A stretch of DNA of 56,642 nt from positions 1 through 56,642 of the forward strand of contig NZ_JARHZE010000119.1 of the NCBI RefSeq assembly GCF_029258315.1, given 5' to 3'. The notes below the pieces were generated by a model. That model ran no database searches. It had not been told where the DNA came from and saw nothing but the letters and a program-made list of their open reading frames with translations. Within the stretch, counting starts at the first letter, position 1. The number at the start of each line of letters is the position of its first letter. This DNA is from Fusobacterium sp. (GTDB taxonomy: Bacteria; Fusobacteriota; Fusobacteriia; Fusobacteriales; Fusobacteriaceae). Shown here one piece after another: positions 1-56,642 of the stretch. Both the position numbers and the translations under genes were made by a program.

Positions 1-2009
1 CTCATTTCAATCTCCTTATTATAAAAGGCTTCATAATCACTATTTTTTATATTTTCCATAACATAATTTTCTGGTTGATAGGTTTGGATTATAACCTTTC
101 CTTTTTTATCCCCTCTTCCAGCCCTTCCAGCAACTTGTGTTATAAGTTGAAAAGTCTTTTCAGAGGCTCTAAAATCTGGGAAACTTAAAATTAAATCAGC
201 ATTGATAACTCCAACTAAAGTTACATTTGGAAAATGTAAACCTTTCGCTATCATCTGTGTCCCTATCATTATATCATATTTTTTATTTAAAAAGTCAAAA
301 TATGTTTTTTCATAGAAATCTTTTTGTCTAGCTGTTTCAGAATCAACTCTTATAATTGAAACATCAAATATCTCTTTTAATTTTTCCTCAATCTGTTCTG
401 TCCCTTTTCCACCATAATGTAGATTTTTGCTTCCACATTTACTACATTTTCCATAAAAATTTCTCTCTCTTCCACAATAATTACATTTTAATTTTTTTGT
501 ACTCTCATAATAACTAAGTTTTATAGAACAATGTTCACACTCCTCTATATACCCACAGTCTTTACATTGTATCATTGTAGAATAACCTTTTCTATTTAAA
601 AGTAAGATTACCTGTTCCCCTTTTAATAAAGTATCCCTTATAGATTTTAAAAGCTCTTTACTAAAAAAATTATTTTCTTCATTCTTCATATCAACTATAT
701 CTATATCTGGCAACTCAATATTATTATATCTTTTATCCAAAATCTCAAGTTGAAATTGATTTTTTTTACCAAGATAATAACTCTCTATATCTGGGGTAGC
801 TGATCCCATCACAATTTTACAATTTTCTAAAATAGCTTTCTTTATAGCCACATACTTTGCATTATATCTTGGATTAGTATCCTGCTTATAACTATTTTCA
901 TGCTCTTCATCTATTATAATATAGGCCAAATCTTTTACAGGAGCAAAAATTGCAGATCTAGCTCCTAAAACTACTTTTTTCTTTCCCTCTATTATATTGA
1001 GCCACTCTTTTTGTTTCTCCTTATCAGATATATTACTATGTAAAACTGCTACCTCATCCCCAAACTCTCTAGTAAATCTTTCCTTCATTTGAGGTGTAAG
1101 AGATATTTCTGGCACCAAAAATATACTTCCTTTTTTTTCTTTTAGACTATTTTTAATAAGTCTTATATATATTTCTGTCTTTCCACTTCCAGTGATACCT
1201 TTTATTAAAAAATATTTTTCATTTTTGTTTTCAATATCTTTTACTATACTTTCTTGATTTTCTGTAAGTTTTACATCTTCTGTTATTATTTTTTTTATCT
1301 CTTCTTGAGAATCAAACTCTCTTTCAAAAATTTTTTTCTCAAAAATAATATAATTCTTATTTACAACTCTTTCAATAAGTTTTTTATCAAATTTTTCTTC
1401 TAAAGATTTTTTAGAAAATCTATTTCTCTGTAAAAAATACTCATAAACTTTTTGATATTTTTCGCTTCCTAAATAAGATTCGTACTCAGTGTAATTAAAA
1501 TTTAATTTTTTATTTTCTTCGTCTTCAAAACTTATTAAATTAATTTCTAAATATTCTTTTATCTCTTCAAGAGAAAAATTTTTCCTTAAAGTTGTCTTTG
1601 TTAAACTTATCTTTTCTCTTAAATAGTTTATAATTTTAATTTCATCATCTTTTAATTCATTCAAATCAATTAGAAAATTCAATCTATAAAATTCTTCATA
1701 TTTTATTTTTAATTCCTTTGGAAGTGCTGCTGAAATAACTTGAGAAAAATTACAAAGATAATAGCTACTTATCCATAATAAAAGCTCTATATATTTTGGT
1801 GAAAGAGAAATTTCATTTTCAAGTTTTCTTTTTATTTCCAAAACCTTAAAATCAAATTTTTCTGTTTTGTCCTCTTGAACTATTAAAGCTCCTCTTTCTC
1901 TATTTCTAAAGCTAACTAAAACTCTATCTCCTATGTTATAAATCTCTTCCCTATCTAAATAAGTAAAAAAAGAATTTGTTCCATCTACAAACAATTTATA
2001 ATATTTCAT
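1..2009 (-). CDS. priA: Primosomal protein N' (PriA helicase), C-terminus cut off by the window edge
   Basis: Replication-restart 3'-5' DNA helicase that recognises stalled forks and reloads the replisome. The translated frame runs from an ATG at 2009 to the window edge with no stop, giving about 669 codons; family members are usually 730-800 aa, so the last part of helicase domain 2 lies outside. Visible in order: N-terminal 3'BD region, Walker A GITGSGKT, a DEEH box (IIIDEEH), and a zinc-binding cluster of paired cysteines (CKDCGY, CEHC, CNYC, CSKC). GRAGRGDKKG near the edge is motif VI. The start is preceded by GAGGGTGA at good spacing and lies 16 bp after the stop of the upstream penicillin-binding protein gene, so the two are probably cotranscribed. 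Identification is secure. Confidence 0.93.
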   Translation of the reverse strand, partial: MKYYKLFVDGTNSFFTYLDREEIYNIGDRVLVSFRNRERGALIVQEDKTEKFDFKVLEIKRKLENEISLSPKYIELLLWISSYYLCNFSQVISAALPKELKIKYEEFYRLNFLIDLNELKDDEIKIINYLREKISLTKTTLRKNFSLEEIKEYLEINLISFEDEENKKLNFNYTEYESYLGSEKYQKVYEYFLQRNRFSKKSLEEKFDKKLIERVVNKNYIIFEKKIFEREFDSQEEIKKIITEDVKLTENQESIVKDIENKNEKYFLIKGITGSGKTEIYIRLIKNSLKEKKGSIFLVPEISLTPQMKERFTREFGDEVAVLHSNISDKEKQKEWLNIIEGKKKVVLGARSAIFAPVKDLAYIIIDEEHENSYKQDTNPRYNAKYVAIKKAILENCKIVMGSATPDIESYYLGKKNQFQLEILDKRYNNIELPDIDIVDMKNEENNFFSKELLKSIRDTLLKGEQVILLLNRKGYSTMIQCKDCGYIEECEHCSIKLSYYESTKKLKCNYCGRERNFYGKCSKCGSKNLHYGGKGTEQIEEKLKEIFDVSIIRVDSETARQKDFYEKTYFDFLNKKYDIMIGTQMIAKGLHFPNVTLVGVINADLILSFPDFRASEKTFQLITQVAGRAGRGDKKGKVIIQTYQPENYVMENIKNSDYEAFYNKEIEM

Positions 2010-2025
2010 TTTTCACCCTCTTCTT

Positions 2026-4167
2026 TTACTCTAATATAACTTTTACTTCCTCTACCTCGAATAACTCTGTACCTGGGGCTGGATAAAACTCTTTTACCTT
2101 TCCTGTTCCTGTAATTTTTAAATCAATTTGATTTCCACTAAATATATCTACTACCTCTCTCATTGTTTTTCCTTTTATATCTGGCATTATATATATTTTA
2201 GTTTTTGTTGTTTGATAATTTATATTTTCTATATCTGTTTCAGTAATTTTTATTTTAGATATATCATCTGCAACAATTTCCCTTGTTATTGTAAGTCTTT
2301 TTATAATATTTGAAAATACTGGAGCTGCTATAAGTCCTCCTAATTTTCTAGCTACATTACTTGGTTTATAAAACATGATAAGTCCCACATATTTGGGATT
2401 ATCTGCTGGGAAAGCTCCTATGAAAGATGTTAAATAATCACTTCTTAAATATCCACCTCTACCAGCACTTATCTGAGCTGTTCCTGTTTTTCCACCTATT
2501 CTATATCCTGAAACTTTTGCTCTTGCTCCTCCACCTTTTGCAACAACATCTTCTAGCATAGCTTTCATTTTTTCTGATGTTTCTTTACTTATAGTTCTAC
2601 GAACTTCTTCTGGGGTATTTCTTCTGATTATAGCTCCTGTTTCACTATCTACTATTTTTTCCATTAAATATGGTTTATATAAAATTCCTCCATTAACAAC
2701 TGATGAAAATGCCATTATCATCTGAATTGGTGTTACTACTATACCTTGTCCAAAGGCTGTTGTATTTTTTTTCAATCCGTCCCATTTTTTTAAAGGCATA
2801 TGATAAGGAACTTTCTCATATGGAAAATCTACACCTGTTTTATTATAAAATCCAAATTTTTTAAGATAACCTTCCATTACCTCATTAGTAAATTCGTCAC
2901 TTATTAAAACCATCCCTACGTTACTAGATTTAGCAAGTATATCTCTTACACTCATTATACCTTTTATAGATCTTGTAGCTTCCTTTATTGTATGTCTATA
3001 TTTTGTAATTCTCCCATCTTTAACATCAAAAGTTGAATCCTCATTAATATATCCATCTTCAATAGCACCAGCTACAACTATTGGTTTAAATATTGAACCA
3101 GGCTCAAGCTGATTTTGAAACACCGGATTTCTAACAACTGATTCATCTTTTCTAAAAGTAGAAATTGCTAAAATCTCTCCAGTATTTGGATTAACTATTA
3201 TTCCATAAGCTTCTTCTGAATCTGTTTCTTCAAACTGTTTTTTAATCTCATCATTTAAAAGATATTGTAAATCTTCCTCAAGTGTCAAGTAAACATCTTT
3301 CCCTTTAGATGAAACTGAAAATTTTTCTCTAGCTGTTGGAAGTGCAAAACTTCTATTTTTTACAGCTGAAACTCTTTTTCTTAAAACTTTTCCTTTTAAA
3401 TAATCCTCATATTGTTTTTCTATTCCATTTATTCCAACTAAAAAATCTGAATCCTTTTCAAATCCCATTACACCAATAATATTTTGATATATCTCTCCTC
3501 TTGGATAGATTCTTTTAGCTTGTTCTTTTAAAATAATTTCATTATCTCTAAGCTTATAATCTTTTATAAGTTTTACAACTTTTGCTCTTTCTTCATTATT
3601 AAGCTCAACTCCCAAAAGCTTATATCTTCTTTTTTTTTCGATATCTTTTTCAAGCTCTGCTAAAAATTTATTTTTATCTCTTTTCAAAGAAAGAGTTGTA
3701 AAAAGATCTGATATAATCTTTTTAGTTTCCTTAGTTTTATCAAGCATATATGGATCTATTATAATATCATAAACATGTATATCATAAGCAATCTCTCTTC
3801 CTTGTCTATCATATATACTTCCTCTTTTTCCTCTAAATGTATAAACACTTTCCACCTGTTTTTTTATAAGTTTTTTATATTTAGCATTATCTATAATTTG
3901 AACTTTATACAACCTTAAAAATAAAATTAACATCAAAAGTACGATTATATCTATACTAGCTATTGATCTAATCATAAAATTTTGTTTTTTCCTAACTCTC
4001 TTCCATCTACCACATATCCATAGAAGATAAACCAAACTTGTTACTAAAGATACAATTAATAAATGGTTTTTTTGAACAATACTCCAAATTAAAAATCCTA
4101 AATTTGTTAATAATAATGCTATTTTAATTTTCTTCATATTTACTTTCATTCTTTCAATTTGCCTCAT
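2026..4167 (-). CDS. FtsI/SpoVD-type penicillin-binding protein (class B transpeptidase) with one PASTA domain
   Basis: Peptidoglycan D,D-transpeptidase, probably for septal or elongation wall synthesis. Three hydrophobic stretches at about residues 15-31, 36-52 and 70-86 precede a dimerisation domain; most class B PBPs have a single anchor. The transpeptidase domain shows SIFK (S358-K361), SSN (414-416) and KTGT (near 560). A single PASTA domain fills the last ~60 residues (from MPDIKGK). Start choice is uncertain: the first ATG has only a weak ribosome binding site, while the in-frame ATG at 4149 is preceded by GAGG 12 bp upstream. priA follows 16 bp downstream and the gene is divergent from xseB-ispA. 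With PASTA it resembles SpoVD/PbpB more than E. coli FtsI, so I give no symbol. Confidence 0.9.
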   Translation of the reverse strand: MRQIERMKVNMKKIKIALLLTNLGFLIWSIVQKNHLLIVSLVTSLVYLLWICGRWKRVRKKQNFMIRSIASIDIIVLLMLILFLRLYKVQIIDNAKYKKLIKKQVESVYTFRGKRGSIYDRQGREIAYDIHVYDIIIDPYMLDKTKETKKIISDLFTTLSLKRDKNKFLAELEKDIEKKRRYKLLGVELNNEERAKVVKLIKDYKLRDNEIILKEQAKRIYPRGEIYQNIIGVMGFEKDSDFLVGINGIEKQYEDYLKGKVLRKRVSAVKNRSFALPTAREKFSVSSKGKDVYLTLEEDLQYLLNDEIKKQFEETDSEEAYGIIVNPNTGEILAISTFRKDESVVRNPVFQNQLEPGSIFKPIVVAGAIEDGYINEDSTFDVKDGRITKYRHTIKEATRSIKGIMSVRDILAKSSNVGMVLISDEFTNEVMEGYLKKFGFYNKTGVDFPYEKVPYHMPLKKWDGLKKNTTAFGQGIVVTPIQMIMAFSSVVNGGILYKPYLMEKIVDSETGAIIRRNTPEEVRRTISKETSEKMKAMLEDVVAKGGGARAKVSGYRIGGKTGTAQISAGRGGYLRSDYLTSFIGAFPADNPKYVGLIMFYKPSNVARKLGGLIAAPVFSNIIKRLTITREIVADDISKIKITETDIENINYQTTKTKIYIMPDIKGKTMREVVDIFSGNQIDLKITGTGKVKEFYPAPGTELFEVEEVKVILE

Positions 4168-4240
4168 ATTTTTTAATATTCTCTACCATAACTATATTAT
4201 AACAAAAGTTCTATATAAAGTAAAAAATTTTTTTATTTTA

Positions 4241-4269
4241 TTGAAGAAACAACTCTTTTCTGTTAAAAT
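4241..4269 (+). promoter_or_regulatory. Promoter for xseB-ispA
   Basis: TTGAAG (4241-4246) and TAAAAT (4264-4269) are separated by 17 bp, about 44 bp upstream of the xseB start. Read by eye from the sequence; no other good pair is present in this divergent intergenic region. Confidence 0.6.
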
Positions 4270-4312
4270 GTATTTAATAGATTAAATTATGTATAAATTG
4301 TGGAGGAATTTT

Positions 4313-4546
4313 ATGAAAAAATCGACTTCATTTGAAAAAAACTTAGAAAATATTGATGAAATTATATCAAATTTAGAAAATGGCAACTTAAGCCTTGAAG
4401 AATCCATAAAAGAGTACGAAAAGGCAATGAAGTACATACAAACAGCCAAAGAAATTCTTGATACCGCTGAAGGAAAACTACTAAAAATTTCAAAAGATGA
4501 TGATCAGATAAAAATGGAAAATTTTATGGAGGATGAAAATGCTTAA
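4313..4546 (+). CDS. xseB: Exodeoxyribonuclease VII small subunit
   Basis: Small subunit of exonuclease VII, which degrades single-stranded DNA together with the large subunit XseA (not in this window). It is 77 aa, the usual size, with the family pattern SFEKNLENIDEIISNLENG followed by LSLEESIKEYEKAMKYI, two helices that form a hairpin. I chose the ATG at 4313 because TGGAGG sits 6 bp upstream; an earlier in-frame ATG at 4289 has no ribosome binding site and would add non-family residues. The 3' end overlaps the ispA start by 8 bp, the arrangement seen in many bacteria where xseB and ispA are translationally coupled. Confidence 0.9.
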   Translation: MKKSTSFEKNLENIDEIISNLENGNLSLEESIKEYEKAMKYIQTAKEILDTAEGKLLKISKDDDQIKMENFMEDENA

Positions 4547-5426
4547 ACCTTTTTTAGATGAAAAAAAACTATTTATTGAAAAAAATTTAGATTCTTTTTT
4601 GAATGAATTATCTTATCCAACTCAAATAGCTGAAGGAATGAAATATGCTGTTTTAAATGGTGGTAAAAGAATAAGACCTATTCTTTTATTTATGATTTTA
4701 GATCTTTTTAATAAGGATGAAAAATTTGGAGTTCCTAGTGCTGCTGCCCTTGAGATGATTCACTCTTATTCATTGGTTCACGATGATTTACCTGCTTTAG
4801 ATAATGATGATTATAGAAGAGGAAAACTTACAACTCATAAAAAGTTTGGAGAGGCTGAAGGGATATTAATAGGAGATGCTCTTCTTACTCATGCTTTCTA
4901 TATTTTAACTGAAAAAAATCTTCCTTTACTTTCTCCTGAAAAAATTGTCGAGATTATAAGACTTACATCTAGTTATGCTGGTATTAACGGAATGATTGGT
5001 GGACAGATGATAGATATTGAAAGTGAAAATAAAAAAATAGATATGGAAACTTTAAAATATATCCATAAAAATAAAACAGGAAAACTTTTAAGACTTCCGA
5101 TTGAAATTGGATGTGTAATAAGCGAAGTATCTAAAGAGATAAGAGAAAAATTAGAAAAATATGCTGATTTAATTGGTTTAGCTTTCCAAATAAAAGATGA
5201 TATTCTTGATATTGAAGGGGACTTTGAAACTTTAGGTAAACCTATTGGAAGTGATGCTGAACTAAACAAAGCAACTTATCCATCTCTTATTGGACTTGAT
5301 GAAAGTAAAAAATTATTAGAGGATATAGTTAATGAAGCAAAAGAAATTATTAAGGAAAATTTTTCAGAAGAAAAAGGAAAATTGTTGATAGAACTTACAG
5401 ATTATATCGCTTTTAGAAAAAAATAA
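4539..5426 (+). CDS. ispA: Polyprenyl synthetase, farnesyl/geranyl diphosphate synthase type
   Basis: Condenses isopentenyl diphosphate with allylic diphosphates to make FPP for undecaprenyl and quinone chains. Trans-isoprenyl synthase motifs are present: GGKRIRP, the first aspartate-rich motif DDLPALDND (~85-93), GGQMIDI and the second aspartate-rich motif KDDILD (~220). The length of 295 aa is typical. Two ATGs are possible; GGAGG at 4528-4532 is at ideal spacing from the one at 4539 and abuts the one at 4533, so I chose 4539. It overlaps xseB by 8 bp. Chain length cannot be fixed from sequence alone, but the IspA family assignment is firm. Confidence 0.92.
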   Translation: MLKPFLDEKKLFIEKNLDSFLNELSYPTQIAEGMKYAVLNGGKRIRPILLFMILDLFNKDEKFGVPSAAALEMIHSYSLVHDDLPALDNDDYRRGKLTTHKKFGEAEGILIGDALLTHAFYILTEKNLPLLSPEKIVEIIRLTSSYAGINGMIGGQMIDIESENKKIDMETLKYIHKNKTGKLLRLPIEIGCVISEVSKEIREKLEKYADLIGLAFQIKDDILDIEGDFETLGKPIGSDAELNKATYPSLIGLDESKKLLEDIVNEAKEIIKENFSEEKGKLLIELTDYIAFRKK

Positions 5427-5518
5427 TCTTTTTTAAATAAAACTATTTAATATTCCATTTAAATATGTTATTATATAAAAAGTAAAGTATTTTACTAAAA
5501 AGAAATAGGAGGAAAATT

Positions 5519-6220
5519 ATGAAAGTTAGAAGTGTTGTTGTTGCACACAGAGCACAAATGAATCCACAATTAGGAGGAGCTGTTGATGCTTTAGGAATAT
5601 TTGACAATATGATTCAACCAATGTTCCCAATCCCTATGCAACATATGTCTATAATATTAACAATAGAAGAAATTATAAAACCAACTCTTTTTGAAGTTAG
5701 ATTAAACGGACCAGAAGGAGATTTAATAACTAAAGGGGAATTTCAACCTATGGTAGATCCATTTGGTGTTGGTAAAAAAATATTAGATCTTGATAAATTC
5801 TTAATCCCTACCAGAGGAAAATATACAATTGAAGTGTTTGAAAAATTACCTGATAATAAATATAAATTTATGTCTGAACACACTTTATTTATAGCAGATT
5901 ATCCACCTCAAAGACCATTCACTCAAGATGAAATTAATAAAATCTTAGCTGATGATACTGTTATAAGAGTTATAAAAACTGAATTCCAACCTGTTGGACT
6001 TGAAGAAAAAATAAAAATTCAACATAGTTTAGATCCTAATGTACCAGTAGAAGATGGATATATAACTATTCCTGAAAATAACAAATTAAAAGTTGGAGAG
6101 GTTGAATTAGATTTATTAGGACTTAGAAGACATCTTGATTGGATGTTTGGAAGACCTATTCCTAAAGCTGAAGATATGAAACAACCTGAAACTTCAACTG
6201 AAGAACCAAAAGCTAACTAA
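5519..6220 (+). CDS. DUF6941-like protein of unknown function
   Basis: 233 aa with no signal peptide or membrane segment. The first ~130 residues contain the pattern GIFDNMIQPMFP and LNGPEGD, which recalls the DUF6941 family (predicted beta-sandwich, function unknown); I make that match from memory only. A C-terminal part (~135-233) carries FTQDEINKILADD and ends in a charged, probably disordered tail rich in Pro, Glu and Thr. The ribosome binding site AGGAGG lies just upstream of the ATG. It follows ispA by 92 bp and ends at a strong bidirectional terminator, so it may be its own unit or the last gene of the ispA operon. No catalytic motif is visible. Confidence 0.75.
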   Translation: MKVRSVVVAHRAQMNPQLGGAVDALGIFDNMIQPMFPIPMQHMSIILTIEEIIKPTLFEVRLNGPEGDLITKGEFQPMVDPFGVGKKILDLDKFLIPTRGKYTIEVFEKLPDNKYKFMSEHTLFIADYPPQRPFTQDEINKILADDTVIRVIKTEFQPVGLEEKIKIQHSLDPNVPVEDGYITIPENNKLKVGEVELDLLGLRRHLDWMFGRPIPKAEDMKQPETSTEEPKAN

Positions 6221-6226
6221 TAGTTT

Positions 6227-6260
6227 AAGAGGAGATGAAATTCATCTCCTCTTATTTTAA
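6227..6260. terminator. Bidirectional terminator between convergent genes
   Basis: Perfect inverted repeat AAGAGGAGATG / CATCTCCTCTT (6227-6237 and 6243-6253) with a 5-nt loop, followed by a T-rich run on the plus strand. It overlaps the stop codon of the minus-strand TPR gene. Confidence 0.8.
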
Positions 6261-7334
6261 TTCTATTAATTTTTTTAATATCTCAACATTCTTTTCATTT
6301 TCTTCTGTTGGATTTTTCTTCCTTATCTCTTCATATATTTTAAGAGCTCTTTCATATTTTCCAAGCTTTGCTAAATTCCAACCGATCTCTTCCATTACCC
6401 AACTTTTATCAAATCCCTCTTTTTGTAATGAACTTTCAAGATGTTTTAAAGCCTCTTTATGTAATCCCATTCTACCTAAATTCCAACCAATTTCACTTTC
6501 AAGCCAACCATCAGTTTTACCATTTAACTCAAAAGCCTTCATCAAAAGTGTAACTGCCTTTCTATGCTTTCTTAATTTTCCGAAGTTCCAACCTAATTCA
6601 CAATTAAGCCAGAAATCATCTCTTCCTTTTCTCTTAGCCCTCACTAAATATTTAATCGCTTCCTTATGATTAAATTTTTTTCCATAGCACCAAGCTAGTT
6701 GAAAATAAAGCCAAATATCATCTCTTCCTAGCTCTTCAGATAATAAAAAATTCTCTAAAGCATTTTCCAAATCATTTATTCTTTCATAGCAATATCCTAG
6801 ATGTGAATATACCCACATATCATCTTTTTTATAAATTTTTGCAACCTTATAATAACTTATAGCCTCTTTATAATTTTCAAGATTTTCATATACAAATCCT
6901 ATCTCTGTATTTAACCAGTAATCACATCTTCCGCTCTCTTCAGATTTTTTTAAATAATAAAGTCCTTCCTCATATTTTTCCTGTCTTCCCAGATTCCACC
7001 CAAGTTCTGAATTTTGCCAACTGTCATCTCTTCCTAATTTTTTTGACTGTTTTAAATAATATTCAGCTAATCTATGTTTTCCTATTCCACCATAGTTCCA
7101 AGCTAGTTCACAACAAAGCCAGCCATTTTCATCATATACACCCATTCCCTCTGCTTTTTTTAAATATTCTATGGCTTCTAATCTTCTATCTAACCTTCCT
7201 AAAACCCAACCAAGATTACAATACAACCAATAATTTGGTTCTGTTTCCTGCTTTTCTATATCCAATAAAATTTCTAAAACAACTTCATATTCTTTTTTAT
7301 TTATTAAACTTTCAACTAATTTTTTCTTATCCAT
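6252..7334 (-). CDS. Tetratricopeptide repeat protein with Trp-rich repeats
   Basis: 360 aa, almost entirely a TPR solenoid. Nine repeats of about 34-36 residues each start with Trp (WLYCNLGW, WLCCELAW, WQNSELGW, WLNTEIGF, WVYSHLGY, WLYFQLAW, WLNCELGW, WLESEIGW, WVMEEIGW) and most end in a G-R-D-D-like turn. The second aromatic at repeat position 8 is Trp in six of the nine. No signal peptide or membrane segment is visible, so it is probably cytoplasmic. TPR solenoids bind proteins or peptides; no enzymatic domain is present and the partner is unknown. AGAGGA precedes the ATG. The gene is divergent from the queuosine-salvage unit and converges on the DUF6941-like gene. Confidence 0.85.
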   Translation of the reverse strand: MDKKKLVESLINKKEYEVVLEILLDIEKQETEPNYWLYCNLGWVLGRLDRRLEAIEYLKKAEGMGVYDENGWLCCELAWNYGGIGKHRLAEYYLKQSKKLGRDDSWQNSELGWNLGRQEKYEEGLYYLKKSEESGRCDYWLNTEIGFVYENLENYKEAISYYKVAKIYKKDDMWVYSHLGYCYERINDLENALENFLLSEELGRDDIWLYFQLAWCYGKKFNHKEAIKYLVRAKRKGRDDFWLNCELGWNFGKLRKHRKAVTLLMKAFELNGKTDGWLESEIGWNLGRMGLHKEALKHLESSLQKEGFDKSWVMEEIGWNLAKLGKYERALKIYEEIRKKNPTEENEKNVEILKKLIELK

Positions 7335-7367
7335 ATATTTTCCTCTCTTTAATTAGGATTTATATAT

Positions 7368-7396
7368 ATTATACCATCTTTTCTTATTTTTTTTAA
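7368..7396 (-). promoter_or_regulatory. Promoter for the TPR gene
   Basis: On the minus strand TTAAAA (7396-7391) and a consensus TATAAT (7373-7368) are 17 bp apart, about 34 bp upstream of the start codon. The -35 box is weak. Confidence 0.5.
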
Positions 7397-7404
7397 TATT
7401 AGTG

Positions 7405-7433
7405 TTGACAAATTTTAAAAAAAAAGTTATACT
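7405..7433 (+). promoter_or_regulatory. Strong promoter for the preQ1 riboswitch / queL-yhhQ unit
   Basis: Consensus TTGACA (7405-7410), 17-bp spacer, TATACT (7428-7433). Transcription would start near 7440, about 35 nt before the aptamer. Confidence 0.8.
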
Positions 7434-7473
7434 AAATATTGTCAAAATTTCAAAAATTTAATATGTTATTAAA

Positions 7474-7512
7474 AGATGTTCTGCACAGTTAAACCATCTA
7501 TAAAAAACTAGG
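7474..7512 (+). promoter_or_regulatory. preQ1-I riboswitch aptamer
   Basis: Stem P1 is AGATG (7474-7478) with CATCT (7495-7499). The 3' flank ATAAAAAACTA followed by GG is the signature A-rich tail of preQ1 class I aptamers, and the loop shares GTTCT and ACC with the Bacillus queC aptamer. AGTT (7487-7490) can pair with AACT (7506-7509) to form the pseudoknot stem. A terminator lies 30 nt downstream, and the controlled genes are a QueL-like enzyme and a YhhQ transporter, both fitting queuosine metabolism. Binding of preQ1 would be expected to switch expression off. The match was made by eye against the remembered consensus (Rfam RF00522). Confidence 0.8.
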
Positions 7513-7542
7513 TTACTTTTTGTCATCTAATATTTTTTGTAG

Positions 7543-7569
7543 AAAGCAGTCTCACCTGCTTTTTTTATT
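7543..7569 (+). terminator. Riboswitch-controlled intrinsic terminator
   Basis: AAAGCAG / CTGCTTT stem (7543-7549, 7556-7562) with a 6-nt loop and a T-run, placed between the preQ1 aptamer and queL. GCAG in its 5' arm is complementary to CTGC at 7481-7484 within the aptamer loop, which gives a possible antiterminator pairing. Confidence 0.8.
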
Positions 7570-7590
7570 TTTTGTTATGAAAGGAAAAAA

Positions 7591-8295
7591 ATGGGAATAC
7601 GTTATAATAAAATCACTGATAAACATCAAAGAGAAATTGTTTTACTAAAGAGTCTACCTTGTAGATATGGAAAATGTAGCTTCTGCAATTATATTGAAGA
7701 TAATTCTACAAATATCGAGGAAATTGATAAGATCAATTTAGAAGTTTTAAAAAATATCACAGGTGAATTTGGTGTATTAGAGGTTATAAATTCTGGTTCT
7801 GTATTTGAGATTACTCCAAATACTTTAGCAGAAATCAAAAAAATTGTTATTGAAAAAAATATAAAAATTCTTTATTTTGAAATCTATTACGGATATATTA
7901 ACCTACTTGATAAAATAAGAGAGTATTTTAAAGGGATAGAAATTAGATTTAGAATGGGATTAGAAACTTTTGACAATGATTTTAGAATTAATTGTTATAA
8001 CAAAAATTTTTCTTTAAATGAAAAAGATCTAATTTCTCTTGGAGAAAAACTTTATTCTGTTTGCCTTTTAGTTTGTACAAAGGGACAAACTAAAGAGATG
8101 ATAGACAAAGATATCGAACTTGGACTTAAATATTTTAAAAATATCACTATCAATATTTTTATTGATAATGGAACTGTTGTTAAAAGAGACAAAGAGTTAG
8201 TAGAATGGTTTGTAAAGAAGTATCATCATTTAACCAACGATGGCAGAGTAGAACTTTTGATTGATAACAAAGATTTAGGTGTTTTTGAACAATAA
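7591..8295 (+). CDS. queL: Radical SAM-type protein, probable queuine lyase (QueL-like)
   Basis: 234 aa. QueL of Clostridioides difficile is a radical SAM enzyme that converts salvaged queuine to preQ1, which the bacterial tRNA-guanine transglycosylase can insert. A cysteine cluster near the N-terminus (C24, C29, C32) reads CRYGKCSFC, spaced CX4CX2C rather than the canonical CX3CX2C. The MGLETFDNDFR segment resembles radical SAM core strands. Context is the best support: it lies directly after a preQ1-I riboswitch and 15 bp before a YhhQ queuosine-precursor transporter. No QueK nucleoside hydrolase is in the window. The specific reaction is inferred from family memory and context; it could be another radical SAM enzyme of queuosine salvage. 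Confidence 0.72.
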   Translation: MGIRYNKITDKHQREIVLLKSLPCRYGKCSFCNYIEDNSTNIEEIDKINLEVLKNITGEFGVLEVINSGSVFEITPNTLAEIKKIVIEKNIKILYFEIYYGYINLLDKIREYFKGIEIRFRMGLETFDNDFRINCYNKNFSLNEKDLISLGEKLYSVCLLVCTKGQTKEMIDKDIELGLKYFKNITINIFIDNGTVVKRDKELVEWFVKKYHHLTNDGRVELLIDNKDLGVFEQ

Positions 8296-8310
8296 ATTTT
8301 AGGAGGAAAA

Positions 8311-9012
8311 ATGAGAAACGAACTACTTTGGGGATTAATGTTAATTGTAAATTTTTTAAGCATCATTCTTATTTATAAAAAATTTGGAAAGATAGGGCTT
8401 TATGCTTGGATTCCTATTTCTACAATCCTTGCTAATATTCAAGTTGTACTTTTAGTAAATCTTTTTGGACTTAATACAACTTTAGGAAATATTCTTTATG
8501 CTGGTGGATTTTTAGTCACAGATATTTTAGCAGAAAATTACGGGAAAAAATCAGCTCAAAAAGCTGTGTATATTGGTTTCTTCTCACTAATTTCTACATC
8601 TCTTATAATGAAAATAGCAGTTTCTTTCGTTCCTATGGAAGAGGGAATTGTTATGTTTGAGGCAGTTAAAAATATTTTTGATTTTATGCCAAGACTTATG
8701 TTTGCGTCTTTATGTGCTTATTTATTCTCTCAATCTCATGATATTATAGCCTATGAGTTTTGGAGAAAAAAATTCCCACATACTAAACATATCTGGATAA
8801 GAAATAATGCTAGTACTATGATAAGTCAAATCTTAGACAATCTTATTTTTACAGCTATCGCTTTCTATGGTATCTATTCTTTTGATACTTTAAAAGAGAT
8901 TTTTATTTCAAGCTATGTTATTAAATTTGTAGTTGCTGTATGTGATACACCTTTTGTTTATCTAGCTAATTATTTAAAAAATCATAATATGATTGAAGAT
9001 ATTGAAAAATAA
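8311..9012 (+). CDS. yhhQ: YhhQ/VUT-family queuosine precursor transporter
   Basis: 233-aa inner-membrane protein with about six hydrophobic helices. YhhQ-family members import 7-deazaguanine bases such as preQ0, preQ1 or queuine for tRNA queuosine modification. Recognisable family features are GGFLVTDILAENYGKK, a segment of charged residues within the membrane region, and ISQILDNLIFTAIAFYG near the C-terminal helices. TAGGAGG lies 5 bp before the ATG. It shares the preQ1 riboswitch with the QueL-like gene and ends at a clear terminator, so the pair forms a two-gene salvage operon. Which base is carried cannot be read from sequence; the QueL partner suggests queuine. Confidence 0.88.
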   Translation: MRNELLWGLMLIVNFLSIILIYKKFGKIGLYAWIPISTILANIQVVLLVNLFGLNTTLGNILYAGGFLVTDILAENYGKKSAQKAVYIGFFSLISTSLIMKIAVSFVPMEEGIVMFEAVKNIFDFMPRLMFASLCAYLFSQSHDIIAYEFWRKKFPHTKHIWIRNNASTMISQILDNLIFTAIAFYGIYSFDTLKEIFISSYVIKFVVAVCDTPFVYLANYLKNHNMIEDIEK

Positions 9013-9020
9013 TTAATTTT

Positions 9021-9046
9021 AAGTACGAGTAAAATCGTACTTTTTT
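9021..9046 (+). terminator. Terminator of the queL-yhhQ operon
   Basis: AAGTACGA / TCGTACTT stem (9021-9028, 9035-9042) with loop GTAAAA and a T-run, starting 9 bp after the yhhQ stop. Confidence 0.85.
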
Positions 9047-9061
9047 ATTTTAATATTTTCT

Positions 9062-9096
9062 AAAAAAAACTGACTTGAAAATTTCAAGCCAGTTTT
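9062..9096 (-). terminator. Terminator of clpB
   Basis: AACTG-A-CTTGAAA pairs with TTTCAAG-C-CAGTT (9069-9081, 9082-9094) with one internal mismatch. A run of A to its left gives a T-run on the minus strand. Confidence 0.8.
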
Positions 9097-9102
9097 ATAT
9101 TT

Positions 9103-11667
9103 TTATTCTTTTACTTTAAAAATAATATTATCATTTTCAATATCCACTAGAACTTCACTCTTATCTTTTATTTCATTTGATAAAATTTTCTTAGCTAAAG
9201 CTGTTTCAACCTCTTTTTGAATAAATCTTTTTAATGGTCTTGCTCCATATTGTGGTTCATAGGCATTTGTAGCTAAATAATCTATCACTTTATCTGAAAA
9301 TTCTATTGTAATATGTCTTTCTTTTAATTTTTCTTTTGTATCTTTTAATAAAGATTTTACAATATTTCTAATTGACTCTAGTCCTAAACTCTTGAATACA
9401 ATTATATCATCTATTCTGTTTAAAAATTCAGGTTTAAATGATTGTTTCATTATTTGCATAACTTTTTCTCTTGTTTCTGGACTTAAATTAGGATCCTCTA
9501 ATATTAAACTACTTCCTATATTTGATGTCATTATAATTAAAGTATTCTTAAAATCAACTACTCTACCTTGACCATCAGTAAGTCTACCATCATCTAATAT
9601 TTGTAGGAAAGTATTAAATACATCTGGGTGAGCTTTTTCAATCTCATCAAATAAGATTACTGAATAAGGTTTTCTTCTTACAGCTTCTGTTAGTTGTCCT
9701 CCCTCTTCATATCCTACATATCCTGGAGGTGCTCCTATAAGTCTAGTAACTGAAAACTTATCCATATACTCACTCATATCTATTCTTACAATATTATCTT
9801 CATCATCAAATAAATTATAAGCTAGAGATTTTGCAAGATAAGTTTTACCTACACCAGTTGGTCCTAAGAAAATAAATGATCCAATAGGTCTTCTGCTATC
9901 TTTTAATCCAGCTCTTGCTCTTAAAATAGTATCTGATACAAGTTTTACTGCTTCTTCTTGTCCTATTACTCTTTGATTTAAAGAATTTTCAAGATTTAAT
10001 ATTTTTTCCTTTTCACTTTCAACTAATTTATTAACTGGAATTCCAGTCCATTTAGAAACTATATCAGCGATCTCCACATCAGTTACTTCTAATTTTAATA
10101 AAGAATGACTAAATTTACTTTCAATTGCTTCTTGTTGAGTTTTTAATTCTTTTTCAAGACTAGCAAGCTTTCCATATTTTAATTCTGCAAGTTTATTAAG
10201 ATCATAATCTCTCTCAGCTTTTTCTATTTCTAGTTTAGTTTTGTCTATATCAGCTTTTAATTTTTTAACCTTTTCAACTCCCTCTTTTTCAACATCCCAT
10301 TGAGATTTTAAAATAGATTTTTTAGAGTTTATTTCTGCTAACTCTTTTTCAAGAATAACTAATCTTTCTTTAGAAGCGTCATCTTCTTCTTTTTTCAAAG
10401 CTTCTCTTTCTATTTCTAACTGCATTGATTTTCTTGTAAGCTCATCTAACTCACTTGGCATTGAATCTATCTCTGTTCTTATCATTGCAGCTGCTTCGTC
10501 TATTAAGTCAATAGCCTTATCTGGTAAAAATCTATCAGAAATATATCTATCACTCAATACTGCTGCTGATACAATAGCCCCATCACTTATTCTTATTCCA
10601 TGATAAACTTCATATTTTTCTTTAAGTCCTCTAAGAACTGAAATTGTATCTTCAACACTAGGTTCATCTACCATTACAATTTGGAATCTTCTTTCTAGAG
10701 CTGGGTCTTTTTCTATATATTTTCTATATTCATCTATTGTAGTAGCACCTATTACTTTAACCTCTCCTCTTGCAAGCATTGGTTTTAATAAGTTACCAGC
10801 ATCCATAGCTCCGTCTGTTTTTCCTGCTCCAACTATTGTATGAATCTCATCAATAAATAGAATTATATTTCCATTTGATTCTTGAACTTCTTTTAATACA
10901 GCTTTTAATCTTTCTTCAAACTCTCCTCTGTATTTTGCTCCAGCTATTAAAGCTCCCATATCCAAAGAGAATACTTTTTTATTTTTTAGATTTTCAGGAA
11001 CATCTCCATTTAATATTCTTTGGGCAATTCCCTCTGCTATTGCTGTTTTACCTACTCCAGGCTCTCCAATTAATATAGGATTATTTTTCGTTCTTCTTGA
11101 AATTATTTGAATTGTTCTTCTAATCTCTGTATCTCTTCCTATAATAGGGTCTATTTTCCCTTCACGAGCAAGTTCAACTAAATCTCTTGCATATTTTTCT
11201 AAAACTTCATATTTCGATTCTGGATTTTGTGAATCTACTTTTTGATTTCCTCTTATTGCTTTTACTGCCTCTTTAAATTTATTTAAATCTATTCCTAGAT
11301 TTTGTAAACTTCTACTTTCTTCTAATAAAGAAATAAATATATGTTCTACACTTATATAAGAATCTCCCATTCTCTTCATTTCTTCTTCTGCTTTTATTAA
11401 AACTTTATTTGTAGCAGTATCTAAGCCTACATTATTATCTCCTGATACTTTTGGAAATCTTTCTATTTCATTTTGTAATTCTCTTATTAAAGTATCAGTA
11501 TTTAAGTTCATTTTCTCCATTATTCTTGGTATAAGTCCTTCTTTATTAGTAAGAAGTGCCAATGCCAAGATTTCTGGTTTAATACTTGATTGACTATATT
11601 TTATAGCCAGTGCTCTAGCCTCATTTATTGCTAAAGCTGAATTTTCTGTAAAAATATTTGGATTCAT
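9103..11667 (-). CDS. clpB: ATP-dependent disaggregase ClpB (Hsp104 family)
   Basis: Hexameric AAA+ chaperone that pulls proteins out of aggregates together with DnaK. The 854 aa match the full-length form: N-terminal Clp_N domain (1-145), first AAA module with GEPGVGKT (~200) and Walker [10 protein letters not shown], the long coiled-coil middle domain (~405-525), second AAA module with GPTGVGKT (~600) and [11 protein letters not shown], and a C-terminal D2-small domain. The middle domain separates it from ClpA and ClpC. A consensus AAAGGAGG precedes the ATG. It is transcribed alone, with a terminator on each side. I saw no CIRCE element (TTAGCACTC inverted repeat) upstream, so heat control, if any, uses another signal. 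Confidence 0.96.
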
Positions 11668-11702
11668 ATTTTACCTCCTTTATTACAGGCAAATATATTG
11701 AT

Positions 11703-11731
11703 AATTTATTAAAATAATTCTAAACTTTCAA
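11703..11731 (-). promoter_or_regulatory. Candidate clpB promoter; rest of the 320-bp gap holds no gene
   Basis: On the minus strand TTGAAA (11731-11726) and TAAATT (11708-11703) are 17 bp apart, some 35 bp from the clpB start. Evidence is modest because the -10 box is poor. The remaining sequence up to 11915 is A+T-rich without an ORF, CIRCE or tRNA that I recognise. Confidence 0.4.
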
Positions 11732-11916
11732 AATAGAACTATCTTTTTTACTTACACCACTATGACGATAAGATTTTTTAAAAAGTTTAAATTCTTTTAA
11801 AATTTTTTTCAAAATGAAAAAAATATCCTGATAAATTTTAAAATTTTCTGCCTTCTCTTCCAATCTATTTTATAAAAATTCTTCAGCCTCTCTATAATTT
11901 AATATTCATAATCCAT

Positions 11917-11970
11917 TAAAAAAAGAGTACATAATATAGATTTCTCTCCACAAATTATTGTACTCTTTAT
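11917..11970 (-). terminator. Terminator of the GGDEF gene
   Basis: AAAGAGTACA (11922-11931) pairs with TGTACTCTTT (11959-11968); the A-run at 11917-11924 gives a T-run on the minus strand. The loop is long (27 nt). Confidence 0.65.
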
Positions 11971-11990
11971 AATCGCTAAAAATATTTTTA

Positions 11991-13760
11991 TTAATTTTCC
12001 GATACTTCTTTGGAATATTTTTGATTTATCTTACTTCTTTTTTTATCCTCATACATCAATCTATCTGCTTTTTCTACCATAGATATAACTTTTTTACCAT
12101 CTTTATCCCAAGTTGAACCGATAGCAACCCTTTTTTTATCTTCATTCAATTCAAAAGTAAGTTTTTTTAATTTTTCTTCAAATTTTTCCTTTGTAATATT
12201 TTCACAAATAACTACAAACTCATCTCCACCTATTCTATATATCTCCTCACTAGAAAAATAATGACTAATCTTTTGAGATATATCTTTTATAGCTTCATCT
12301 CCTTGAACATGTCCTAAAGTATCATTTATAACTTTTAAATTGTTAATATCTATAAAGATTACCCCTAAATTATGTGGCATTGAATAAGATATTCTTTCCA
12401 AACTCATAATATATCCATTTCTATTTTTTACCTTTGTTAAATCATCTTTATAACTTAATTTCTCTAAATATTCTCTTTGCTTTAATTGTCTTATTGTATT
12501 TCCTAAAAATAATGAAAATAATTTTATAATTTGTTCTGAAGATGCTAATTCTTTATTTTTTATATTTGTTGCTCCAAACAATCCTATAATTTCATTTTGA
12601 GTATTTTTAAGAGCTACAAATATTATCGAATTTATTGTGTCATTTAAAAGTTCTTTTTTTAAAGAACTAAGAAAAAAATCTTTTGCCCTATTGTTATTTA
12701 CATTAACAATTTCTTCTTTATTTAGAACATCAACTATTTTTTGAAATTTACTTGCTGATAAAACTTTACATCTATCCTCTAAAGAATAACTATTTTCTGT
12801 GTGCCATTCATACTCTAGATTTATCGTTTCCTCATTTATTGAAAAAATATAAGTTCTTTCACACTGTAAAAATTCCCCTATTTCTTTTAAAAAATCACTA
12901 ATCTTTTTATTCGCATCAATTGGTGTCTGTAAAATTTTAACACATTCTAATATAGTTTTATCTTCTTTTGTTTTTTTAGACTCTTTTATTTTTTTGTACA
13001 TTCCTAATAAAAAATAAATAACAAAAAATCCCAAACAATATATGATTATCATATAATTTTTTATTAAATTATTTATAGAATAATCATATGATAAAATATA
13101 TTTTTCATCAATTATTACAGTTTTATACTTCTTCTTTAATGGATGCTCTTCTTTATGTAGAAGTATGCTATCTGTTGTTTCCATTATTCTTTCCAATCTA
13201 AAATTTACATCATAGTCATTATCATGAAAATTTACTCTCTCTAGAAATTTTTCAAAAGGAACTACAATCCTAGAAATTCCCCAAAATATTTTTTTCTCCT
13301 CTAATTCTATATAAATCGGAGATTGAAATATAAAATAATTTTTCTTTTTTATACTAAAAATTTGTTTAGAAAAAAGCGGTTTTCCTGTTAATCTCATATG
13401 TTCTATTTCTTTTAATAGATTATTTCTATCAAGAGAAAAATCACTTGGATAACTTCCTACATCCTCACCTGTTCTAGAAATAAGTTTAGCTCCCTTCATC
13501 TCTCTCATCATACTAGAAACTATTTCAGCATTCTTTTTAAAATTTATTTTACCATCTTCAAATGAACTTATTCCTAATATCTCCGCTACACTTAAATCCT
13601 CTTGTATATGTCTTTCAAATCTAACTATCTTAGATTTTATACTAGTAAGAAATTCTTTTTCTATAATTATTTCACTATGACTTATAAGAGAAAAACAAAT
13701 ACACCAACTTAAAATTCCACTAAGTATAATTCTCCCAAAAATAAAAACTTTTTTACTCAT
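11991..13760 (-). CDS. Membrane-anchored GAF-GGDEF diguanylate cyclase
   Basis: 589 aa. One transmembrane helix near residues 7-28, an extracytoplasmic sensor region (~30-235), a second helix (~238-258), a GAF-like domain (~270-420) and a C-terminal GGDEF domain. The signature is intact, RIGGDEF at 509-515, with downstream KADRLMYEDKK typical of active cyclases, so it should make cyclic di-GMP. The inhibitory I-site RxxD normally found five residues before GGDEF is absent (SSEEIYRI instead), which suggests no product inhibition at that site. It is transcribed alone, between its own promoter and terminator. No EAL or PilZ gene is in the window. Ligand of the sensor domain is unknown. Confidence 0.87.
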   Translation of the reverse strand: MSKKVFIFGRIILSGILSWCICFSLISHSEIIIEKEFLTSIKSKIVRFERHIQEDLSVAEILGISSFEDGKINFKKNAEIVSSMMREMKGAKLISRTGEDVGSYPSDFSLDRNNLLKEIEHMRLTGKPLFSKQIFSIKKKNYFIFQSPIYIELEEKKIFWGISRIVVPFEKFLERVNFHDNDYDVNFRLERIMETTDSILLHKEEHPLKKKYKTVIIDEKYILSYDYSINNLIKNYMIIIYCLGFFVIYFLLGMYKKIKESKKTKEDKTILECVKILQTPIDANKKISDFLKEIGEFLQCERTYIFSINEETINLEYEWHTENSYSLEDRCKVLSASKFQKIVDVLNKEEIVNVNNNRAKDFFLSSLKKELLNDTINSIIFVALKNTQNEIIGLFGATNIKNKELASSEQIIKLFSLFLGNTIRQLKQREYLEKLSYKDDLTKVKNRNGYIMSLERISYSMPHNLGVIFIDINNLKVINDTLGHVQGDEAIKDISQKISHYFSSEEIYRIGGDEFVVICENITKEKFEEKLKKLTFELNEDKKRVAIGSTWDKDGKKVISMVEKADRLMYEDKKRSKINQKYSKEVSEN

Positions 13761-13804
13761 AAAATTCCTTCTACCCTTTAGTTAAACTTTTATTTAATAC
13801 TCTA

Positions 13805-13833
13805 ATCTTATCAAATTCTACAATAAAACTCAA
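13805..13833 (-). promoter_or_regulatory. Promoter for the GGDEF gene
   Basis: TTGAGT (13833-13828), 17-bp spacer, TAAGAT (13810-13805) on the minus strand, ~45 bp upstream of the start codon, which is preceded by AAGGAA. Confidence 0.55.
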
Positions 13834-13845
13834 GAGTTTTATTAG

Positions 13846-13875
13846 GCAAAAAAGAAGTCCTATATTAAGACTTCT
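13846..13875 (-). terminator. Terminator of pflA
   Basis: AGAAGTC / GACTTCT stem (13853-13859, 13869-13875) with a 9-nt loop; the flanking A-run gives a T6 tract on the minus strand. Confidence 0.75.
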
Positions 13876-13898
13876 CTAGTTTTAAATTTTATTTATAA

Positions 13899-14630
13899 TT
13901 ATAATTTAAATCCTTTTTTTATAAATATATTTTTTACCTCTTCTAATCTTTTTGGATCTAAAGGTTCTATATCTTTTAAAGGATAGTCCATTCCTAATTC
14001 ATCATACTTAAATTTTCCTAGAGTATGATAGGGAAGAACCTCTATTTTTTTTATAATTTCTTTGTATGGTACTAAATAATCAGCTAATTTTTCTAAAAGT
14101 TCATTATCATCTGTGATTGTCGGCACAACTACATGTCTTAGCCATACATCTTTTTTTATCTCTTTTAAATAATCTAAAAATTTCAAAGTATTTTCAAGTT
14201 CCACATTTGTTAAATCTTTATATACTTTTTCATCTATACATTTTATATCCAAAAGAACTAAATCTGTATATTCTAAAACCTCTTTAACCTTTTCATCAAA
14301 AATATATCCAGAAGTATCAACTGCTGTATGAACATTATTTTCTTTACATAATTTAAAATACTCTTTTACAAATTCTCTTTGGACTAATGGCTCTCCCCCT
14401 GTAACTGTAACACCACCATTTGGTCCAAAAAATCTTTTATATTTTAACATCTCTTGATATAGCTCTTCTGGTGTGTATTCTTTTTGTTTTTTTCCGAAAT
14501 CCCAAGTATCTGGATTATGACAAAACTTACATCTTAGAGGACATCCCTGTAAAAAAGCAACAAATCTTATTCCAGGTCCATCTACTGTTCCAAAACTTTC
14601 TAATGAATGAATATTTCCTTTTATCTCCAT
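13899..14630 (-). CDS. pflA: Pyruvate formate-lyase activating enzyme
   Basis: Radical SAM activase that installs the glycyl radical on PflB under anaerobic conditions. The 243 aa carry the [4Fe-4S] motif CPLRCKFC (C30, C34, C37), preceded by the family hallmark GTVDGPGIRF, then GGVTVTGGEPL. AAGGAGAAAG lies before the ATG. It lies downstream of pflB on the same strand, 140 bp apart, with a hairpin between the two, so it may be expressed by readthrough plus a weak promoter of its own (TATAAT on the minus strand near 14670). Only one activase-like gene is present here, and it fits PflB in length and order. Confidence 0.95.
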   Translation of the reverse strand: MEIKGNIHSLESFGTVDGPGIRFVAFLQGCPLRCKFCHNPDTWDFGKKQKEYTPEELYQEMLKYKRFFGPNGGVTVTGGEPLVQREFVKEYFKLCKENNVHTAVDTSGYIFDEKVKEVLEYTDLVLLDIKCIDEKVYKDLTNVELENTLKFLDYLKEIKKDVWLRHVVVPTITDDNELLEKLADYLVPYKEIIKKIEVLPYHTLGKFKYDELGMDYPLKDIEPLDPKRLEEVKNIFIKKGFKL

Positions 14631-14723
14631 CTTTCTCCTTATACTTTTTTCCTATTTTTAATATTATACTATTTATTTTCTATCTTATCCATTCTATTTT
14701 TCAAATTCCTACATTAATATATA

Positions 14724-14756
14724 TAAAAATTGCTCTATAAAAAATTATAGAGCAAT
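14724..14756 (-). terminator. Terminator or attenuator between pflB and pflA
   Basis: Perfect 12-bp stem ATTGCTCTATAA / TTATAGAGCAAT (14729-14740, 14745-14756), loop AAAA, with A-rich DNA on the left that gives U residues in the minus-strand RNA. It would lower pflA transcript relative to pflB. Confidence 0.75.
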
Positions 14757-14770
14757 TATATTAAATAAAA

Positions 14771-16999
14771 TTACATTCTTTGGTTAATAGTTCTTGATAA
14801 AACATCTAGTTGTTGTTCTCTAGTTAGTTTTATAAAGTTAACTGCATATCCAGAAACTCTGATTGTAAGTTGTGGATATTTTTCTGGGTGTTCCATAGCA
14901 TCTTCTAATAACTCTCTATTGAATACGTTTACATTTAGATGTTGTCCACCTTGTGGAGTGAAGTATCCATCTAGTAATCCGATTAAGTTATTAACTCTTT
15001 CTGCTTCTTCTTTTCCTAAAGCTGCTGGAGCTATTGCAAATGTATAAGAAATTCCATCTTCAGCATGGTGGAAAGGTAGTTTTGATACTGATAATAAAGA
15101 TGCTAATGCTCCGTTAGTATCTCTTCCGTTCATTGGGTTTGCTCCTGGTGCGAAAGGAGTTCCTCCTAATCTTCCATCTGGAGTATTTCCAGTTTTCTTT
15201 CCATAAACTACGTTTGAAGTAATAGTTAATATTGATTGTGTTGGTATAGAATTTCTATAAGTTTCATGAGTTCTTAAGTGGTTCATGAATTTTTCCATTA
15301 CCATTACAGCTAAGTTATCAGTTTCTTCATTATTATTTCCATAAGGAACATAATCCCCTTCTCTTACGAAGTCGACGATCAATCCAGTTTCATCTCTTAC
15401 AACTTTAACTTTAGCATTTTTTATAGCAGCTAATGAGTCAGCAACTATTGAAAGTCCAGCTATTCCAGTAGCTTGAGTTCTCTTGATATTTAAATCATGA
15501 AGTCCCATTGCAAATGCTTCATAAGCATATTTGTCATGCATATAGTGGATTATTTTAAGAGCATTTACATATACTCCTGCTAACCATCCCATCATATTAT
15601 CAAATTTTTCCATAACATCATTAAAGTCTAGGTATTCTCCTACTGCTCCCTGATATTTTGGTGCAATTTGTTTTCCTGATTTTTCATCTCTTCCACCATT
15701 TAAAGCGTAAAGAAGACATTTAGCTAAGTTTGCTCTAGCTCCGAAGAACTCCATTCCTTTTCCAATTTCCATTGGAGATACACAACAAGCTATTCCGTAG
15801 TCATCTCCTAAAGTTTGTCTCATTAAGTCATCATTTTCATATTGGATTGATGAAGTATCTATTGAAACTTTAGCACAGAATTTTTTCCAGTTTTCTGGAG
15901 ATTGAGTTGACCATAAAACTGTTAAGTTTGGCTCAGGTGCTGGTCCTAAATTATAAAGTGTATTTAAATATCTGTAAGAAGTTTTTGTAACTAAAGTTCT
16001 TCCATCTACACCTTGTCCACCTAATGATTCTGTTATCCAAGTTGGATCTCCTGAGAATAATTCATTATATTCTGGAGCTCTTAAGAATCTGATTATTCTT
16101 AATTTGATTATAAATTGATCGATTAACTCTTGAGCTTCTTCTTCTGTTAATACTCCAGCTTTTATATCTCTTTCGATATAAATATCTAAGAATGTTGAAG
16201 TTCTTCCTAAAGATGTAGCTGCTCCGTCTTGATCTTTTGTAACTGCTAAGTAAGCAAAGTATACAAATTGAACTGCTTCTCTTGCATCTTTAGCTGGTTT
16301 TGTAACGTCGAAACCATATGATGCACACATTTTTACAAACTTTTTCATTTCAGAGATTTGATCTGCGATCTCTTCTCTTCTTCTGATTGTTTCATCATCT
16401 AATTCTGCTACTTCTAGTAACTTCATTTGTTGTTGTTTATCTTCGATTATTCTGTCGATTCCATAAAGAGCAACTCTTCTGTAATCTCCTATTATTCTTC
16501 CTCTTCCATAAGCATCTGGTAATCCAGTTATAATTCCAGCACTTCTACAAGCTTTCATTTCATCAGTATAAACTTGGAATACTCCTTCGTTATGGCATTT
16601 TCTGTATCTTGTAAATATCTCTTCTGTCATTGGATCAATGTCATATCCATAAGCTTTTAATGCTTTCTCAACTACTCTTAATCCACCTTTTGGATAGATT
16701 CCTCTTTTTAAAGGAACATCTGTTTGAACCCCAACGATTACCTCTGAATCTTTTTCAATGTAACCAGGTCCATAAGCATCTATTGCTTGTGGTTTTTTAG
16801 TTTCAGCATCATAAACTCCATTAGCTCTTTCTTCAGCTAAAAGTTCAGTTAATTTATCCCAAACTTTTTGAGTTTTCTCAGAACTTTTCTTTAGAAAACT
16901 TTCATCACCTAAGTATGGTGTATAGTTCTCCTGAATAAAGTTTCTTACATTAATTTCCCTTTTCCATAATTCCCCATTAAATCCATTCCACACGTTCAT
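14771..16999 (-). CDS. pflB: Formate C-acetyltransferase (pyruvate formate-lyase)
   Basis: Glycyl-radical enzyme that splits pyruvate with CoA into acetyl-CoA and formate. The 742 aa have the catalytic Cys pair C405-C406 (GIACCVSP) and the C-terminal glycyl-radical loop RVSGYAVNF with G717, 26 residues from the end as expected. N- and C-terminal PFL and glycine-radical domains are complete. The ATG is preceded by AAGGAGT. A promoter near 17185-17213 gives an untranslated leader of about 180 nt. pflA lies downstream, and a formate/nitrite-family channel elsewhere in the window could export formate. The codon choice (many GCT, GGA and CTT) looks like that of a highly expressed gene. Confidence 0.97.
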
Positions 17000-17213
17000 T
17001 AATTTTACTCCTTTTCAATATTATTTGTGCAAAAGTTAATCTTTAATTTTAAAAGTATTTAAAAATTAACACTAATTCTTTGAGACTATACATTAGTCCT
17101 CAAAAAATATTAAAAAAAGAACTTATTCAAATCTATTCTAGGTTATTTTTTTACCTAAAAAGGTATCTGAATTTTGTTAAACTAATTCTAGCATACTTTA
17201 ATTTTTTTGTAAA
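17000..17213 (-). promoter_or_regulatory. pflB promoter and ~180-nt structured leader
   Basis: Promoter TTTACA (17213-17208) and TAGAAT (17190-17185) with a 17-bp spacer. The leader contains an imperfect hairpin, TTTGAGGACT against AGTCTCAAA (about 17079-17104), and a smaller one built on TTTAGGTA and AACCTA (about 17142-17162). I recognise no known riboswitch or Fnr-type site here. Confidence 0.5.
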
Positions 17214-17240
17214 GTGTTTTTTTTATATATTGATTCTAAT

Positions 17241-18959
17241 TTAATCACACTTTTTACTGATTATTTCATAGAATTTCGATTTTTTCTGTTCTAACTCACT
17301 ATAATTTCCCTCTTCTTGAACCACTCCATTCTCGATTAAAATTATTTTATCATAATTTTTTAATAGAGAAAAATTATGAGTTATAGTCACTACTGTTTCA
17401 TCTTTGAATATATTTCTAATATTTTTCATAATGGTATTTTCTGACAAATTATCTAATCCTGAAGTAGCTTCATCAAGCATTACCAATTTCGCTTCTTTTA
17501 AGAAAATTCTTGCTATTGATATTCTCTGTTCCTCTCCGTGACTTAAATTTATACCATCTACTCCTAAAATTGTTTGATATTTTTTAGGGAAACTTATAAT
17601 TTTATTGTGAATGCAAGCTTTTTTTGAGGCCTCTTCTATTTTTTCAAGTGAAATTTCATCTGGATTTATAACCCTAATATTTTCTAAAATAGAGTCATTA
17701 AAAAGATTATTTTCTTTATTTATAACCCCTATAATTTTTAATAGCGAATCTTTTTTAATATCCTTTATATCTATTCCATTTATATAAATGTTCCCTTTTG
17801 TTGGAAAATAATTTCTCTTAATAAGATTAAAAATAGTAGTTTTTCCCATTCCACTTTTTCCAAAAATAGCCACTTTTTCCCCTTTTGAAATTTTAAAACT
17901 TACATCTTTTAATATATATTCTTTATCTTCAGAATAAGCAAAATATACATTTTTAAATTCTAAACTTTCAAATTTTCCATTTAAATCCATCTTACCATCT
18001 GGTAAAGTGGTATTTAAATCAAGCATCTCTTCAAATCTAGTAATTCCTACCATACCCCTTTGATAAAGATCTATAAGTCCTAAAAATCTCATAATAGATA
18101 CTTTAAATCTATCTACAAGTAAAAGAAAAGAAAAAATTATTCCTAAACTCATCTGATCTTTTATATACAAAACTCCTCCAACAAAAATTAATAAAAGTTG
18201 AACAAATTGAGTATAAAAAACTATTCCAGATGTTAAATAACTAGAATTTAAAAAGTTTTTCTTTTCAGATTCCAAAAGTTTTTCATTTGATTTAAAAATT
18301 TTATTTTTATTATTTTCTTCAAGGTTATTATCCTTTATAAAAAATATTATTCTAAAAATATCATTTAAAGTACTGATATAATTTCCATTTTCTTTTCTTA
18401 TATTTAAATATCCTTTTTTTAATTTTTTATTTAGGCAATAAACAAAAAAAATAGTTATTGGTAAAGGAAGAAACACATAAAAAGCTAAAGTTGGACTAAA
18501 TTTTAACATTAAAAAGAAAGAACCACATAAAGATAATGCAGTTGAAATGGAATCTTCCAGCCCTCTGTGTAATAGAGTAGAAATATTTTCCAAATCACCT
18601 GTTACCCTTGAAATTAATTCCCCATTATTTTTATTATGGAAGAATTTATTTGATTGATTCAAGAAATGATTAACTAAATCATTTCTCATTCTAAATTTTA
18701 ATTTATTTCCCATAAGTTGCCCTGAACTTGATGAGATTACCAAAGACGCAGCCCTTAAAATATAAAAAAGTAAAGCAAGTCCAGAAAAAAGCATAAGTCT
18801 TTCTAAATTTTTACTTGGCATTATTACATCTATTATCTCTTTTACTAATATGGGGGTTAGTAAATCAAATACTGTTACTAAAACCCCAAAAAGTAAGAAA
18901 ATAAATAATAATTTTTTTTCTAATAAATAATATCTTAAAATTATTTTGAATTTTGACAT
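17241..18959 (-). CDS. ABC transporter, fused permease-ATPase (exporter type)
   Basis: 572 aa: a six-helix ABC exporter membrane domain (~1-310) fused to an ATPase domain (~330-572) with Walker A GKSGMGKTT, signature LSHGEEQR (LSGGQ variant), Walker B LVMLDEATSGLD and the H-loop THNF. As a half-transporter it should work as a homodimer. Its first 19 bp overlap the end of the heme-binding-protein gene, so it belongs to the same operon as the heme importer. The substrate is unknown; by context it could export a heme-degradation product or a metal chelate, but that is inference. A pflB promoter sits just beyond its stop codon. Confidence 0.87.
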   Translation of the reverse strand: MSKFKIILRYYLLEKKLLFIFLLFGVLVTVFDLLTPILVKEIIDVIMPSKNLERLMLFSGLALLFYILRAASLVISSSSGQLMGNKLKFRMRNDLVNHFLNQSNKFFHNKNNGELISRVTGDLENISTLLHRGLEDSISTALSLCGSFFLMLKFSPTLAFYVFLPLPITIFFVYCLNKKLKKGYLNIRKENGNYISTLNDIFRIIFFIKDNNLEENNKNKIFKSNEKLLESEKKNFLNSSYLTSGIVFYTQFVQLLLIFVGGVLYIKDQMSLGIIFSFLLLVDRFKVSIMRFLGLIDLYQRGMVGITRFEEMLDLNTTLPDGKMDLNGKFESLEFKNVYFAYSEDKEYILKDVSFKISKGEKVAIFGKSGMGKTTIFNLIKRNYFPTKGNIYINGIDIKDIKKDSLLKIIGVINKENNLFNDSILENIRVINPDEISLEKIEEASKKACIHNKIISFPKKYQTILGVDGINLSHGEEQRISIARIFLKEAKLVMLDEATSGLDNLSENTIMKNIRNIFKDETVVTITHNFSLLKNYDKIILIENGVVQEEGNYSELEQKKSKFYEIISKKCD

Positions 18960-19837
18960 TTCTCTATTTCCCCATATAATTCTTCTATTGCATCAAATAT
19001 TCTAGGTGATCCTCTCAATATTTTAGCTGAATCAACTATAAAGATGCTTTTATTTTTTGCTGCATCTGTCTCTTTTACAAAAGGATTAGCATTAACTATA
19101 TCATCTGCCGAATTAATGCTCATTGCACCTATTATAATATTTGGATTTTTAGCCAATAAATATTCTGGAGAAATTATTGGTCTACTTCCCTTTAATCCAA
19201 CAGTAATATTTTCTATCCCTATAATATCTAAAATTTGTCCAGGTAATGATTTTGCATCAAATCCCATCATTGGAGATGTTGAATATAATATCATCCCTCT
19301 CATAGTTCCCTTTTTTAAACTTTTTATTTCTTTTAAGTTATCTATTTTTTTCTGAGTTTCAGCATAAAGCTTTTCACCCTCTACTTTTTTATTAAAAATT
19401 TCTCCATAGATTTTAATACTATCTAATATAGAATCAAAATTTTTTGTTGTATCATTTACAAGAACTGGTATACTTTTTGTTCTCAACGTTTCTGCTATTC
19501 CTAATGACATTCCATTAACTATTACTAAATCTGGCTCTAAAGAAATTATTTTCTCAATATTTGGTTTACTTGTATTACCAACTGAAGTAAGTTTCGGAGT
19601 CTTATCATAAGGCCAAATTTTACTTCTATTTGTTCCAGCTATTCCAACTATTCTGTCTTCAGCACCTAAAAGATACATTGTTTCCACCACTGCTGGATCT
19701 ATCGCTATTACTCTTTTATATTCTTTTAATTGAATATTATATCCTTTTTCTCCATAAATTTTATTATCTTTTATTTCCAAAGAAAAAGAATTAACTCCCA
19801 ATACTAACATACATATAAATACTATTAATTTTTTCAT
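18941..19837 (-). CDS. hmuT: Periplasmic heme/iron-complex binding protein (HmuT-like)
   Basis: 298-aa class III solute-binding protein of the FecB/BtuF/HmuT type. A signal peptide (MKKLIVFICMLVLGVNSFS) without a lipobox suggests a soluble periplasmic protein. Typical elements are RVIAIDPAVVETMYLLGAEDRIVGI, NIEKIISLEPDLVIV and the C-terminal RGSPRIFDAIEEL. It would hand its ligand to the neighbouring permease and ATPase. It follows the ATPase gene by 14 bp and overlaps the ABC exporter by 19 bp. Family members also bind siderophores or cobalamin; I favour heme because hutX, hmuW, a TonB-dependent receptor and hmuF surround it. Confidence 0.83.
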   Translation of the reverse strand: MKKLIVFICMLVLGVNSFSLEIKDNKIYGEKGYNIQLKEYKRVIAIDPAVVETMYLLGAEDRIVGIAGTNRSKIWPYDKTPKLTSVGNTSKPNIEKIISLEPDLVIVNGMSLGIAETLRTKSIPVLVNDTTKNFDSILDSIKIYGEIFNKKVEGEKLYAETQKKIDNLKEIKSLKKGTMRGMILYSTSPMMGFDAKSLPGQILDIIGIENITVGLKGSRPIISPEYLLAKNPNIIIGAMSINSADDIVNANPFVKETDAAKNKSIFIVDSAKILRGSPRIFDAIEELYGEIEKCQNSK

Positions 19838-19851
19838 TCTTTCCCCTCCAA

Positions 19852-20634
19852 CTAATTTTTCTCCAATGGTATTATATAAGGTTTCCCATTCTCATCATAA
19901 ATTATTTTTGATTTTAGTTGATAAACATCTTCCAATATCTTTTCTGTAAAAACCTCTTTTGGAGTTCCTTTATAAGCTACCTTTCCATTTTTTATTAAGA
20001 AAATCTCATCACAAAACATAGAGGCTAAGTTTAAGTCATGTAGAACTGCCACTGCTGTTATATCGTGGTTAGTTACAAGTCTTCTAACTCTACCCATAAG
20101 ATCCACAGCGTGATTTAAGTCAAGAGCTGATGTTGGCTCATCTAGTAAAAGTATTTTTGGCTCTTGTGTTAAAGCTCTAGCAAGTAAAACTCTTTGAAAT
20201 TCTCCACCAGATAAACTTAATGCTATTCTTTCAGAAAATTTTTCAATCCCTAAAATTTTTAAAATTGATTTTGAAAACTCTATATCGTACTTAGAATAAC
20301 CTTCCCAAGAATTTTTTAGATGTGGAAGTCTACCCATAGCAACAAAATCCAATACATTCATAGGACTTGACAAACTAGATTTTTGAGGAACTAAAGCCAT
20401 TATTTTAGCTTTTTCTTTTTGTGTATATTCATTTCCCCTCTTCCCTAAAATTTCTATACTTTTATTTTTAGGATTTTCATATCCCAAAATATTTTTTAAA
20501 AGAGTTGATTTACCACAACCATTTGGTCCTAGTATTCCCACTAACTTTTTCTCTGATATTGTTAAAGACAGATCATTTAAAATTTTTCTCTCTCCATAAC
20601 CAAAATTTAAATTTTCTATTCTTATAGCGTCCAT
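19852..20634 (-). CDS. hmuV: Heme/iron ABC transporter ATPase (HmuV-like)
   Basis: 260-aa cytoplasmic ATPase powering the import of heme or an iron chelate. Walker A GPNGCGKST (36-44), Q-loop LVPQKSS, signature LSGGEFQR, Walker B ILLLDEPTSALD and a switch His (VLHDLN) are all present, and the C-terminal extension is of FecE/FepC type. The start ATG shares its first base with the last base of the permease stop, so translation is probably coupled. It lies between permease and binding protein in the usual import-operon order (permease, ATPase, binding protein). Confidence 0.9.
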   Translation of the reverse strand: MDAIRIENLNFGYGERKILNDLSLTISEKKLVGILGPNGCGKSTLLKNILGYENPKNKSIEILGKRGNEYTQKEKAKIMALVPQKSSLSSPMNVLDFVAMGRLPHLKNSWEGYSKYDIEFSKSILKILGIEKFSERIALSLSGGEFQRVLLARALTQEPKILLLDEPTSALDLNHAVDLMGRVRRLVTNHDITAVAVLHDLNLASMFCDEIFLIKNGKVAYKGTPKEVFTEKILEDVYQLKSKIIYDENGKPYIIPLEKN

Positions 20635-21602
20635 TACACACCCCTTTTATTTTTTAGAGCTAGGTATAAAAAGAATGGTGCTCCAAAAAATGATGTAACT
20701 ACTCCAATAGGTATCTCCACTGGAGCTAAAAATGTTTTTCCAAAAGTATCACATATTAAAAGGAAAAATCCTCCAGCAAGTGCTGAATTTGGAATTAATC
20801 TTGAATTTGATGGTCCTGTTATCATTCTTATTGTATGAGGAACTATTAAACCAACAAACCCTATCATTCCTGAAAATGCCACAGAAAATGCTACAACTAA
20901 AGCAGAAACTGCCAATATTCTAGCTTTTAATTTTCCTACATCAACTCCAAGTGAGTGAGCTTCTTCATCTCCTGATAATAATGCATCTAAATTATTTCTA
21001 TTCATAAAGAAATATCCCAATGAAAAAACAAGTGGTGGTAATAATAAAAACACCTTATTCCAAGTTGCATTTCCTAAATATCCCATCATCCACATTGTTA
21101 TTTTAAAAGAATCTTCACCGATTAAATACATAGCAAAAGATGTAAACGATCCTAAGAATGATGATAAAGCTATACCTATTATAAGTAAAGTTGATACATT
21201 CATTTTATTACCGTTTTTTGACATTTTAAAAATTATAAATGTACTTAACAATGAAGTTACAAAAGCTAAAACTCCATACATAAAATCTGGCATTTTTAAA
21301 ACAAAAGCTATAACCGAACCAAAAGTTGCACTTGCTGCTATACCTATTATATATGGATCAGCTAGTGGATTTTGGAATACAGTTTGAACAACTACTCCAC
21401 TTGAGGCTAACATCATTCCTACCAAAATCGCCATCAATGTTCTAGGTATTCTCAGATCAAATAATATTGTTTTTATATAATCTGGTGCTTTTTGTGGGAA
21501 AAATATATATTCTAATGGAATTTCTACACTACCAATTACAACTGATAATATCCCACCAAGAATTATTCCTCCTAATAATAAAAGTGGTAAAATTTTTTTC
21601 AT
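20634..21602 (-). CDS. hmuU: Heme/iron ABC transporter permease, FecCD family (HmuU-like)
   Basis: 322-aa polytopic inner-membrane protein with about nine to ten hydrophobic helices. FecCD/BtuC family hallmarks are LRIPRTLMAILVGMMLASSG, QNPLADPYIIGI, FSGMIGFVGLIVPH (ATPase coupling loop) and GVVTSFFGAPFFLYL. AAGGAGAA precedes the ATG. It follows the TonB-dependent receptor gene by 140 bp with a hairpin between them. Substrate assignment to heme rests on the surrounding locus; the family also includes siderophore and B12 permeases. Confidence 0.88.
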   Translation of the reverse strand: MKKILPLLLLGGIILGGILSVVIGSVEIPLEYIFFPQKAPDYIKTILFDLRIPRTLMAILVGMMLASSGVVVQTVFQNPLADPYIIGIAASATFGSVIAFVLKMPDFMYGVLAFVTSLLSTFIIFKMSKNGNKMNVSTLLIIGIALSSFLGSFTSFAMYLIGEDSFKITMWMMGYLGNATWNKVFLLLPPLVFSLGYFFMNRNNLDALLSGDEEAHSLGVDVGKLKARILAVSALVVAFSVAFSGMIGFVGLIVPHTIRMITGPSNSRLIPNSALAGGFFLLICDTFGKTFLAPVEIPIGVVTSFFGAPFFLYLALKNKRGV

Positions 21603-21667
21603 AAATTTTTTATTCTCCTTAAAAAAAATTGTATTTTTTATAAAATTATTTTTTATAGAAACAAACT

Positions 21668-21710
21668 AAAGAGATAATAACTCTTTTTCAGATTTATTAT
21701 CTCTCCTTTG
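21668..21710 (-). terminator. Hairpin between the receptor gene and hmuUVT
   Basis: GAGATAATAA (21671-21680) pairs perfectly with TTATTATCTC (21694-21703), loop 13 nt, with modest T-richness downstream on the minus strand. It probably reduces readthrough from the receptor into the inner-membrane transporter genes. Confidence 0.6.
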
Positions 21711-21742
21711 GTTCTTATTTATTATTAAATATTTTTTTCCAA

Positions 21743-23893
21743 TTATAAAGTATAACTAAATCCTACAAAGTAGTTTCTTTCTGCTGCTGGATCATATAAA
21801 TAAATATTCTTTTTGCTATCAAAGCTTACTTCTTCGTTGTATTTTTCATCAAATATATTATTAATTCCTGCAAATAATGAAAGTCCCATATCAGCATTAT
21901 AGTTAAATCTTACATTTGTTACTACATAAGAATCTTTTTTTCCTGTTTCATTATTATTATCAAGGTAAGAAGATCCATTATAAATAGTTTCACCATTTAC
22001 ATTAAATTTAGGTGTAAATTCATATTTAGCTCCTAAAGTAAATCTATGTTCTGGTACTCCAGCTATCTTTTTACCAGAAATATCTTTTCCGTTAACTACT
22101 TCTCCATTTTTACCAAATTTTTTCTCTACACCATCTTTAATCTCTGCATTAACATATTGATATGATTGAGATAAAGTTAATTTTCCAAAGTTTTGTTGTA
22201 ATTTTAACTCTGCTCCCATTCTTTCTGTTTTATCAATATTGTAGTTAATTATTGATTCAGATCCCGCTGAACTTCCCATTGAACCAGTCATTTTTGTAAA
22301 TATTTCATCATTCATTTGAGAGTAGAAGAATGCTAAATTAACAGATGTATTTCCTAAATAATCAGCCATTCCAACTTCTATATTATTATATGTTTCTGAC
22401 TCTAAATCATTTAATGTATACTCACCTTTTGTATCTTTATTAGTTAGAAGTGCTGGAGCTGGTGATGTAAATCCTCTTTCATATCTTAAATAAGTTTTTC
22501 CTGTATCTGAATAGAAATAATTTCCTGATAATTCATAAGCATAATTATTTTCATCTTTTTCATTAGTATAAGTTGGCTTTACTTGCATTGGCCCAAATGG
22601 AGGTGTTATTATGCTATTTCTTGTTGTTTCGTATTTAGCTTTTTCATATCTAAATCCTTGATTAAATTCAAAATCTCCAACTCTATAATTATTCATTACA
22701 AATCCAGCTAAAGTTTCTTTATTTAAATCCATATCTGTTTGAACATTCATAGGTCTTGTCATCGTAGGTCCCATTTTTAATGTATTATTTATTTTTCCAT
22801 ATCTTCCACCATCATTTTTAATATAATCCATACCAAATATTAAGGAACTATCATTTCCATAATTGTATTTTAATTTAGGTTTAATTCCTGTTTTTTTATC
22901 TTTAAAAGTCCATTTTACATCTGATGTATATGGAATTGGTGGTTTTCCTGGCTTCATTACTTGCTCACCTTCACCAGGCATTCCCATTAGCATATCTGTT
23001 TCAGATCTAAATACTATTACATTTGTTGATAAGTTATCAGTTAATTTACCATTATAAGTTAATTGATAATCATCTTTTTTTATATCCATAGTATTCATAT
23101 ATTTAGTTGAATTTCCTTGCTTTCTATCCTCATCTAATTGTTCTTTAGTTAAAGAATCTAATAAATTTTTATTTTCATCATATCTAGCATATTTAAATTC
23201 TAAATTATGATCTTTATTTATATCATATCTTACTTTTCCTTGGAAATATTGAGAATCAGACTTAGAATCTTTTCTATATCCATCTCCCTCATTTTTATTA
23301 AATGATAAATCTATATCAAATTTTCCTATTGTTTGTCCAACTGAAACATCTGATTTATGCATTCCCAAAGTTGAGAAATTATATCCTGCATTTCCTCTTA
23401 ATCCAGTTCCTTTTTTAGTAATTATATTAATTACCCCTCCAGCTGTACCACTTCCATAAAGAACTGCTCCTCCACCGGGGATTACCTCTATTCTCTCAAT
23501 ATTTTTTACATCTATTGTATTAATAGGGCTACTTACCATTGAAGTATCTAGAGAGTTTACTGCTACACCATCAACCATTACCTGTACATTTGCCTTTGCT
23601 CCTGATGATGATCCATCAAGTCCACCTTGTCCTCTTAAGTCAATAATAGATCCAAAAGTATTTCCTATAACATTTACTGCTGGTATATCTTTTAATGCAT
23701 CAGAAACTGTTCTATATCCTTTTTCTTCAATTTCTCTAGAAGTTACAACAGTTGGACTTGCTACAACTTTTCTAACACTTGTTTCAAACCCTGTTGTAGA
23801 AGTTACAACAGTATCATCTAATTTAATTTCTGCTCCTTGAGCATATGCCATAGCTGACATTATAAAACTCACTAATAAAACTTTTTTATTCAT
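21743..23893 (-). CDS. hmuR: TonB-dependent outer-membrane receptor (probable heme receptor)
   Basis: 716 aa. A signal peptide with probable cleavage after AYA, a TonB-box-like DDTVVTST close to the mature N-terminus, a plug domain (~30-155, with LKDIPAVNV and GGAVLYGSGTAGGVINIITKKG), and a 22-stranded barrel. The extracellular loops include Met-rich and Pro-rich pieces such as MLMGMPGEG and MGPTMTRPM. The last residues are YFVGFSYTL, ending in Leu where a terminal Phe is usual for barrel recognition. It lies 25 bp after hutX on the same transcript and uses TonB-ExbB-ExbD encoded at 28-29.7 kb. The heme assignment comes from the locus; barrel sequence alone could fit another iron or copper complex. 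Confidence 0.85.
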   Translation of the reverse strand: MNKKVLLVSFIMSAMAYAQGAEIKLDDTVVTSTTGFETSVRKVVASPTVVTSREIEEKGYRTVSDALKDIPAVNVIGNTFGSIIDLRGQGGLDGSSSGAKANVQVMVDGVAVNSLDTSMVSSPINTIDVKNIERIEVIPGGGAVLYGSGTAGGVINIITKKGTGLRGNAGYNFSTLGMHKSDVSVGQTIGKFDIDLSFNKNEGDGYRKDSKSDSQYFQGKVRYDINKDHNLEFKYARYDENKNLLDSLTKEQLDEDRKQGNSTKYMNTMDIKKDDYQLTYNGKLTDNLSTNVIVFRSETDMLMGMPGEGEQVMKPGKPPIPYTSDVKWTFKDKKTGIKPKLKYNYGNDSSLIFGMDYIKNDGGRYGKINNTLKMGPTMTRPMNVQTDMDLNKETLAGFVMNNYRVGDFEFNQGFRYEKAKYETTRNSIITPPFGPMQVKPTYTNEKDENNYAYELSGNYFYSDTGKTYLRYERGFTSPAPALLTNKDTKGEYTLNDLESETYNNIEVGMADYLGNTSVNLAFFYSQMNDEIFTKMTGSMGSSAGSESIINYNIDKTERMGAELKLQQNFGKLTLSQSYQYVNAEIKDGVEKKFGKNGEVVNGKDISGKKIAGVPEHRFTLGAKYEFTPKFNVNGETIYNGSSYLDNNNETGKKDSYVVTNVRFNYNADMGLSLFAGINNIFDEKYNEEVSFDSKKNIYLYDPAAERNYFVGFSYTL

Positions 23894-23918
23894 GCCTTTT
23901 CTTTCCTTTCATAATTTT

Positions 23919-24395
23919 TTATAAAGAATTAAATTCATTTAAATACTTTTCAATTAATTGTCCTTTTTCATCTCTTGGAACATAAACTGCAAAAATTTCT
24001 TTTTCGTTTGCATCAAAAAACTTTATTGAACAACTTTTTCTACCAAACATTATATCGTTTACTATAAAAATATCTTTTATATTTCCAACGCTTAAATGTC
24101 CACCTATTGAAGACTCTTTATCTCCAAAATTTAAATATCCGTGTCCATATTTTCCTTTAGGGAATTTATCTTTTATCTCTAAAACAAAACTTTCTGTTAC
24201 TACAAGCATTAAAACTTGCTCCCAGCTATTTAATTTTTCAAAAAGCTCATCTATTTTTTCCACTGGATAAGATTTTGAATATTCATCTGGACTTTGTCTT
24301 AAAACCTCCATAAAAGATATTCCTAAATCTTTAGATACCTTTGCTAAAGATATGTTTTTATTTTCAATTAAATAATTTTTTATTTTTTCTTTCAT
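23919..24395 (-). CDS. hutX: Cytoplasmic heme carrier of the HutX/HuvX family
   Basis: 158 aa, no signal peptide. HutX-family proteins bind heme in the cytoplasm and pass it to a heme-processing enzyme. Visible family features: a short N-terminal helical segment, VLMLVVTESFVLEIKDKFP, the IGGHLSVGNIKDIFIV strand-turn, and FGRKSCSIKFFDANEKEIFAVYV. It leads a transcript from a strong promoter at 24428-24456 that continues into the TonB-dependent receptor gene. It is separated from upstream hmuW by that promoter and the hmuW terminator. This is the expected partner of the ChuW/HmuW radical SAM enzyme next door. Confidence 0.85.
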   Translation of the reverse strand: MKEKIKNYLIENKNISLAKVSKDLGISFMEVLRQSPDEYSKSYPVEKIDELFEKLNSWEQVLMLVVTESFVLEIKDKFPKGKYGHGYLNFGDKESSIGGHLSVGNIKDIFIVNDIMFGRKSCSIKFFDANEKEIFAVYVPRDEKGQLIEKYLNEFNSL

Positions 24396-24427
24396 ATATT
24401 CTCCTTAAATCATATTGTTTCGCTATC

Positions 24428-24456
24428 AATATATCAATTTTTAAATGTTTTGTCAA
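24428..24456 (-). promoter_or_regulatory. Promoter of hutX-receptor operon
   Basis: Consensus TTGACA (24456-24451), 17-bp spacer, TATATT (24433-24428) on the minus strand; about 33 bp before the start codon. Confidence 0.75.
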
Positions 24457-24501
24457 TCAAATTATTTAAAAAATTAATTTTTTGTTGTTTCCCAGTTCTT
24501 T

Positions 24502-24567
24502 AAAAAAAGAGTTGATAAATGTTATTTAAATTTATATTTTTAATCTGCCTAACATTTTCTCAACTCG
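24502..24567 (-). terminator. Terminator of hmuW
   Basis: GAGTTGA-TA-AATGTTA pairs with TAACATT-TTC-TCAACTC (about 24509-24524 and 24550-24566) with a small bulge; the A7 run at 24502-24508 gives a T-run on the minus strand. Confidence 0.65.
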
Positions 24568-24576
24568 TTTGATTTT

Positions 24577-25833
24577 TTATTTTTCAAAATGTTTTTCTAT
24601 TATGTAATTTGTAATATCGTTTGCTATATTATTTCCCCAGAATAAACCATCTAAAGTCAATTCATAATTTTCTTCTGTTTCTGTAAATAATTTTTTATCT
24701 TTATAATATTCTGCTTTTTCTACAAAATATTTATATTCTTCTCCTAAAAGTTTTTTAATATCTTTTTTTGATAAAACAGGGAACTGCATTAATCCAGATA
24801 AAATTCCATATTTTTTATGAAGATCTGTTCTGTTACCAAAGAAAGACATCATTTTATTCATTCTGAAAACTCCAAAGTTTCCAACATTTCCTCCAGCTCC
24901 AGCTCCTATTGGGAAAGTGTCTCCACCATTATTTCTAACTTTTATATACTGATAGTTATCTCCATCTTTTTTAGCTATCTTTGTTAATTCAAGAACATAG
25001 TACTCATCATCTTTGCATAATTCATTAACAAAAATATCATGTAATTTTTTCTCTCTTTCATAATTTACTGTCATAACAACTTTTTCATCTTTTATATCTT
25101 TTGAAAGATGTGATCCCTCGTGAACCATTAAAGAATAAAAACTAGAACTACTGATTCCTAATTCTTTTATTATACGAGCATCTTCTCTTACATCTTCCTC
25201 TTTTTGATTAGGATAATTATAAATTATATCTACACAAACATCACCCTTAAAGTATTCTTTTAATTCTTTAAGTCTTCTTATTGTTTCAGCCTTTGTGTAA
25301 GTTCTATTGTAAAAAACTCTTCCCTCATCTGAAAAAGATTGAATCCCAACACTTATTCTGTTTACACCATACTTCATCATTATATCTAACTTTTCTTTAT
25401 TTAGATTATGTAAAGTACTTTCAAAAGTAAATTCATAACCATCAGCAAACTTCACATTTCTCTCAATACTTTTTAAAATATTTTCTAATTGATAAGGTCT
25501 ATATACTGTTGGAGTTCCACCACCAAAAAATATTACTTCAAAAGGTCTATCTTTAAAATATTTTGTTTTTCCATATTTGTCAAATTCGGAAACTATATAT
25601 TCTGAATATTCATCTAAACTACCATCTAATTGTTTTCTATTCAAATTACAAAATGAGCATATTTTATCACAATATGGTGTGTGTACATAGATCGCTCTTT
25701 CTACATTCTCAGGCTCTTTATCTAAAAACTCTAAAAAGTCTTTTTCTGTTACTTGTTTTTTTTCTAGATGTTTATCTATTAAACCTCCAGATTCGTGATG
25801 TGATTTCATTCTTGTGTTAAACACTAATTCCAT
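24577..25833 (-). CDS. hmuW: Radical SAM anaerobilin synthase (anaerobic heme degradation, HmuW/ChuW family)
   Basis: 418 aa. Members of this HemW-like branch (ChuW in E. coli O157:H7, HutW in Vibrio, HmuW in F. nucleatum) open heme without oxygen, releasing iron and a linear tetrapyrrole, anaerobilin. The cluster motif is C55, C59, C62 (CDKICSFC), followed by EVIFFGGGTPTVYRP and the conserved RISVGIQSFSDEGR stretch. A C-terminal winged-helix-like region as in HemW is present. AAGGAGA precedes the ATG. It is monocistronic with its own promoter and terminator, divergent from hmuF. The neighbouring hutX, hmuTUV and hmuF distinguish it from a plain HemW coproporphyrinogen-like enzyme. Confidence 0.88.
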   Translation of the reverse strand: MELVFNTRMKSHHESGGLIDKHLEKKQVTEKDFLEFLDKEPENVERAIYVHTPYCDKICSFCNLNRKQLDGSLDEYSEYIVSEFDKYGKTKYFKDRPFEVIFFGGGTPTVYRPYQLENILKSIERNVKFADGYEFTFESTLHNLNKEKLDIMMKYGVNRISVGIQSFSDEGRVFYNRTYTKAETIRRLKELKEYFKGDVCVDIIYNYPNQKEEDVREDARIIKELGISSSSFYSLMVHEGSHLSKDIKDEKVVMTVNYEREKKLHDIFVNELCKDDEYYVLELTKIAKKDGDNYQYIKVRNNGGDTFPIGAGAGGNVGNFGVFRMNKMMSFFGNRTDLHKKYGILSGLMQFPVLSKKDIKKLLGEEYKYFVEKAEYYKDKKLFTETEENYELTLDGLFWGNNIANDITNYIIEKHFEK

Positions 25834-25867
25834 TTCCTAATCTCCTTTGTTTTAAAAATCTTTTTAA

Positions 25868-25932
25868 ATTCTAATCTTTTTTTATTTTTTTGTCAAGAAT
25901 TATTTGACAAACTAACTATTAAGTGATAGAAT
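25868..25932. promoter_or_regulatory. Mirror-image divergent promoters for hmuW and hmuF
   Basis: Plus strand: TTGACA (25904-25909), 17 bp, TAGAAT (25927-25932), leading to hmuF. Minus strand: TTGACA (25896-25891), 17 bp, TAGAAT (25873-25868), leading to hmuW. The two promoters are identical in both boxes and in spacing, and the two -35 boxes lie 7 bp apart in the inverted repeat TGTCAA-N7-TTGACA. One repressor bound at the centre could shut both genes. Confidence 0.8.
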
Positions 25933-25963
25933 TCTTTTGATTATAATTAATTTAGGAGGCTTT

Positions 25964-26473
25964 ATGAATAAAATCTTAATAACTTATTCTACAAAAACTG
26001 GAAATACAAAGAAAGTTGCTGCTGCTATATCAGAGCTTAATAAGGGAATTGAATTAAAAGATATATCCGAAGTTACAAATTTAGATTATGACTTAGTTGT
26101 AGTCGGAACTTGGATAGATAAGGGAACTGCTGATACAAAAGCTCTAAAATTTATAGAAAGTATATCTAATAAAAAAGTTGCATTTTTCTTTACATTAGGT
26201 GCTTATCCAGACTCTCAACACGCAATGGATTGTACAAAAAATATAACTGAGTTATTTGAAAAAAATAATAATACTGTTGTTGGACATTATCATTGTCAAG
26301 GAGCTATCGATCCACAACTTATTGAATTTATGAAAAAATCTTTTGGTGCTGATCATCCACATGGACCTAATCCTGAGAGAATTAAAAGATGGAATGATGC
26401 ATCAACTCATCCAGATGAAAATGATTTAATAAATGCTAAAAAAGCATTTGAAGAAATTTTTAAGAATTTTTAA
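25964..26473 (+). CDS. hmuF: Flavodoxin-superfamily protein HmuF (heme trafficking/anaerobilin reduction)
   Basis: 169 aa. HmuF of F. nucleatum is a flavodoxin-like protein described as binding heme and reducing anaerobilin. The FMN-binding loop reads YSTKTGNTKKV near the N-terminus, followed by VVGTWIDKGTADTKA and FFTLGAYPDSQHA; the central part diverges from electron-transfer flavodoxins and is His-rich (GHYHCQG, DHPHGPNPERIKRW), which could serve heme binding. I chose the ATG at 25964 because AGGAGG lies 5 bp upstream; an earlier in-frame TTG at 25937 has none. It is divergent from hmuW and shares the mirror-image promoter region, as expected for partners in one pathway. Confidence 0.85.
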   Translation: MNKILITYSTKTGNTKKVAAAISELNKGIELKDISEVTNLDYDLVVVGTWIDKGTADTKALKFIESISNKKVAFFFTLGAYPDSQHAMDCTKNITELFEKNNNTVVGHYHCQGAIDPQLIEFMKKSFGADHPHGPNPERIKRWNDASTHPDENDLINAKKAFEEIFKNF

Positions 26474-26517
26474 TTCTTAAAATAATTTTTTAAAATTTAA
26501 TAAAAGATTTTTTACTT

Positions 26518-26562
26518 GAACTATTATATTTTTTTATTTAAAATTACTATAATAGTTCTTAT
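26518..26562 (+). terminator. Terminator of hmuF
   Basis: Perfect 11-bp stem GAACTATTATA / TATAATAGTTC (26518-26528, 26548-26558), loop 19 nt, followed by a T-rich run. A shorter hairpin TTAAGAATT / AATTCTTAA (26460-26480) overlaps the stop codon. Confidence 0.6.
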
Positions 26563-26607
26563 TTTCTAAGAAATTTCAAAAATAAAATATTTTCTTCAAA
26601 AAATAGT

Positions 26608-26636
26608 TTGACAACCTAAACATTTTATGATAAACT
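26608..26636 (+). promoter_or_regulatory. Promoter of fldA-DUF2023
   Basis: TTGACA (26608-26613), 17 bp, TAAACT (26631-26636). The imperfect repeat TATGA-N10-TCATA overlaps the -10 box and could be an operator; I cannot name its protein. Confidence 0.6.
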
Positions 26637-26689
26637 CATCTCATAGAAATAAAAATTCTAAATTTTAAAATTATCTAGGAGGATATAAT

Positions 26690-27166
26690 ATGAGAACAGG
26701 AATATTTTTTGGAAGTACAACAGGAGTTACAGAGGATGTTTGTAAAAAGGTTGCTAAACTTTTAGATGCAGATGTTTTTGAAGCTAGTGAAATAGATAAA
26801 GTAGACGACTACGATTTTCTAATTTTTGCGACTTCTACTTGGGGAATGGGAGATCTTCAAGATTCTTGGTTAGATGCTATTGACTCTTTAAAAAATAAAA
26901 ATCTTTCAAATAAAAAAGTTGCTTTAATAGGTGTTGGAGATCAAATGGGATTTGGAGACACTTTTGTTAACGGAATGGGAACTATCTATGATGTTGTTTC
27001 TGAATTAGGTTGCAACCTAGTAGGAAGAACTTCTACTGATGGATATGATCACTCAGATTCTACTGCAGTTAGAGATGGAGAATTTGTTGGACTTGCCATA
27101 GATGAAAACAATCAAAGTGATTTAACTGATGAAAGAATTGCAAAATGGGTTGAAAGTGTGAAATAA
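26690..27166 (+). CDS. fldA: Flavodoxin
   Basis: 158-aa FMN electron carrier of the low-iron type. The phosphate-binding loop is FGSTTGVTE (7-15), with the aromatic-containing 50s-60s loop FATSTWGMGDLQDSW and the 90s loop GVGDQMGFGDTFVNG; both are typical of short- to long-chain bacterial flavodoxins. AGGAGG precedes the ATG. It is the first gene of a two-gene unit with a DUF2023 gene starting 2 bp after its stop. Its place in an iron/heme locus fits flavodoxin replacing ferredoxin when iron is scarce, or supplying electrons to HmuW; the latter is inference. Confidence 0.93.
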   Translation: MRTGIFFGSTTGVTEDVCKKVAKLLDADVFEASEIDKVDDYDFLIFATSTWGMGDLQDSWLDAIDSLKNKNLSNKKVALIGVGDQMGFGDTFVNGMGTIYDVVSELGCNLVGRTSTDGYDHSDSTAVRDGEFVGLAIDENNQSDLTDERIAKWVESVK

Positions 27167-27168
27167 CT

Positions 27169-27510
27169 ATGAGTATAGAAAAAAGAAGAGAGCTTGATCT
27201 TTTTATCCATATGATTTATGAATTAGACAAGGGAGTTAGAGTCCTTTCTCTTCTTACAACTTCTATGGATAACGAAGATGTAATAAAAGAAAAATTAGAT
27301 GAATGTGGTTATAAATATATGTTTGAATATTTAAATAATAAAATGATCAATGTATATTTTGGGACCGCTGAATCTATCTTAGTTGTTAAAAGTTTTAACA
27401 AATCTTCATTGACACATCTTTCTCCAGAAGAAGACTTTATACTTGGAATTTTATTAGGATATAATACAGAAAAGCAATGCACTAGATACTTATCTAGAAA
27501 ATCTGCTTAA
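27169..27510 (+). CDS. DUF2023 family protein
   Basis: 113 aa, soluble, function unknown. I recognise the DUF2023 family by its start (ELDLFIHMIYELDKGVRVLSLLTT), the middle VYFGTAESILVVKSF and the end LSPEEDFILGILLGYNTEKQCTRYL. It begins 2 bp after the flavodoxin stop and shares its transcript up to a strong terminator. The tight link suggests it acts with flavodoxin, for instance as a regulator or partner, but no motif tells how. Confidence 0.8.
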   Translation: MSIEKRRELDLFIHMIYELDKGVRVLSLLTTSMDNEDVIKEKLDECGYKYMFEYLNNKMINVYFGTAESILVVKSFNKSSLTHLSPEEDFILGILLGYNTEKQCTRYLSRKSA

Positions 27511-27518
27511 ATTGAAGT

Positions 27519-27552
27519 AAAAGATCTGAAAAATTCAGATCTTTTATTTTTT
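27519..27552 (+). terminator. Terminator of fldA-DUF2023
   Basis: Perfect 12-bp stem AAAAGATCTGAA / TTCAGATCTTTT (27519-27530, 27534-27545), loop AAA, T-rich tail. Confidence 0.85.
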
Positions 27553-27580
27553 TAATTATTAAGAAAGAAAATGAGGTACT

Positions 27581-27943
27581 ATGAAACATCTTTTACTATT
27601 ATTAGGTTTTATTTCTTTAATCTTGGGGGCTGTTGGGATATTTTTACCAGTCTTACCAACTACTCCATTTCTATTACTAAGTGTATTTTGTTTTGAAAGA
27701 TCATCAGAAAAATTTCATCGCTTACTCTTAGAAAATAAAATATTTGGACAATACATTAAAGATTATAGAGAGAAAAAAGGTATAACTTGGAAAAATAAGA
27801 TTATTGCCTTAACCACTCTTTTGGTGAGTATAAGTTTTTCTATATACAAAGTAAACAATTTACATTTAAAAATATTTTTAATATTTGTTTTGATTGGAGT
27901 ATCAACTCATATCATAAAAATAAAAACTATCACAAATAAATAA
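27581..27943 (+). CDS. YbaN family (DUF454) inner-membrane protein
   Basis: 120 aa with three to four hydrophobic helices. The first half has the DUF454 pattern LGAVGIFLPVLPTTPFLLLSVFCF followed by the soluble link FERSSEKFHRLLLENKIFGQYI. Function is unknown. It lies 16 bp before exbB, so it is probably cotranscribed with exbB-exbD-tonB. That suggests a role in heme or iron uptake, but it is context only. The ribosome binding site is GAGG 5 bp upstream of the ATG. No clear promoter was seen between the fldA-unit terminator and this gene. Confidence 0.85.
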   Translation: MKHLLLLLGFISLILGAVGIFLPVLPTTPFLLLSVFCFERSSEKFHRLLLENKIFGQYIKDYREKKGITWKNKIIALTTLLVSISFSIYKVNNLHLKIFLIFVLIGVSTHIIKIKTITNK

Positions 27944-27959
27944 ATTTTAAGGAGGAACA

Positions 27960-28571
27960 ATGTTACATTATTTAGAAATAGGTGGACCATTAATGTGGAT
28001 TCTTTTATTTTTATCAATTATTTCATTATCAATTATTTTAGAAAGGGTTTTATATTTTATCCTTAAAGAAAAAAATCTTAGTAATAACTTTAAATCTAAT
28101 GTTATTTTAGCAATTTCACAACACGATATGAAAAAGGCATTTGTGCTTTGTGATCGTGAAAAAAATACTGTTGGAGAAACTATAAAAGAGTTTTTAGTAC
28201 GTTATAATCACGATGGAGATTTCCATCACTTTGACCAACTTGTAAAAGAAATAGCTATGGAAAGAGTTGGAGTTCTTGAAAAAAGATTATATATCTTAGG
28301 AATTATTGGACACACTGCTCCAATGATTGGACTTTTAGGAACAGTTACTGGAATGATTCAAGCATTTAGTAACCTTGCATCATTAGGGGGAGGAGATCCA
28401 ACAGTTGTTGCTAACGGAATATCTCAAGCACTTTTAACTACTGCTGCTGGACTTTCTATCTCAATACCAGCTATCGTTGTATATAATCTTTTAAATAAAA
28501 GAATTGAAGATGTAGAAGGAAATATTGATAAGATAACAACAAATATCATTAATATAATTAGAAAAAAATAG
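27960..28571 (+). CDS. exbB: ExbB/MotA-TolQ family proton channel subunit
   Basis: 203 aa. Inner-membrane subunit that, with ExbD, uses the proton gradient to energise TonB. Three hydrophobic helices; the hallmark between helices 2 and 3 is GLLGTVTGMIQAF, followed by ISQALLTTAAGLSISIPAIV. GGAGG lies 4 bp upstream of the ATG. ExbD starts 9 bp after its stop, and tonB follows, giving the classical exbB-exbD-tonB order. It should power the receptor encoded at 21.7-23.9 kb. Confidence 0.93.
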   Translation: MLHYLEIGGPLMWILLFLSIISLSIILERVLYFILKEKNLSNNFKSNVILAISQHDMKKAFVLCDREKNTVGETIKEFLVRYNHDGDFHHFDQLVKEIAMERVGVLEKRLYILGIIGHTAPMIGLLGTVTGMIQAFSNLASLGGGDPTVVANGISQALLTTAAGLSISIPAIVVYNLLNKRIEDVEGNIDKITTNIINIIRKK

Positions 28572-28580
28572 GAGGATAAT

Positions 28581-28970
28581 ATGGGAAGATATAGAAAAAA
28601 GAAAAATATTCTCGCCGTAGATTTAACTCCTCTTATAGATGTAGTTTTTCTATTGCTAATATTTTTTATGGTGTCAACTACATTTAATAGATATCATCAA
28701 ATAGAAATTGATGTTCCACAAGCCAAAATCGAGGAAGAAAAGAAAGATCTTCCATTGGAAATTATAATAGATAAAGATGGAAAATACTTTACTTTAAAAG
28801 ATGGAAAAACAAATGAAATGGATATAAATAATTTACCAGAGGTTTTAAATGGAGTAAAAGAAGTATCTATTACAGCTGATAAAAATTTAAAATATCAAGT
28901 TGTTGTGGATACTATTGCAAAAGTTAAACAGCAAGGAATAGAAAATTTAGGAATAAATTTCTACGAGTAG
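28581..28970 (+). CDS. exbD: ExbD/TolR family protein
   Basis: 129 aa with a single N-terminal membrane helix containing the essential Asp (DLTPLIDVVFLLLIFFMV), followed by a periplasmic domain. Partner of ExbB in the proton-driven TonB motor. The N-terminus is short and basic (GRYRKKKN), as expected for its cytoplasmic side. AGGAGG precedes the ATG. It is 9 bp after exbB and 12 bp before tonB. Confidence 0.93.
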   Translation: MGRYRKKKNILAVDLTPLIDVVFLLLIFFMVSTTFNRYHQIEIDVPQAKIEEEKKDLPLEIIIDKDGKYFTLKDGKTNEMDINNLPEVLNGVKEVSITADKNLKYQVVVDTIAKVKQQGIENLGINFYE

Positions 28971-28982
28971 TTTGGAGGGAAT

Positions 28983-29693
28983 ATGAAATATATAGTTATA
29001 TCTTTACTGATTCATCTCGCCATTTTTATTCCTTTTCACAGCAAAATGAATACACTTGGAGATGTCTATGTACATAAAAAACTTTCTATCCCTATCTCTT
29101 ATAATGTGAAAAATAAGATTGAAAAAGTGGATAGTACAAAAGCTATTCCTGAATCTCGTCCAGAAGTAAAAGAGTCTGAACCTGTAAAAGAGGTTGAGAA
29201 AAAAGTAGTAAAAAAAGAAGAAAACTTTGAAAGTAAAATGCAAAGTAATAAGAAAAAACCAAAAGAAAAAGAATCACCTAAAAAAAATAATGATAGTAAG
29301 AAAAAGAAAAGTGATCAGAAAGATGATAAACCTAAGCAAGAACAAAAGTCTAATCCTTTTGAAAACGAGAACTTTATGATTAACTCTGATGGTACTTATA
29401 CTGCTCTTACTACTCAAGGTATTCCTTTTGAGATATTAAGACAATTTGATCCTAAATATCCAAAACAAGCTGAAAATATCAGATACAGAAAAGTTGTAAC
29501 TGTAAAAGTTAGATTCTTAGTTGATCTTAACGGTCAGGTTCAAGATATAAAAATATTACAATCTCACGCAAAACTAGGTTTTGATAAAGAGGTTTTAGAT
29601 TCTTTAAAACGTTGGAAATTTAAACCTATCTTCTACAAAGGAAAAAATATAAAAGTTTACTTCATTAAAGAATTTATATTTGAACCTAAATAA
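28983..29693 (+). CDS. tonB: TonB family energy transducer
   Basis: 236 aa. N-terminal membrane anchor (VISLLIHLAIFIPF, with the His seen in TonB anchors), a long charged periplasmic linker (~45-125) and a C-terminal TonB domain (~150-236) with VKVRFLVDLNGQVQDIKI and LDSLKRWKFKPI. The linker is dominated by Lys and Glu (for example KKKPKEKESPKKNND) rather than the Pro-rich EP/KP repeats of E. coli TonB. It is the last gene of the ybaN-exbB-exbD-tonB unit and is followed by a strong terminator. It should drive the heme receptor in the same locus. Confidence 0.93.
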   Translation: MKYIVISLLIHLAIFIPFHSKMNTLGDVYVHKKLSIPISYNVKNKIEKVDSTKAIPESRPEVKESEPVKEVEKKVVKKEENFESKMQSNKKKPKEKESPKKNNDSKKKKSDQKDDKPKQEQKSNPFENENFMINSDGTYTALTTQGIPFEILRQFDPKYPKQAENIRYRKVVTVKVRFLVDLNGQVQDIKILQSHAKLGFDKEVLDSLKRWKFKPIFYKGKNIKVYFIKEFIFEPK

Positions 29694-29705
29694 TATGCCC
29701 ACCCT

Positions 29706-29747
29706 AAAGGCTATTGTATTTTTATAAATGCAGTAGTCTTTTATTTT
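29706..29747 (+). terminator. Terminator of the exbBD-tonB operon
   Basis: A 16-bp stem with three G-U pairs: arms 29706-29721 and 29726-29741, loop of four, followed by a T-rich tail. It starts 12 bp after the tonB stop. Confidence 0.8.
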
Positions 29748-30083
29748 ATCTTAATATTTAATTCTACCAATAACCAATTTTAAAGATCCATCTAAATTTT
29801 AATTATTAAGCTTTCTTATAAAAGAATGATAAAATATAGTTTTATCCTAATAGTATTCTTATATCTTTAATTTAACGTTCTAGATTTAACTTATTCTTTA
29901 TATGGGAGCTTTTATTACTAAGCCAATTATTTTATTACCCTTCTCATATAAATTCAATTTTATTTTCTCTTTCAGATATTCTCAATTTTTAAAGTTATTC
30001 TTTTATTTTTTTTAATATTAACTTTTAAAATTTTTATTAAAATTCAATCTATAATAATTTATAATTTTCTTGTATATAAAAAT
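29748..30083. other. Intergenic stretch without recognisable gene
   Basis: A+T-rich sequence between converging operons. On both strands I find only short open stretches: a 37-codon plus-strand ORF from the ATG at about 29900 without a ribosome binding site, and a 27-codon minus-strand open stretch without a start codon (about 29904-29984). No tRNA, riboswitch or repeat is visible. It may be eroded DNA. Confidence 0.5.
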
Positions 30084-30121
30084 AAAACAGATTTAAATAA
30101 CTTAATACTTAAATCTGTTTT
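30084..30121 (-). terminator. Terminator of the alanine/glycine symporter gene
   Basis: Perfect 13-bp stem AAAACAGATTTAA / TTAAATCTGTTTT (30084-30096, 30109-30121), loop 12 nt, 25 bp beyond the stop codon. The stem ends in T residues in both directions. Confidence 0.75.
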
Positions 30122-30146
30122 AATTAATTTTTTATAAAATTTTATC

Positions 30147-31565
30147 TTAGTTTCTTTCTCTTACCATTTTCTTTTCTGTTTTTTCTTTTTTTATCTCATA
30201 TCTTTTTTCTTTTAATAAAACCTCATATTTTTTTAATTCTACAAAAGTTTCTTTAGCTAAAGGTGCAAGGAAAATTATATTTATTACTGTCATTATTCCT
30301 AATCCAAAATCTGCTAAAGACCAAACAAAGATATTTTGTTTTATTCCACCTACATAAACCATCAATATAATAGCTATTTGATAAACTATATTTAAAGATG
30401 TTTTTTCACTTATATAGTTAAGTGCATTTTTTCCAAAATAAGCAACTGCTAAAATTGTACTTAATGAGAAGAAGAAAATTATAACTACTGTGAATGGTAA
30501 TCCAACCCAACCAATATGTGCTTTTATTGATTCTTGGAAAAGTGCCATTCCACTTAATTCTTTTCCATTTAACATCATTCCCTCAACACCAACTACTTTT
30601 TTAGCTCCTGCTAAAAGAACTACAAAGGCTGTTGCACTACATACTAGTAATGTATCTACGAAAACCCCTAGTGCTTGAACCATTCCTTGTTTAGCTGGTT
30701 GTTCTATATCAGCTACTGCTGCTGCATAGTTAGAGTTTCCACTTCCGGCCTCATTTGAGAAAAGTCCCCTTCTAACCCCTTGCATAATTACAACTCCAAT
30801 TGCTCCTCCAGCTATCTCTTGAGCACCAAATGCTTGAGTGAAAATAGTGTGAACCATACTTGGAATCTGTCCTATATTTCTTAAAAGTATATATATTACA
30901 ACTCCTAAATATAGAGTAGCCATTATAGGAACTATTTTATTTAATGCCTCTATTATTGCATCTTTTTTTCCTTTACCAAATATTATTAATCCAACAATAA
31001 CTGTTAATCCTATTGAAACCCAGTCTTGATTTATATTATAAGCACTTGATACTGACTCTGTAACTGAGTTTGACATTACTTGAGTAACTCCAACATAACA
31101 TAGTATTGAAGCTATGGCATATATTCCACCAAGCCACCCTAATTTATACTTCTTTCTAATTATCCAAGGTGTTCCACCAATATATTTTCCATCTTTATTT
31201 TTTTCTCTATAAAGAACTGCTAAAGTTGATTCAACAAAAGATGTTGAAGCTCCTAATAAAGCTACTAACCACATCCAGAATAATGATCCAGCCCCTCCAA
31301 CTGTTATAGCTGCTACAACTCCAGCTATATTTCCAGCTCCAACTCTACAAGCAGTTCCCAAGAAAAATGTTTCCAAAGAACTTATTCCATTTTCTTTCTT
31401 CTCATCATTTGTAAAAACAGATAAAATTGCTCCTAATAATCTAAATTGCATAAATCTTGTTCCTACACTTGCTAAAAGTGCTGCCCCGATCAATAAGACA
31501 ACTAAAATATTTTTCCCCCATAATAAATTATTTACTTGATCTACAATTCCTGTTAATATTTCCAT
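30147..31565 (-). CDS. Alanine/glycine:cation symporter (AGCS family)
   Basis: 472 aa with about ten membrane helices. AGCS proteins take up alanine or glycine with Na+. Family hallmarks: LLWGKNILVVLLIGAALLAS at the N-terminus, GTRFMQFRLL, FLGTACRVGAGNIAGVVAAI, GAGSLFWMWLVALLGAST and RRGLFSNEAGSGNSNYAAA. I prefer the ATG at 31565 because a GGGAAG-type site lies upstream and AGCS proteins start near this point; a second in-frame ATG at 31595 lacks one. A basic C-terminal tail (KEKRYEIKKEKTEKK) ends the protein. It is monocistronic, with a long A+T-rich leader that carries two CGAACAAA repeats. Confidence 0.9.
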   Translation of the reverse strand: MEILTGIVDQVNNLLWGKNILVVLLIGAALLASVGTRFMQFRLLGAILSVFTNDEKKENGISSLETFFLGTACRVGAGNIAGVVAAITVGGAGSLFWMWLVALLGASTSFVESTLAVLYREKNKDGKYIGGTPWIIRKKYKLGWLGGIYAIASILCYVGVTQVMSNSVTESVSSAYNINQDWVSIGLTVIVGLIIFGKGKKDAIIEALNKIVPIMATLYLGVVIYILLRNIGQIPSMVHTIFTQAFGAQEIAGGAIGVVIMQGVRRGLFSNEAGSGNSNYAAAVADIEQPAKQGMVQALGVFVDTLLVCSATAFVVLLAGAKKVVGVEGMMLNGKELSGMALFQESIKAHIGWVGLPFTVVIIFFFSLSTILAVAYFGKNALNYISEKTSLNIVYQIAIILMVYVGGIKQNIFVWSLADFGLGIMTVINIIFLAPLAKETFVELKKYEVLLKEKRYEIKKEKTEKKMVRERN

Positions 31566-31646
31566 ATCACTCACTTCCCTTTCTTTTTTACTCATTTAGT
31601 ATATCATTAAAATATATAAAATAAAAGATAACAATATTTTTTATTT

Positions 31647-31720
31647 TTTGTTCGTAAAAAAATATATATTTCCTTATTTTTATTAATATTAAATTTTATT
31701 TTTTAATATTTATTTGTTCG
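31647..31720. repeat. Pair of TTTGTTCG / CGAACAAA direct repeats upstream of the symporter
   Basis: TTTGTTCG occurs at 31647-31654 and 31713-31720 (66-bp period) in the otherwise G+C-poor leader of the alanine/glycine symporter gene. Read on the coding strand they are CGAACAAA, and one copy extends to ACCGAACAAAT, resembling the PurR PurBox core of Gram-positive bacteria. A regulator site is possible but unproven. Confidence 0.4.
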
Positions 31721-31799
31721 GTATATTTTTTGTTTTATAAAAAATAATATTATTATAACCCAATTAAATTTAAATTATAATTTTATTAAATTTGCAAAA

Positions 31800-31836
31800 G
31801 AAAAGCCAAAGAGATTTTAAAATCCCTCTGGCTTAT
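31800..31836 (-). terminator. Terminator of carAB
   Basis: AAGCCAAAGAGATTTT pairs with AAAATCCCTCTGGCTT (31803-31818, 31819-31834; two weak or mismatched positions), 45 bp beyond the carB stop on the minus strand. Confidence 0.7.
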
Positions 31837-31880
31837 TTTTATAACTATTTAACTTTGAAACAGTACACCTTAGATTCTAA

Positions 31881-34800
31881 TTAAAGTCTTGAAATATCAA
31901 ATACTTCTAATTTATCTTCTTCTAAGTGTTCTTTTTCCATTTTTATAACAGCTTTTAAAGTATCTATTGAAGTTAATACCTCTACTCCATACTCAGTAGC
32001 AGTTCTTCTCATTCTGAATCCATCTCTTTGAGCGTCGTTTGCTTTTGTAGGAGTGTTGATTAATAAATCAACTTTTTTATTCATAAGAATAGTTAAGATA
32101 TTTGGCTCTTCTTCTCCAATTCTTCTTACAACTTCTGATTTTATTCCGTGCTCAGATAGGAATTTATTTGTTCCAGCAGTTGCAAATATTTCACAGTTAA
32201 GATCTATTAATTCTCTAACGATTGGTAAAAACTCTTCTTTATCTTTATCTCTGATTGTAAGTAAAACTTTTTTACCAGAAACTTTATTAACTCTTTTTCC
32301 ACCAAGTAATCCTTTGTAGATAGCTTCTTCTACTGTATGTCCTACTCCTAAAACCTCTCCTGTCGATCTCATTTCAGGTCCTAATGAAACTTCAACTTCT
32401 GATAATTTTTCTGTTGAGAATACTGGTACTTTTACAGCCACTAGATTTGGTTTTTTGTAGATTCCTGTTCCATAACCAATTTCTTCTAATGTTTCTCCTA
32501 AAATTATTCTTGTTGCAATTTCAATTACAGGAAGTCCAGATATTTTTGAAATATATGGAACTGTTCTTGAAGATCTTGGGTTAACCTCAATTACATATAA
32601 CTCATTTTCATAAGCTATAAATTGAATGTTCATCATACCTTTAGTTTCTAAAGCTTGAGATATTTTCTTAGTTATTTCTAATACTTTCTCCTCAGTTCCT
32701 TCATATAAGTTTTGTTGAGGATAGATTGTTATTGAGTCTCCAGAGTGAACTCCTGCTCTCTCTAAGTGTTCCATTATTCCTGGGATTAATACATCTTTAC
32801 CGTCACAAATAGCGTCTACTTCTAATTCAATTCCGTTTAAATATTTATCTATTAATACTGGATTTTCTGGGTCTCTGTCAAATGAAGATTCAAGATATTT
32901 TACTAAGTTATATTCATCGTGACAAATTTCCATTCCTTGTCCACCAAGTACATAAGATGGTCTTACAAGTACTGGATATTTAATTTCATTTGCAATTTCA
33001 ATTCCGTGGTTGATATCCCAAACTGCTCTTCCTTTAGGTCTTTTTATATCTAATTTTTCCATCATTTCTTCGAATTTTTCTCTGTCTTCTGCTTCGTCTA
33101 TTTTCTCAGCTGAAGTTCCAAGAATTTTTATTCCTCTATCTGATAAAGCATTAGCAAGTTTTATAGCAGTTTGTCCTCCAAATTGAAGTACAACTCCTTC
33201 TGGTTTTTCTTTTTCTATTATATTTAAAACATCTTCTAATATTAATGGTTCAAAGTATAATCTGTCTGCTGTATTGTAGTCAGTTGAAACTGTTTCTGGG
33301 TTGTTATTGATTATGATACTTTCAATTCCCATTTTCTTTAATGTTTTAATTGAGTGAACTGTACAGTAGTCAAACTCAATACCTTGTCCAATTCTTATTG
33401 GTCCTGAACCTATAACGATTATCTTTCTTTTATTTTCTACTTCTACTTCATCGTGCTCATCATATGTTGAATATAAGTAAGAAGTTTGTGCTTTAAATTC
33501 AGCAGCACAAGTATCAACTCTTTTATAAGCTGGTATTATGTTGTGCTCTTCTCTTTTGCTTCTGATATCGTCTTCAGTAACTCCCATAAGTTCTGCTATT
33601 CCTTTATCAGAGAATCCTTTTTTCTTTAATTTTCTTAAATATTCAGGATCTAAATCTTTGAATTTAGTTTTCTTTAATATTTCTTCTTGTCTTACTAACC
33701 ACTCTATTTTTTCCATAAAGAATTTGTCTATACCAGTGATTTTTTGTAATTTTTCTTTTATATATCCTCTTCTTAACATTTCAGCAACTACGAAAATTCT
33801 TTCGTCGTCAGGTCTTACAACTGCTTTCTTTAATTCTTCCATTGTAAGTTTTTTAACTGCTGGATGCTCAAGGTTAAATCTTCCAATTTCTAGAGATTTT
33901 AATCCTTTTAAGAATGCTGCCTCAAAGTTATCTCCTATTGACATAACCTCTCCAGTAGCCATCATTTTTGTTCCTAAAACTTTGTTTGCATTTCTGAATT
34001 TATCAAATGGCCATTTAGGAATTTTTGCAACTATATAGTCAATTGTTGGTTCTGTACAAGCATAAGACTCTCCAGTAACTTCATTTATTATTTCATCAAG
34101 TGTATATCCTAAAGCAAGTTTTGTAGATACTCTAGCTATTGGGTAACCAGTTGCTTTAGATGCAAGAGCTGACGAACGAGAAACTCTTGGGTTAATTTCG
34201 ATTATAGCATATTTCATTGATTTTGGGTGAAGAGCAAATTGAACGTTACATCCTCCGATTACTCCTACCTCATCTAATATTTTTAAAGCTGATTTTTTAA
34301 GCATTACTGCTTCTTTGTGAGATAATGTTTGAGTTGGAGCAACAACTATTGAGTCTCCTGTATGGATTCCAACTGGGTCAACGTTTTCCATATTACAAAT
34401 TGTAATACAGTTTCCATTTTTATCTCTCATTACTTCATATTCTATCTCTTTCCATCCAAGGATAGATTTTTCTATTAAAACTTGTCCAACTCTTGAAAGT
34501 TTTAATCCTTTTAATAATATTTCTTCTAATTCTTTTTGAGTGTAAGCGATTCCTCCACCAGTTCCACCCATTGTATAAGCTGGTCTTACAACTACTGGAT
34601 ATCCGATTTCTTTTGCAACTTCAATTCCATGCTCTAGACTTTCTACGATTTCACTCTCTATACAAGGCTCTCCTATTTTCTCCATTGTTTCTCTGAAGAT
34701 TTCTCTGTCTTCACCTTTTTTTATAGACTCAACAGAAGTTCCGATTACTCTTACATTATATTTTTCTAATATTCCTTTTTCTGTTAATTCAACAGCAAGG

Positions 34801-35087
34801 TTTAATGCAGTTTGTACTCCCATTCCAGCAAGTAATGAGTCTGGTCTTTCTTTAGCTATTACTTTTTCAACAAACTCAGCTGTAATTGGCTCTATATATA
34901 TTCTATCTGCAACAGCTTTATCTGTCATTATTGTAGCTGGGTTAGAGTTTATTAATACAACTTCTACACCTTCATTTTTTAAAGTTTCACAAGCTTGTGT
35001 TCCTGAATAGTCAAACTCTGCTGCTTGTCCTATTATAATTGGTCCTGAACCTATTACTAATACTTTTTTTATTGATTTATCTAACAT
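31881..35087 (-). CDS. carB: Carbamoyl-phosphate synthase large subunit
   Basis: 1068 aa, full length. Makes carbamoyl phosphate from bicarbonate, 2 ATP and ammonia (normally passed from CarA). Order: first ATP-grasp carboxyphosphate domain (to ~400), oligomerisation domain (~400-550), second ATP-grasp carbamate domain (~555-935) and a C-terminal MGS-like allosteric domain (~935-1068). Conserved ATP-grasp elements are intact: [33 protein letters not shown] and [18 protein letters not shown] chose the second of two adjacent ATGs because AGGAGG is 5 bp upstream of it. It lies 56 bp after carA. With the glutaminase of CarA apparently inactive, this subunit may run on free ammonia. Confidence 0.96.
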
Positions 35088-35143
35088 CATTTCCTCCTAA
35101 AATTGTTTCTTCAAAAATATATGCTAAAATATTTAAAAATTTA

Positions 35144-36178
35144 TTAAACAAGTTTTAAAAAGTTTTCAAAAACATCGTTTGACTCTTTGTATAAGTCAGG
35201 CATATATTGAACTGTAACTATTTTTAAGTTATCGTTTTTCATTCCTTCTATTGTCTTAACGTTTACTCCTTGATGAGTCATTTCAAAATCTTTAGGAAGT
35301 TCTTCAACTACATATCCTGTATTTTGAGCTGTTATAATAACTTTTCCTGTTGCAAGGTTTTTAACTGGGTATCCACCTCTATGTCCATATTTTAATTTTG
35401 CTACTTTTCCTCCAAGAGCAAGAGCGATTACTTGGTGTCCTAAAACTTCTCCAAACATTTGAATTTTTCCAGCTAATTTTTTTATCTCTTCCATAGTCTC
35501 AGTTAAGTTTTCTGGATTTCCAGGTCCGTTTGAAACTACTAAAGCTGATAGATTAGCAGCTAAGATTTCTTCTGCTTTTGTATTGTATGGGAATACAACA
35601 ACATTAAATCCTCTTTCTTTCATATATTCAAGAGTACTATTTTTAACTCCTAAATCAAGAACTCCTATTCTTTTTCCTTCATTAGCTATTTCATAAACTT
35701 CTTTTGTGCTTACTTCAGCAACAGCATTTTTATTTGAAAATTTTTCAAATCTTTCTTGGATCTCTTTCTTAGTTAAATCCTCAGCTGTTATGATAGCTTT
35801 CATAGCTCCATTATCTCTTATTATTTGAGTAAGGTATCTTGTATCGATTCCTTTAAATCCTGTTACATTGTATTGTCTTAAGAAACCGTCTAAAGTCATT
35901 TCACATCTAAAGTTGTTTGGTAATTTTGCATCTTCTTTTATGATTAATGCTCTTAATTGAACTTTATCTGATTCCATATCATCAGTATTTATCCCATAAT
36001 TTCCTATCATTGGATATGTCATTGTAATCATCATTCCATGATTTGCTGGATCTGTTAATATTTCTTGATATCCTGTCATTCCAGTATTAAAAGATATCTC
36101 TCCTACAGTATCTGCTAACTCACCAAAAATTTTTCCTTCAAAAACTTTTCCATTTTCAAGAATTAATTTTCCCTTCAT
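35144..36178 (-). CDS. carA: Carbamoyl-phosphate synthase small subunit with a lost glutaminase triad
   Basis: 344 aa. The small subunit normally hydrolyses glutamine and feeds ammonia to CarB. Fold and order are right: CPSase_sm domain (1-140, FNTGMTGYQEILTDP) and class I amidotransferase domain (170-344, VVSNGPGNP). But the catalytic residues are changed. The nucleophile motif GICLGHQ reads GEVLGHQ (243-249), so Cys is Val245. The HPE motif reads YMPDL (325-329), so His is Met326 and Glu is Asp328. QNHG, which contacts glutamine, reads QNTG (T287). I checked the reading frame against the DNA at each site. The gene is otherwise intact and coupled to carB, so it is probably kept as a structural or allosteric partner of an ammonia-dependent enzyme. 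GGGAGG precedes the ATG. Confidence 0.95.
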   Translation of the reverse strand: MKGKLILENGKVFEGKIFGELADTVGEISFNTGMTGYQEILTDPANHGMMITMTYPMIGNYGINTDDMESDKVQLRALIIKEDAKLPNNFRCEMTLDGFLRQYNVTGFKGIDTRYLTQIIRDNGAMKAIITAEDLTKKEIQERFEKFSNKNAVAEVSTKEVYEIANEGKRIGVLDLGVKNSTLEYMKERGFNVVVFPYNTKAEEILAANLSALVVSNGPGNPENLTETMEEIKKLAGKIQMFGEVLGHQVIALALGGKVAKLKYGHRGGYPVKNLATGKVIITAQNTGYVVEELPKDFEMTHQGVNVKTIEGMKNDNLKIVTVQYMPDLYKESNDVFENFLKLV

Positions 36179-36197
36179 TAAAGACCTCCCAAAATTT

Positions 36198-36233
36198 ATA
36201 AAAAAGAGATATAACTAAAATAGTCATATCTCT
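36198..36233 (-). terminator. Attenuator hairpin upstream of carA
   Basis: 13-bp stem AGAGATATGACTA / TAGTTATATCTCT on the minus strand (36233-36221 and 36217-36205) with one G-U pair, a tiny loop and a T6 run. It lies before carA, not after a gene, so it can only act as an attenuator. Its 5' arm overlaps the last two bases of the leader-peptide stop codon. Confidence 0.85.
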
Positions 36234-36339
36234 AATTAAAATTGAAAAAAATAGAAAATTTAAAAAGATTAAAAAGATCGTCTTTTTTTATTAAAAATGC
36301 TGTATTTATCTTATTAAAAAAGCCATTTAATCTCTTCAT
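36232..36339 (-). CDS. Leader peptide of the carAB operon (U-rich, pyrBI-type)
   Basis: A 35-codon ORF beginning at an ATG with an ideal AGGAGG ribosome binding site and ending at TAG inside the attenuator hairpin. The peptide begins MKRLNGFFNKINTAFLIKK, has no recognisable domain, and contains nine Phe residues, most in its last third. There the RNA is one long series of U-tracts (CUUUUU twice, then UUUUUUU) just before the hairpin. E. coli pyrBI uses the same design: when UTP is scarce, RNA polymerase stalls on the U-tracts, the translating ribosome catches up and blocks the terminator. The Phe codons are probably a by-product of the U-runs. It has its own promoter at 36370-36398. Confidence 0.75.
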   Translation of the reverse strand: MKRLNGFFNKINTAFLIKKDDLFNLFKFSIFFNFN

Positions 36340-36369
36340 TTTTTCCTCCTAAATTAATTTTCGAAGATT

Positions 36370-36398
36370 ATTCTACTATAAGTTTAATTTTTTGTCAA
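36370..36398 (-). promoter_or_regulatory. Promoter of the leader peptide-carAB operon
   Basis: Consensus TTGACA (36398-36393), 17-bp spacer, TAGAAT (36375-36370) on the minus strand. The -35 box lies inside the last codons of the helicase-fusion gene. Confidence 0.8.
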
Positions 36399-39300
36399 GA
36401 GATTTTTCTTTTATTTTTTTATCTATCTCCCTTAACTTTTCTTTTAATTCTTTATTAGTTTCCCCTATTATTCTTATATATATTTTTTTCATTATCTCTT
36501 TTTTTCTCATTTTGATCGAATTTTTATCATCAAGCACCAAAATCCTCATAAAAAGATTTTCTATTATTTTTTCATTTAAGAAATTTATATTCAATTTTTT
36601 TAAGAAAATTTTAAAATATTTTACTTGATAATTTTCAATACAGACATCTAAAGGGTTAGTTTCTATACTTGCATAGTTATCTTCTACTAAATTTATTTTT
36701 AAAATTAAATCTGTTAATTGTCTATTTTTATTTTTTAAAGAAAACTCAACAGGAGTTTCTACTTTTGAATTAAATACATATTCATACTCTTCATCAAAGA
36801 AATAATTATATAATTCTATTGCATTGGAAAAATTTTCCTTTGCTATATAAGTTAATATATCATATTTTCCCTGAACTTTTATATTTTTCTTAGCTCCTAA
36901 GAACAGAAGCATATTTAAGATATCAATATCATTTAATTTTAAACTATTAAATAGTGGAGTTAATTTATTTTTATCGAAGGTATTTATATCTTTTTTACCT
37001 AAAAGTTTTTCTATTACCTCTATTTTATCATTTACACCCTCTATTTTATTAAATTTTTCCTCTAATAATTTTCTTCTCATCTTTGAAATTCCAATATAAT
37101 TTGAAGCTTTTTTATAAAAGTTAAGTGCTAAAGAATAATTTTGTTGTACTTCATAGATCTCAGCCAATATATTATTCTCTTGTTTTTTTCCAAATATAGC
37201 CACAGCTCTATCCAACTCTTTTTTACTAAATCTATTTTCACTTAATTTTTCTAAAAATATTTTTTTTATCTCAGCGTATCTATATGGGGTGTCAAAAGTT
37301 TCAACTGAATATATCAAACTTTTTATATATTCCTCTTTTTTTAATGTTGTATCTATTATTAAATTTTCATAAATCTTTCTTTTATTTTCTAATCTGTTCT
37401 CACTTATCTTTTCAAGAGCTACTTTATAATCTCCATTTTCAATATCCTCTTCTATATTTTTCTCAAGTATCCAAGTAGGGTATCCTGCCATTTCAAAAGC
37501 CTTTTGTGCCTCTTCATAGTTTTCAACATTATAAAGTCTTATTCCCTCTTCTAGCCATTCCTCTTTATTTGATATATTTATCTCTTTTGTTATTTTTTCT
37601 TTTGTTTCATTATTAACTACTTTTATAAAATTCTTTATCTTTTCTAATAGAAGATTACCTTCTAGTTTATCCTCCATTATAATCAGATTTTTTTTACATC
37701 TAGTTATTCCAACATAAAACAGATTAAAATATTTCCTATATCTTTGATCTCTTTTTACATCCTTATTAAATATTTTTTCCCAAGCAAATAGATTTGTTGT
37801 TATCAAGTTTAGACATACAACATTATCATATTCAAGCCCCTTTATCTCATCTATACTAAACACTCTCATGTGTATATCTGAATATCTATCCAGTTTATAC
37901 TTTTCCTCTTTCGAAGAAACTATAATAGCGTATTTAACGTCTTTCTGCATAGTTTTTAAAAGTTCATAATCAGGTGACATCAAAGTAATTTTTCCCTTAT
38001 CAACTATAAAATTTTCTTTATAATCCTTTACACCTAAGTTCCCTATATATTCCTGTCTTAACTCCGTTAAAAAGTTAGCAAGTTCAACAATATCTTTTGA
38101 GTTTCTGTAATTTTTACTTAAAATAACCTCTTGATTTTGAATTTTTTTAGTAAAATAATAATTTCTAAGCCTTTCAAAACTAAATGAATTAAAGTTTATC
38201 ATCTGATGAATATCTCCAGCTAATAAGATATTTCTATAATCATTTACTAAATTCAACATAAAATAAATTTCTACCTCTGTAAAATCCTGTATCTCATCTA
38301 CAACTAAAAAATCATATTTTATATCAAGTCCTATACTTCTCACTGCTAAATCATTCATATCGTATAAATCATTTTCTTTTTTCCAGTTCTCATATTTTTC
38401 AGCTATCCTATAAATAAATTTCTTTTCTTCAACAGTCAGCAACGAATAGTTTTTATTTAACTTTTCATACTCATCAAAAGAGATAAACTTTTCATTTATA
38501 TCTCTGCTCCAGTTATCAGTTCTCTCTTTAAACATTAAACCTTTTAATATTCCCATTATTTCAAAATAGATATTAAAATCCTCTATCTTCATTTTTTTTC
38601 TATCTGGAAATGAAAAAGCTAAAAACTCTTTAAATCTTTTTAGTCTTACAATTTTTCTTGTATCTATTTTTAAAACTTTTTTATAAAACTCTCTTGGAGT
38701 ATAAAATTCAGTTATTTTTTTATCATCTTTATTTCTAAAAAGATTATACTGCTCCTCTATGCTGTCTTTTAAAAGTTTATTTCCTGTAAAATATACTACT
38801 TTCTTTATTCCATATATATTTTGATATTCCTCTAAATTTAAAATTTTTCTTATGGTAATTGTACTTTTTCCACTTCCAGCACTTCCAGCTACAAGCAGAG
38901 GTGTGGGCTCTTTCAAAGCCTCATATTGCTCATCATTTAAATAATAATAAAAATATTTATTGCTGTGTCCAACCTTTTTAAATTCACCATCAGAGGTAAC
39001 TTCATAACTTATTACCTGATTATAATCAAGATAAATCTCCTGAGGAATCTCTTCTTTTTCCTCATCTATAAATTCATTTTTATCTATCTTAAAATCTCTT
39101 ACTTCTTTTATATCTGCATTTTTTCCCCTCTTTACTCCTCTATCATGAGTTGAATAAAGAATAAAAGTTATTTTTTCCTCTTCATCACCTCTCCTATCTA
39201 AAGAAAAGAAAATTCTATCTCCATTATTTATTCTAAATTCAAATCTATTTTCTATCCCATTTATTTTTTTTATCCAAAATCCTTTAGGAATATTTCTTAT

Positions 39301-39414
39301 ATTATTTATATTTCTTAAAATTTCTTGATAAAAATAATATAAATTTTTTTCTATTTCCTCTATTTTTTCATTTTTTATATTTTTAAAAAAATTCTCTCTT
39401 ATTAAAAATTTCAT
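36376..39414 (-). CDS. UvrD-type SF1 helicase fused to RelE-like, TPR-like and ankyrin-like regions
   Basis: 1012 aa, unusual architecture. Residues ~40-95 resemble a RelE/ParE toxin fold (IENRFEFRINNGDRIFFSL, then ITFILYSTHDRG). An SF1 helicase core follows: Walker A GSAGSGKST (177-185), DEIQD (373-377), LAGDIHQMI, NYRNSKDIVELAN and motif VI YVGITRCKKNL (567-577). After ~610 come TPR-like helices (GIRLYNVENYEEAQKAFEMAGY, YSLALNFYKKASNY), then ankyrin-like repeats (TPLFNSLKLNDIDILNMLLFLGAKKN). I chose the ATG at 39414 because GAGAGGA lies upstream; an earlier GTG at 39444 has no such site. It has its own promoter. Function unknown; RNA or DNA surveillance or defence is conceivable. Confidence 0.82.
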   Translation of the reverse strand: MKFLIRENFFKNIKNEKIEEIEKNLYYFYQEILRNINNIRNIPKGFWIKKINGIENRFEFRINNGDRIFFSLDRRGDEEEKITFILYSTHDRGVKRGKNADIKEVRDFKIDKNEFIDEEKEEIPQEIYLDYNQVISYEVTSDGEFKKVGHSNKYFYYYLNDEQYEALKEPTPLLVAGSAGSGKSTITIRKILNLEEYQNIYGIKKVVYFTGNKLLKDSIEEQYNLFRNKDDKKITEFYTPREFYKKVLKIDTRKIVRLKRFKEFLAFSFPDRKKMKIEDFNIYFEIMGILKGLMFKERTDNWSRDINEKFISFDEYEKLNKNYSLLTVEEKKFIYRIAEKYENWKKENDLYDMNDLAVRSIGLDIKYDFLVVDEIQDFTEVEIYFMLNLVNDYRNILLAGDIHQMINFNSFSFERLRNYYFTKKIQNQEVILSKNYRNSKDIVELANFLTELRQEYIGNLGVKDYKENFIVDKGKITLMSPDYELLKTMQKDVKYAIIVSSKEEKYKLDRYSDIHMRVFSIDEIKGLEYDNVVCLNLITTNLFAWEKIFNKDVKRDQRYRKYFNLFYVGITRCKKNLIIMEDKLEGNLLLEKIKNFIKVVNNETKEKITKEINISNKEEWLEEGIRLYNVENYEEAQKAFEMAGYPTWILEKNIEEDIENGDYKVALEKISENRLENKRKIYENLIIDTTLKKEEYIKSLIYSVETFDTPYRYAEIKKIFLEKLSENRFSKKELDRAVAIFGKKQENNILAEIYEVQQNYSLALNFYKKASNYIGISKMRRKLLEEKFNKIEGVNDKIEVIEKLLGKKDINTFDKNKLTPLFNSLKLNDIDILNMLLFLGAKKNIKVQGKYDILTYIAKENFSNAIELYNYFFDEEYEYVFNSKVETPVEFSLKNKNRQLTDLILKINLVEDNYASIETNPLDVCIENYQVKYFKIFLKKLNINFLNEKIIENLFMRILVLDDKNSIKMRKKEIMKKIYIRIIGETNKELKEKLREIDKKIKEKSLDKKLNL

Positions 39415-39449
39415 ATTTAAAGTCCTCTCATTTTTTCTATTCACTATTA

Positions 39450-39477
39450 ATTATACTATAATTTAATTTTTTATCAA
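39450..39477 (-). promoter_or_regulatory. Promoter of the helicase-fusion gene
   Basis: TTGATA (39477-39472), 16 bp, TATAAT (39455-39450) on the minus strand, about 35 bp upstream of the chosen ATG. Confidence 0.65.
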
Positions 39478-39535
39478 ATTTTTTTAATCACTTTAATTCA
39501 TTTTAAATAATTCCTGACTTTTTTAATAAAAAAAG

Positions 39536-39564
39536 TTGACTTTTTCATAATTTTAAATTATACT
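39536..39564 (+). promoter_or_regulatory. Promoter of the DAACS symporter gene
   Basis: TTGACT (39536-39541), 17 bp, TATACT (39559-39564) on the plus strand, 43 bp before the start codon. Confidence 0.75.
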
Positions 39565-39607
39565 TAGGGTATAGTTACTAATTTTTTATTTTTAGGGAGG
39601 TTTTTAT

Positions 39608-40789
39608 ATGTCAGAAGAAGTAAAAACAAAAAATAAAGATTACCTAATAATAAAACTTATAATTGGAGTTATTTTAGGTTTTATTGTAGGAATCTTTTCA
39701 AATCAACAGATTATTGGAGTAATTAATACTATTAAGTTTATCCTTGGACAGATTATATTATTTGTTGTTCCTTTAATTATTCTAGGGTTCATCACACCTG
39801 CTATTACACAAATGAAATCAAATGCAAGTAAAATGCTTGGAACTATGCTTGGATTATCTTATGTATCATCTGTTGGAGCAGCTTTTATGTCAATGGTAGC
39901 TGGCTATGCTTTAATTCCTTTATTAAATATTGAAAGAAATAAAGAAGTTGCAAAAGTTTTACCAGACCTAATATTTAAAGTTGAGGTACCACAAATAATG
40001 TCTGTTATGAGTGCTCTTGTGTTATCTATCTTTCTTGGACTTGCTGTTATTTGGACAAATTCTAAAAAAGTTGAAGAACTTTTAATTGAGTTTGGAAATA
40101 TTACTCTATCTATTGTTAATAAAATTATAATTCCAATTTTACCTTTCTTTATTGCTAGTACTTTTGCTACACTTGCATACGAAGGTAAAATTATTAATCA
40201 ACTTCCTGTTTTCTTTAAGGTTATTATTATAGTTTTAATTGGACATTTCATTTGGTTATTTATTCTTTATACAATTGGAGGTATTGTTAATAAATGTAAC
40301 CCACTTGATGTTCTTAGACACTACGGACCTGCTTATTTAACAGCAGTTGGTACAATGTCATCTGCAGCTACTTTACCAGTTGCTTTAAAATGTGCTAGAA
40401 AATCTCCAGTTTTAGATGAAGATGTTGTAAACTTTGGGGTTCCATTAGGTTCTAATACTCACCTTTGTGGTTCTGTTTTAACTGAGGTTTTCTTTGTTAT
40501 GACAGTTTCTAAAATTTTATATGGACAAATTCCTAGCCTTGGAACAATGCTACTTTTCATAGTTTTACTTGGAGTTTTTGCAGTTGGAGCTCCTGGAGTT
40601 CCCGGAGGAACTGTTATGGCTTCTCTTGGTATCATTTACTCTGTATTGGGATTTAAAGAGGATGGAACTGCACTTATGTTAACTGTATTTGCTTTACAAG
40701 ATAGTTTTGGTACTGCTTGTAATGTTACTGGTGACGGTGCTTTAACTATGATATTAAATGGATTATTCAAGAAAAGAAATAATAATTAA
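39608..40789 (+). CDS. Dicarboxylate/amino acid:cation symporter (DAACS family)
   Basis: 393-aa membrane protein of the glutamate/dicarboxylate/serine transporter fold. Hairpin 1 carries the serine-rich GTMSSAATLPVAL, helix 7 the variant PLGSNTHLCGS where most members have a TxMDG motif, hairpin 2 is GAPGVPGGTVMA, and helix 8 is DSFGTACNVTGDGA. Unlike GltP/GltT, the NMDGT Na+ site is changed (NTHLCG), so substrate and ion use may differ. Substrate could be an amino acid or dicarboxylate. GGGAGG precedes the ATG. It stands alone between its promoter and a bidirectional terminator. Confidence 0.9.
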   Translation: MSEEVKTKNKDYLIIKLIIGVILGFIVGIFSNQQIIGVINTIKFILGQIILFVVPLIILGFITPAITQMKSNASKMLGTMLGLSYVSSVGAAFMSMVAGYALIPLLNIERNKEVAKVLPDLIFKVEVPQIMSVMSALVLSIFLGLAVIWTNSKKVEELLIEFGNITLSIVNKIIIPILPFFIASTFATLAYEGKIINQLPVFFKVIIIVLIGHFIWLFILYTIGGIVNKCNPLDVLRHYGPAYLTAVGTMSSAATLPVALKCARKSPVLDEDVVNFGVPLGSNTHLCGSVLTEVFFVMTVSKILYGQIPSLGTMLLFIVLLGVFAVGAPGVPGGTVMASLGIIYSVLGFKEDGTALMLTVFALQDSFGTACNVTGDGALTMILNGLFKKRNNN

Positions 40790-40803
40790 TATAATTATAA
40801 AAT

Positions 40804-40834
40804 AAAAAAGAGAGAAATTTAATCTCTCTTTTTT
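40804..40834. terminator. Bidirectional terminator between convergent genes
   Basis: Perfect 12-bp stem AAAAAAGAGAGA / TCTCTCTTTTTT (40804-40815, 40823-40834), loop AATTTAA; T-runs leave in both directions. Confidence 0.88.
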
Positions 40835-40837
40835 ATT

Positions 40838-41866
40838 TTATAATTCAACACTATTTAATAAAACTTTTATATCTTGGAAGAAGTTTGACTCTAATTCTTC
40901 CTCAATAATCTTTTCTATTATTTCTCTCTCTGATTCAAAAATAACTGAATTTTCCTCTTGAATATTTCTAACAGTATAATTTCTTTTTATCTCAAAGTTT
41001 TGCATATTTAATAATTTTCTGTCAGAGATTTTAAATATACTATAATATCCACTTATAACCAACTCTTTCTCTTTAACAAAAATTTTTCCCTTTTCTGTTT
41101 CCTCAATAGATATTCTTCTAGTACTAATATTTTCTTTTGTTAAATCAAGCTCAACTAAATAGTCAGCTTCTCCATCTCTTCTATATCCTTTAAAATAAAT
41201 ATATTCACCTAAAGTTTTATCCATATATGCATTTGAAATTTTATGAAATTCTCCTCTGATTATGTTGGACAGGGTATCGTATCCTAATCCTCTAGTTGAA
41301 AAAGAGATTTTTCTTGTAACATCTTTTTCTAAATCTAATTTTTTTTGATTTATTTTTAAACTAGGGATATATCTCAACACATTTTCATACTCTCTTATCT
41401 TTCTTATTTTTTCTCGACGAGTATAATTTTCTACCTCTTCTTTTAAAATATAATTTTCTACCTTTTTTACAATCTCAGCTTGAGATTTTTCATAATCTTT
41501 ATTATTAAATTTTATCCTATTATTCCCTTTTGATAATTTTTTTGCTTTATCACTGGCATACATAAAAATTTTTAACTTTTCTATATCTGCTTTTGATAAA
41601 TTATTCTTTTTCATAATAAGTTTTTTATTTTCTACAATCTCAGAATATTGGACATTAAAAAGTATAACTCCTTTTGAAGAATCCGGTATAGCTTCTATTC
41701 CCTTAGCTAATTTTTCAACACCTTTTATAGTTATGCCCTCTTTATTGTATATATTTGTAGCCTTATCTATATTCCTTTCACCAAAATATTTATCTAATGT
41801 GGTACAGCCTACTATTTGTAAAATAAAACCAATCAATATCAGTTTTTTTATAATTTTTTTATTCAT
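40838..41866 (-). CDS. Predicted lipoprotein of unknown function
   Basis: 342 aa with a lipoprotein signal sequence (basic start, hydrophobic core, lipobox IVGC near residue 21), so it should be anchored to the outer or inner membrane. The mature part is highly charged and helical up to ~190, then appears beta-rich (SGYYSIFKISDRKLLNMQNFEI). No family comes to mind. GAGG precedes the ATG. It lies 17 bp after a formate/nitrite-family channel gene, so the two are probably cotranscribed; this is the only clue to function. Confidence 0.78.
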   Translation of the reverse strand: MNKKIIKKLILIGFILQIVGCTTLDKYFGERNIDKATNIYNKEGITIKGVEKLAKGIEAIPDSSKGVILFNVQYSEIVENKKLIMKKNNLSKADIEKLKIFMYASDKAKKLSKGNNRIKFNNKDYEKSQAEIVKKVENYILKEEVENYTRREKIRKIREYENVLRYIPSLKINQKKLDLEKDVTRKISFSTRGLGYDTLSNIIRGEFHKISNAYMDKTLGEYIYFKGYRRDGEADYLVELDLTKENISTRRISIEETEKGKIFVKEKELVISGYYSIFKISDRKLLNMQNFEIKRNYTVRNIQEENSVIFESEREIIEKIIEEELESNFFQDIKVLLNSVEL

Positions 41867-41883
41867 TGCAAAACCTCATTTTT

Positions 41884-42666
41884 TTATTTTTTATGTACAT
41901 ATAAATAATAAAATACCATTGGGAAAAATATCCCACCTGATAAAAAGTTCCCTATTGTTACTGGTAAAAAATGTGTAGAAAAACTTCCTATAAAGTTTAC
42001 TGATTCTGGTGAAGTTATCTTAGCCATCGTTATAAAAAACATATTTGCTACAACGTGTTGATATCCACTAATTACAAACAGCATTATAGGAAAAAGACAC
42101 CCATAAAATTTTCCTGCTGAATCCTTTGAGGAAGTTGATAACCAAATACCAGCTATAACTAAAATATTACATAAAAAACCACTAAAAATATTTTCACTAT
42201 AACTTAGAGATAATTTATTAGTAGCTATATTAACAATAATTTTTTGCATAGGTTCTGATTTAAATATTCCTGCAAAATAACTTAAATATGCTACAAGTCC
42301 TCCACCTAAAAAATTTCCTATCCAAGTTAATATTAAATTTCTTAAAATTAATTTTAAGCCCACATCTTTTTTTAAATAATTAACAAATAGCAAACAATTT
42401 CCTGTAAATAAAGTTCCACCTAATAATAGACAAAGAATGAGTCCAACTGGAAAGATTGTTGCTCCTAAAAATTTTACAAATACTTCATTTGTAGGATTAC
42501 TGCTTTGCAATATAGAAAGTTGTCCCACTCCTGCAACTCCTATAAATATTCCCCCTAAAATCCCAGTTAATAATATTTTTTCAGTCTCTGCATAAATTTT
42601 TTTTAAATTACTCTTAATGATAACCTCTATGGCTTCCACTGGAGTATAAAATAAATGTAATGACAT
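41884..42666 (-). CDS. Formate/nitrite transporter (FNT) family channel
   Basis: 260 aa, about six membrane helices with the two half-membrane loops of FNT pentamers. Visible: GGTLFTGNCLLF, GNFLGGG, SGYQHVVANMFF and PVTIGNFLSGG. The central His of the pore is in GYQHVVANM; FocA reads GFEHSIANM, so the usual Glu is Gln here. FNT channels pass formate, nitrite or hydrosulfide; given pflB, formate is plausible, but FNT subtype cannot be settled. The only ribosome-binding-like sequence is a G6 run about 14 bp upstream of the ATG. It probably forms an operon with the lipoprotein gene downstream. Confidence 0.87.
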   Translation of the reverse strand: MSLHLFYTPVEAIEVIIKSNLKKIYAETEKILLTGILGGIFIGVAGVGQLSILQSSNPTNEVFVKFLGATIFPVGLILCLLLGGTLFTGNCLLFVNYLKKDVGLKLILRNLILTWIGNFLGGGLVAYLSYFAGIFKSEPMQKIIVNIATNKLSLSYSENIFSGFLCNILVIAGIWLSTSSKDSAGKFYGCLFPIMLFVISGYQHVVANMFFITMAKITSPESVNFIGSFSTHFLPVTIGNFLSGGIFFPMVFYYLYVHKK

Positions 42667-42682
42667 ATTTTTTACTATAACA

Positions 42683-42688
42683 CCCCCC
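42683..42688 (-). other. G6 tract just upstream of the FNT gene
   Basis: Six consecutive G on the minus strand (C6 on the plus strand) in a setting otherwise nearly free of G and C, 16 bp before the start codon and overlapping the likely ribosome binding site. G-tracts can slip and alter expression; I cannot test this here. Confidence 0.35.
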
Positions 42689-42701
42689 TTATAATTTTAA
42701 A

Positions 42702-42727
42702 AACCGTCTGGTTTTGACCAGGCGGTT
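42702..42727 (-). terminator. Terminator of the hldD-to-hslO operon
   Basis: AACCGTCTGG / CCAGGCGGTT stem (42702-42711, 42718-42727) with one G-U pair and loop TTTTGA; a T4 run follows on the minus strand. It is the most G+C-rich hairpin in the window. Confidence 0.85.
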
Positions 42728-42748
42728 AATATTCATTTTTAAAGTAAC

Positions 42749-43651
42749 CTATTTCCCTTCTAAAAATTCTTTAAAATCTTCTTTTGTAAATTGATATTTT
42801 TTACCACAGAAATGACATTCTGTTTCTATTGTTCCTTTTAACTCTTCTAATAAATTTAAAATTTCATCTTTTCCTAATGTAATAAGTCCCTTATAATATT
42901 TATCTTTATTACAATCACAGTAATAAGAAACTTCTTTTTCTTCTAAAATTTCATAGTCCTCAACTAATTTTTCATAGCTTTCATCACTCATATCTTCATA
43001 TAATAATTTTACAATTCTTTCTAAATCCATTCCACCTTTAAAAAGTTCTGTAACATTTCTTATAGCTTTTATTTTAGCCTCTAACAAATCTATAAAATGT
43101 TCATCAGCTCCTGGGAATAACTGAACCATATATCCTCCAGCAGATCTTACTGTATGTTCATCTTGCAGATCTACTCCTAAAGCTATAACAGTTGGAGTTT
43201 GTTCAGAAGTAACATAATAGTAAGCTATATCTGTCGCAATCTCTCCTGTTTGAATTTCTGAAAGTCCTACATATGGTTCTTTAAGTCCCATATCTTTTAT
43301 TACTCTAAGACTACCTTTTCCAATTAAATTAGCTACATCTGGTTGGTTTACTATCGGTTTTAAAGGTAAATCTGCTTGAGGATTTGATAAATATCCTTTA
43401 ATATGTCCATTTGCATCAGCTGTAACAACCATATTATTAACAGGTCCGTCTGTATCTGTTATAAGAGATAACATATCATTTCCTTTTAAAGATGCTCCCA
43501 TTATAAGTCCTGCTGTTAAAAATCTTCCAAATCCAGCAATCGCTGTTGGACTACATTTATGAATATCTAGAGCTTTTTGTACAACTTCTGTTGAATTTAC
43601 AACAAAAAATCTAGCATTCTTACTCACTCCTCTAATTATTCTGCTTTTCAA
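42749..43651 (-). CDS. hslO: Hsp33 redox-regulated chaperone
   Basis: 300 aa. Cytoplasmic holdase switched on when its zinc cysteines oxidise. The four zinc ligands are present: C245 and C247 (CDC), C279 and C282 (CHFC). The N-terminal part begins MKSRIIRGVSKNARFFVV, and VGLSEIQTGEIATDIAYYY is typical. It starts with TTG at 43649-43651, 8 bp after AGGAGG; there is no suitable in-frame ATG nearby. It is the last gene of a long minus-strand operon ending at the G+C-rich hairpin, 13 bp after comEA. Confidence 0.95.
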   Translation of the reverse strand: MKSRIIRGVSKNARFFVVNSTEVVQKALDIHKCSPTAIAGFGRFLTAGLIMGASLKGNDMLSLITDTDGPVNNMVVTADANGHIKGYLSNPQADLPLKPIVNQPDVANLIGKGSLRVIKDMGLKEPYVGLSEIQTGEIATDIAYYYVTSEQTPTVIALGVDLQDEHTVRSAGGYMVQLFPGADEHFIDLLEAKIKAIRNVTELFKGGMDLERIVKLLYEDMSDESYEKLVEDYEILEEKEVSYYCDCNKDKYYKGLITLGKDEILNLLEELKGTIETECHFCGKKYQFTKEDFKEFLEGK

Positions 43652-43664
43652 TTAATTTTTCCTC

Positions 43665-44153
43665 CTAATATCTAAATAAATCTTTATATTTTTCATAATT
43701 TTTCTTTGAAATTAATTTTTTTAAATCTTTATTATTTCTAATTCTTCCAGTAGATAAATACTTATTAATCGCTTTTATCTCACTTGTTGAAAAACCATAA
43801 TATCTTAAATCTTTTTCATTTATTTCATTAATATTTATTGATTTTAATTTAATATCATTTTCATCTATAAAAAAATACTTTTCTAATTTTTTACAAGTTT
43901 TAGAACCAATACCACTTATTCTTTCTAACTCTTCTATAGATTCTATTCCGCCTTTTATATCTCTAAAGCTTATTATCTTAGAAACATAACTTGAGGCAAC
44001 TCCAGCTCTCAACATCTCCTCTTGAGTAGCTGTATTTATATTTAGTTTCCCTAAATTATTATCACTATATATTATTTTATATTTAGTATCTAGAGAAAAA
44101 CTTGAAGAAAATATAAATAAAAAACTACAAATCAACAATATTAATTTTTTCAT
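43665..44153 (-). CDS. comEA: ComEA-like helix-hairpin-helix DNA-binding protein
   Basis: 162 aa. An N-terminal signal sequence (MKKLILLICSFLFIFSSSFS) directs it out of the cytoplasm. It has a ComEA-type HhH domain with LNINTATQEEMLRAGV and a GIGSKTCKKL loop, which in transformable bacteria binds incoming double-stranded DNA. A third HhH-like stretch (INEINEKDLRYYGFS) follows. The soluble form without an N-terminal membrane anchor suggests a periplasmic DNA receptor as in Gram-negative bacteria. ATG chosen with GGTGAG 4-5 bp upstream; an earlier GTG is less likely. The same operon encodes a PilT-like ATPase. Confidence 0.82.
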   Translation of the reverse strand: MKKLILLICSFLFIFSSSFSLDTKYKIIYSDNNLGKLNINTATQEEMLRAGVASSYVSKIISFRDIKGGIESIEELERISGIGSKTCKKLEKYFFIDENDIKLKSININEINEKDLRYYGFSTSEIKAINKYLSTGRIRNNKDLKKLISKKNYEKYKDLFRY

Positions 44154-44165
44154 AAAGCTCACCTA

Positions 44166-45566
44166 CTATAAATTTTTAAATAATTCTCTCTTTTGATCCA
44201 TTCTCTCTTTTAATTCACAGATATACATATAAGGATCCTTTGGATTAATCTGTCTAACTATGGAAAATCTTGTTTCATCAACTTTATCTACTTTTTTACT
44301 GATAGCTCCACCACCAAGTCCTATTGTAGATTGATTTTCCTCTATCATCTCTATATTAAATATAGATTCTTTTCCCTCAATAGAGTAACCTACATTTTCT
44401 CCCCAGTTCATACTATTTTTTTGTCTATAAAGATAGTATGGGAACATATTTTTCTCTCTCACTACCTCTTTTATCTTATCCTCTATCTTTTGGTTATCTA
44501 TCTCTGTTATCTTATAATTATTTTTTATAAGAGTAGATCCATTTTTTATTGCTAGAAAATGGATAGTTAAATTATCAATATCATAATCTTTTACCTTTTC
44601 AAAAGTATTTAATACATCTTCTACTTTTTCATTTGGTAATCCGATTATAAAATCCATATTTATTATAAATCCCAATCTTTTTATCTCTTGATACATTTCA
44701 TTAAAATGCTCTATATCAAATCTTCTATTTAAATCTTTTAAAACTTCCTCATTAAAAGTTTGTGGATTAAGACTTACTCTATCAACCTTCATTTTTTTCA
44801 AAATCTGAAGTTTCTCCTTAGTGAGAGTATCCTCTCTTCCAGCTTCAAAAGTAAATTCTTTAAGATGAGTAAGATCTATATTTTTATATAGTTCCTCTAA
44901 AATATTTTCCAAATCTTTTTCTTTTAAGATACTCGGAGTCCCACCACCAAAATATAAGGATTCTATCTTTGATTTTTTATCTCTTAATAGCTCTCCTGTA
45001 AGTCTAATCTCTTCAATAAGAGTTTCTACAAATTTTTCATAGTAATTTCCTAATTTACTATTGATTTCATAAGATGCAAAGGAACAATATTTACATCTAG
45101 TAGGACAATAAGGAATTCCTACATACATATTTATTGCATCTTCATTTAAATATTGATTTTCTTTTTTTACTACATTTATAAGAAGTTCTCTTTTTTCTGG
45201 AAATACAAAATACAATTTTTCCAAAATTTCATCAATCTCTTCAAAACTATACCCCATTATCAAATATCTTCTTACAAGCTTAGTCGGTCTCACTCCAACT
45301 AAAGCTCCCCAAGGATAAACTTTATCAAATAACATTAAAAGTCCAGCTTTTACCATCACAGTTTTTTGATCTATCATTTTATCAGTATAATTTTTTAAAG
45401 TAAAAACTTTAGTTTTTCCATTAGATGATATTTCTAAAGATATTTTGTCTGATGTTTCTTCTAAGGTTTTGACATCTAAAACTTCTATATTTTCATCAGG
45501 CAAAAGAACTTTCTTAAATTCATATATGGTATTCTCTTTTGCCACAAAGTCTAAATTTATTTTCAA
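44166..45566 (-). CDS. hemZ: HemZ-family radical SAM protein (coproporphyrinogen III dehydrogenase-like)
   Basis: 466 aa. Members are HemW/HemN-related radical SAM enzymes linked to porphyrin metabolism; B. subtilis HemZ is the reference. The cluster motif is C154, C158, C161 (CPTRCKYC), with SLYFGGGTPSIL and RVSLNPQTFNEEVLKDLNR downstream. An N-terminal extension of ~140 residues (LVGVRPTKLVRR) is typical of HemZ and not of HemW. It starts with TTG preceded by TAGGAG. It is separated by 9 bp from pilT and 12 bp from comEA. Exact substrate in this organism is not established. Confidence 0.85.
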   Translation of the reverse strand: MKINLDFVAKENTIYEFKKVLLPDENIEVLDVKTLEETSDKISLEISSNGKTKVFTLKNYTDKMIDQKTVMVKAGLLMLFDKVYPWGALVGVRPTKLVRRYLIMGYSFEEIDEILEKLYFVFPEKRELLINVVKKENQYLNEDAINMYVGIPYCPTRCKYCSFASYEINSKLGNYYEKFVETLIEEIRLTGELLRDKKSKIESLYFGGGTPSILKEKDLENILEELYKNIDLTHLKEFTFEAGREDTLTKEKLQILKKMKVDRVSLNPQTFNEEVLKDLNRRFDIEHFNEMYQEIKRLGFIINMDFIIGLPNEKVEDVLNTFEKVKDYDIDNLTIHFLAIKNGSTLIKNNYKITEIDNQKIEDKIKEVVREKNMFPYYLYRQKNSMNWGENVGYSIEGKESIFNIEMIEENQSTIGLGGGAISKKVDKVDETRFSIVRQINPKDPYMYICELKERMDQKRELFKNL

Positions 45567-45575
45567 CTTTTACTC

Positions 45576-46637
45576 CTACATTAAATTCTTTCTTAAATTT
45601 TTTATCTCTTTTTCAAATTGCTCAGTTGTAAGTTTTTTAGCTCTATATAATTCTTTTATAGATTCTTGCTTATTAAGCACTCCCTTTCTTCCACTGACAT
45701 CTAAGAAAGATGATATTTGAGAAACTTTTCCATTTTTTATATTTCCCTGTATTCCACTATTGGTATACATAATCTCACAAACAGGTAGTTTTATAGGTTT
45801 ATTTTCTTCATCGATTCCATTAATAAATTCTTGATGTATTACACCTAATAAATTTGATGCAACCAACCTTTGGATATATTCTCTATCTTGCTCTTCAAAC
45901 ATACCTATAATTTTATCAACCGCATCAACAACACTATTTGAATGTAAAGTAGTTAAGACCAAATGTCCTGTTTCAGCTAAAGTCAAAGCTAATTCAACAT
46001 TCTTTTTATCAATTAATTCTCCAACCATAACTATATCAACATTTTGTCTTAGAGCAGACTTCATACCTTCTGAATAGCTTCTTACATCTTTACCTATCTC
46101 TCTTTGTCTTATTATACTTTTATCATTTTTAAAAACATATTCAATAGGATTTTCTAAAGTTAAAATATTATATATCTTTTCACTGTTATATTTATTTATC
46201 ATTGCAGCTATTGTACTTGTTTTTCCACAACCAGTTTTTCCACAAACAATTATAAGTCCCTGTGTCTCATCAAAAAAATCATTTATTTTCACACTTAGAT
46301 TTAAATCTTCCAATGTAGGTGGATCTTTTCTTACAATTCTTAATGAAAGAGAAAGTTCCCCTCTCTCATAAAAAATATTTACTCTACAATTTCCTTCTAA
46401 ATCTTTAAAAGATATATCTATTTCCTTATCTCTTTTTAATCTTTCTTTTTCCTCTTCTGTTAATAATTCAGAAATTAATTCCTCAATATCATCTTTTTTT
46501 ATGATTGAACATTTATCATACTTATAAAGTTTATTATCTATCCTAAAAATTGGAAATTCATCTACTGATAAATGAATGTCTGTTACTTTGTAAGTTCTTC
46601 CTTTAGATATTAATTCTAAAAAAGTTTCTTTATTCAT
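45576..46637 (-). CDS. pilT: PilT-family type IV pilus ATPase
   Basis: 353 aa. Cytoplasmic ring ATPase of the GspE/PilT superfamily that retracts type IV pili or a DNA-uptake pilus. Walker A GKTGCGKTST (~132-141), the Asp box TLENPIEYVF, and the His box TGHLVLTTLHSNS are intact. Two family positions are altered: the VGEMRD motif reads VGELID, and the C-terminal AIRNLI-type signature is not evident (SIKELYRAKKL). This may mark a divergent retraction ATPase. ATG preceded by AAGGAGAA. No pilin gene is in the window, but comEA is two genes downstream. Confidence 0.85.
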   Translation of the reverse strand: MNKETFLELISKGRTYKVTDIHLSVDEFPIFRIDNKLYKYDKCSIIKKDDIEELISELLTEEEKERLKRDKEIDISFKDLEGNCRVNIFYERGELSLSLRIVRKDPPTLEDLNLSVKINDFFDETQGLIIVCGKTGCGKTSTIAAMINKYNSEKIYNILTLENPIEYVFKNDKSIIRQREIGKDVRSYSEGMKSALRQNVDIVMVGELIDKKNVELALTLAETGHLVLTTLHSNSVVDAVDKIIGMFEEQDREYIQRLVASNLLGVIHQEFINGIDEENKPIKLPVCEIMYTNSGIQGNIKNGKVSQISSFLDVSGRKGVLNKQESIKELYRAKKLTTEQFEKEIKNLRKNLM

Positions 46638-46667
46638 AGATTCTCCTTCCCAATATCCTCCATTTTA

Positions 46668-47474
46668 TTATTTTAAAAATAATAAAACTAATATTCCTAG
46701 TATTATTCTGTATACTCCAAATAATTTAAATGTTCTTGTTTTTATATATCCCATAAACCATTTTATAACTACATAAGCCACTACAAAAGATATAAAAAAA
46801 CCTATCCCTAATAATTGCCATTCAAGTGGAGTAAAAGCAAGGCCATTTTTTACAACTTTCAATAAAGTAGCTCCAAGCATAGTTGGTATTGCCAAAAAGA
46901 ATGAATATTCAGCTGCTACTCCTTTAGTAAGTCCTAAAATTAAAGCACCTATTATTGTTGCTCCTGAACGAGAAGTTCCTGGTATCATTGCTAAACATTG
47001 AAAAAATCCAATAGCTAATGCTAATTTATATGGTATCTTTTCAATCTTATCTATTGCATTTGATTTTTTTATTTTATCCTCTATAAAACAAAAAATTATT
47101 CCATAAAGAATTAAAGTTGTTGCAACTATTTTAGTATTTCCCAAGAAAAATTCTGTTATATAGTCATCCAATAAAAGCCCTAAAACTCCAGCTGGTATAA
47201 CTCCTACAATAACCTTACTCCAAAGATTTATTCTTTGATTAAAAACCTCTTTCGATTTAACAAAAGGATGAATATCATTCCAGAAATATATAACAACTGA
47301 AAGTATAGCTCCTAATTGAACTATTATTAAAAAATTATCCATAAAAGCCTTTGTTACATATGGACTGTTTATAAACTTTTCAACAAGTATCATATGTCCA
47401 GTACTACTTACAGGTAGAAATTCTGTAACTCCTTCAACTATTCCAAGTATTATAACTAATAAAAACGGATTCAT
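46668..47474 (-). CDS. uppP: Undecaprenyl-diphosphatase (BacA/UppP)
   Basis: 268-aa polytopic membrane enzyme that recycles undecaprenyl pyrophosphate and confers bacitracin tolerance. The two conserved blocks are EGVTEFLPVSSTGHMIL near the N-terminus (~15-31) and PGTSRSGATI (~165), which form the active site. The length is typical (265-275 aa). It lies 15 bp after hldD and 30 bp before pilT in the same operon, together supplying envelope functions. Confidence 0.95.
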   Translation of the reverse strand: MNPFLLVIILGIVEGVTEFLPVSSTGHMILVEKFINSPYVTKAFMDNFLIIVQLGAILSVVIYFWNDIHPFVKSKEVFNQRINLWSKVIVGVIPAGVLGLLLDDYITEFFLGNTKIVATTLILYGIIFCFIEDKIKKSNAIDKIEKIPYKLALAIGFFQCLAMIPGTSRSGATIIGALILGLTKGVAAEYSFFLAIPTMLGATLLKVVKNGLAFTPLEWQLLGIGFFISFVVAYVVIKWFMGYIKTRTFKLFGVYRIILGILVLLFLK

Positions 47475-47488
47475 TTAAAAATTTCCCC

Positions 47489-48484
47489 CTATAAATATGG
47501 ATCTTCTTTAGCTAGATAGTTTACTACATAATCATAAACTCCCTCTTCTAATGTACAGAATTTTTTTGTATATCCAGCTCTTTTTAATTTTGCCATTTCT
47601 GCTTTTGTGTAATATTGATATCTTCCTCTTAAATCTTCTGGCATAGGTACAAACTCTATAACTTCCTCAGAATTTAATTTTTTACCAGATGCAGCTTCCA
47701 TTGTAGCCATTGATAAATCTCTGAAACTTCTAGCTTCTCCAGTTCCTAAGTTATATACACCAGATTCAACTTTTTCTGTTAAGAAGAAATATAATACATC
47801 TACAACATCTTTTATATATACAAAGTCTCTAAGTTGTCCCCCATCTTCAAACCCCTCTTTATGTGATTTGAAAAGTTTAACCTTTCCATTTTCTTTATAC
47901 TGATTAAAAGTATGGAAAACCATTGAAGCCATTCTTCCTTTATGATATTCTTGAGGACCATAAACATTAAAGAATTTACAGCTTATCCATTGCTTTGGAG
48001 TTTCTTTTTGTTTAAATGACCAGTCATCAAATAATTTTTTAGAATATCCATATTTATTTAATGGCATTAATTTTTTAAACTCTTCAACAGATATATCATC
48101 ATCATATCCTAATTCTCCAGCTCCATAAGTTGCTGCTGAAGATGCATTAACAAAGTTTATATTTTGTTTTGCACAAAATTCCCATAATTTTTTAGTATAA
48201 CCGTAGTTATTTTTCATAAGAAAATCAGCATCTGTTTCAGTAGTTGCTGAACAAGCTCCGAAGTGAGCTACTCCTGTGATTTTTTTTGCATTTTCTGGAT
48301 TTTCTAACCAATCAAATAATTCATCTCTGTCCATCCAATCAGCATAATCTCTTTTTCTTAAATTTAGCCATTTATTTTCTGTTCTCATTTTATCAACTGC
48401 TAAAATATCATTTATTCCCATTTCATTTAGCTTCCATATAAAAGCACTTCCTATAAATCCTGCCGCACCTGTTACTATTATCAT
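47489..48484 (-). CDS. hldD: ADP-L-glycero-D-manno-heptose 6-epimerase
   Basis: 331-aa NAD(P)-dependent short-chain epimerase for the heptose of LPS inner core. GAAGFIGS (6-13) binds the cofactor, YGYSK carries the catalytic Tyr-Lys pair, and DKMRTENKWLNLRKRDYADWMD is specific for HldD. FNVYGPQEYHKGRMASM matches the substrate loop. Presence of this gene means the organism makes heptose-containing LPS. AAAGGAGAGA precedes the ATG. It is the first gene of the envelope-competence operon; the promoter in the gap to 48572 is not clear-cut (TATAAT near 48512-48517, poor -35). Confidence 0.95.
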   Translation of the reverse strand: MIIVTGAAGFIGSAFIWKLNEMGINDILAVDKMRTENKWLNLRKRDYADWMDRDELFDWLENPENAKKITGVAHFGACSATTETDADFLMKNNYGYTKKLWEFCAKQNINFVNASSAATYGAGELGYDDDISVEEFKKLMPLNKYGYSKKLFDDWSFKQKETPKQWISCKFFNVYGPQEYHKGRMASMVFHTFNQYKENGKVKLFKSHKEGFEDGGQLRDFVYIKDVVDVLYFFLTEKVESGVYNLGTGEARSFRDLSMATMEAASGKKLNSEEVIEFVPMPEDLRGRYQYYTKAEMAKLKRAGYTKKFCTLEEGVYDYVVNYLAKEDPYL

Positions 48485-48572
48485 AGTGTCTCTCCTTTCA
48501 ATTATGGTACATTATATATAACTAATTAAATTTTACCATTTTTTACTAATTTTTTAAAGTCATTTTTTGAAG

Positions 48573-48597
48573 AAAAAATGGCGTTCTTATGAACGCC
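48573..48597 (-). terminator. Terminator of the secA-lipoprotein unit
   Basis: GGCGTTC / GAACGCC stem (48580-48586, 48591-48597), loop of four; A6 on its left gives a T6 run on the minus strand. Confidence 0.85.
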
Positions 48598-48603
48598 ACA
48601 AAA

Positions 48604-49314
48604 TTATTGTTTCCATCTCTCTAATGGAGATAAATAATCTGGATAAGCTATATATAAAGCTTTTGCATTTATATTATTTAACTCTTTTTTATCCAATGTT
48701 TCTGCTTTTGATTTTCCTACTATCTCTTCAAGTCTTTCAGAAATCTCTGCTCCATACCAACTTCTTTCATCAAAGAACTCTTTTCTTTTTATAAATTTAT
48801 TTAAAAGTTTTCTTAATTTTTTAGTATCACTTTCATCTAAATCATTTTTCTTAGAAAGTGCAACTATTTCTTGCCATTCCTCTTCTGTTGCAACTTGTGT
48901 AGCTATATGTGTTGATGGATTAGCCATTTTTAAACGAGAATCCATAACCATTTTTTCAACTAAACCTTTAGGATTTTTTAAGTTTGTATCTTCTAAATAG
49001 AATTTTCTATCTATTTTTGATGGATATTTATTTAAAAGTTTTACAAATCTCTCTTTATCCTCTTCATCCATCTCTTTTTTTGTGCTTAAAGTTGATAAGA
49101 AATTATAATCTTTCTCTGACATTATTCCTGTTTTTCTTAAATAATAGATCGGATCTTCATTACCATATTCATCAGTTATATAAGCACTTTCAACAACTGC
49201 TTTTGATATTGTTGATTCCCAATTCTTCATCTCTTCATCTGTTGCCTGTCTTTCCTTTACAGAGCTACAAGCTCCTAAAACTAAGATAGACATTATTAAT
49301 AAAGCTTTTTTCAT
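48604..49314 (-). CDS. Predicted lipoprotein of unknown function
   Basis: 236 aa with a classical lipoprotein signal: MKKALLIMSILVLGAC, with lipobox LGAC and cleavage before C16. The mature part is helical and charged, with short repeats of a similar segment: MDEEDKERFVKLLNKYPSKIDRKFYLED and LDESDTKKLRKLLNKFIKRKEFFDE look like two copies of one unit. Family unknown. It is 21 bp downstream of secA and followed at once by a strong terminator, so it is probably cotranscribed with secA. It might support envelope biogenesis. Confidence 0.78.
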   Translation of the reverse strand: MKKALLIMSILVLGACSSVKERQATDEEMKNWESTISKAVVESAYITDEYGNEDPIYYLRKTGIMSEKDYNFLSTLSTKKEMDEEDKERFVKLLNKYPSKIDRKFYLEDTNLKNPKGLVEKMVMDSRLKMANPSTHIATQVATEEEWQEIVALSKKNDLDESDTKKLRKLLNKFIKRKEFFDERSWYGAEISERLEEIVGKSKAETLDKKELNNINAKALYIAYPDYLSPLERWKQ

Positions 49315-49335
49315 CTAATCACCATACCTTATTTT

Positions 49336-51990
49336 TTATCTTCCACAACATTTGTTGTAAGGTTTTCCACTTCCACAAGAACAAGGAGCCTCTGGATTTT
49401 CTGGTCCACCAATATTTTCTTTATTTTCTACAATTTTTGCTTCTTCTTCCTCAGATATTCTCTCTAAAGTTTCTTCTTCGGGAGTTCTTATAGCTACTTT
49501 AAACATATATGAAGTTGTTTCTTTTTTTATTGTTTCTAGCATCTGTCCATACAATTCTCCAGAAAGTAATTTATATTCAACAATAGGATCTCTTTGTCCA
49601 TAAGATCTTAAATAAATTCCCTCTCTCAAACCATCTAATGTTTTTAAGTGTTCTCTCCATCTATTATCAACAACTTCTAATAAAACATATTTTTCAATCT
49701 GTCTCATTATCTCTGGAGTAATTTCAGCTTCTCTCTCATTATATTTTGCCTCTAAGTCATCAGCTAACTTATCAGCATACTCTTCAATACCAAAAGCTTT
49801 ATACTCTTCTTGATTTTCTATTACATATCCATATTTTTCTTCTAAAAATTCAGAAAGTCCTTTTATATCCCATTCTTCTTTATACTCTCCAACAAATTTT
49901 TCAATTACTGCTGATTGGACACTTCCTCTTAACATAGAAATTATAGTTTCTTTTAAGTCATCTTTAGAAAGAGCCTCATTTCTACTTGCATAGATAGCTT
50001 CTCTTTGTTTGTTCATAACGTCGTCAAACTCAAGTAAAGATTTTCTTATACCAAAGTTTCTTGACTCAACTTTCTTTTGAGCATTTTCAATAGCTTTTGT
50101 TATCATTCTATGAGTGATTTGCTCTCCTCTTGGGATTCCTAATCTCTCCATAACATTTTTAACTCTATCTGATCCAAATAGTTTCATAAGATCATCTTCA
50201 AGTGATAAGTAGAATTGTGATTCTCCTGGGTCCCCTTGTCTTCCTGATCTTCCTCTTAACTGATTATCAATTCTTCTTGATTCATGTCTTTCTGTTCCAA
50301 GAATATAAAGTCCACCTAAAGCTTTTACTTTTTCTTTTTCTTCATCACATTGAGCCTTATATTTTTTTAACACTTCATTATACTCTTCTGGAGAAACATT
50401 TTCACTTTTTGCCATAAACTCAGCATTTCCTCCAAGCATAATGTCAGTTCCTCTTCCTGCCATATTTGTAGCTATTGTTACAGCTTTATATCTTCCAGCT
50501 TGAGCAACTATCTCTGCTTCTTTTTCGTGGAATTTAGCATTTAATACATTGTGAGGTATATTTAATTTTTTTAACTCATTTGATAAAAGTTCTGAACCTT
50601 GAATAGTTATTGTTCCAACTAACACTGGTTGCCCTTTTTCATATAGTTCTTTTATTTTTTCAACTATTGCTTCAATTTTTTCTTCGTGAGTTTTATAGAT
50701 TATATCTCCATTATCTTTTCTTATAACTGGTTTGTTTGTTGGTATAATAACAACAGCTAAACCATATATAAACATAAACTCAGTAGCTTCTGTTTCAGCT
50801 GTACCAGTCATTCCAGATAACTTTTCATACATTCTAAAATAGTTTTGTAAAGTTATAGATGCAAGAGTTTGGTTTTCTCCAGCTATTTTTACACCCTCTT
50901 TAGCTTCAATAGCTTGGTGTAAACCATCAGAATATCTTCTTCCCTCTAAAGCTCTTCCTGTAAACTCATCTATTATTACAACTTCATTTTCTCTTATTAA
51001 ATAATCTTTATCTCTTTCAAATAATTCTTTAGCTTTTAAACATTGCATTAAGTAGTGAGTTAATTCAATAGTTTCTGGAGAGTATAGATTTTCTATATTA
51101 AGCATTTTTTCAACTTTCTTAATTCCTTTTTCTGTTAAAACTATATTCTTAGCTTTCTCATCTACTTCATAATCTTTCCATACTTCGTCTGGAATATTCA
51201 TTTCTTTTTTCTTTTTAACATCTGTTATTTTTTCAGTCTCTCTACTTCTTTCTAGATATGTAACTATTCTATAAAAAGTTTGATAAAGTCTAGCTGTATT
51301 TTCAGCAGCACCAGATATAATAAGTGGTGTTCTAGCCTCATCTATTAATATTGAGTCAACCTCATCAACTATACAGAAATTTAATTTTCTTTGTACCTTA
51401 TCTTCTACTCTTCCAACCATATTATCTCTTAGGTAGTCAAAACCAAATTCAGAGTTAGTACCATAAGTTACATCTGCTTGATAAGCTTTCTTTCTCTCAT
51501 CATTTTCTAGTCCATTAAGAATAACCCCTGTTGTTAATCCTAAGAATTCATAAACTTTTCCCATTTGCTCCTTGTCTCTTTTTGCCAAATAATCATTTAC
51601 TGTGATTATATGTACACCTTTTCCACTAAGAGCATTTAAATATACAGGACAAGTAGCAACTAAAGTTTTACCTTCCCCTGTTTTCATCTCAGTAATTTTT
51701 CCTTCGTGAAGAACTATTCCTCCGATTAATTGAACATCATAGTGTCTCATTCCTAAAACTCTTTTTGATGCTTCTCTTACAACTGCAAATGCTTCTACTA
51801 ATATATCATCTAGTGTTTCTCCATTTGCAAGTCTTTGCTTAAACTCTTCAGTTTTTGCTTTTAATTCTTCATCTGTTAGATTTACAAATTTTTCTTCTAA
51901 ATCATTAATTAATTTTACTTTTTTCTGAATTCTTTTGATCTCTCTATCATTTTTGGTACCAAAGATCATTTTCAATAGACTTGTTATCAT
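49336..51990 (-). CDS. secA: Preprotein translocase ATPase SecA
   Basis: 884 aa. Motor of the Sec export pathway. Walker [10 protein letters not shown] (~100), [19 protein letters not shown] (~205), [16 protein letters not shown] and [20 protein letters not shown] are the DEAD-type helicase motifs. The C-terminal zinc linker [15 protein letters not shown], which binds SecB or lipids, is intact. GAGAGGAAAT precedes the ATG. It has a good promoter just downstream of ligA and is followed by a lipoprotein gene. Confidence 0.97.
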
Positions 51991-52036
51991 TCTCTATTTC
52001 CTCTCCATTTTTATTTTTTGCAATTATACACATTCT

Positions 52037-52065
52037 AATATATCATAATATTACTTATTAGTCAA
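52037..52065 (-). promoter_or_regulatory. Promoter of secA
   Basis: TTGACT (52065-52060), 17 bp, TATATT (52042-52037) on the minus strand in the 87-bp gap after ligA. Confidence 0.7.
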
Positions 52066-52077
52066 ACCTGTCTTTCA

Positions 52078-54102
<2,025 letters not shown>

Positions 54103-54155
54103 TTATTTTTTTCATTATTATATCATATTAATATAGATTTTATAATATAGAATAT

Positions 54156-54187
54156 AAAAAATAGCCAAAATACATTGGCTATTTTTT
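54156..54187. terminator. Strong terminator downstream of the 63-aa gene
   Basis: Perfect 13-bp stem AAAAAATAGCCAA / TTGGCTATTTTTT (54156-54168, 54175-54187), loop AATACA. It ends minus-strand transcripts from the small gene and isolates ligA. Confidence 0.85.
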
Positions 54188-54231
54188 ATCACTGGAGTAT
54201 TAATTAAAAATTAAATTTCATTTAAGTTGTT

Positions 54232-54423
54232 CTACTTAGCTATTTTTTTTAACTTTAAATTTTTTTCAATCAATTTGTACACATCTTCATGTGTTAAACT
54301 TTTTTCACCTTTTAAAGTTTCAAGATATTCTTTTACAGCTTCGTGCTCTTTTTTATGATATTTATTTATAATATAGTGTACATCAGCCTCTTGAGAAAAG
54401 TTTACAAATTTATGTTCTTTCAT
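54232..54423 (-). CDS. Small orphan protein (63 aa)
   Basis: 63 aa, charged and helical, with no cysteine, signal or membrane segment: begins MKEHKFVNFSQEADVHYIIN, then HEAVKEYLETLKGEKSLTHED, ends LKKIAK. I do not recognise it. I started at the ATG at 54423 with GGGAGA upstream; a TTG one codon earlier is possible. It has a good promoter (54458-54486) and a perfect terminator, so it is very probably a real, separately expressed gene. The length and basic tail are compatible with a small regulator, but this is speculation. Confidence 0.7.
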   Translation of the reverse strand: MKEHKFVNFSQEADVHYIINKYHKKEHEAVKEYLETLKGEKSLTHEDVYKLIEKNLKLKKIAK

Positions 54424-54457
54424 CAAAAATCATCTCCCATTTTCTCCAGCTGTCTTG

Positions 54458-54486
54458 ATTATATTCCTTTTATTTTTACTTTTCAA
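54458..54486 (-). promoter_or_regulatory. Promoter of the small orphan gene
   Basis: TTGAAA (54486-54481), 17 bp, TATAAT (54463-54458) on the minus strand. Confidence 0.65.
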
Positions 54487-54573
54487 CCCTTTAATTAATA
54501 TTCCTTATTTTTTCTTAAAAATATCTCAAATTATATAAATTCGTTTAAAAAATAATCATTTTTTTATTTTTTG

Positions 54574-54582
54574 TGCTATAAT
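54574..54582 (+). promoter_or_regulatory. Extended -10 promoter of the MBL hydrolase gene
   Basis: TGCTATAAT, an extended -10 element; no good -35 is seen, which fits the extended type. It lies 34 bp before the start codon. Confidence 0.55.
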
Positions 54583-54615
54583 CTTTTTATATGATAATTG
54601 TTTTAGGAGGAAAAA

Positions 54616-55443
54616 ATGATCACTATAAAAACTTTATTAGAAAATTCTGGTTCTAGAAATCGTAGCCTTTTATTTGAACATGGTTTATCTTTCCTTATCA
54701 CTATCGATGAAAATTCTTATCTTTTTGATTGTAGTGGAGGAGATAAATTTTTAAAAAATGCAAAAAAAATGAATGTCGATCTTTCTAAAATAAAGGGTGT
54801 TATTCTTAGTCACTCTCATTTTGATCACTGTTGTGGATTTTTAGATCTTGTAGAAAATTTTGAAGTTAAAAATCTTTATACTGGAAAAAATTTCTTTGAT
54901 ACAAAATATTCTTTCGACGGATTAAAGTATTCATATTTAGGTTGTGGATTTGATGAAAACTTTCTTAAAAAGAATAATATCTCTCACACAGTTTGTAAAA
55001 ATTTAATTAAGCTTGAAAAAAATCTATTTATCATTGGAAATTTTAAAAGAAATTATGATTTTGAAATGAGTCCTAAAAGATTTATTGTTGATAGAGGAGA
55101 TAAAATAGAGATAGATAATTTTGAAGATGAAATTTGTATAGTTATAAAAACATCTGAAGGGTTAGTTGTTGTAACTGGATGTTCTCATCCTGGTATTTTA
55201 AATATGCTTTCTAGTATAAAAGATATTTTTAATGAAAAAATCTATGCTGTATATGGTGGAACACATTTAGTTGAGGCTGACGATTCCCGTCTTGAAAAGA
55301 CTTTAACAGAGATGAAAAAATTAGGTGTAAAAATTTTAGGTTTCTCTCATTGTTCTGGAGAAAAAATTACTGAACTTATAAAAAAAGATGATGAATTTTT
55401 AAGTTGTCAGCTTAATACTGGTGACGAGATAAAGATATTTTAG
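54616..55443 (+). CDS. MBL-fold metallo-hydrolase
   Basis: 275-aa metallo-beta-lactamase-fold protein. The metal-binding motif SHSHFDH is at 65-71, with further ligands likely at GCSHPG (~190) and GFSHCSG near the C-terminus. The arrangement (second His in TGCSHPG, YAVYGGTHL) resembles the subfamily annotated as 7,8-dihydropterin-6-methyl-beta-ribofuranosyl-aminobenzene phosphate synthase-like, but the real substrate of bacterial members is generally unknown. AGGAGG lies 6 bp before the ATG. It appears to be monocistronic; ACP follows after 110 bp with a distinct upstream palindrome. Confidence 0.85.
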   Translation: MITIKTLLENSGSRNRSLLFEHGLSFLITIDENSYLFDCSGGDKFLKNAKKMNVDLSKIKGVILSHSHFDHCCGFLDLVENFEVKNLYTGKNFFDTKYSFDGLKYSYLGCGFDENFLKKNNISHTVCKNLIKLEKNLFIIGNFKRNYDFEMSPKRFIVDRGDKIEIDNFEDEICIVIKTSEGLVVVTGCSHPGILNMLSSIKDIFNEKIYAVYGGTHLVEADDSRLEKTLTEMKKLGVKILGFSHCSGEKITELIKKDDEFLSCQLNTGDEIKIF

Positions 55444-55509
55444 TTTTGAATCATTACAATTTTTATTTTATTACAGTTTATTATATTTTTTTCTTTATTT
55501 TTTTAATCA

Positions 55510-55525
55510 AGTATTATATAATACT
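55510..55525. promoter_or_regulatory. 16-bp perfect palindrome upstream of the ACP gene
   Basis: AGTATTATATAATACT is a perfect inverted repeat that also contains a TATAAT -10-like box (55517-55522), 28 bp upstream of the ACP start. A repressor could bind here and cover the promoter. It recalls the AGTA-N-TACT symmetry of FapR sites but has a different spacing, so I do not name the regulator. Confidence 0.45.
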
Positions 55526-55553
55526 CTCGTAGGAGTAAGTTAGGAGTGAAACT

Positions 55554-55793
55554 ATGAATTTTAATCAATTAGAAATTATTAAAAAAATTGTAGCTGATCA
55601 ACTTGATATATCAATATCTGATATAACTGATGATTCAGATCTATTTAAAGATTTAGGTGCTGACTCTTTTGATATTGCCAATATAGTTAGTGAAATAGAG
55701 GTTAAGTTTGACATCTCTATCCCCTATGTTGAAACAAAGTATATCACTTTAATGAAAGAGCTTTTAGAGCATACAGATAAAAAATTAAAATAA
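55554..55793 (+). CDS. Acyl carrier protein
   Basis: 79 aa. Carries acyl groups on a phosphopantetheine attached to the Ser in GADSFD (usual GADSLD), with the start LEIIKKIVADQLDI and helix 3 VETKYITLMKELLEH. Length and acidic nature fit. TAGGAG precedes the ATG. The gene lies 10 bp before tcdA and not next to other fatty-acid genes, so it may be a specialised carrier rather than the main AcpP; no fab gene is in the window. Confidence 0.87.
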   Translation: MNFNQLEIIKKIVADQLDISISDITDDSDLFKDLGADSFDIANIVSEIEVKFDISIPYVETKYITLMKELLEHTDKKLK

Positions 55794-55803
55794 TTGGAGA
55801 AAT

Positions 55804-56511
55804 ATGATATTTAAAAGAGAAGAATTATTAATTGGAAAAGAAAATTTAGAAAGACTTAAAAACTCCCATGTAATTGTTTTTGGTGTCGGTGGAGTTGGAG
55901 GATTTGTAGTTGAAGGACTTGTTCGTGGCGGAATCGGTGAATTAAGTATAGTTGACTTTGATACTGTGGACATCACAAATATAAATCGTCAAATTATAGC
56001 CACAACTGAAACTATTGGAAAAGTTAAAGTTGACTTAATAGAAGAGAGGGCTAAGTCAATTAATCCTCAGATAAAAATTAATAAATTCAATGAAAAATTT
56101 TTAAGAGAAAATAGCTCTAAATTTTTCGAAAACAAAAATTATACTTATGTAGTTGATGCTATTGATATGGTTACTTCCAAACTTAGTATAATTGAAAATG
56201 CCTACAATCTAAATATCCCCATTATATCTTCTATGGGAACTGGGAATAAATTAGATCCTATGGCTCTTGAAATTGCCGATATTTCAAAAACTTCTGTTTG
56301 CCCTTTGGCTAGGGTTATTAGAAAAGAAGTTAAAAATAGAGGAATTAAAAAATTAAAAGTGCTTTATTCTAAAGAAAATCCTAGAAAACCTTTCAATGAA
56401 GACAATAGCAGAGAAAAATCTGTCAATGTGGGTAGCATATCTTTTGTTCCATCTGTGGCAGGACTTATTATTGCCTCTGAAGTTATAAAGGATATTTGCA
56501 ATTTAAAATAA
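55804..56511 (+). CDS. tcdA: tRNA threonylcarbamoyladenosine dehydratase (TcdA/CsdL), E1-like
   Basis: 235 aa. ThiF/E1-like ATP-dependent enzyme that cyclises t6A at position 37 of ANN-decoding tRNAs to ct6A. FGVGGVGGF (26-34) is the nucleotide-binding loop, DFDTVDITNINRQ follows, and VVDAIDMVTSK matches the E1 fold. GTGNKLDPMALEIADISKTSVCPLARVIRKEV is the TcdA-specific stretch with the conserved Cys. The ribosome binding site is TTGGAGAAAT. It is cotranscribed with ACP and precedes a flavodoxin gene by 18 bp. No csdA/csdE partner is visible. Confidence 0.9.
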   Translation: MIFKREELLIGKENLERLKNSHVIVFGVGGVGGFVVEGLVRGGIGELSIVDFDTVDITNINRQIIATTETIGKVKVDLIEERAKSINPQIKINKFNEKFLRENSSKFFENKNYTYVVDAIDMVTSKLSIIENAYNLNIPIISSMGTGNKLDPMALEIADISKTSVCPLARVIRKEVKNRGIKKLKVLYSKENPRKPFNEDNSREKSVNVGSISFVPSVAGLIIASEVIKDICNLK

Positions 56512-56529
56512 ATTTAAGGAGAATGAATT

Positions 56530-56642
56530 ATGGAAAAAATAGGAGTTTTTTACGGTACAACAACAGGAAAAAGCGGTGCTATCGCTGATGAAATAGATTT
56601 TAATCTTAGAAAAATAGATCACGAAATATTTAATGTAGCTGA
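56530..56642 (+). CDS. Flavodoxin, N-terminal part only (runs off the window)
   Basis: 37 codons are visible. The frame begins MEKIGVFYGTTTGKSGAIAD; the FMN phosphate loop YGTTTGKSG is typical of flavodoxins. An AAGGAGA ribosome binding site precedes the ATG, 18 bp after the tcdA stop, so it is the third gene of the ACP-tcdA unit. It differs from fldA at 26.7 kb (which reads FFGSTTGVTE), so the organism has at least two flavodoxins besides HmuF. Confidence 0.85.
   Translation, partial: MEKIGVFYGTTTGKSGAIADEIDFNLRKIDHEIFNVA

Follow-up and report, generated by a model that had tools for sequence, protein, structure and literature searches.

The window analyzed here, a stretch of 56,642 nucleotides from a gut-type Fusobacterium sp. 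(assembly GCF_029258315.1, contig NZ_JARHZE010000119.1), carries a carbamoyl phosphate synthetase (CPS) operon whose small subunit appears to have no glutaminase active site. This raises the question of whether such an enzyme still works and, if so, from where it obtains its nitrogen. The original prediction, made from the letters alone, was that CarA had lost its catalytic Cys, His and Glu together with the QNHG motif, and alignment to E. coli CarA and codon readings bore this out (Table 1). The open reading frame, intact as had been claimed, encodes 344 amino acids on the minus strand and scored 359 bits against TIGR01368 (cut-off 307). Within the protein, GICLGHQ is replaced by GEVLGHQ (residues 243-249), QNHG by QNTG (285-288) and HPE by MPD (326-328). 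In place of the Cys269-His353-Glu355 triad of CPS II small subunits, window CarA thus has Val, Met and Asp. Two further changes had not been noticed before: Ile268 is Glu, and the P358-G359-P360 loop immediately C-terminal to the HPE motif is deleted (among 122 intact CarAs, G359 is conserved in 100% and P360 in 99%). An AlphaFold model of the protein (pLDDT 87.7) was matched by Foldseek to E. coli CarA (1cs0_B, TM 0.92) and also resembled human CPS1 (TM 0.86-0.90), which indicates that the fold has been kept.

Table 1. Features of the carAB region, in window coordinates.
Feature	Coordinates	Strand	Basis
carB, CPS large subunit, both active sites intact	31881..35090	-	ORF, TIGR01369, residue check
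CarB segment with changes common to dead lineages	34296..34334	-	conserved-position comparison
CarB K265	34296-34298	-	
CarB V262	34305-34307	-	
CarB A261	34308-34310	-	
CarB T253	34332-34334	-	
carA, glutaminase-dead CPS small subunit	35144..36178	-	ORF, TIGR01368, alignment, AlphaFold/Foldseek
Missing tunnel-wall loop (E. coli P358-G359-P360)	35186..35191	-	MPDLY---KES vs HPEAxPGPxD
Codon 328 GAC (Asp) for catalytic Glu355	35195..35197	-	alignment + codon reading
Codon 326 ATG (Met) for catalytic His353	35201..35203	-	alignment + codon reading
Codon 287 (Thr) for His312 of QNHG	35318..35320	-	alignment + codon reading
Codon 245 GTT (Val) for nucleophile Cys269	35444..35446	-	alignment + codon reading
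Predicted intrinsic terminator (attenuator) immediately after leader stop codon	36206..36232	-	hairpin -14.6 kcal/mol, z -5.6
35-codon leader ORF MKRLNGFFNKINTAFLIKKDDLFNLFKFSIFFNFN, rich in Phe and Leu	36232..36339	-	
Putative sigma-70-like carAB promoter TTGACA-17 nt-TAGAAT	36370..36398	-	read from sequence

Most Fusobacteriaceae CarAs that we inspected are intact. The original prediction had proposed comparing relatives and looking for a second carA, and the loss turned out to be shared by four species: besides the window genome (G000), GEVLG and MPD are also present in G001, G002 and G029, relatives at 83-86% identity, and the reading frame is intact in all four. At the triad sites the relatives have the codons GTT or GTA, ATG and GAT; reaching GTT from a Cys codon takes at least two base changes, and reaching ATG from a His codon takes three. 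Since these are multi-base codon changes and three other genomes share the resulting residues, base-calling error could be excluded. A TIGR01368 search gave exactly one CarA in each of the four genomes (three of them, G001, G002 and G029, being 99% complete) and hence no second carA elsewhere. Counting G052 and G007 as well, a dead CarA is the sole CarA in six genomes.

The operon around the gene is preserved, as had also been predicted. After carA comes carB, as a separate gene, and its product scored 1508 bits against TIGR01369 (over the cut-off) and has all its ATP-grasp catalytic residues, with 30 checked positions in the same state as in intact relatives. Upstream of carA lie a putative promoter, the leader ORF and a predicted terminator. 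Comparable leaders precede both intact and dead carA in relatives, and an Rfam search of the leader gave no family match. The layout is like that of enterobacterial pyrBI, which has a UTP-sensitive attenuator, and by analogy carAB may be under UTP control. Directly upstream of the leader, a gene at 36376-39444 (minus strand) encodes a UvrD-like helicase of 1022 aa that also matches ankyrin weakly.

We then considered what these cells need carbamoyl phosphate for. The six genomes in which the dead CarA is the sole copy have one transcarbamylase each; those of G000, G052, G029 and G007 were scored as aspartate carbamoyltransferase (TIGR00670), and those of G001 and G002 are alike in sequence to this type. 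In the same genomes pyrE is present, ornithine transcarbamylase was not found and no carbamate kinase scored over the cut-off, so that supply through the arginine deiminase route or carbamate kinase could be set aside. The window genome has a complete pyrB-K-D-F-C-E set in one run (gene names by reading). No source of carbamoyl phosphate other than CarAB is thus evident, and the pyrimidine pathway would have no substrate unless CarAB works. We consider it very probable that window CarAB is a working CPS that cannot hydrolyze glutamine, that takes free NH3 through a remodeled tunnel, and whose product is used for pyrimidines only.

The same loss is found in further lineages; this recurrence and the changes in CarB described below go beyond the original prediction. 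Besides the window clade (lineage i), a second lineage comprises G052, with its sole dead CarA, and dead second copies in G040, G054 and G056, which are large-genome relatives of F. mortiferum. These three have an intact carAB plus a second, triad-dead carA ∼9-14 kb away (G040, L188; G056, L189; G054, L187/L196), which reads GISLGAQ and MPD and has carB alongside in the two cases read. Lineage iii is G007 (L045), where the dead CarA is again the sole copy. Lineage iv consists of Clostridioides difficile and two further Peptostreptococcaceae genomes, with a dead copy beside a retained intact one. In the C. difficile group (G106-G111; L193, G109:C1:588000-604000) there are two tandem carAB operons, the first with a triad-dead CarA (Gly, Ile) and the second with an intact CarA. 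The residues at the lost sites vary by lineage (V/M, S/M, S/L, G/N and G/I).

In CarB, we compared 325 positions with at least 97% conservation among 99 intact sequences. Of these, five were altered in two or more of lineages i to iv: 253 (Thr for Ser in every lineage), 261 (Tyr to Ala in i and to Cys in ii to iv), 262 (Q>V, R/A and A in three lineages), 265 (R>K in two) and 536. A stretch of only 13 residues takes in four of the five (p 0.0001 by permutation). As a control, intact sister groups gave one unrelated match and no such cluster, and random quadruples gave 0.36 on average. In E. coli CarB, position 253 is Ala. Since only 5-6 conserved positions changed per lineage in all, the 253-265 segment is the main CarB change. 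In C. difficile (G109), T253/C261/A262/K265 are found only in the first CarB, the partner of the dead CarA. Arg265 of this segment may be a tunnel-wall residue. In sequence, the segment comes immediately after one side of the gate of the ammonia tunnel, C232-A252-A314 (PMC6241538). In CarA, lineages i, ii and iv lack the P358-G359-P360 loop, and G007 retains Pro358 and Gly359; the E. coli CarA mutant G359F is known as structure 1m6v. According to the human CPS1 paper (PMC4655335), in which a side path for external ammonia is proposed, blocking or perforating the tunnel of E. coli CPS leaves its function with external ammonia normal.

The CarB mark was then used in a blind test, in which 398 genomes of the C. 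difficile phylum were searched with a pattern that required a small residue at CarB position 261. There were two matches. In G596, CarB has T253/C261 and the adjacent CarA, in an arginine operon, is dead (SNGLGHQ and NPG). In G811 (L348-L350, C17:214500-233000), a carB with C261 comes directly after argD with no carA within about 6 kb, possibly representing a CarA-less CPS. In the other direction, a degenerate DNA pattern for CarA, G[IV]-notCys-LGHQ, gave 21 more cases among 391 Clostridia genomes (about 5%), all of them CarA, and the reversed control pattern gave no matches in the same genomes. The dead CarA was the single CarA match in 16 of the 21, these being genomes of unstated completeness. 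Tyr261 was changed in only 7 of 18 CarBs from this wider group, which indicates that the CarB mark is not required in every case. Some of the 11 cases with an unchanged Tyr261 keep His and Glu, and the 11 may represent earlier or different stages.

How often the loss arose depends on the tree. In the CarB tree there are at least 7-8 changes of state overall, and four within Fusobacteriaceae and Peptostreptococcaceae. CarA trees grouped the dead Fusobacteriaceae rows or left them inseparable (AU p 0.17), and the CarB tree placed them in three places. The AU test on CarB rejected all three dead groups together (p 0.004), and with this a single Fusobacteriaceae origin; for the two larger groups together it gave p 0.08, and a shared origin of these two is possible. 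Horizontal movement was seen in G029, whose carAB (L178, G029:C9) is a mosaic of native flanks around a ∼3.6 kb dead-type segment. Its leader, the first ∼200 nt of carA and the 3' end of carB are similar to F. mortiferum (up to 90%), and the middle segment matches the window clade (77-93%). The transferred piece thus spans the glutaminase domain of CarA together with most of CarB, which would be expected of parts that form one functional unit. On balance, we favor the view that these cases belong to an unrecognized class of ammonia-specific bacterial CPS, with at least 7-8 independent origins in anaerobes, a killed glutaminase, often the same CarB side entrance, and in one case spread by allelic replacement. 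C. difficile and the large-genome F. mortiferum relatives would, on this reading, have retained both types of CPS, one using glutamine and one using ammonia.

These data also had to be weighed against the view that CarA is simply decaying, with a neutral loss of the glutaminase in an operon on its way out and pyrimidines taken up from outside. Consistent with decay, the dead lineages show faster evolution of the glutaminase domain than of the N-domain: pairwise omega in the window clade was 0.11-0.28 for the former and 0.06-0.10 for the latter, and in lineages i to iv changes at conserved positions were ∼2-7 times commoner in the glutaminase domain. In intact pairs both domains were mostly at 0.05-0.12, with G003/G004 as one exception (glutaminase domain 0.20). 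Omega is nevertheless far below 1 in both domains of the dead CarAs, and that of carB (0.04-0.08 in the window clade) is unchanged. Taken together, omega and the conserved-position changes indicate that constraint persists on the part of CarA that binds CarB and has been relaxed in the glutaminase part. Decay would also leave unexplained why the frame is intact in four species, the attenuator kept and the pyr operon complete in the window genome, why the dead module was transferred into G029 as a unit, and why CarB changes co-vary with a dead CarA. We therefore regard decay as highly unlikely, and the claim in the original prediction that CarAB is maintained is supported by this purifying selection and by its position as the one evident carbamoyl phosphate source.

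A separate glutaminase or amidotransferase that docks on CarAB and supplies ammonia from glutamine seems very unlikely too. The genomes do hold other class I amidotransferases and Cys hydrolases from which such a partner might be drawn, but the class I amidotransferases inspected proved to be GuaA or peptidase C26-like proteins, and a second CarA is lacking. In addition, the N-domain of CarA plays no role in hydrolyzing glutamine, and its conservation looks like that of a CarA still seated on CarB; the same loss occurs in unrelated genomes (G596 and Clostridia). Least likely of all is a CarA that has taken on another activity, or that still hydrolyzes glutamine or another amide by a novel catalytic arrangement. 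All four species share the pocket segment GEVLG, a hint of some constraint, but the nucleophile, the His, the Glu/Asp geometry, QNHG and the Gly359 loop have each changed, and the residues at these sites are lineage-specific, as expected from loss rather than from new chemistry.

In the ammonia-using CPS that we favor, CarA would be kept as a structural and allosteric partner of CarB with a dead glutaminase pocket, and free cellular NH3 would pass directly to CarAB. The ammonia path would be remodeled by loss of the CarA wall loop, and the changed CarB residues 253, 261, 262 and 265 beside the tunnel gate would probably admit NH3 from the side. Carbamoyl phosphate would then go only to aspartate transcarbamylase and pyrimidines, under the leader/terminator attenuator. 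The ammonia levels needed by E. coli CPS are thought to be too high to be physiological (PMC6245113), so that here either the Km for NH3 would have improved or the cells would hold much ammonia.

Compared with E. coli CarAB (CPS II), the window enzyme has the same two subunits, gene order, fold and CarB active sites, but it has lost the triad, QNHG and P358-G359-P360 and is changed at CarB 253, 261, 262 and 265. Changes at the same places in E. coli laboratory mutants (G359F, 1m6v; C269S, 1c30; tunnel-perforated forms) uncouple glutamine while ammonia use stays (PMC4655335); in the window type they are natural, several occur together, and they do so in several lineages. Vertebrate CPS I likewise keeps a glutaminase-like part as structure without the catalytic Cys and is thought, like the window enzyme, to take external NH3, and at the position of Tyr261, the usual residue in CarBs, human CPS1 has Phe. 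CPS I, however, is one polypeptide, mitochondrial, N-acetylglutamate dependent and part of the urea cycle, whereas the window CPS has two unfused subunits, serves pyrimidines only and has a separate origin. The carbamate-kinase-like CPS of Pyrococcus also makes carbamoyl phosphate from ammonia, but with an unrelated amino-acid-kinase fold.

Reviews, one of them of 2018, describe glutamine as the physiological nitrogen donor and all bacterial versions as glutamine-using, and our searches for an ammonia-dependent or triad-less bacterial CPS, in literature that excluded most subscription journals, found none. For a sizeable set of anaerobes our reading would contradict this glutamine-only view. 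Databases label dead-CarA proteins as glutamine-hydrolyzing, which would place the wrong reaction in metabolic models of such species. The change of the same tunnel-side residues in several lineages would amount to a natural, repeated experiment on the loss of substrate channeling, parallel to the vertebrate step from CPS III to CPS I and directly testable in the well-studied E. coli enzyme.

Finally, we looked at other glutamine enzymes in these genomes. GuaA has kept its triad, and the loss is therefore specific to CarA and not part of a general loss of amidotransferases. Loss of glutamine synthetase is not a general cause either, the window clade having the 700-residue type. Glutamine synthetase (PF00120) was not found in G007 and G190 only, both with a dead CarA; G007 keeps the catalytic Cys of GuaA, for which imported glutamine or ammonia would be needed. 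In a PF00117 search, G003 and G004 alone gave a match of CTP synthase size, and CTP synthase may be absent from G000, G001, G002, G029, G036 and G052. In G029, G052, G036 and G007 (L118, L121, L124 and L119), the glutaminase motif of GuaA is FHAEV rather than FHPEV, with His and Glu kept.

What the first reader, a model, noticed from the sequence alone, without database searches (positions are those of the whole stretch)
36198..36398. pyrBI-like leader peptide and attenuator in front of carAB
A TTGACA-17-TAGAAT promoter, a 35-codon ORF with an ideal AGGAGG site, a series of U-tracts in its last third, and a TAG stop that overlaps by two bases the 5' arm of a perfect 13-bp terminator with a T6 tail. 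In E. coli pyrBI, low UTP stalls polymerase on such U-tracts so that the ribosome blocks the hairpin. The same mechanism here would tie carbamoyl phosphate supply to UTP, outside Proteobacteria and without PyrR.
Basis: partly seen in the sequence, partly recalled or inferred. Interest (0 to 1): 0.75.

Follow-up and report, generated by a model that had tools for sequence, protein, structure and literature searches.

The report
UTP-sensing attenuator before Fusobacterial carAB
In front of the carAB genes of this Fusobacteriaceae bacterium, and in front of the pyrimidine genes of most of its relatives, sits a short U-rich reading frame that runs into a transcription stop signal, most likely a switch without a dedicated regulatory protein that turns pyrimidine synthesis up when the building block UTP runs short, as known from E. 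coli pyrBI.

Summary
On the minus strand, 36398 to 36200, there is TTGACA-17-TAGAAT, AGGAGG, a 35-codon ORF and a 13-pair terminator hairpin (12 Watson-Crick pairs, one G-U) whose 5' arm overlaps the TAG stop by two bases. Relatives make it convincing. The same anatomy, with unrelated peptides, precedes 59 of 69 carA and 40 of 45 pyrB loci, and 6 of 20 further pyrB loci in other families of the order. Most exceptions are informative: carA in a PyrR operon or next to argJ, pyrB inside a carAB operon, and one genus. Of 97 control gene starts, 8 had it: 7 carA/pyrB and one other. The leader's last 60 nt are 53% T, its start 30%. PyrR occurs in 3 of 96 genomes of the order, all in one genus, whose carA lacks the leader. 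Best reading: UTP-sensitive, ribosome-coupled attenuation, like E. coli pyrBI, but with the leader stop usually inside the hairpin (86 of 99), whereas E. coli pyrL runs through it. No expression data were available, so UTP sensing is inferred.

The parts
36370..36398 (-). promoter TTGACA-17-TAGAAT
   Evidence: TTGACA with a 17-bp spacer recurs in most relatives
36345..36350 (-). Shine-Dalgarno AGGAGG of the leader ORF
   Evidence: strong SD in most leaders
36232..36339 (-). leader ORF, 35 codons, MKRLNGFFNKINTAFLIKKDDLFNLFKFSIFFNFN, TAG stop 36234-36232
   Evidence: frame and stop position conserved
36234..36293 (-). U-rich stretch of 60 nt before the hairpin (T 0.53), runs of 4 to 7 U; proposed UTP-sensitive pause region
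   Evidence: function inferred
36205..36233 (-). intrinsic terminator hairpin (attenuator), 13 pairs, loop 3
36200..36204 (-). T tail of the terminator
35144..36178 (-). carA, carbamoyl-phosphate synthase small subunit (glutaminase residues degenerate)
31881..35090 (-). carB, carbamoyl-phosphate synthase large subunit

Best explanation
A UTP-sensitive, ribosome-coupled transcription attenuator of the pyrBI type. RNA polymerase starts at the promoter and a ribosome loads on the strong leader SD. When UTP is plentiful, polymerase crosses the U-rich leader ahead of the ribosome, the hairpin forms and transcription ends before carA. When UTP is low, polymerase slows on the U-rich stretch, the ribosome closes up and reaches the stop codon, which lies in or at the 5' arm of the hairpin; its body holds the hairpin open and polymerase continues into carAB. 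The pyrB operon carries its own copy with an unrelated peptide. Shown here: the parts, their conservation, the U-rich bias, the absence of PyrR. Inferred: pausing, UTP as signal, ribosome blocking.
For: Same anatomy in 59 of 69 carA and 40 of 45 pyrB loci and in 6 of 20 pyrB loci of other families, with unrelated peptides. Specific: 8 of 97 gene starts, 7 of them carA/pyrB. Stop before the 3' end of the hairpin in 86 of 99. T rises from 0.30 to 0.53 and A falls from 0.48 to 0.34 along the leader, C and G being low in the last 60 nt (0.07, 0.06). T in runs of 4 or more: 713 against 485 +/- 28 with the same peptides and gene-like codon choice. No competing structure for the hairpin's 5' arm: median gain 2.1 kcal/mol against 13.1 for the hairpin. 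PyrR protein in 3 of 96 genomes and PyrR RNA in the same genus; carA there has no leader (L068, L069). carA beside argJ has none either. In E. coli, pyrL does this in response to UTP (PMC10135430 and PMC5021804, passages read).
Against: No expression, pausing or UTP data. T-runs are no longer than codon composition gives (runs of 5 or more: 445 against 451 +/- 27 with codon order permuted; runs of 4 or more 713 against 664 +/- 22). Coding constraint on the peptide frame is modest (pN/pS 0.47 against 0.62 and 0.74 in the other frames, 19 pairs). One leader, L143, is U-poor (0.18). Genus g12 has pyr genes but neither leader nor PyrR; eight carA loci of other families (L144-L151) and 14 of 20 pyrB loci there, g21 above all, also lack the leader, and no PyrR was found there. 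7 of 38 leaders have more upstream structure than shuffles (z below -2), not explained by the simple model. The E. coli yardstick is less U-rich by my measure (T 0.27 in the last 60 nt).
Confidence: 0.82

Rival explanations
1. Amino-acid attenuation: the ribosome stalls at codons of a scarce amino acid (Phe being the most frequent) and this decides whether the terminator forms.
For: Leaders are Phe-rich: 166 Phe among the last 20 codons of 38 leaders.
Against: No alternative antiterminator pairs with the 5' arm. Phe is only 1.23 times what base composition gives, and Lys, Asp, Asn and Ser exceed that too. Without an antiterminator, stalling early would help termination, the wrong sign. Phe has no link to carAB and pyrB.
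Confidence: 0.05
2. A general coupling sensor: leader translation protects against termination, but the signal is overall translation or elongation rate (such as ppGpp or growth rate) and not UTP in particular.
For: Any change of ribosome or polymerase speed would act on this anatomy; the T-run lengths do not exceed codon composition.
Against: Almost only carA and pyrB carry it (7 of 8 hits in 97 gene starts); the bias is towards U alone (A falls, C and G are rare).
Confidence: 0.1
3. A constitutive arrangement: the hairpin ends leftover transcription from the upstream gene and the ORF is incidental.
For: The hairpin alone is expected by chance in this AT-rich stretch.
Against: A strong promoter sits between the upstream gene's coding sequence and the hairpin; SD, frame and stop position recur in diverged leaders; 14 of 22 gene-upstream hairpins in the control lack the ORF, and of the 8 with it 7 are carA/pyrB.
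Confidence: 0.03

Closest known systems
E. coli / Salmonella pyrBI attenuator with leader peptide pyrL
   Same: Promoter, SD, short leader ORF with U-tracts, intrinsic terminator just before a pyrimidine gene; no dedicated regulatory protein. Leader, hairpin and stop checked on E. coli K-12.
   Different: pyrL reads through the hairpin (stop 43 nt after the start of the 5' arm, 6 nt before pyrB); here the stop usually lies in the hairpin (86 of 99). Here carAB is a target too; E. coli carAB uses other controls (PMC6245113, passages). Different phylum, much more U-rich leader, no evident similarity of the peptides.
Pseudomonas aeruginosa carAB pyrimidine attenuation
   Same: carAB, a pyrimidine response that needs a stem-loop in the leader, leader peptide reported (as told in PMC4997734, passages).
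   Different: Original papers not read; details of its leader were not compared here. It also answers to arginine.
PyrR-dependent pyr attenuation (Bacillus, Lactococcus; genus g4 of this family)
   Same: Termination control of pyr operons answering to uridine nucleotides (recalled).
   Different: Needs PyrR and its RNA element, not found in this genome.

Membership tests
pyrBI-type UTP-sensitive attenuation | short leader ORF with its own SD, running into an intrinsic terminator before a pyr gene | tested here: met
pyrBI-type UTP-sensitive attenuation | U-rich stretch before the hairpin | tested here: met
   runs of U not longer than codon composition gives
pyrBI-type UTP-sensitive attenuation | no antiterminator structure (recalled as typical of pyrBI) | tested here: met
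pyrBI-type UTP-sensitive attenuation | leader frame continues through the terminator, as in E. coli pyrL (a layout feature, not one I take as defining) | tested here: not met
   so in 13 of 99 leaders, not in this window's
pyrBI-type UTP-sensitive attenuation | polymerase pausing and readthrough depend on UTP and on leader translation | not testable with these tools
   needs experiment; hence 'works like', membership open
PyrR-dependent attenuation | PyrR protein in the genome | tested here: not met
   genome 86% complete, but the same in 6 near-complete congeners
PyrR-dependent attenuation | PyrR binding RNA (RF00515) | tested here: not met
Amino-acid leader-peptide attenuation | alternative antiterminator using the 5' arm | tested here: not met
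Amino-acid leader-peptide attenuation | run of regulatory codons of the pathway's amino acid | tested here: not met
   no arginine run; Phe 1.23 times expectation
Known riboswitch or RNA family | match to an Rfam model at the gathering score | tested here: not met
   0 matches in the whole window

The most novel reading that the evidence does not exclude
In Fusobacteriales lacking PyrR, the de novo pyrimidine pathway is governed by a regulon of separate U-rich leader attenuators (carAB, including duplicate carAB copies, and the pyrB operon; perhaps a uracil permease in one genus), a regulon with no regulator. The leader stop codon is placed inside the hairpin, so that the ribosome waiting for release is what holds the terminator open. 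PyrR and these leaders replace one another in the family.
Probability: 0.6. Interest if true: 0.72.

Novelty: new variant of a known kind. Interest (0 to 1): 0.64.

Why it matters
It would extend UTP sensing by the race of ribosome and polymerase to another phylum and to carAB, show that a whole pathway can be run by repeated leaders with no regulatory protein, and supply about a hundred natural variants for testing how stop-codon placement and U content set the response. [quoted passage not shown]

Tried and rejected
Uracil/xanthine permease genes (TIGR00801) were scanned for the leader: 1 clear case in 30 loci (L169) by the stricter scan, so they are not generally part of it. One related-loci scan of genome contigs gave only distant carA (5 loci), not used. 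Rfam gave nothing. The first relaxed scan tested only even hairpin lengths and was wrong; one search replaces it. The stricter scan missed bulged hairpins (83 of 114 loci passed), which is why the relaxed counts are given. An earlier count said 8 of 38 leaders have fold z below -2; the table gives 7. Rows dropped before counting: carA truncated at a contig end or fragmentary (G013, G023, G004 second piece) and weak amidotransferase paralogues; pyrB of 11 of the family's 56 genomes with it (8 of g14, where pyrB lies on the contig of carA and downstream of it in seven, and 3 PyrR genomes) was not examined for a leader's locus set. Structure prediction was not used, the question being about RNA and a short peptide.

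Considered and rejected: Phe attenuation (no antiterminator), PyrR control, riboswitch, terminator of the upstream gene.

Full report
What is there. On the minus strand between 36398 and 36200 lies a complete leader: TTGACA-17-TAGAAT, AGGAGG five bases before ATG, a 35-codon ORF, and a 13-pair hairpin followed by T's, whose 5' arm shares two bases with the TAG stop. carA starts at 36178 and carB follows. One of the 13 pairs is G-U. The terminator alone is what chance would give in 6 kb of this AT-rich sequence (1 found, 1.2 expected); the case rests on the combination and on relatives.

Where it comes from. The window lies in a genome of 1.67 Mb, 86% complete. No leader is listed in front of carA in that record's (incomplete) gene table.

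Conservation. CarA was found in 59 of 61 genomes of the family and 81 of 96 of the order at E 0.001, weak amidotransferase hits included. Stretches before carA and pyrB were fetched and scanned for a hairpin with at least five T's, preceded by an ORF of 20 to 80 codons with an SD and a stop from 12 nt before the start of the 5' arm to 70 nt after it. carA: 59 of 69 loci. The ten without: two in a pyrR operon (L068, L069), five just downstream of an argJ-like gene (L070-L073, L075; family match tested for one), L074 (a second-type carA with no argJ seen in the short stretch held), and two of genus g12 (L042, L055). pyrB: 40 of 45; the five without are two downstream of carA on the same contig and strand (L089, L090) and three of g12. 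In other families of the order, four carA loci of genera g20 and g25 have it (L140-L143, within the 69), eight other carA loci, one of them a second copy of g20, do not (L144-L151), and 6 of 20 pyrB loci do. Peptides differ widely between genera while the anatomy stays. This window's own genome has a second such leader before a pyrB-pyrK-pyrD-pyrF-pyrC-pyrE cluster, though its SD is weak (GGGGG 13 nt before ATG).

Specificity. The same scan on 97 gene starts in the window and eight fetched stretches found 22 with a hairpin and 8 with the leader: seven carA/pyrB and one other gene with a T-poor ORF. The scanned stretches were chosen around pyr genes, so the number of pyr hits is high by choice; the informative number is one among the rest. 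The earlier, stricter scan gave 9, of which 6 were carA/pyrB and 3 others were weak, two of them in a PyrR operon.

Is the ORF translated? In 38 non-redundant leaders the other two frames are open in 3 and 2 cases; shuffles give 2.3 of 38. Frame 0 is open in all by selection. Differences between 19 related pairs give pN/pS 0.47 in frame, 0.62 and 0.74 in the other frames (0.52 in frame by a second method): a mild signal. Together with strong SDs this favours translation, with the peptide sequence itself under little constraint.

U content. T rises from 0.30 in the first ten codons to 0.53 in the last 60 nt, while A falls from 0.48 to 0.34, C stays at 0.07 and G falls from 0.15 to 0.06; the start of the downstream genes has T 0.30. 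96 of 99 leaders exceed 0.40. With the same peptides but codon choice as in the downstream genes, T in runs of four or more would be 485 +/- 28; it is 713. Permuting codon order gives 664 +/- 22 (runs of four) and 451 +/- 27 against 445 (runs of five), so runs are about as long as the codons make them. The bias is thus in U content; clustering beyond that is not shown. No single amino acid stands out.

Structure. The hairpin's 5' arm has no good partner upstream (median 2.1 kcal/mol gain against 13.1 for the hairpin; one of 38 over half), which speaks against an antiterminator of the trp kind. The leaders as a whole fold slightly better than shuffles (mean z -1.0; 7 of 38 below -2, most strongly pyrB leaders L105, L107, L120). 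E. coli pyrL has a reported hairpin pause (PMC10135430, passages), so these may be pause hairpins, or may hide the leader SD; this is open.

PyrR. The PyrR protein passes its cut-off in 3 of 61 family genomes and 3 of 96 of the order, all in genus g4, where the operon is pyrR-pyrB-pyrC-carA and the PyrR RNA element is found (two over, one just under the cut-off; one further weak match in G037). The two carA loci of that genus that were scanned have no leader. The replacement is not complete: g12 and the g21 genomes have neither.

Mechanism and comparison. In E. coli, low UTP makes polymerase pause on the U-rich pyrL template so that a coupled ribosome prevents the terminator hairpin (PMC10135430 and PMC5021804, passages). 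Run through the same scripts, E. coli pyrL ends 43 nt after the start of its hairpin, 6 nt before pyrB. Here the stop lies before the 3' end of the hairpin in 86 of 99 leaders, and beyond it in 13, genus g3 prominent among them. So it works like pyrBI, in a variant layout. E. coli carAB itself is controlled otherwise (PMC6245113, passages); P. aeruginosa carAB is said to be attenuated by pyrimidines with a leader peptide (PMC4997734, passages; originals not read).

Novelty. Searches of the open-access library listed no paper that, by title and abstract start, describes pyrimidine attenuation in Fusobacteria; a transcriptome study of F. nucleatum has no mention of carA, pyrB, leader or attenuation in its main text (PMC11005410, term search), and a survey of 26 genomes including Fusobacteria reports another carA motif in beta-proteobacteria (PMC8632094, passages). 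The main reviews by Turnbough are not held, so prior mention there cannot be excluded.

Verdict. The UTP response remains to be shown.

Noticed in passing
35144-36178 (carA): This CarA has lost the glutaminase triad: GEVLGHQ in place of GICLGHQ (Cys to Val) and QYMPD in place of QYHPE (His to Met, Glu to Asp). L002, L003 and L013 share the lost triad residues; L036 has Ser and Leu at the Cys and His positions; 25 of 30 full-length CarA compared keep the triad (triad positions recalled). It may be an ammonia-dependent synthase, like mitochondrial CPS1, which is among its PDB matches.
   Followed up: partly
L013 (genome G029, genus g5): A carA 86% identical to this window's, triad lost, sits behind a leader that resembles those of genus g5: the gene seems to have been exchanged behind a resident leader.
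   Followed up: no
L158 (G031), also G032, G034, G036: Genomes with two carA copies, each with its own different leader.
   Followed up: partly
L169: A uracil/xanthine permease gene in genus g7 has the same kind of leader (44 codons, stop in the hairpin); 1 of 30 such loci.
   Followed up: partly
L105, L107, L120: pyrB leaders with strong extra structure (z about -4 to -5); in L107 the SD region pairs with the U-rich part.
   Followed up: no
36376-39444, minus strand: 1022-aa protein with a P-loop and a DEIQD motif, helicase-like by eye, no NCBIfam match; its end overlaps the carA promoter.
   Followed up: no
L194, L195, L199, L200, L203 (genus g21 pyrB): pyrB without PyrR and without leader; these share an upstream stretch like TTTGCAAAT...TATCATAAATTT that could be an operator or promoter.
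   Followed up: no
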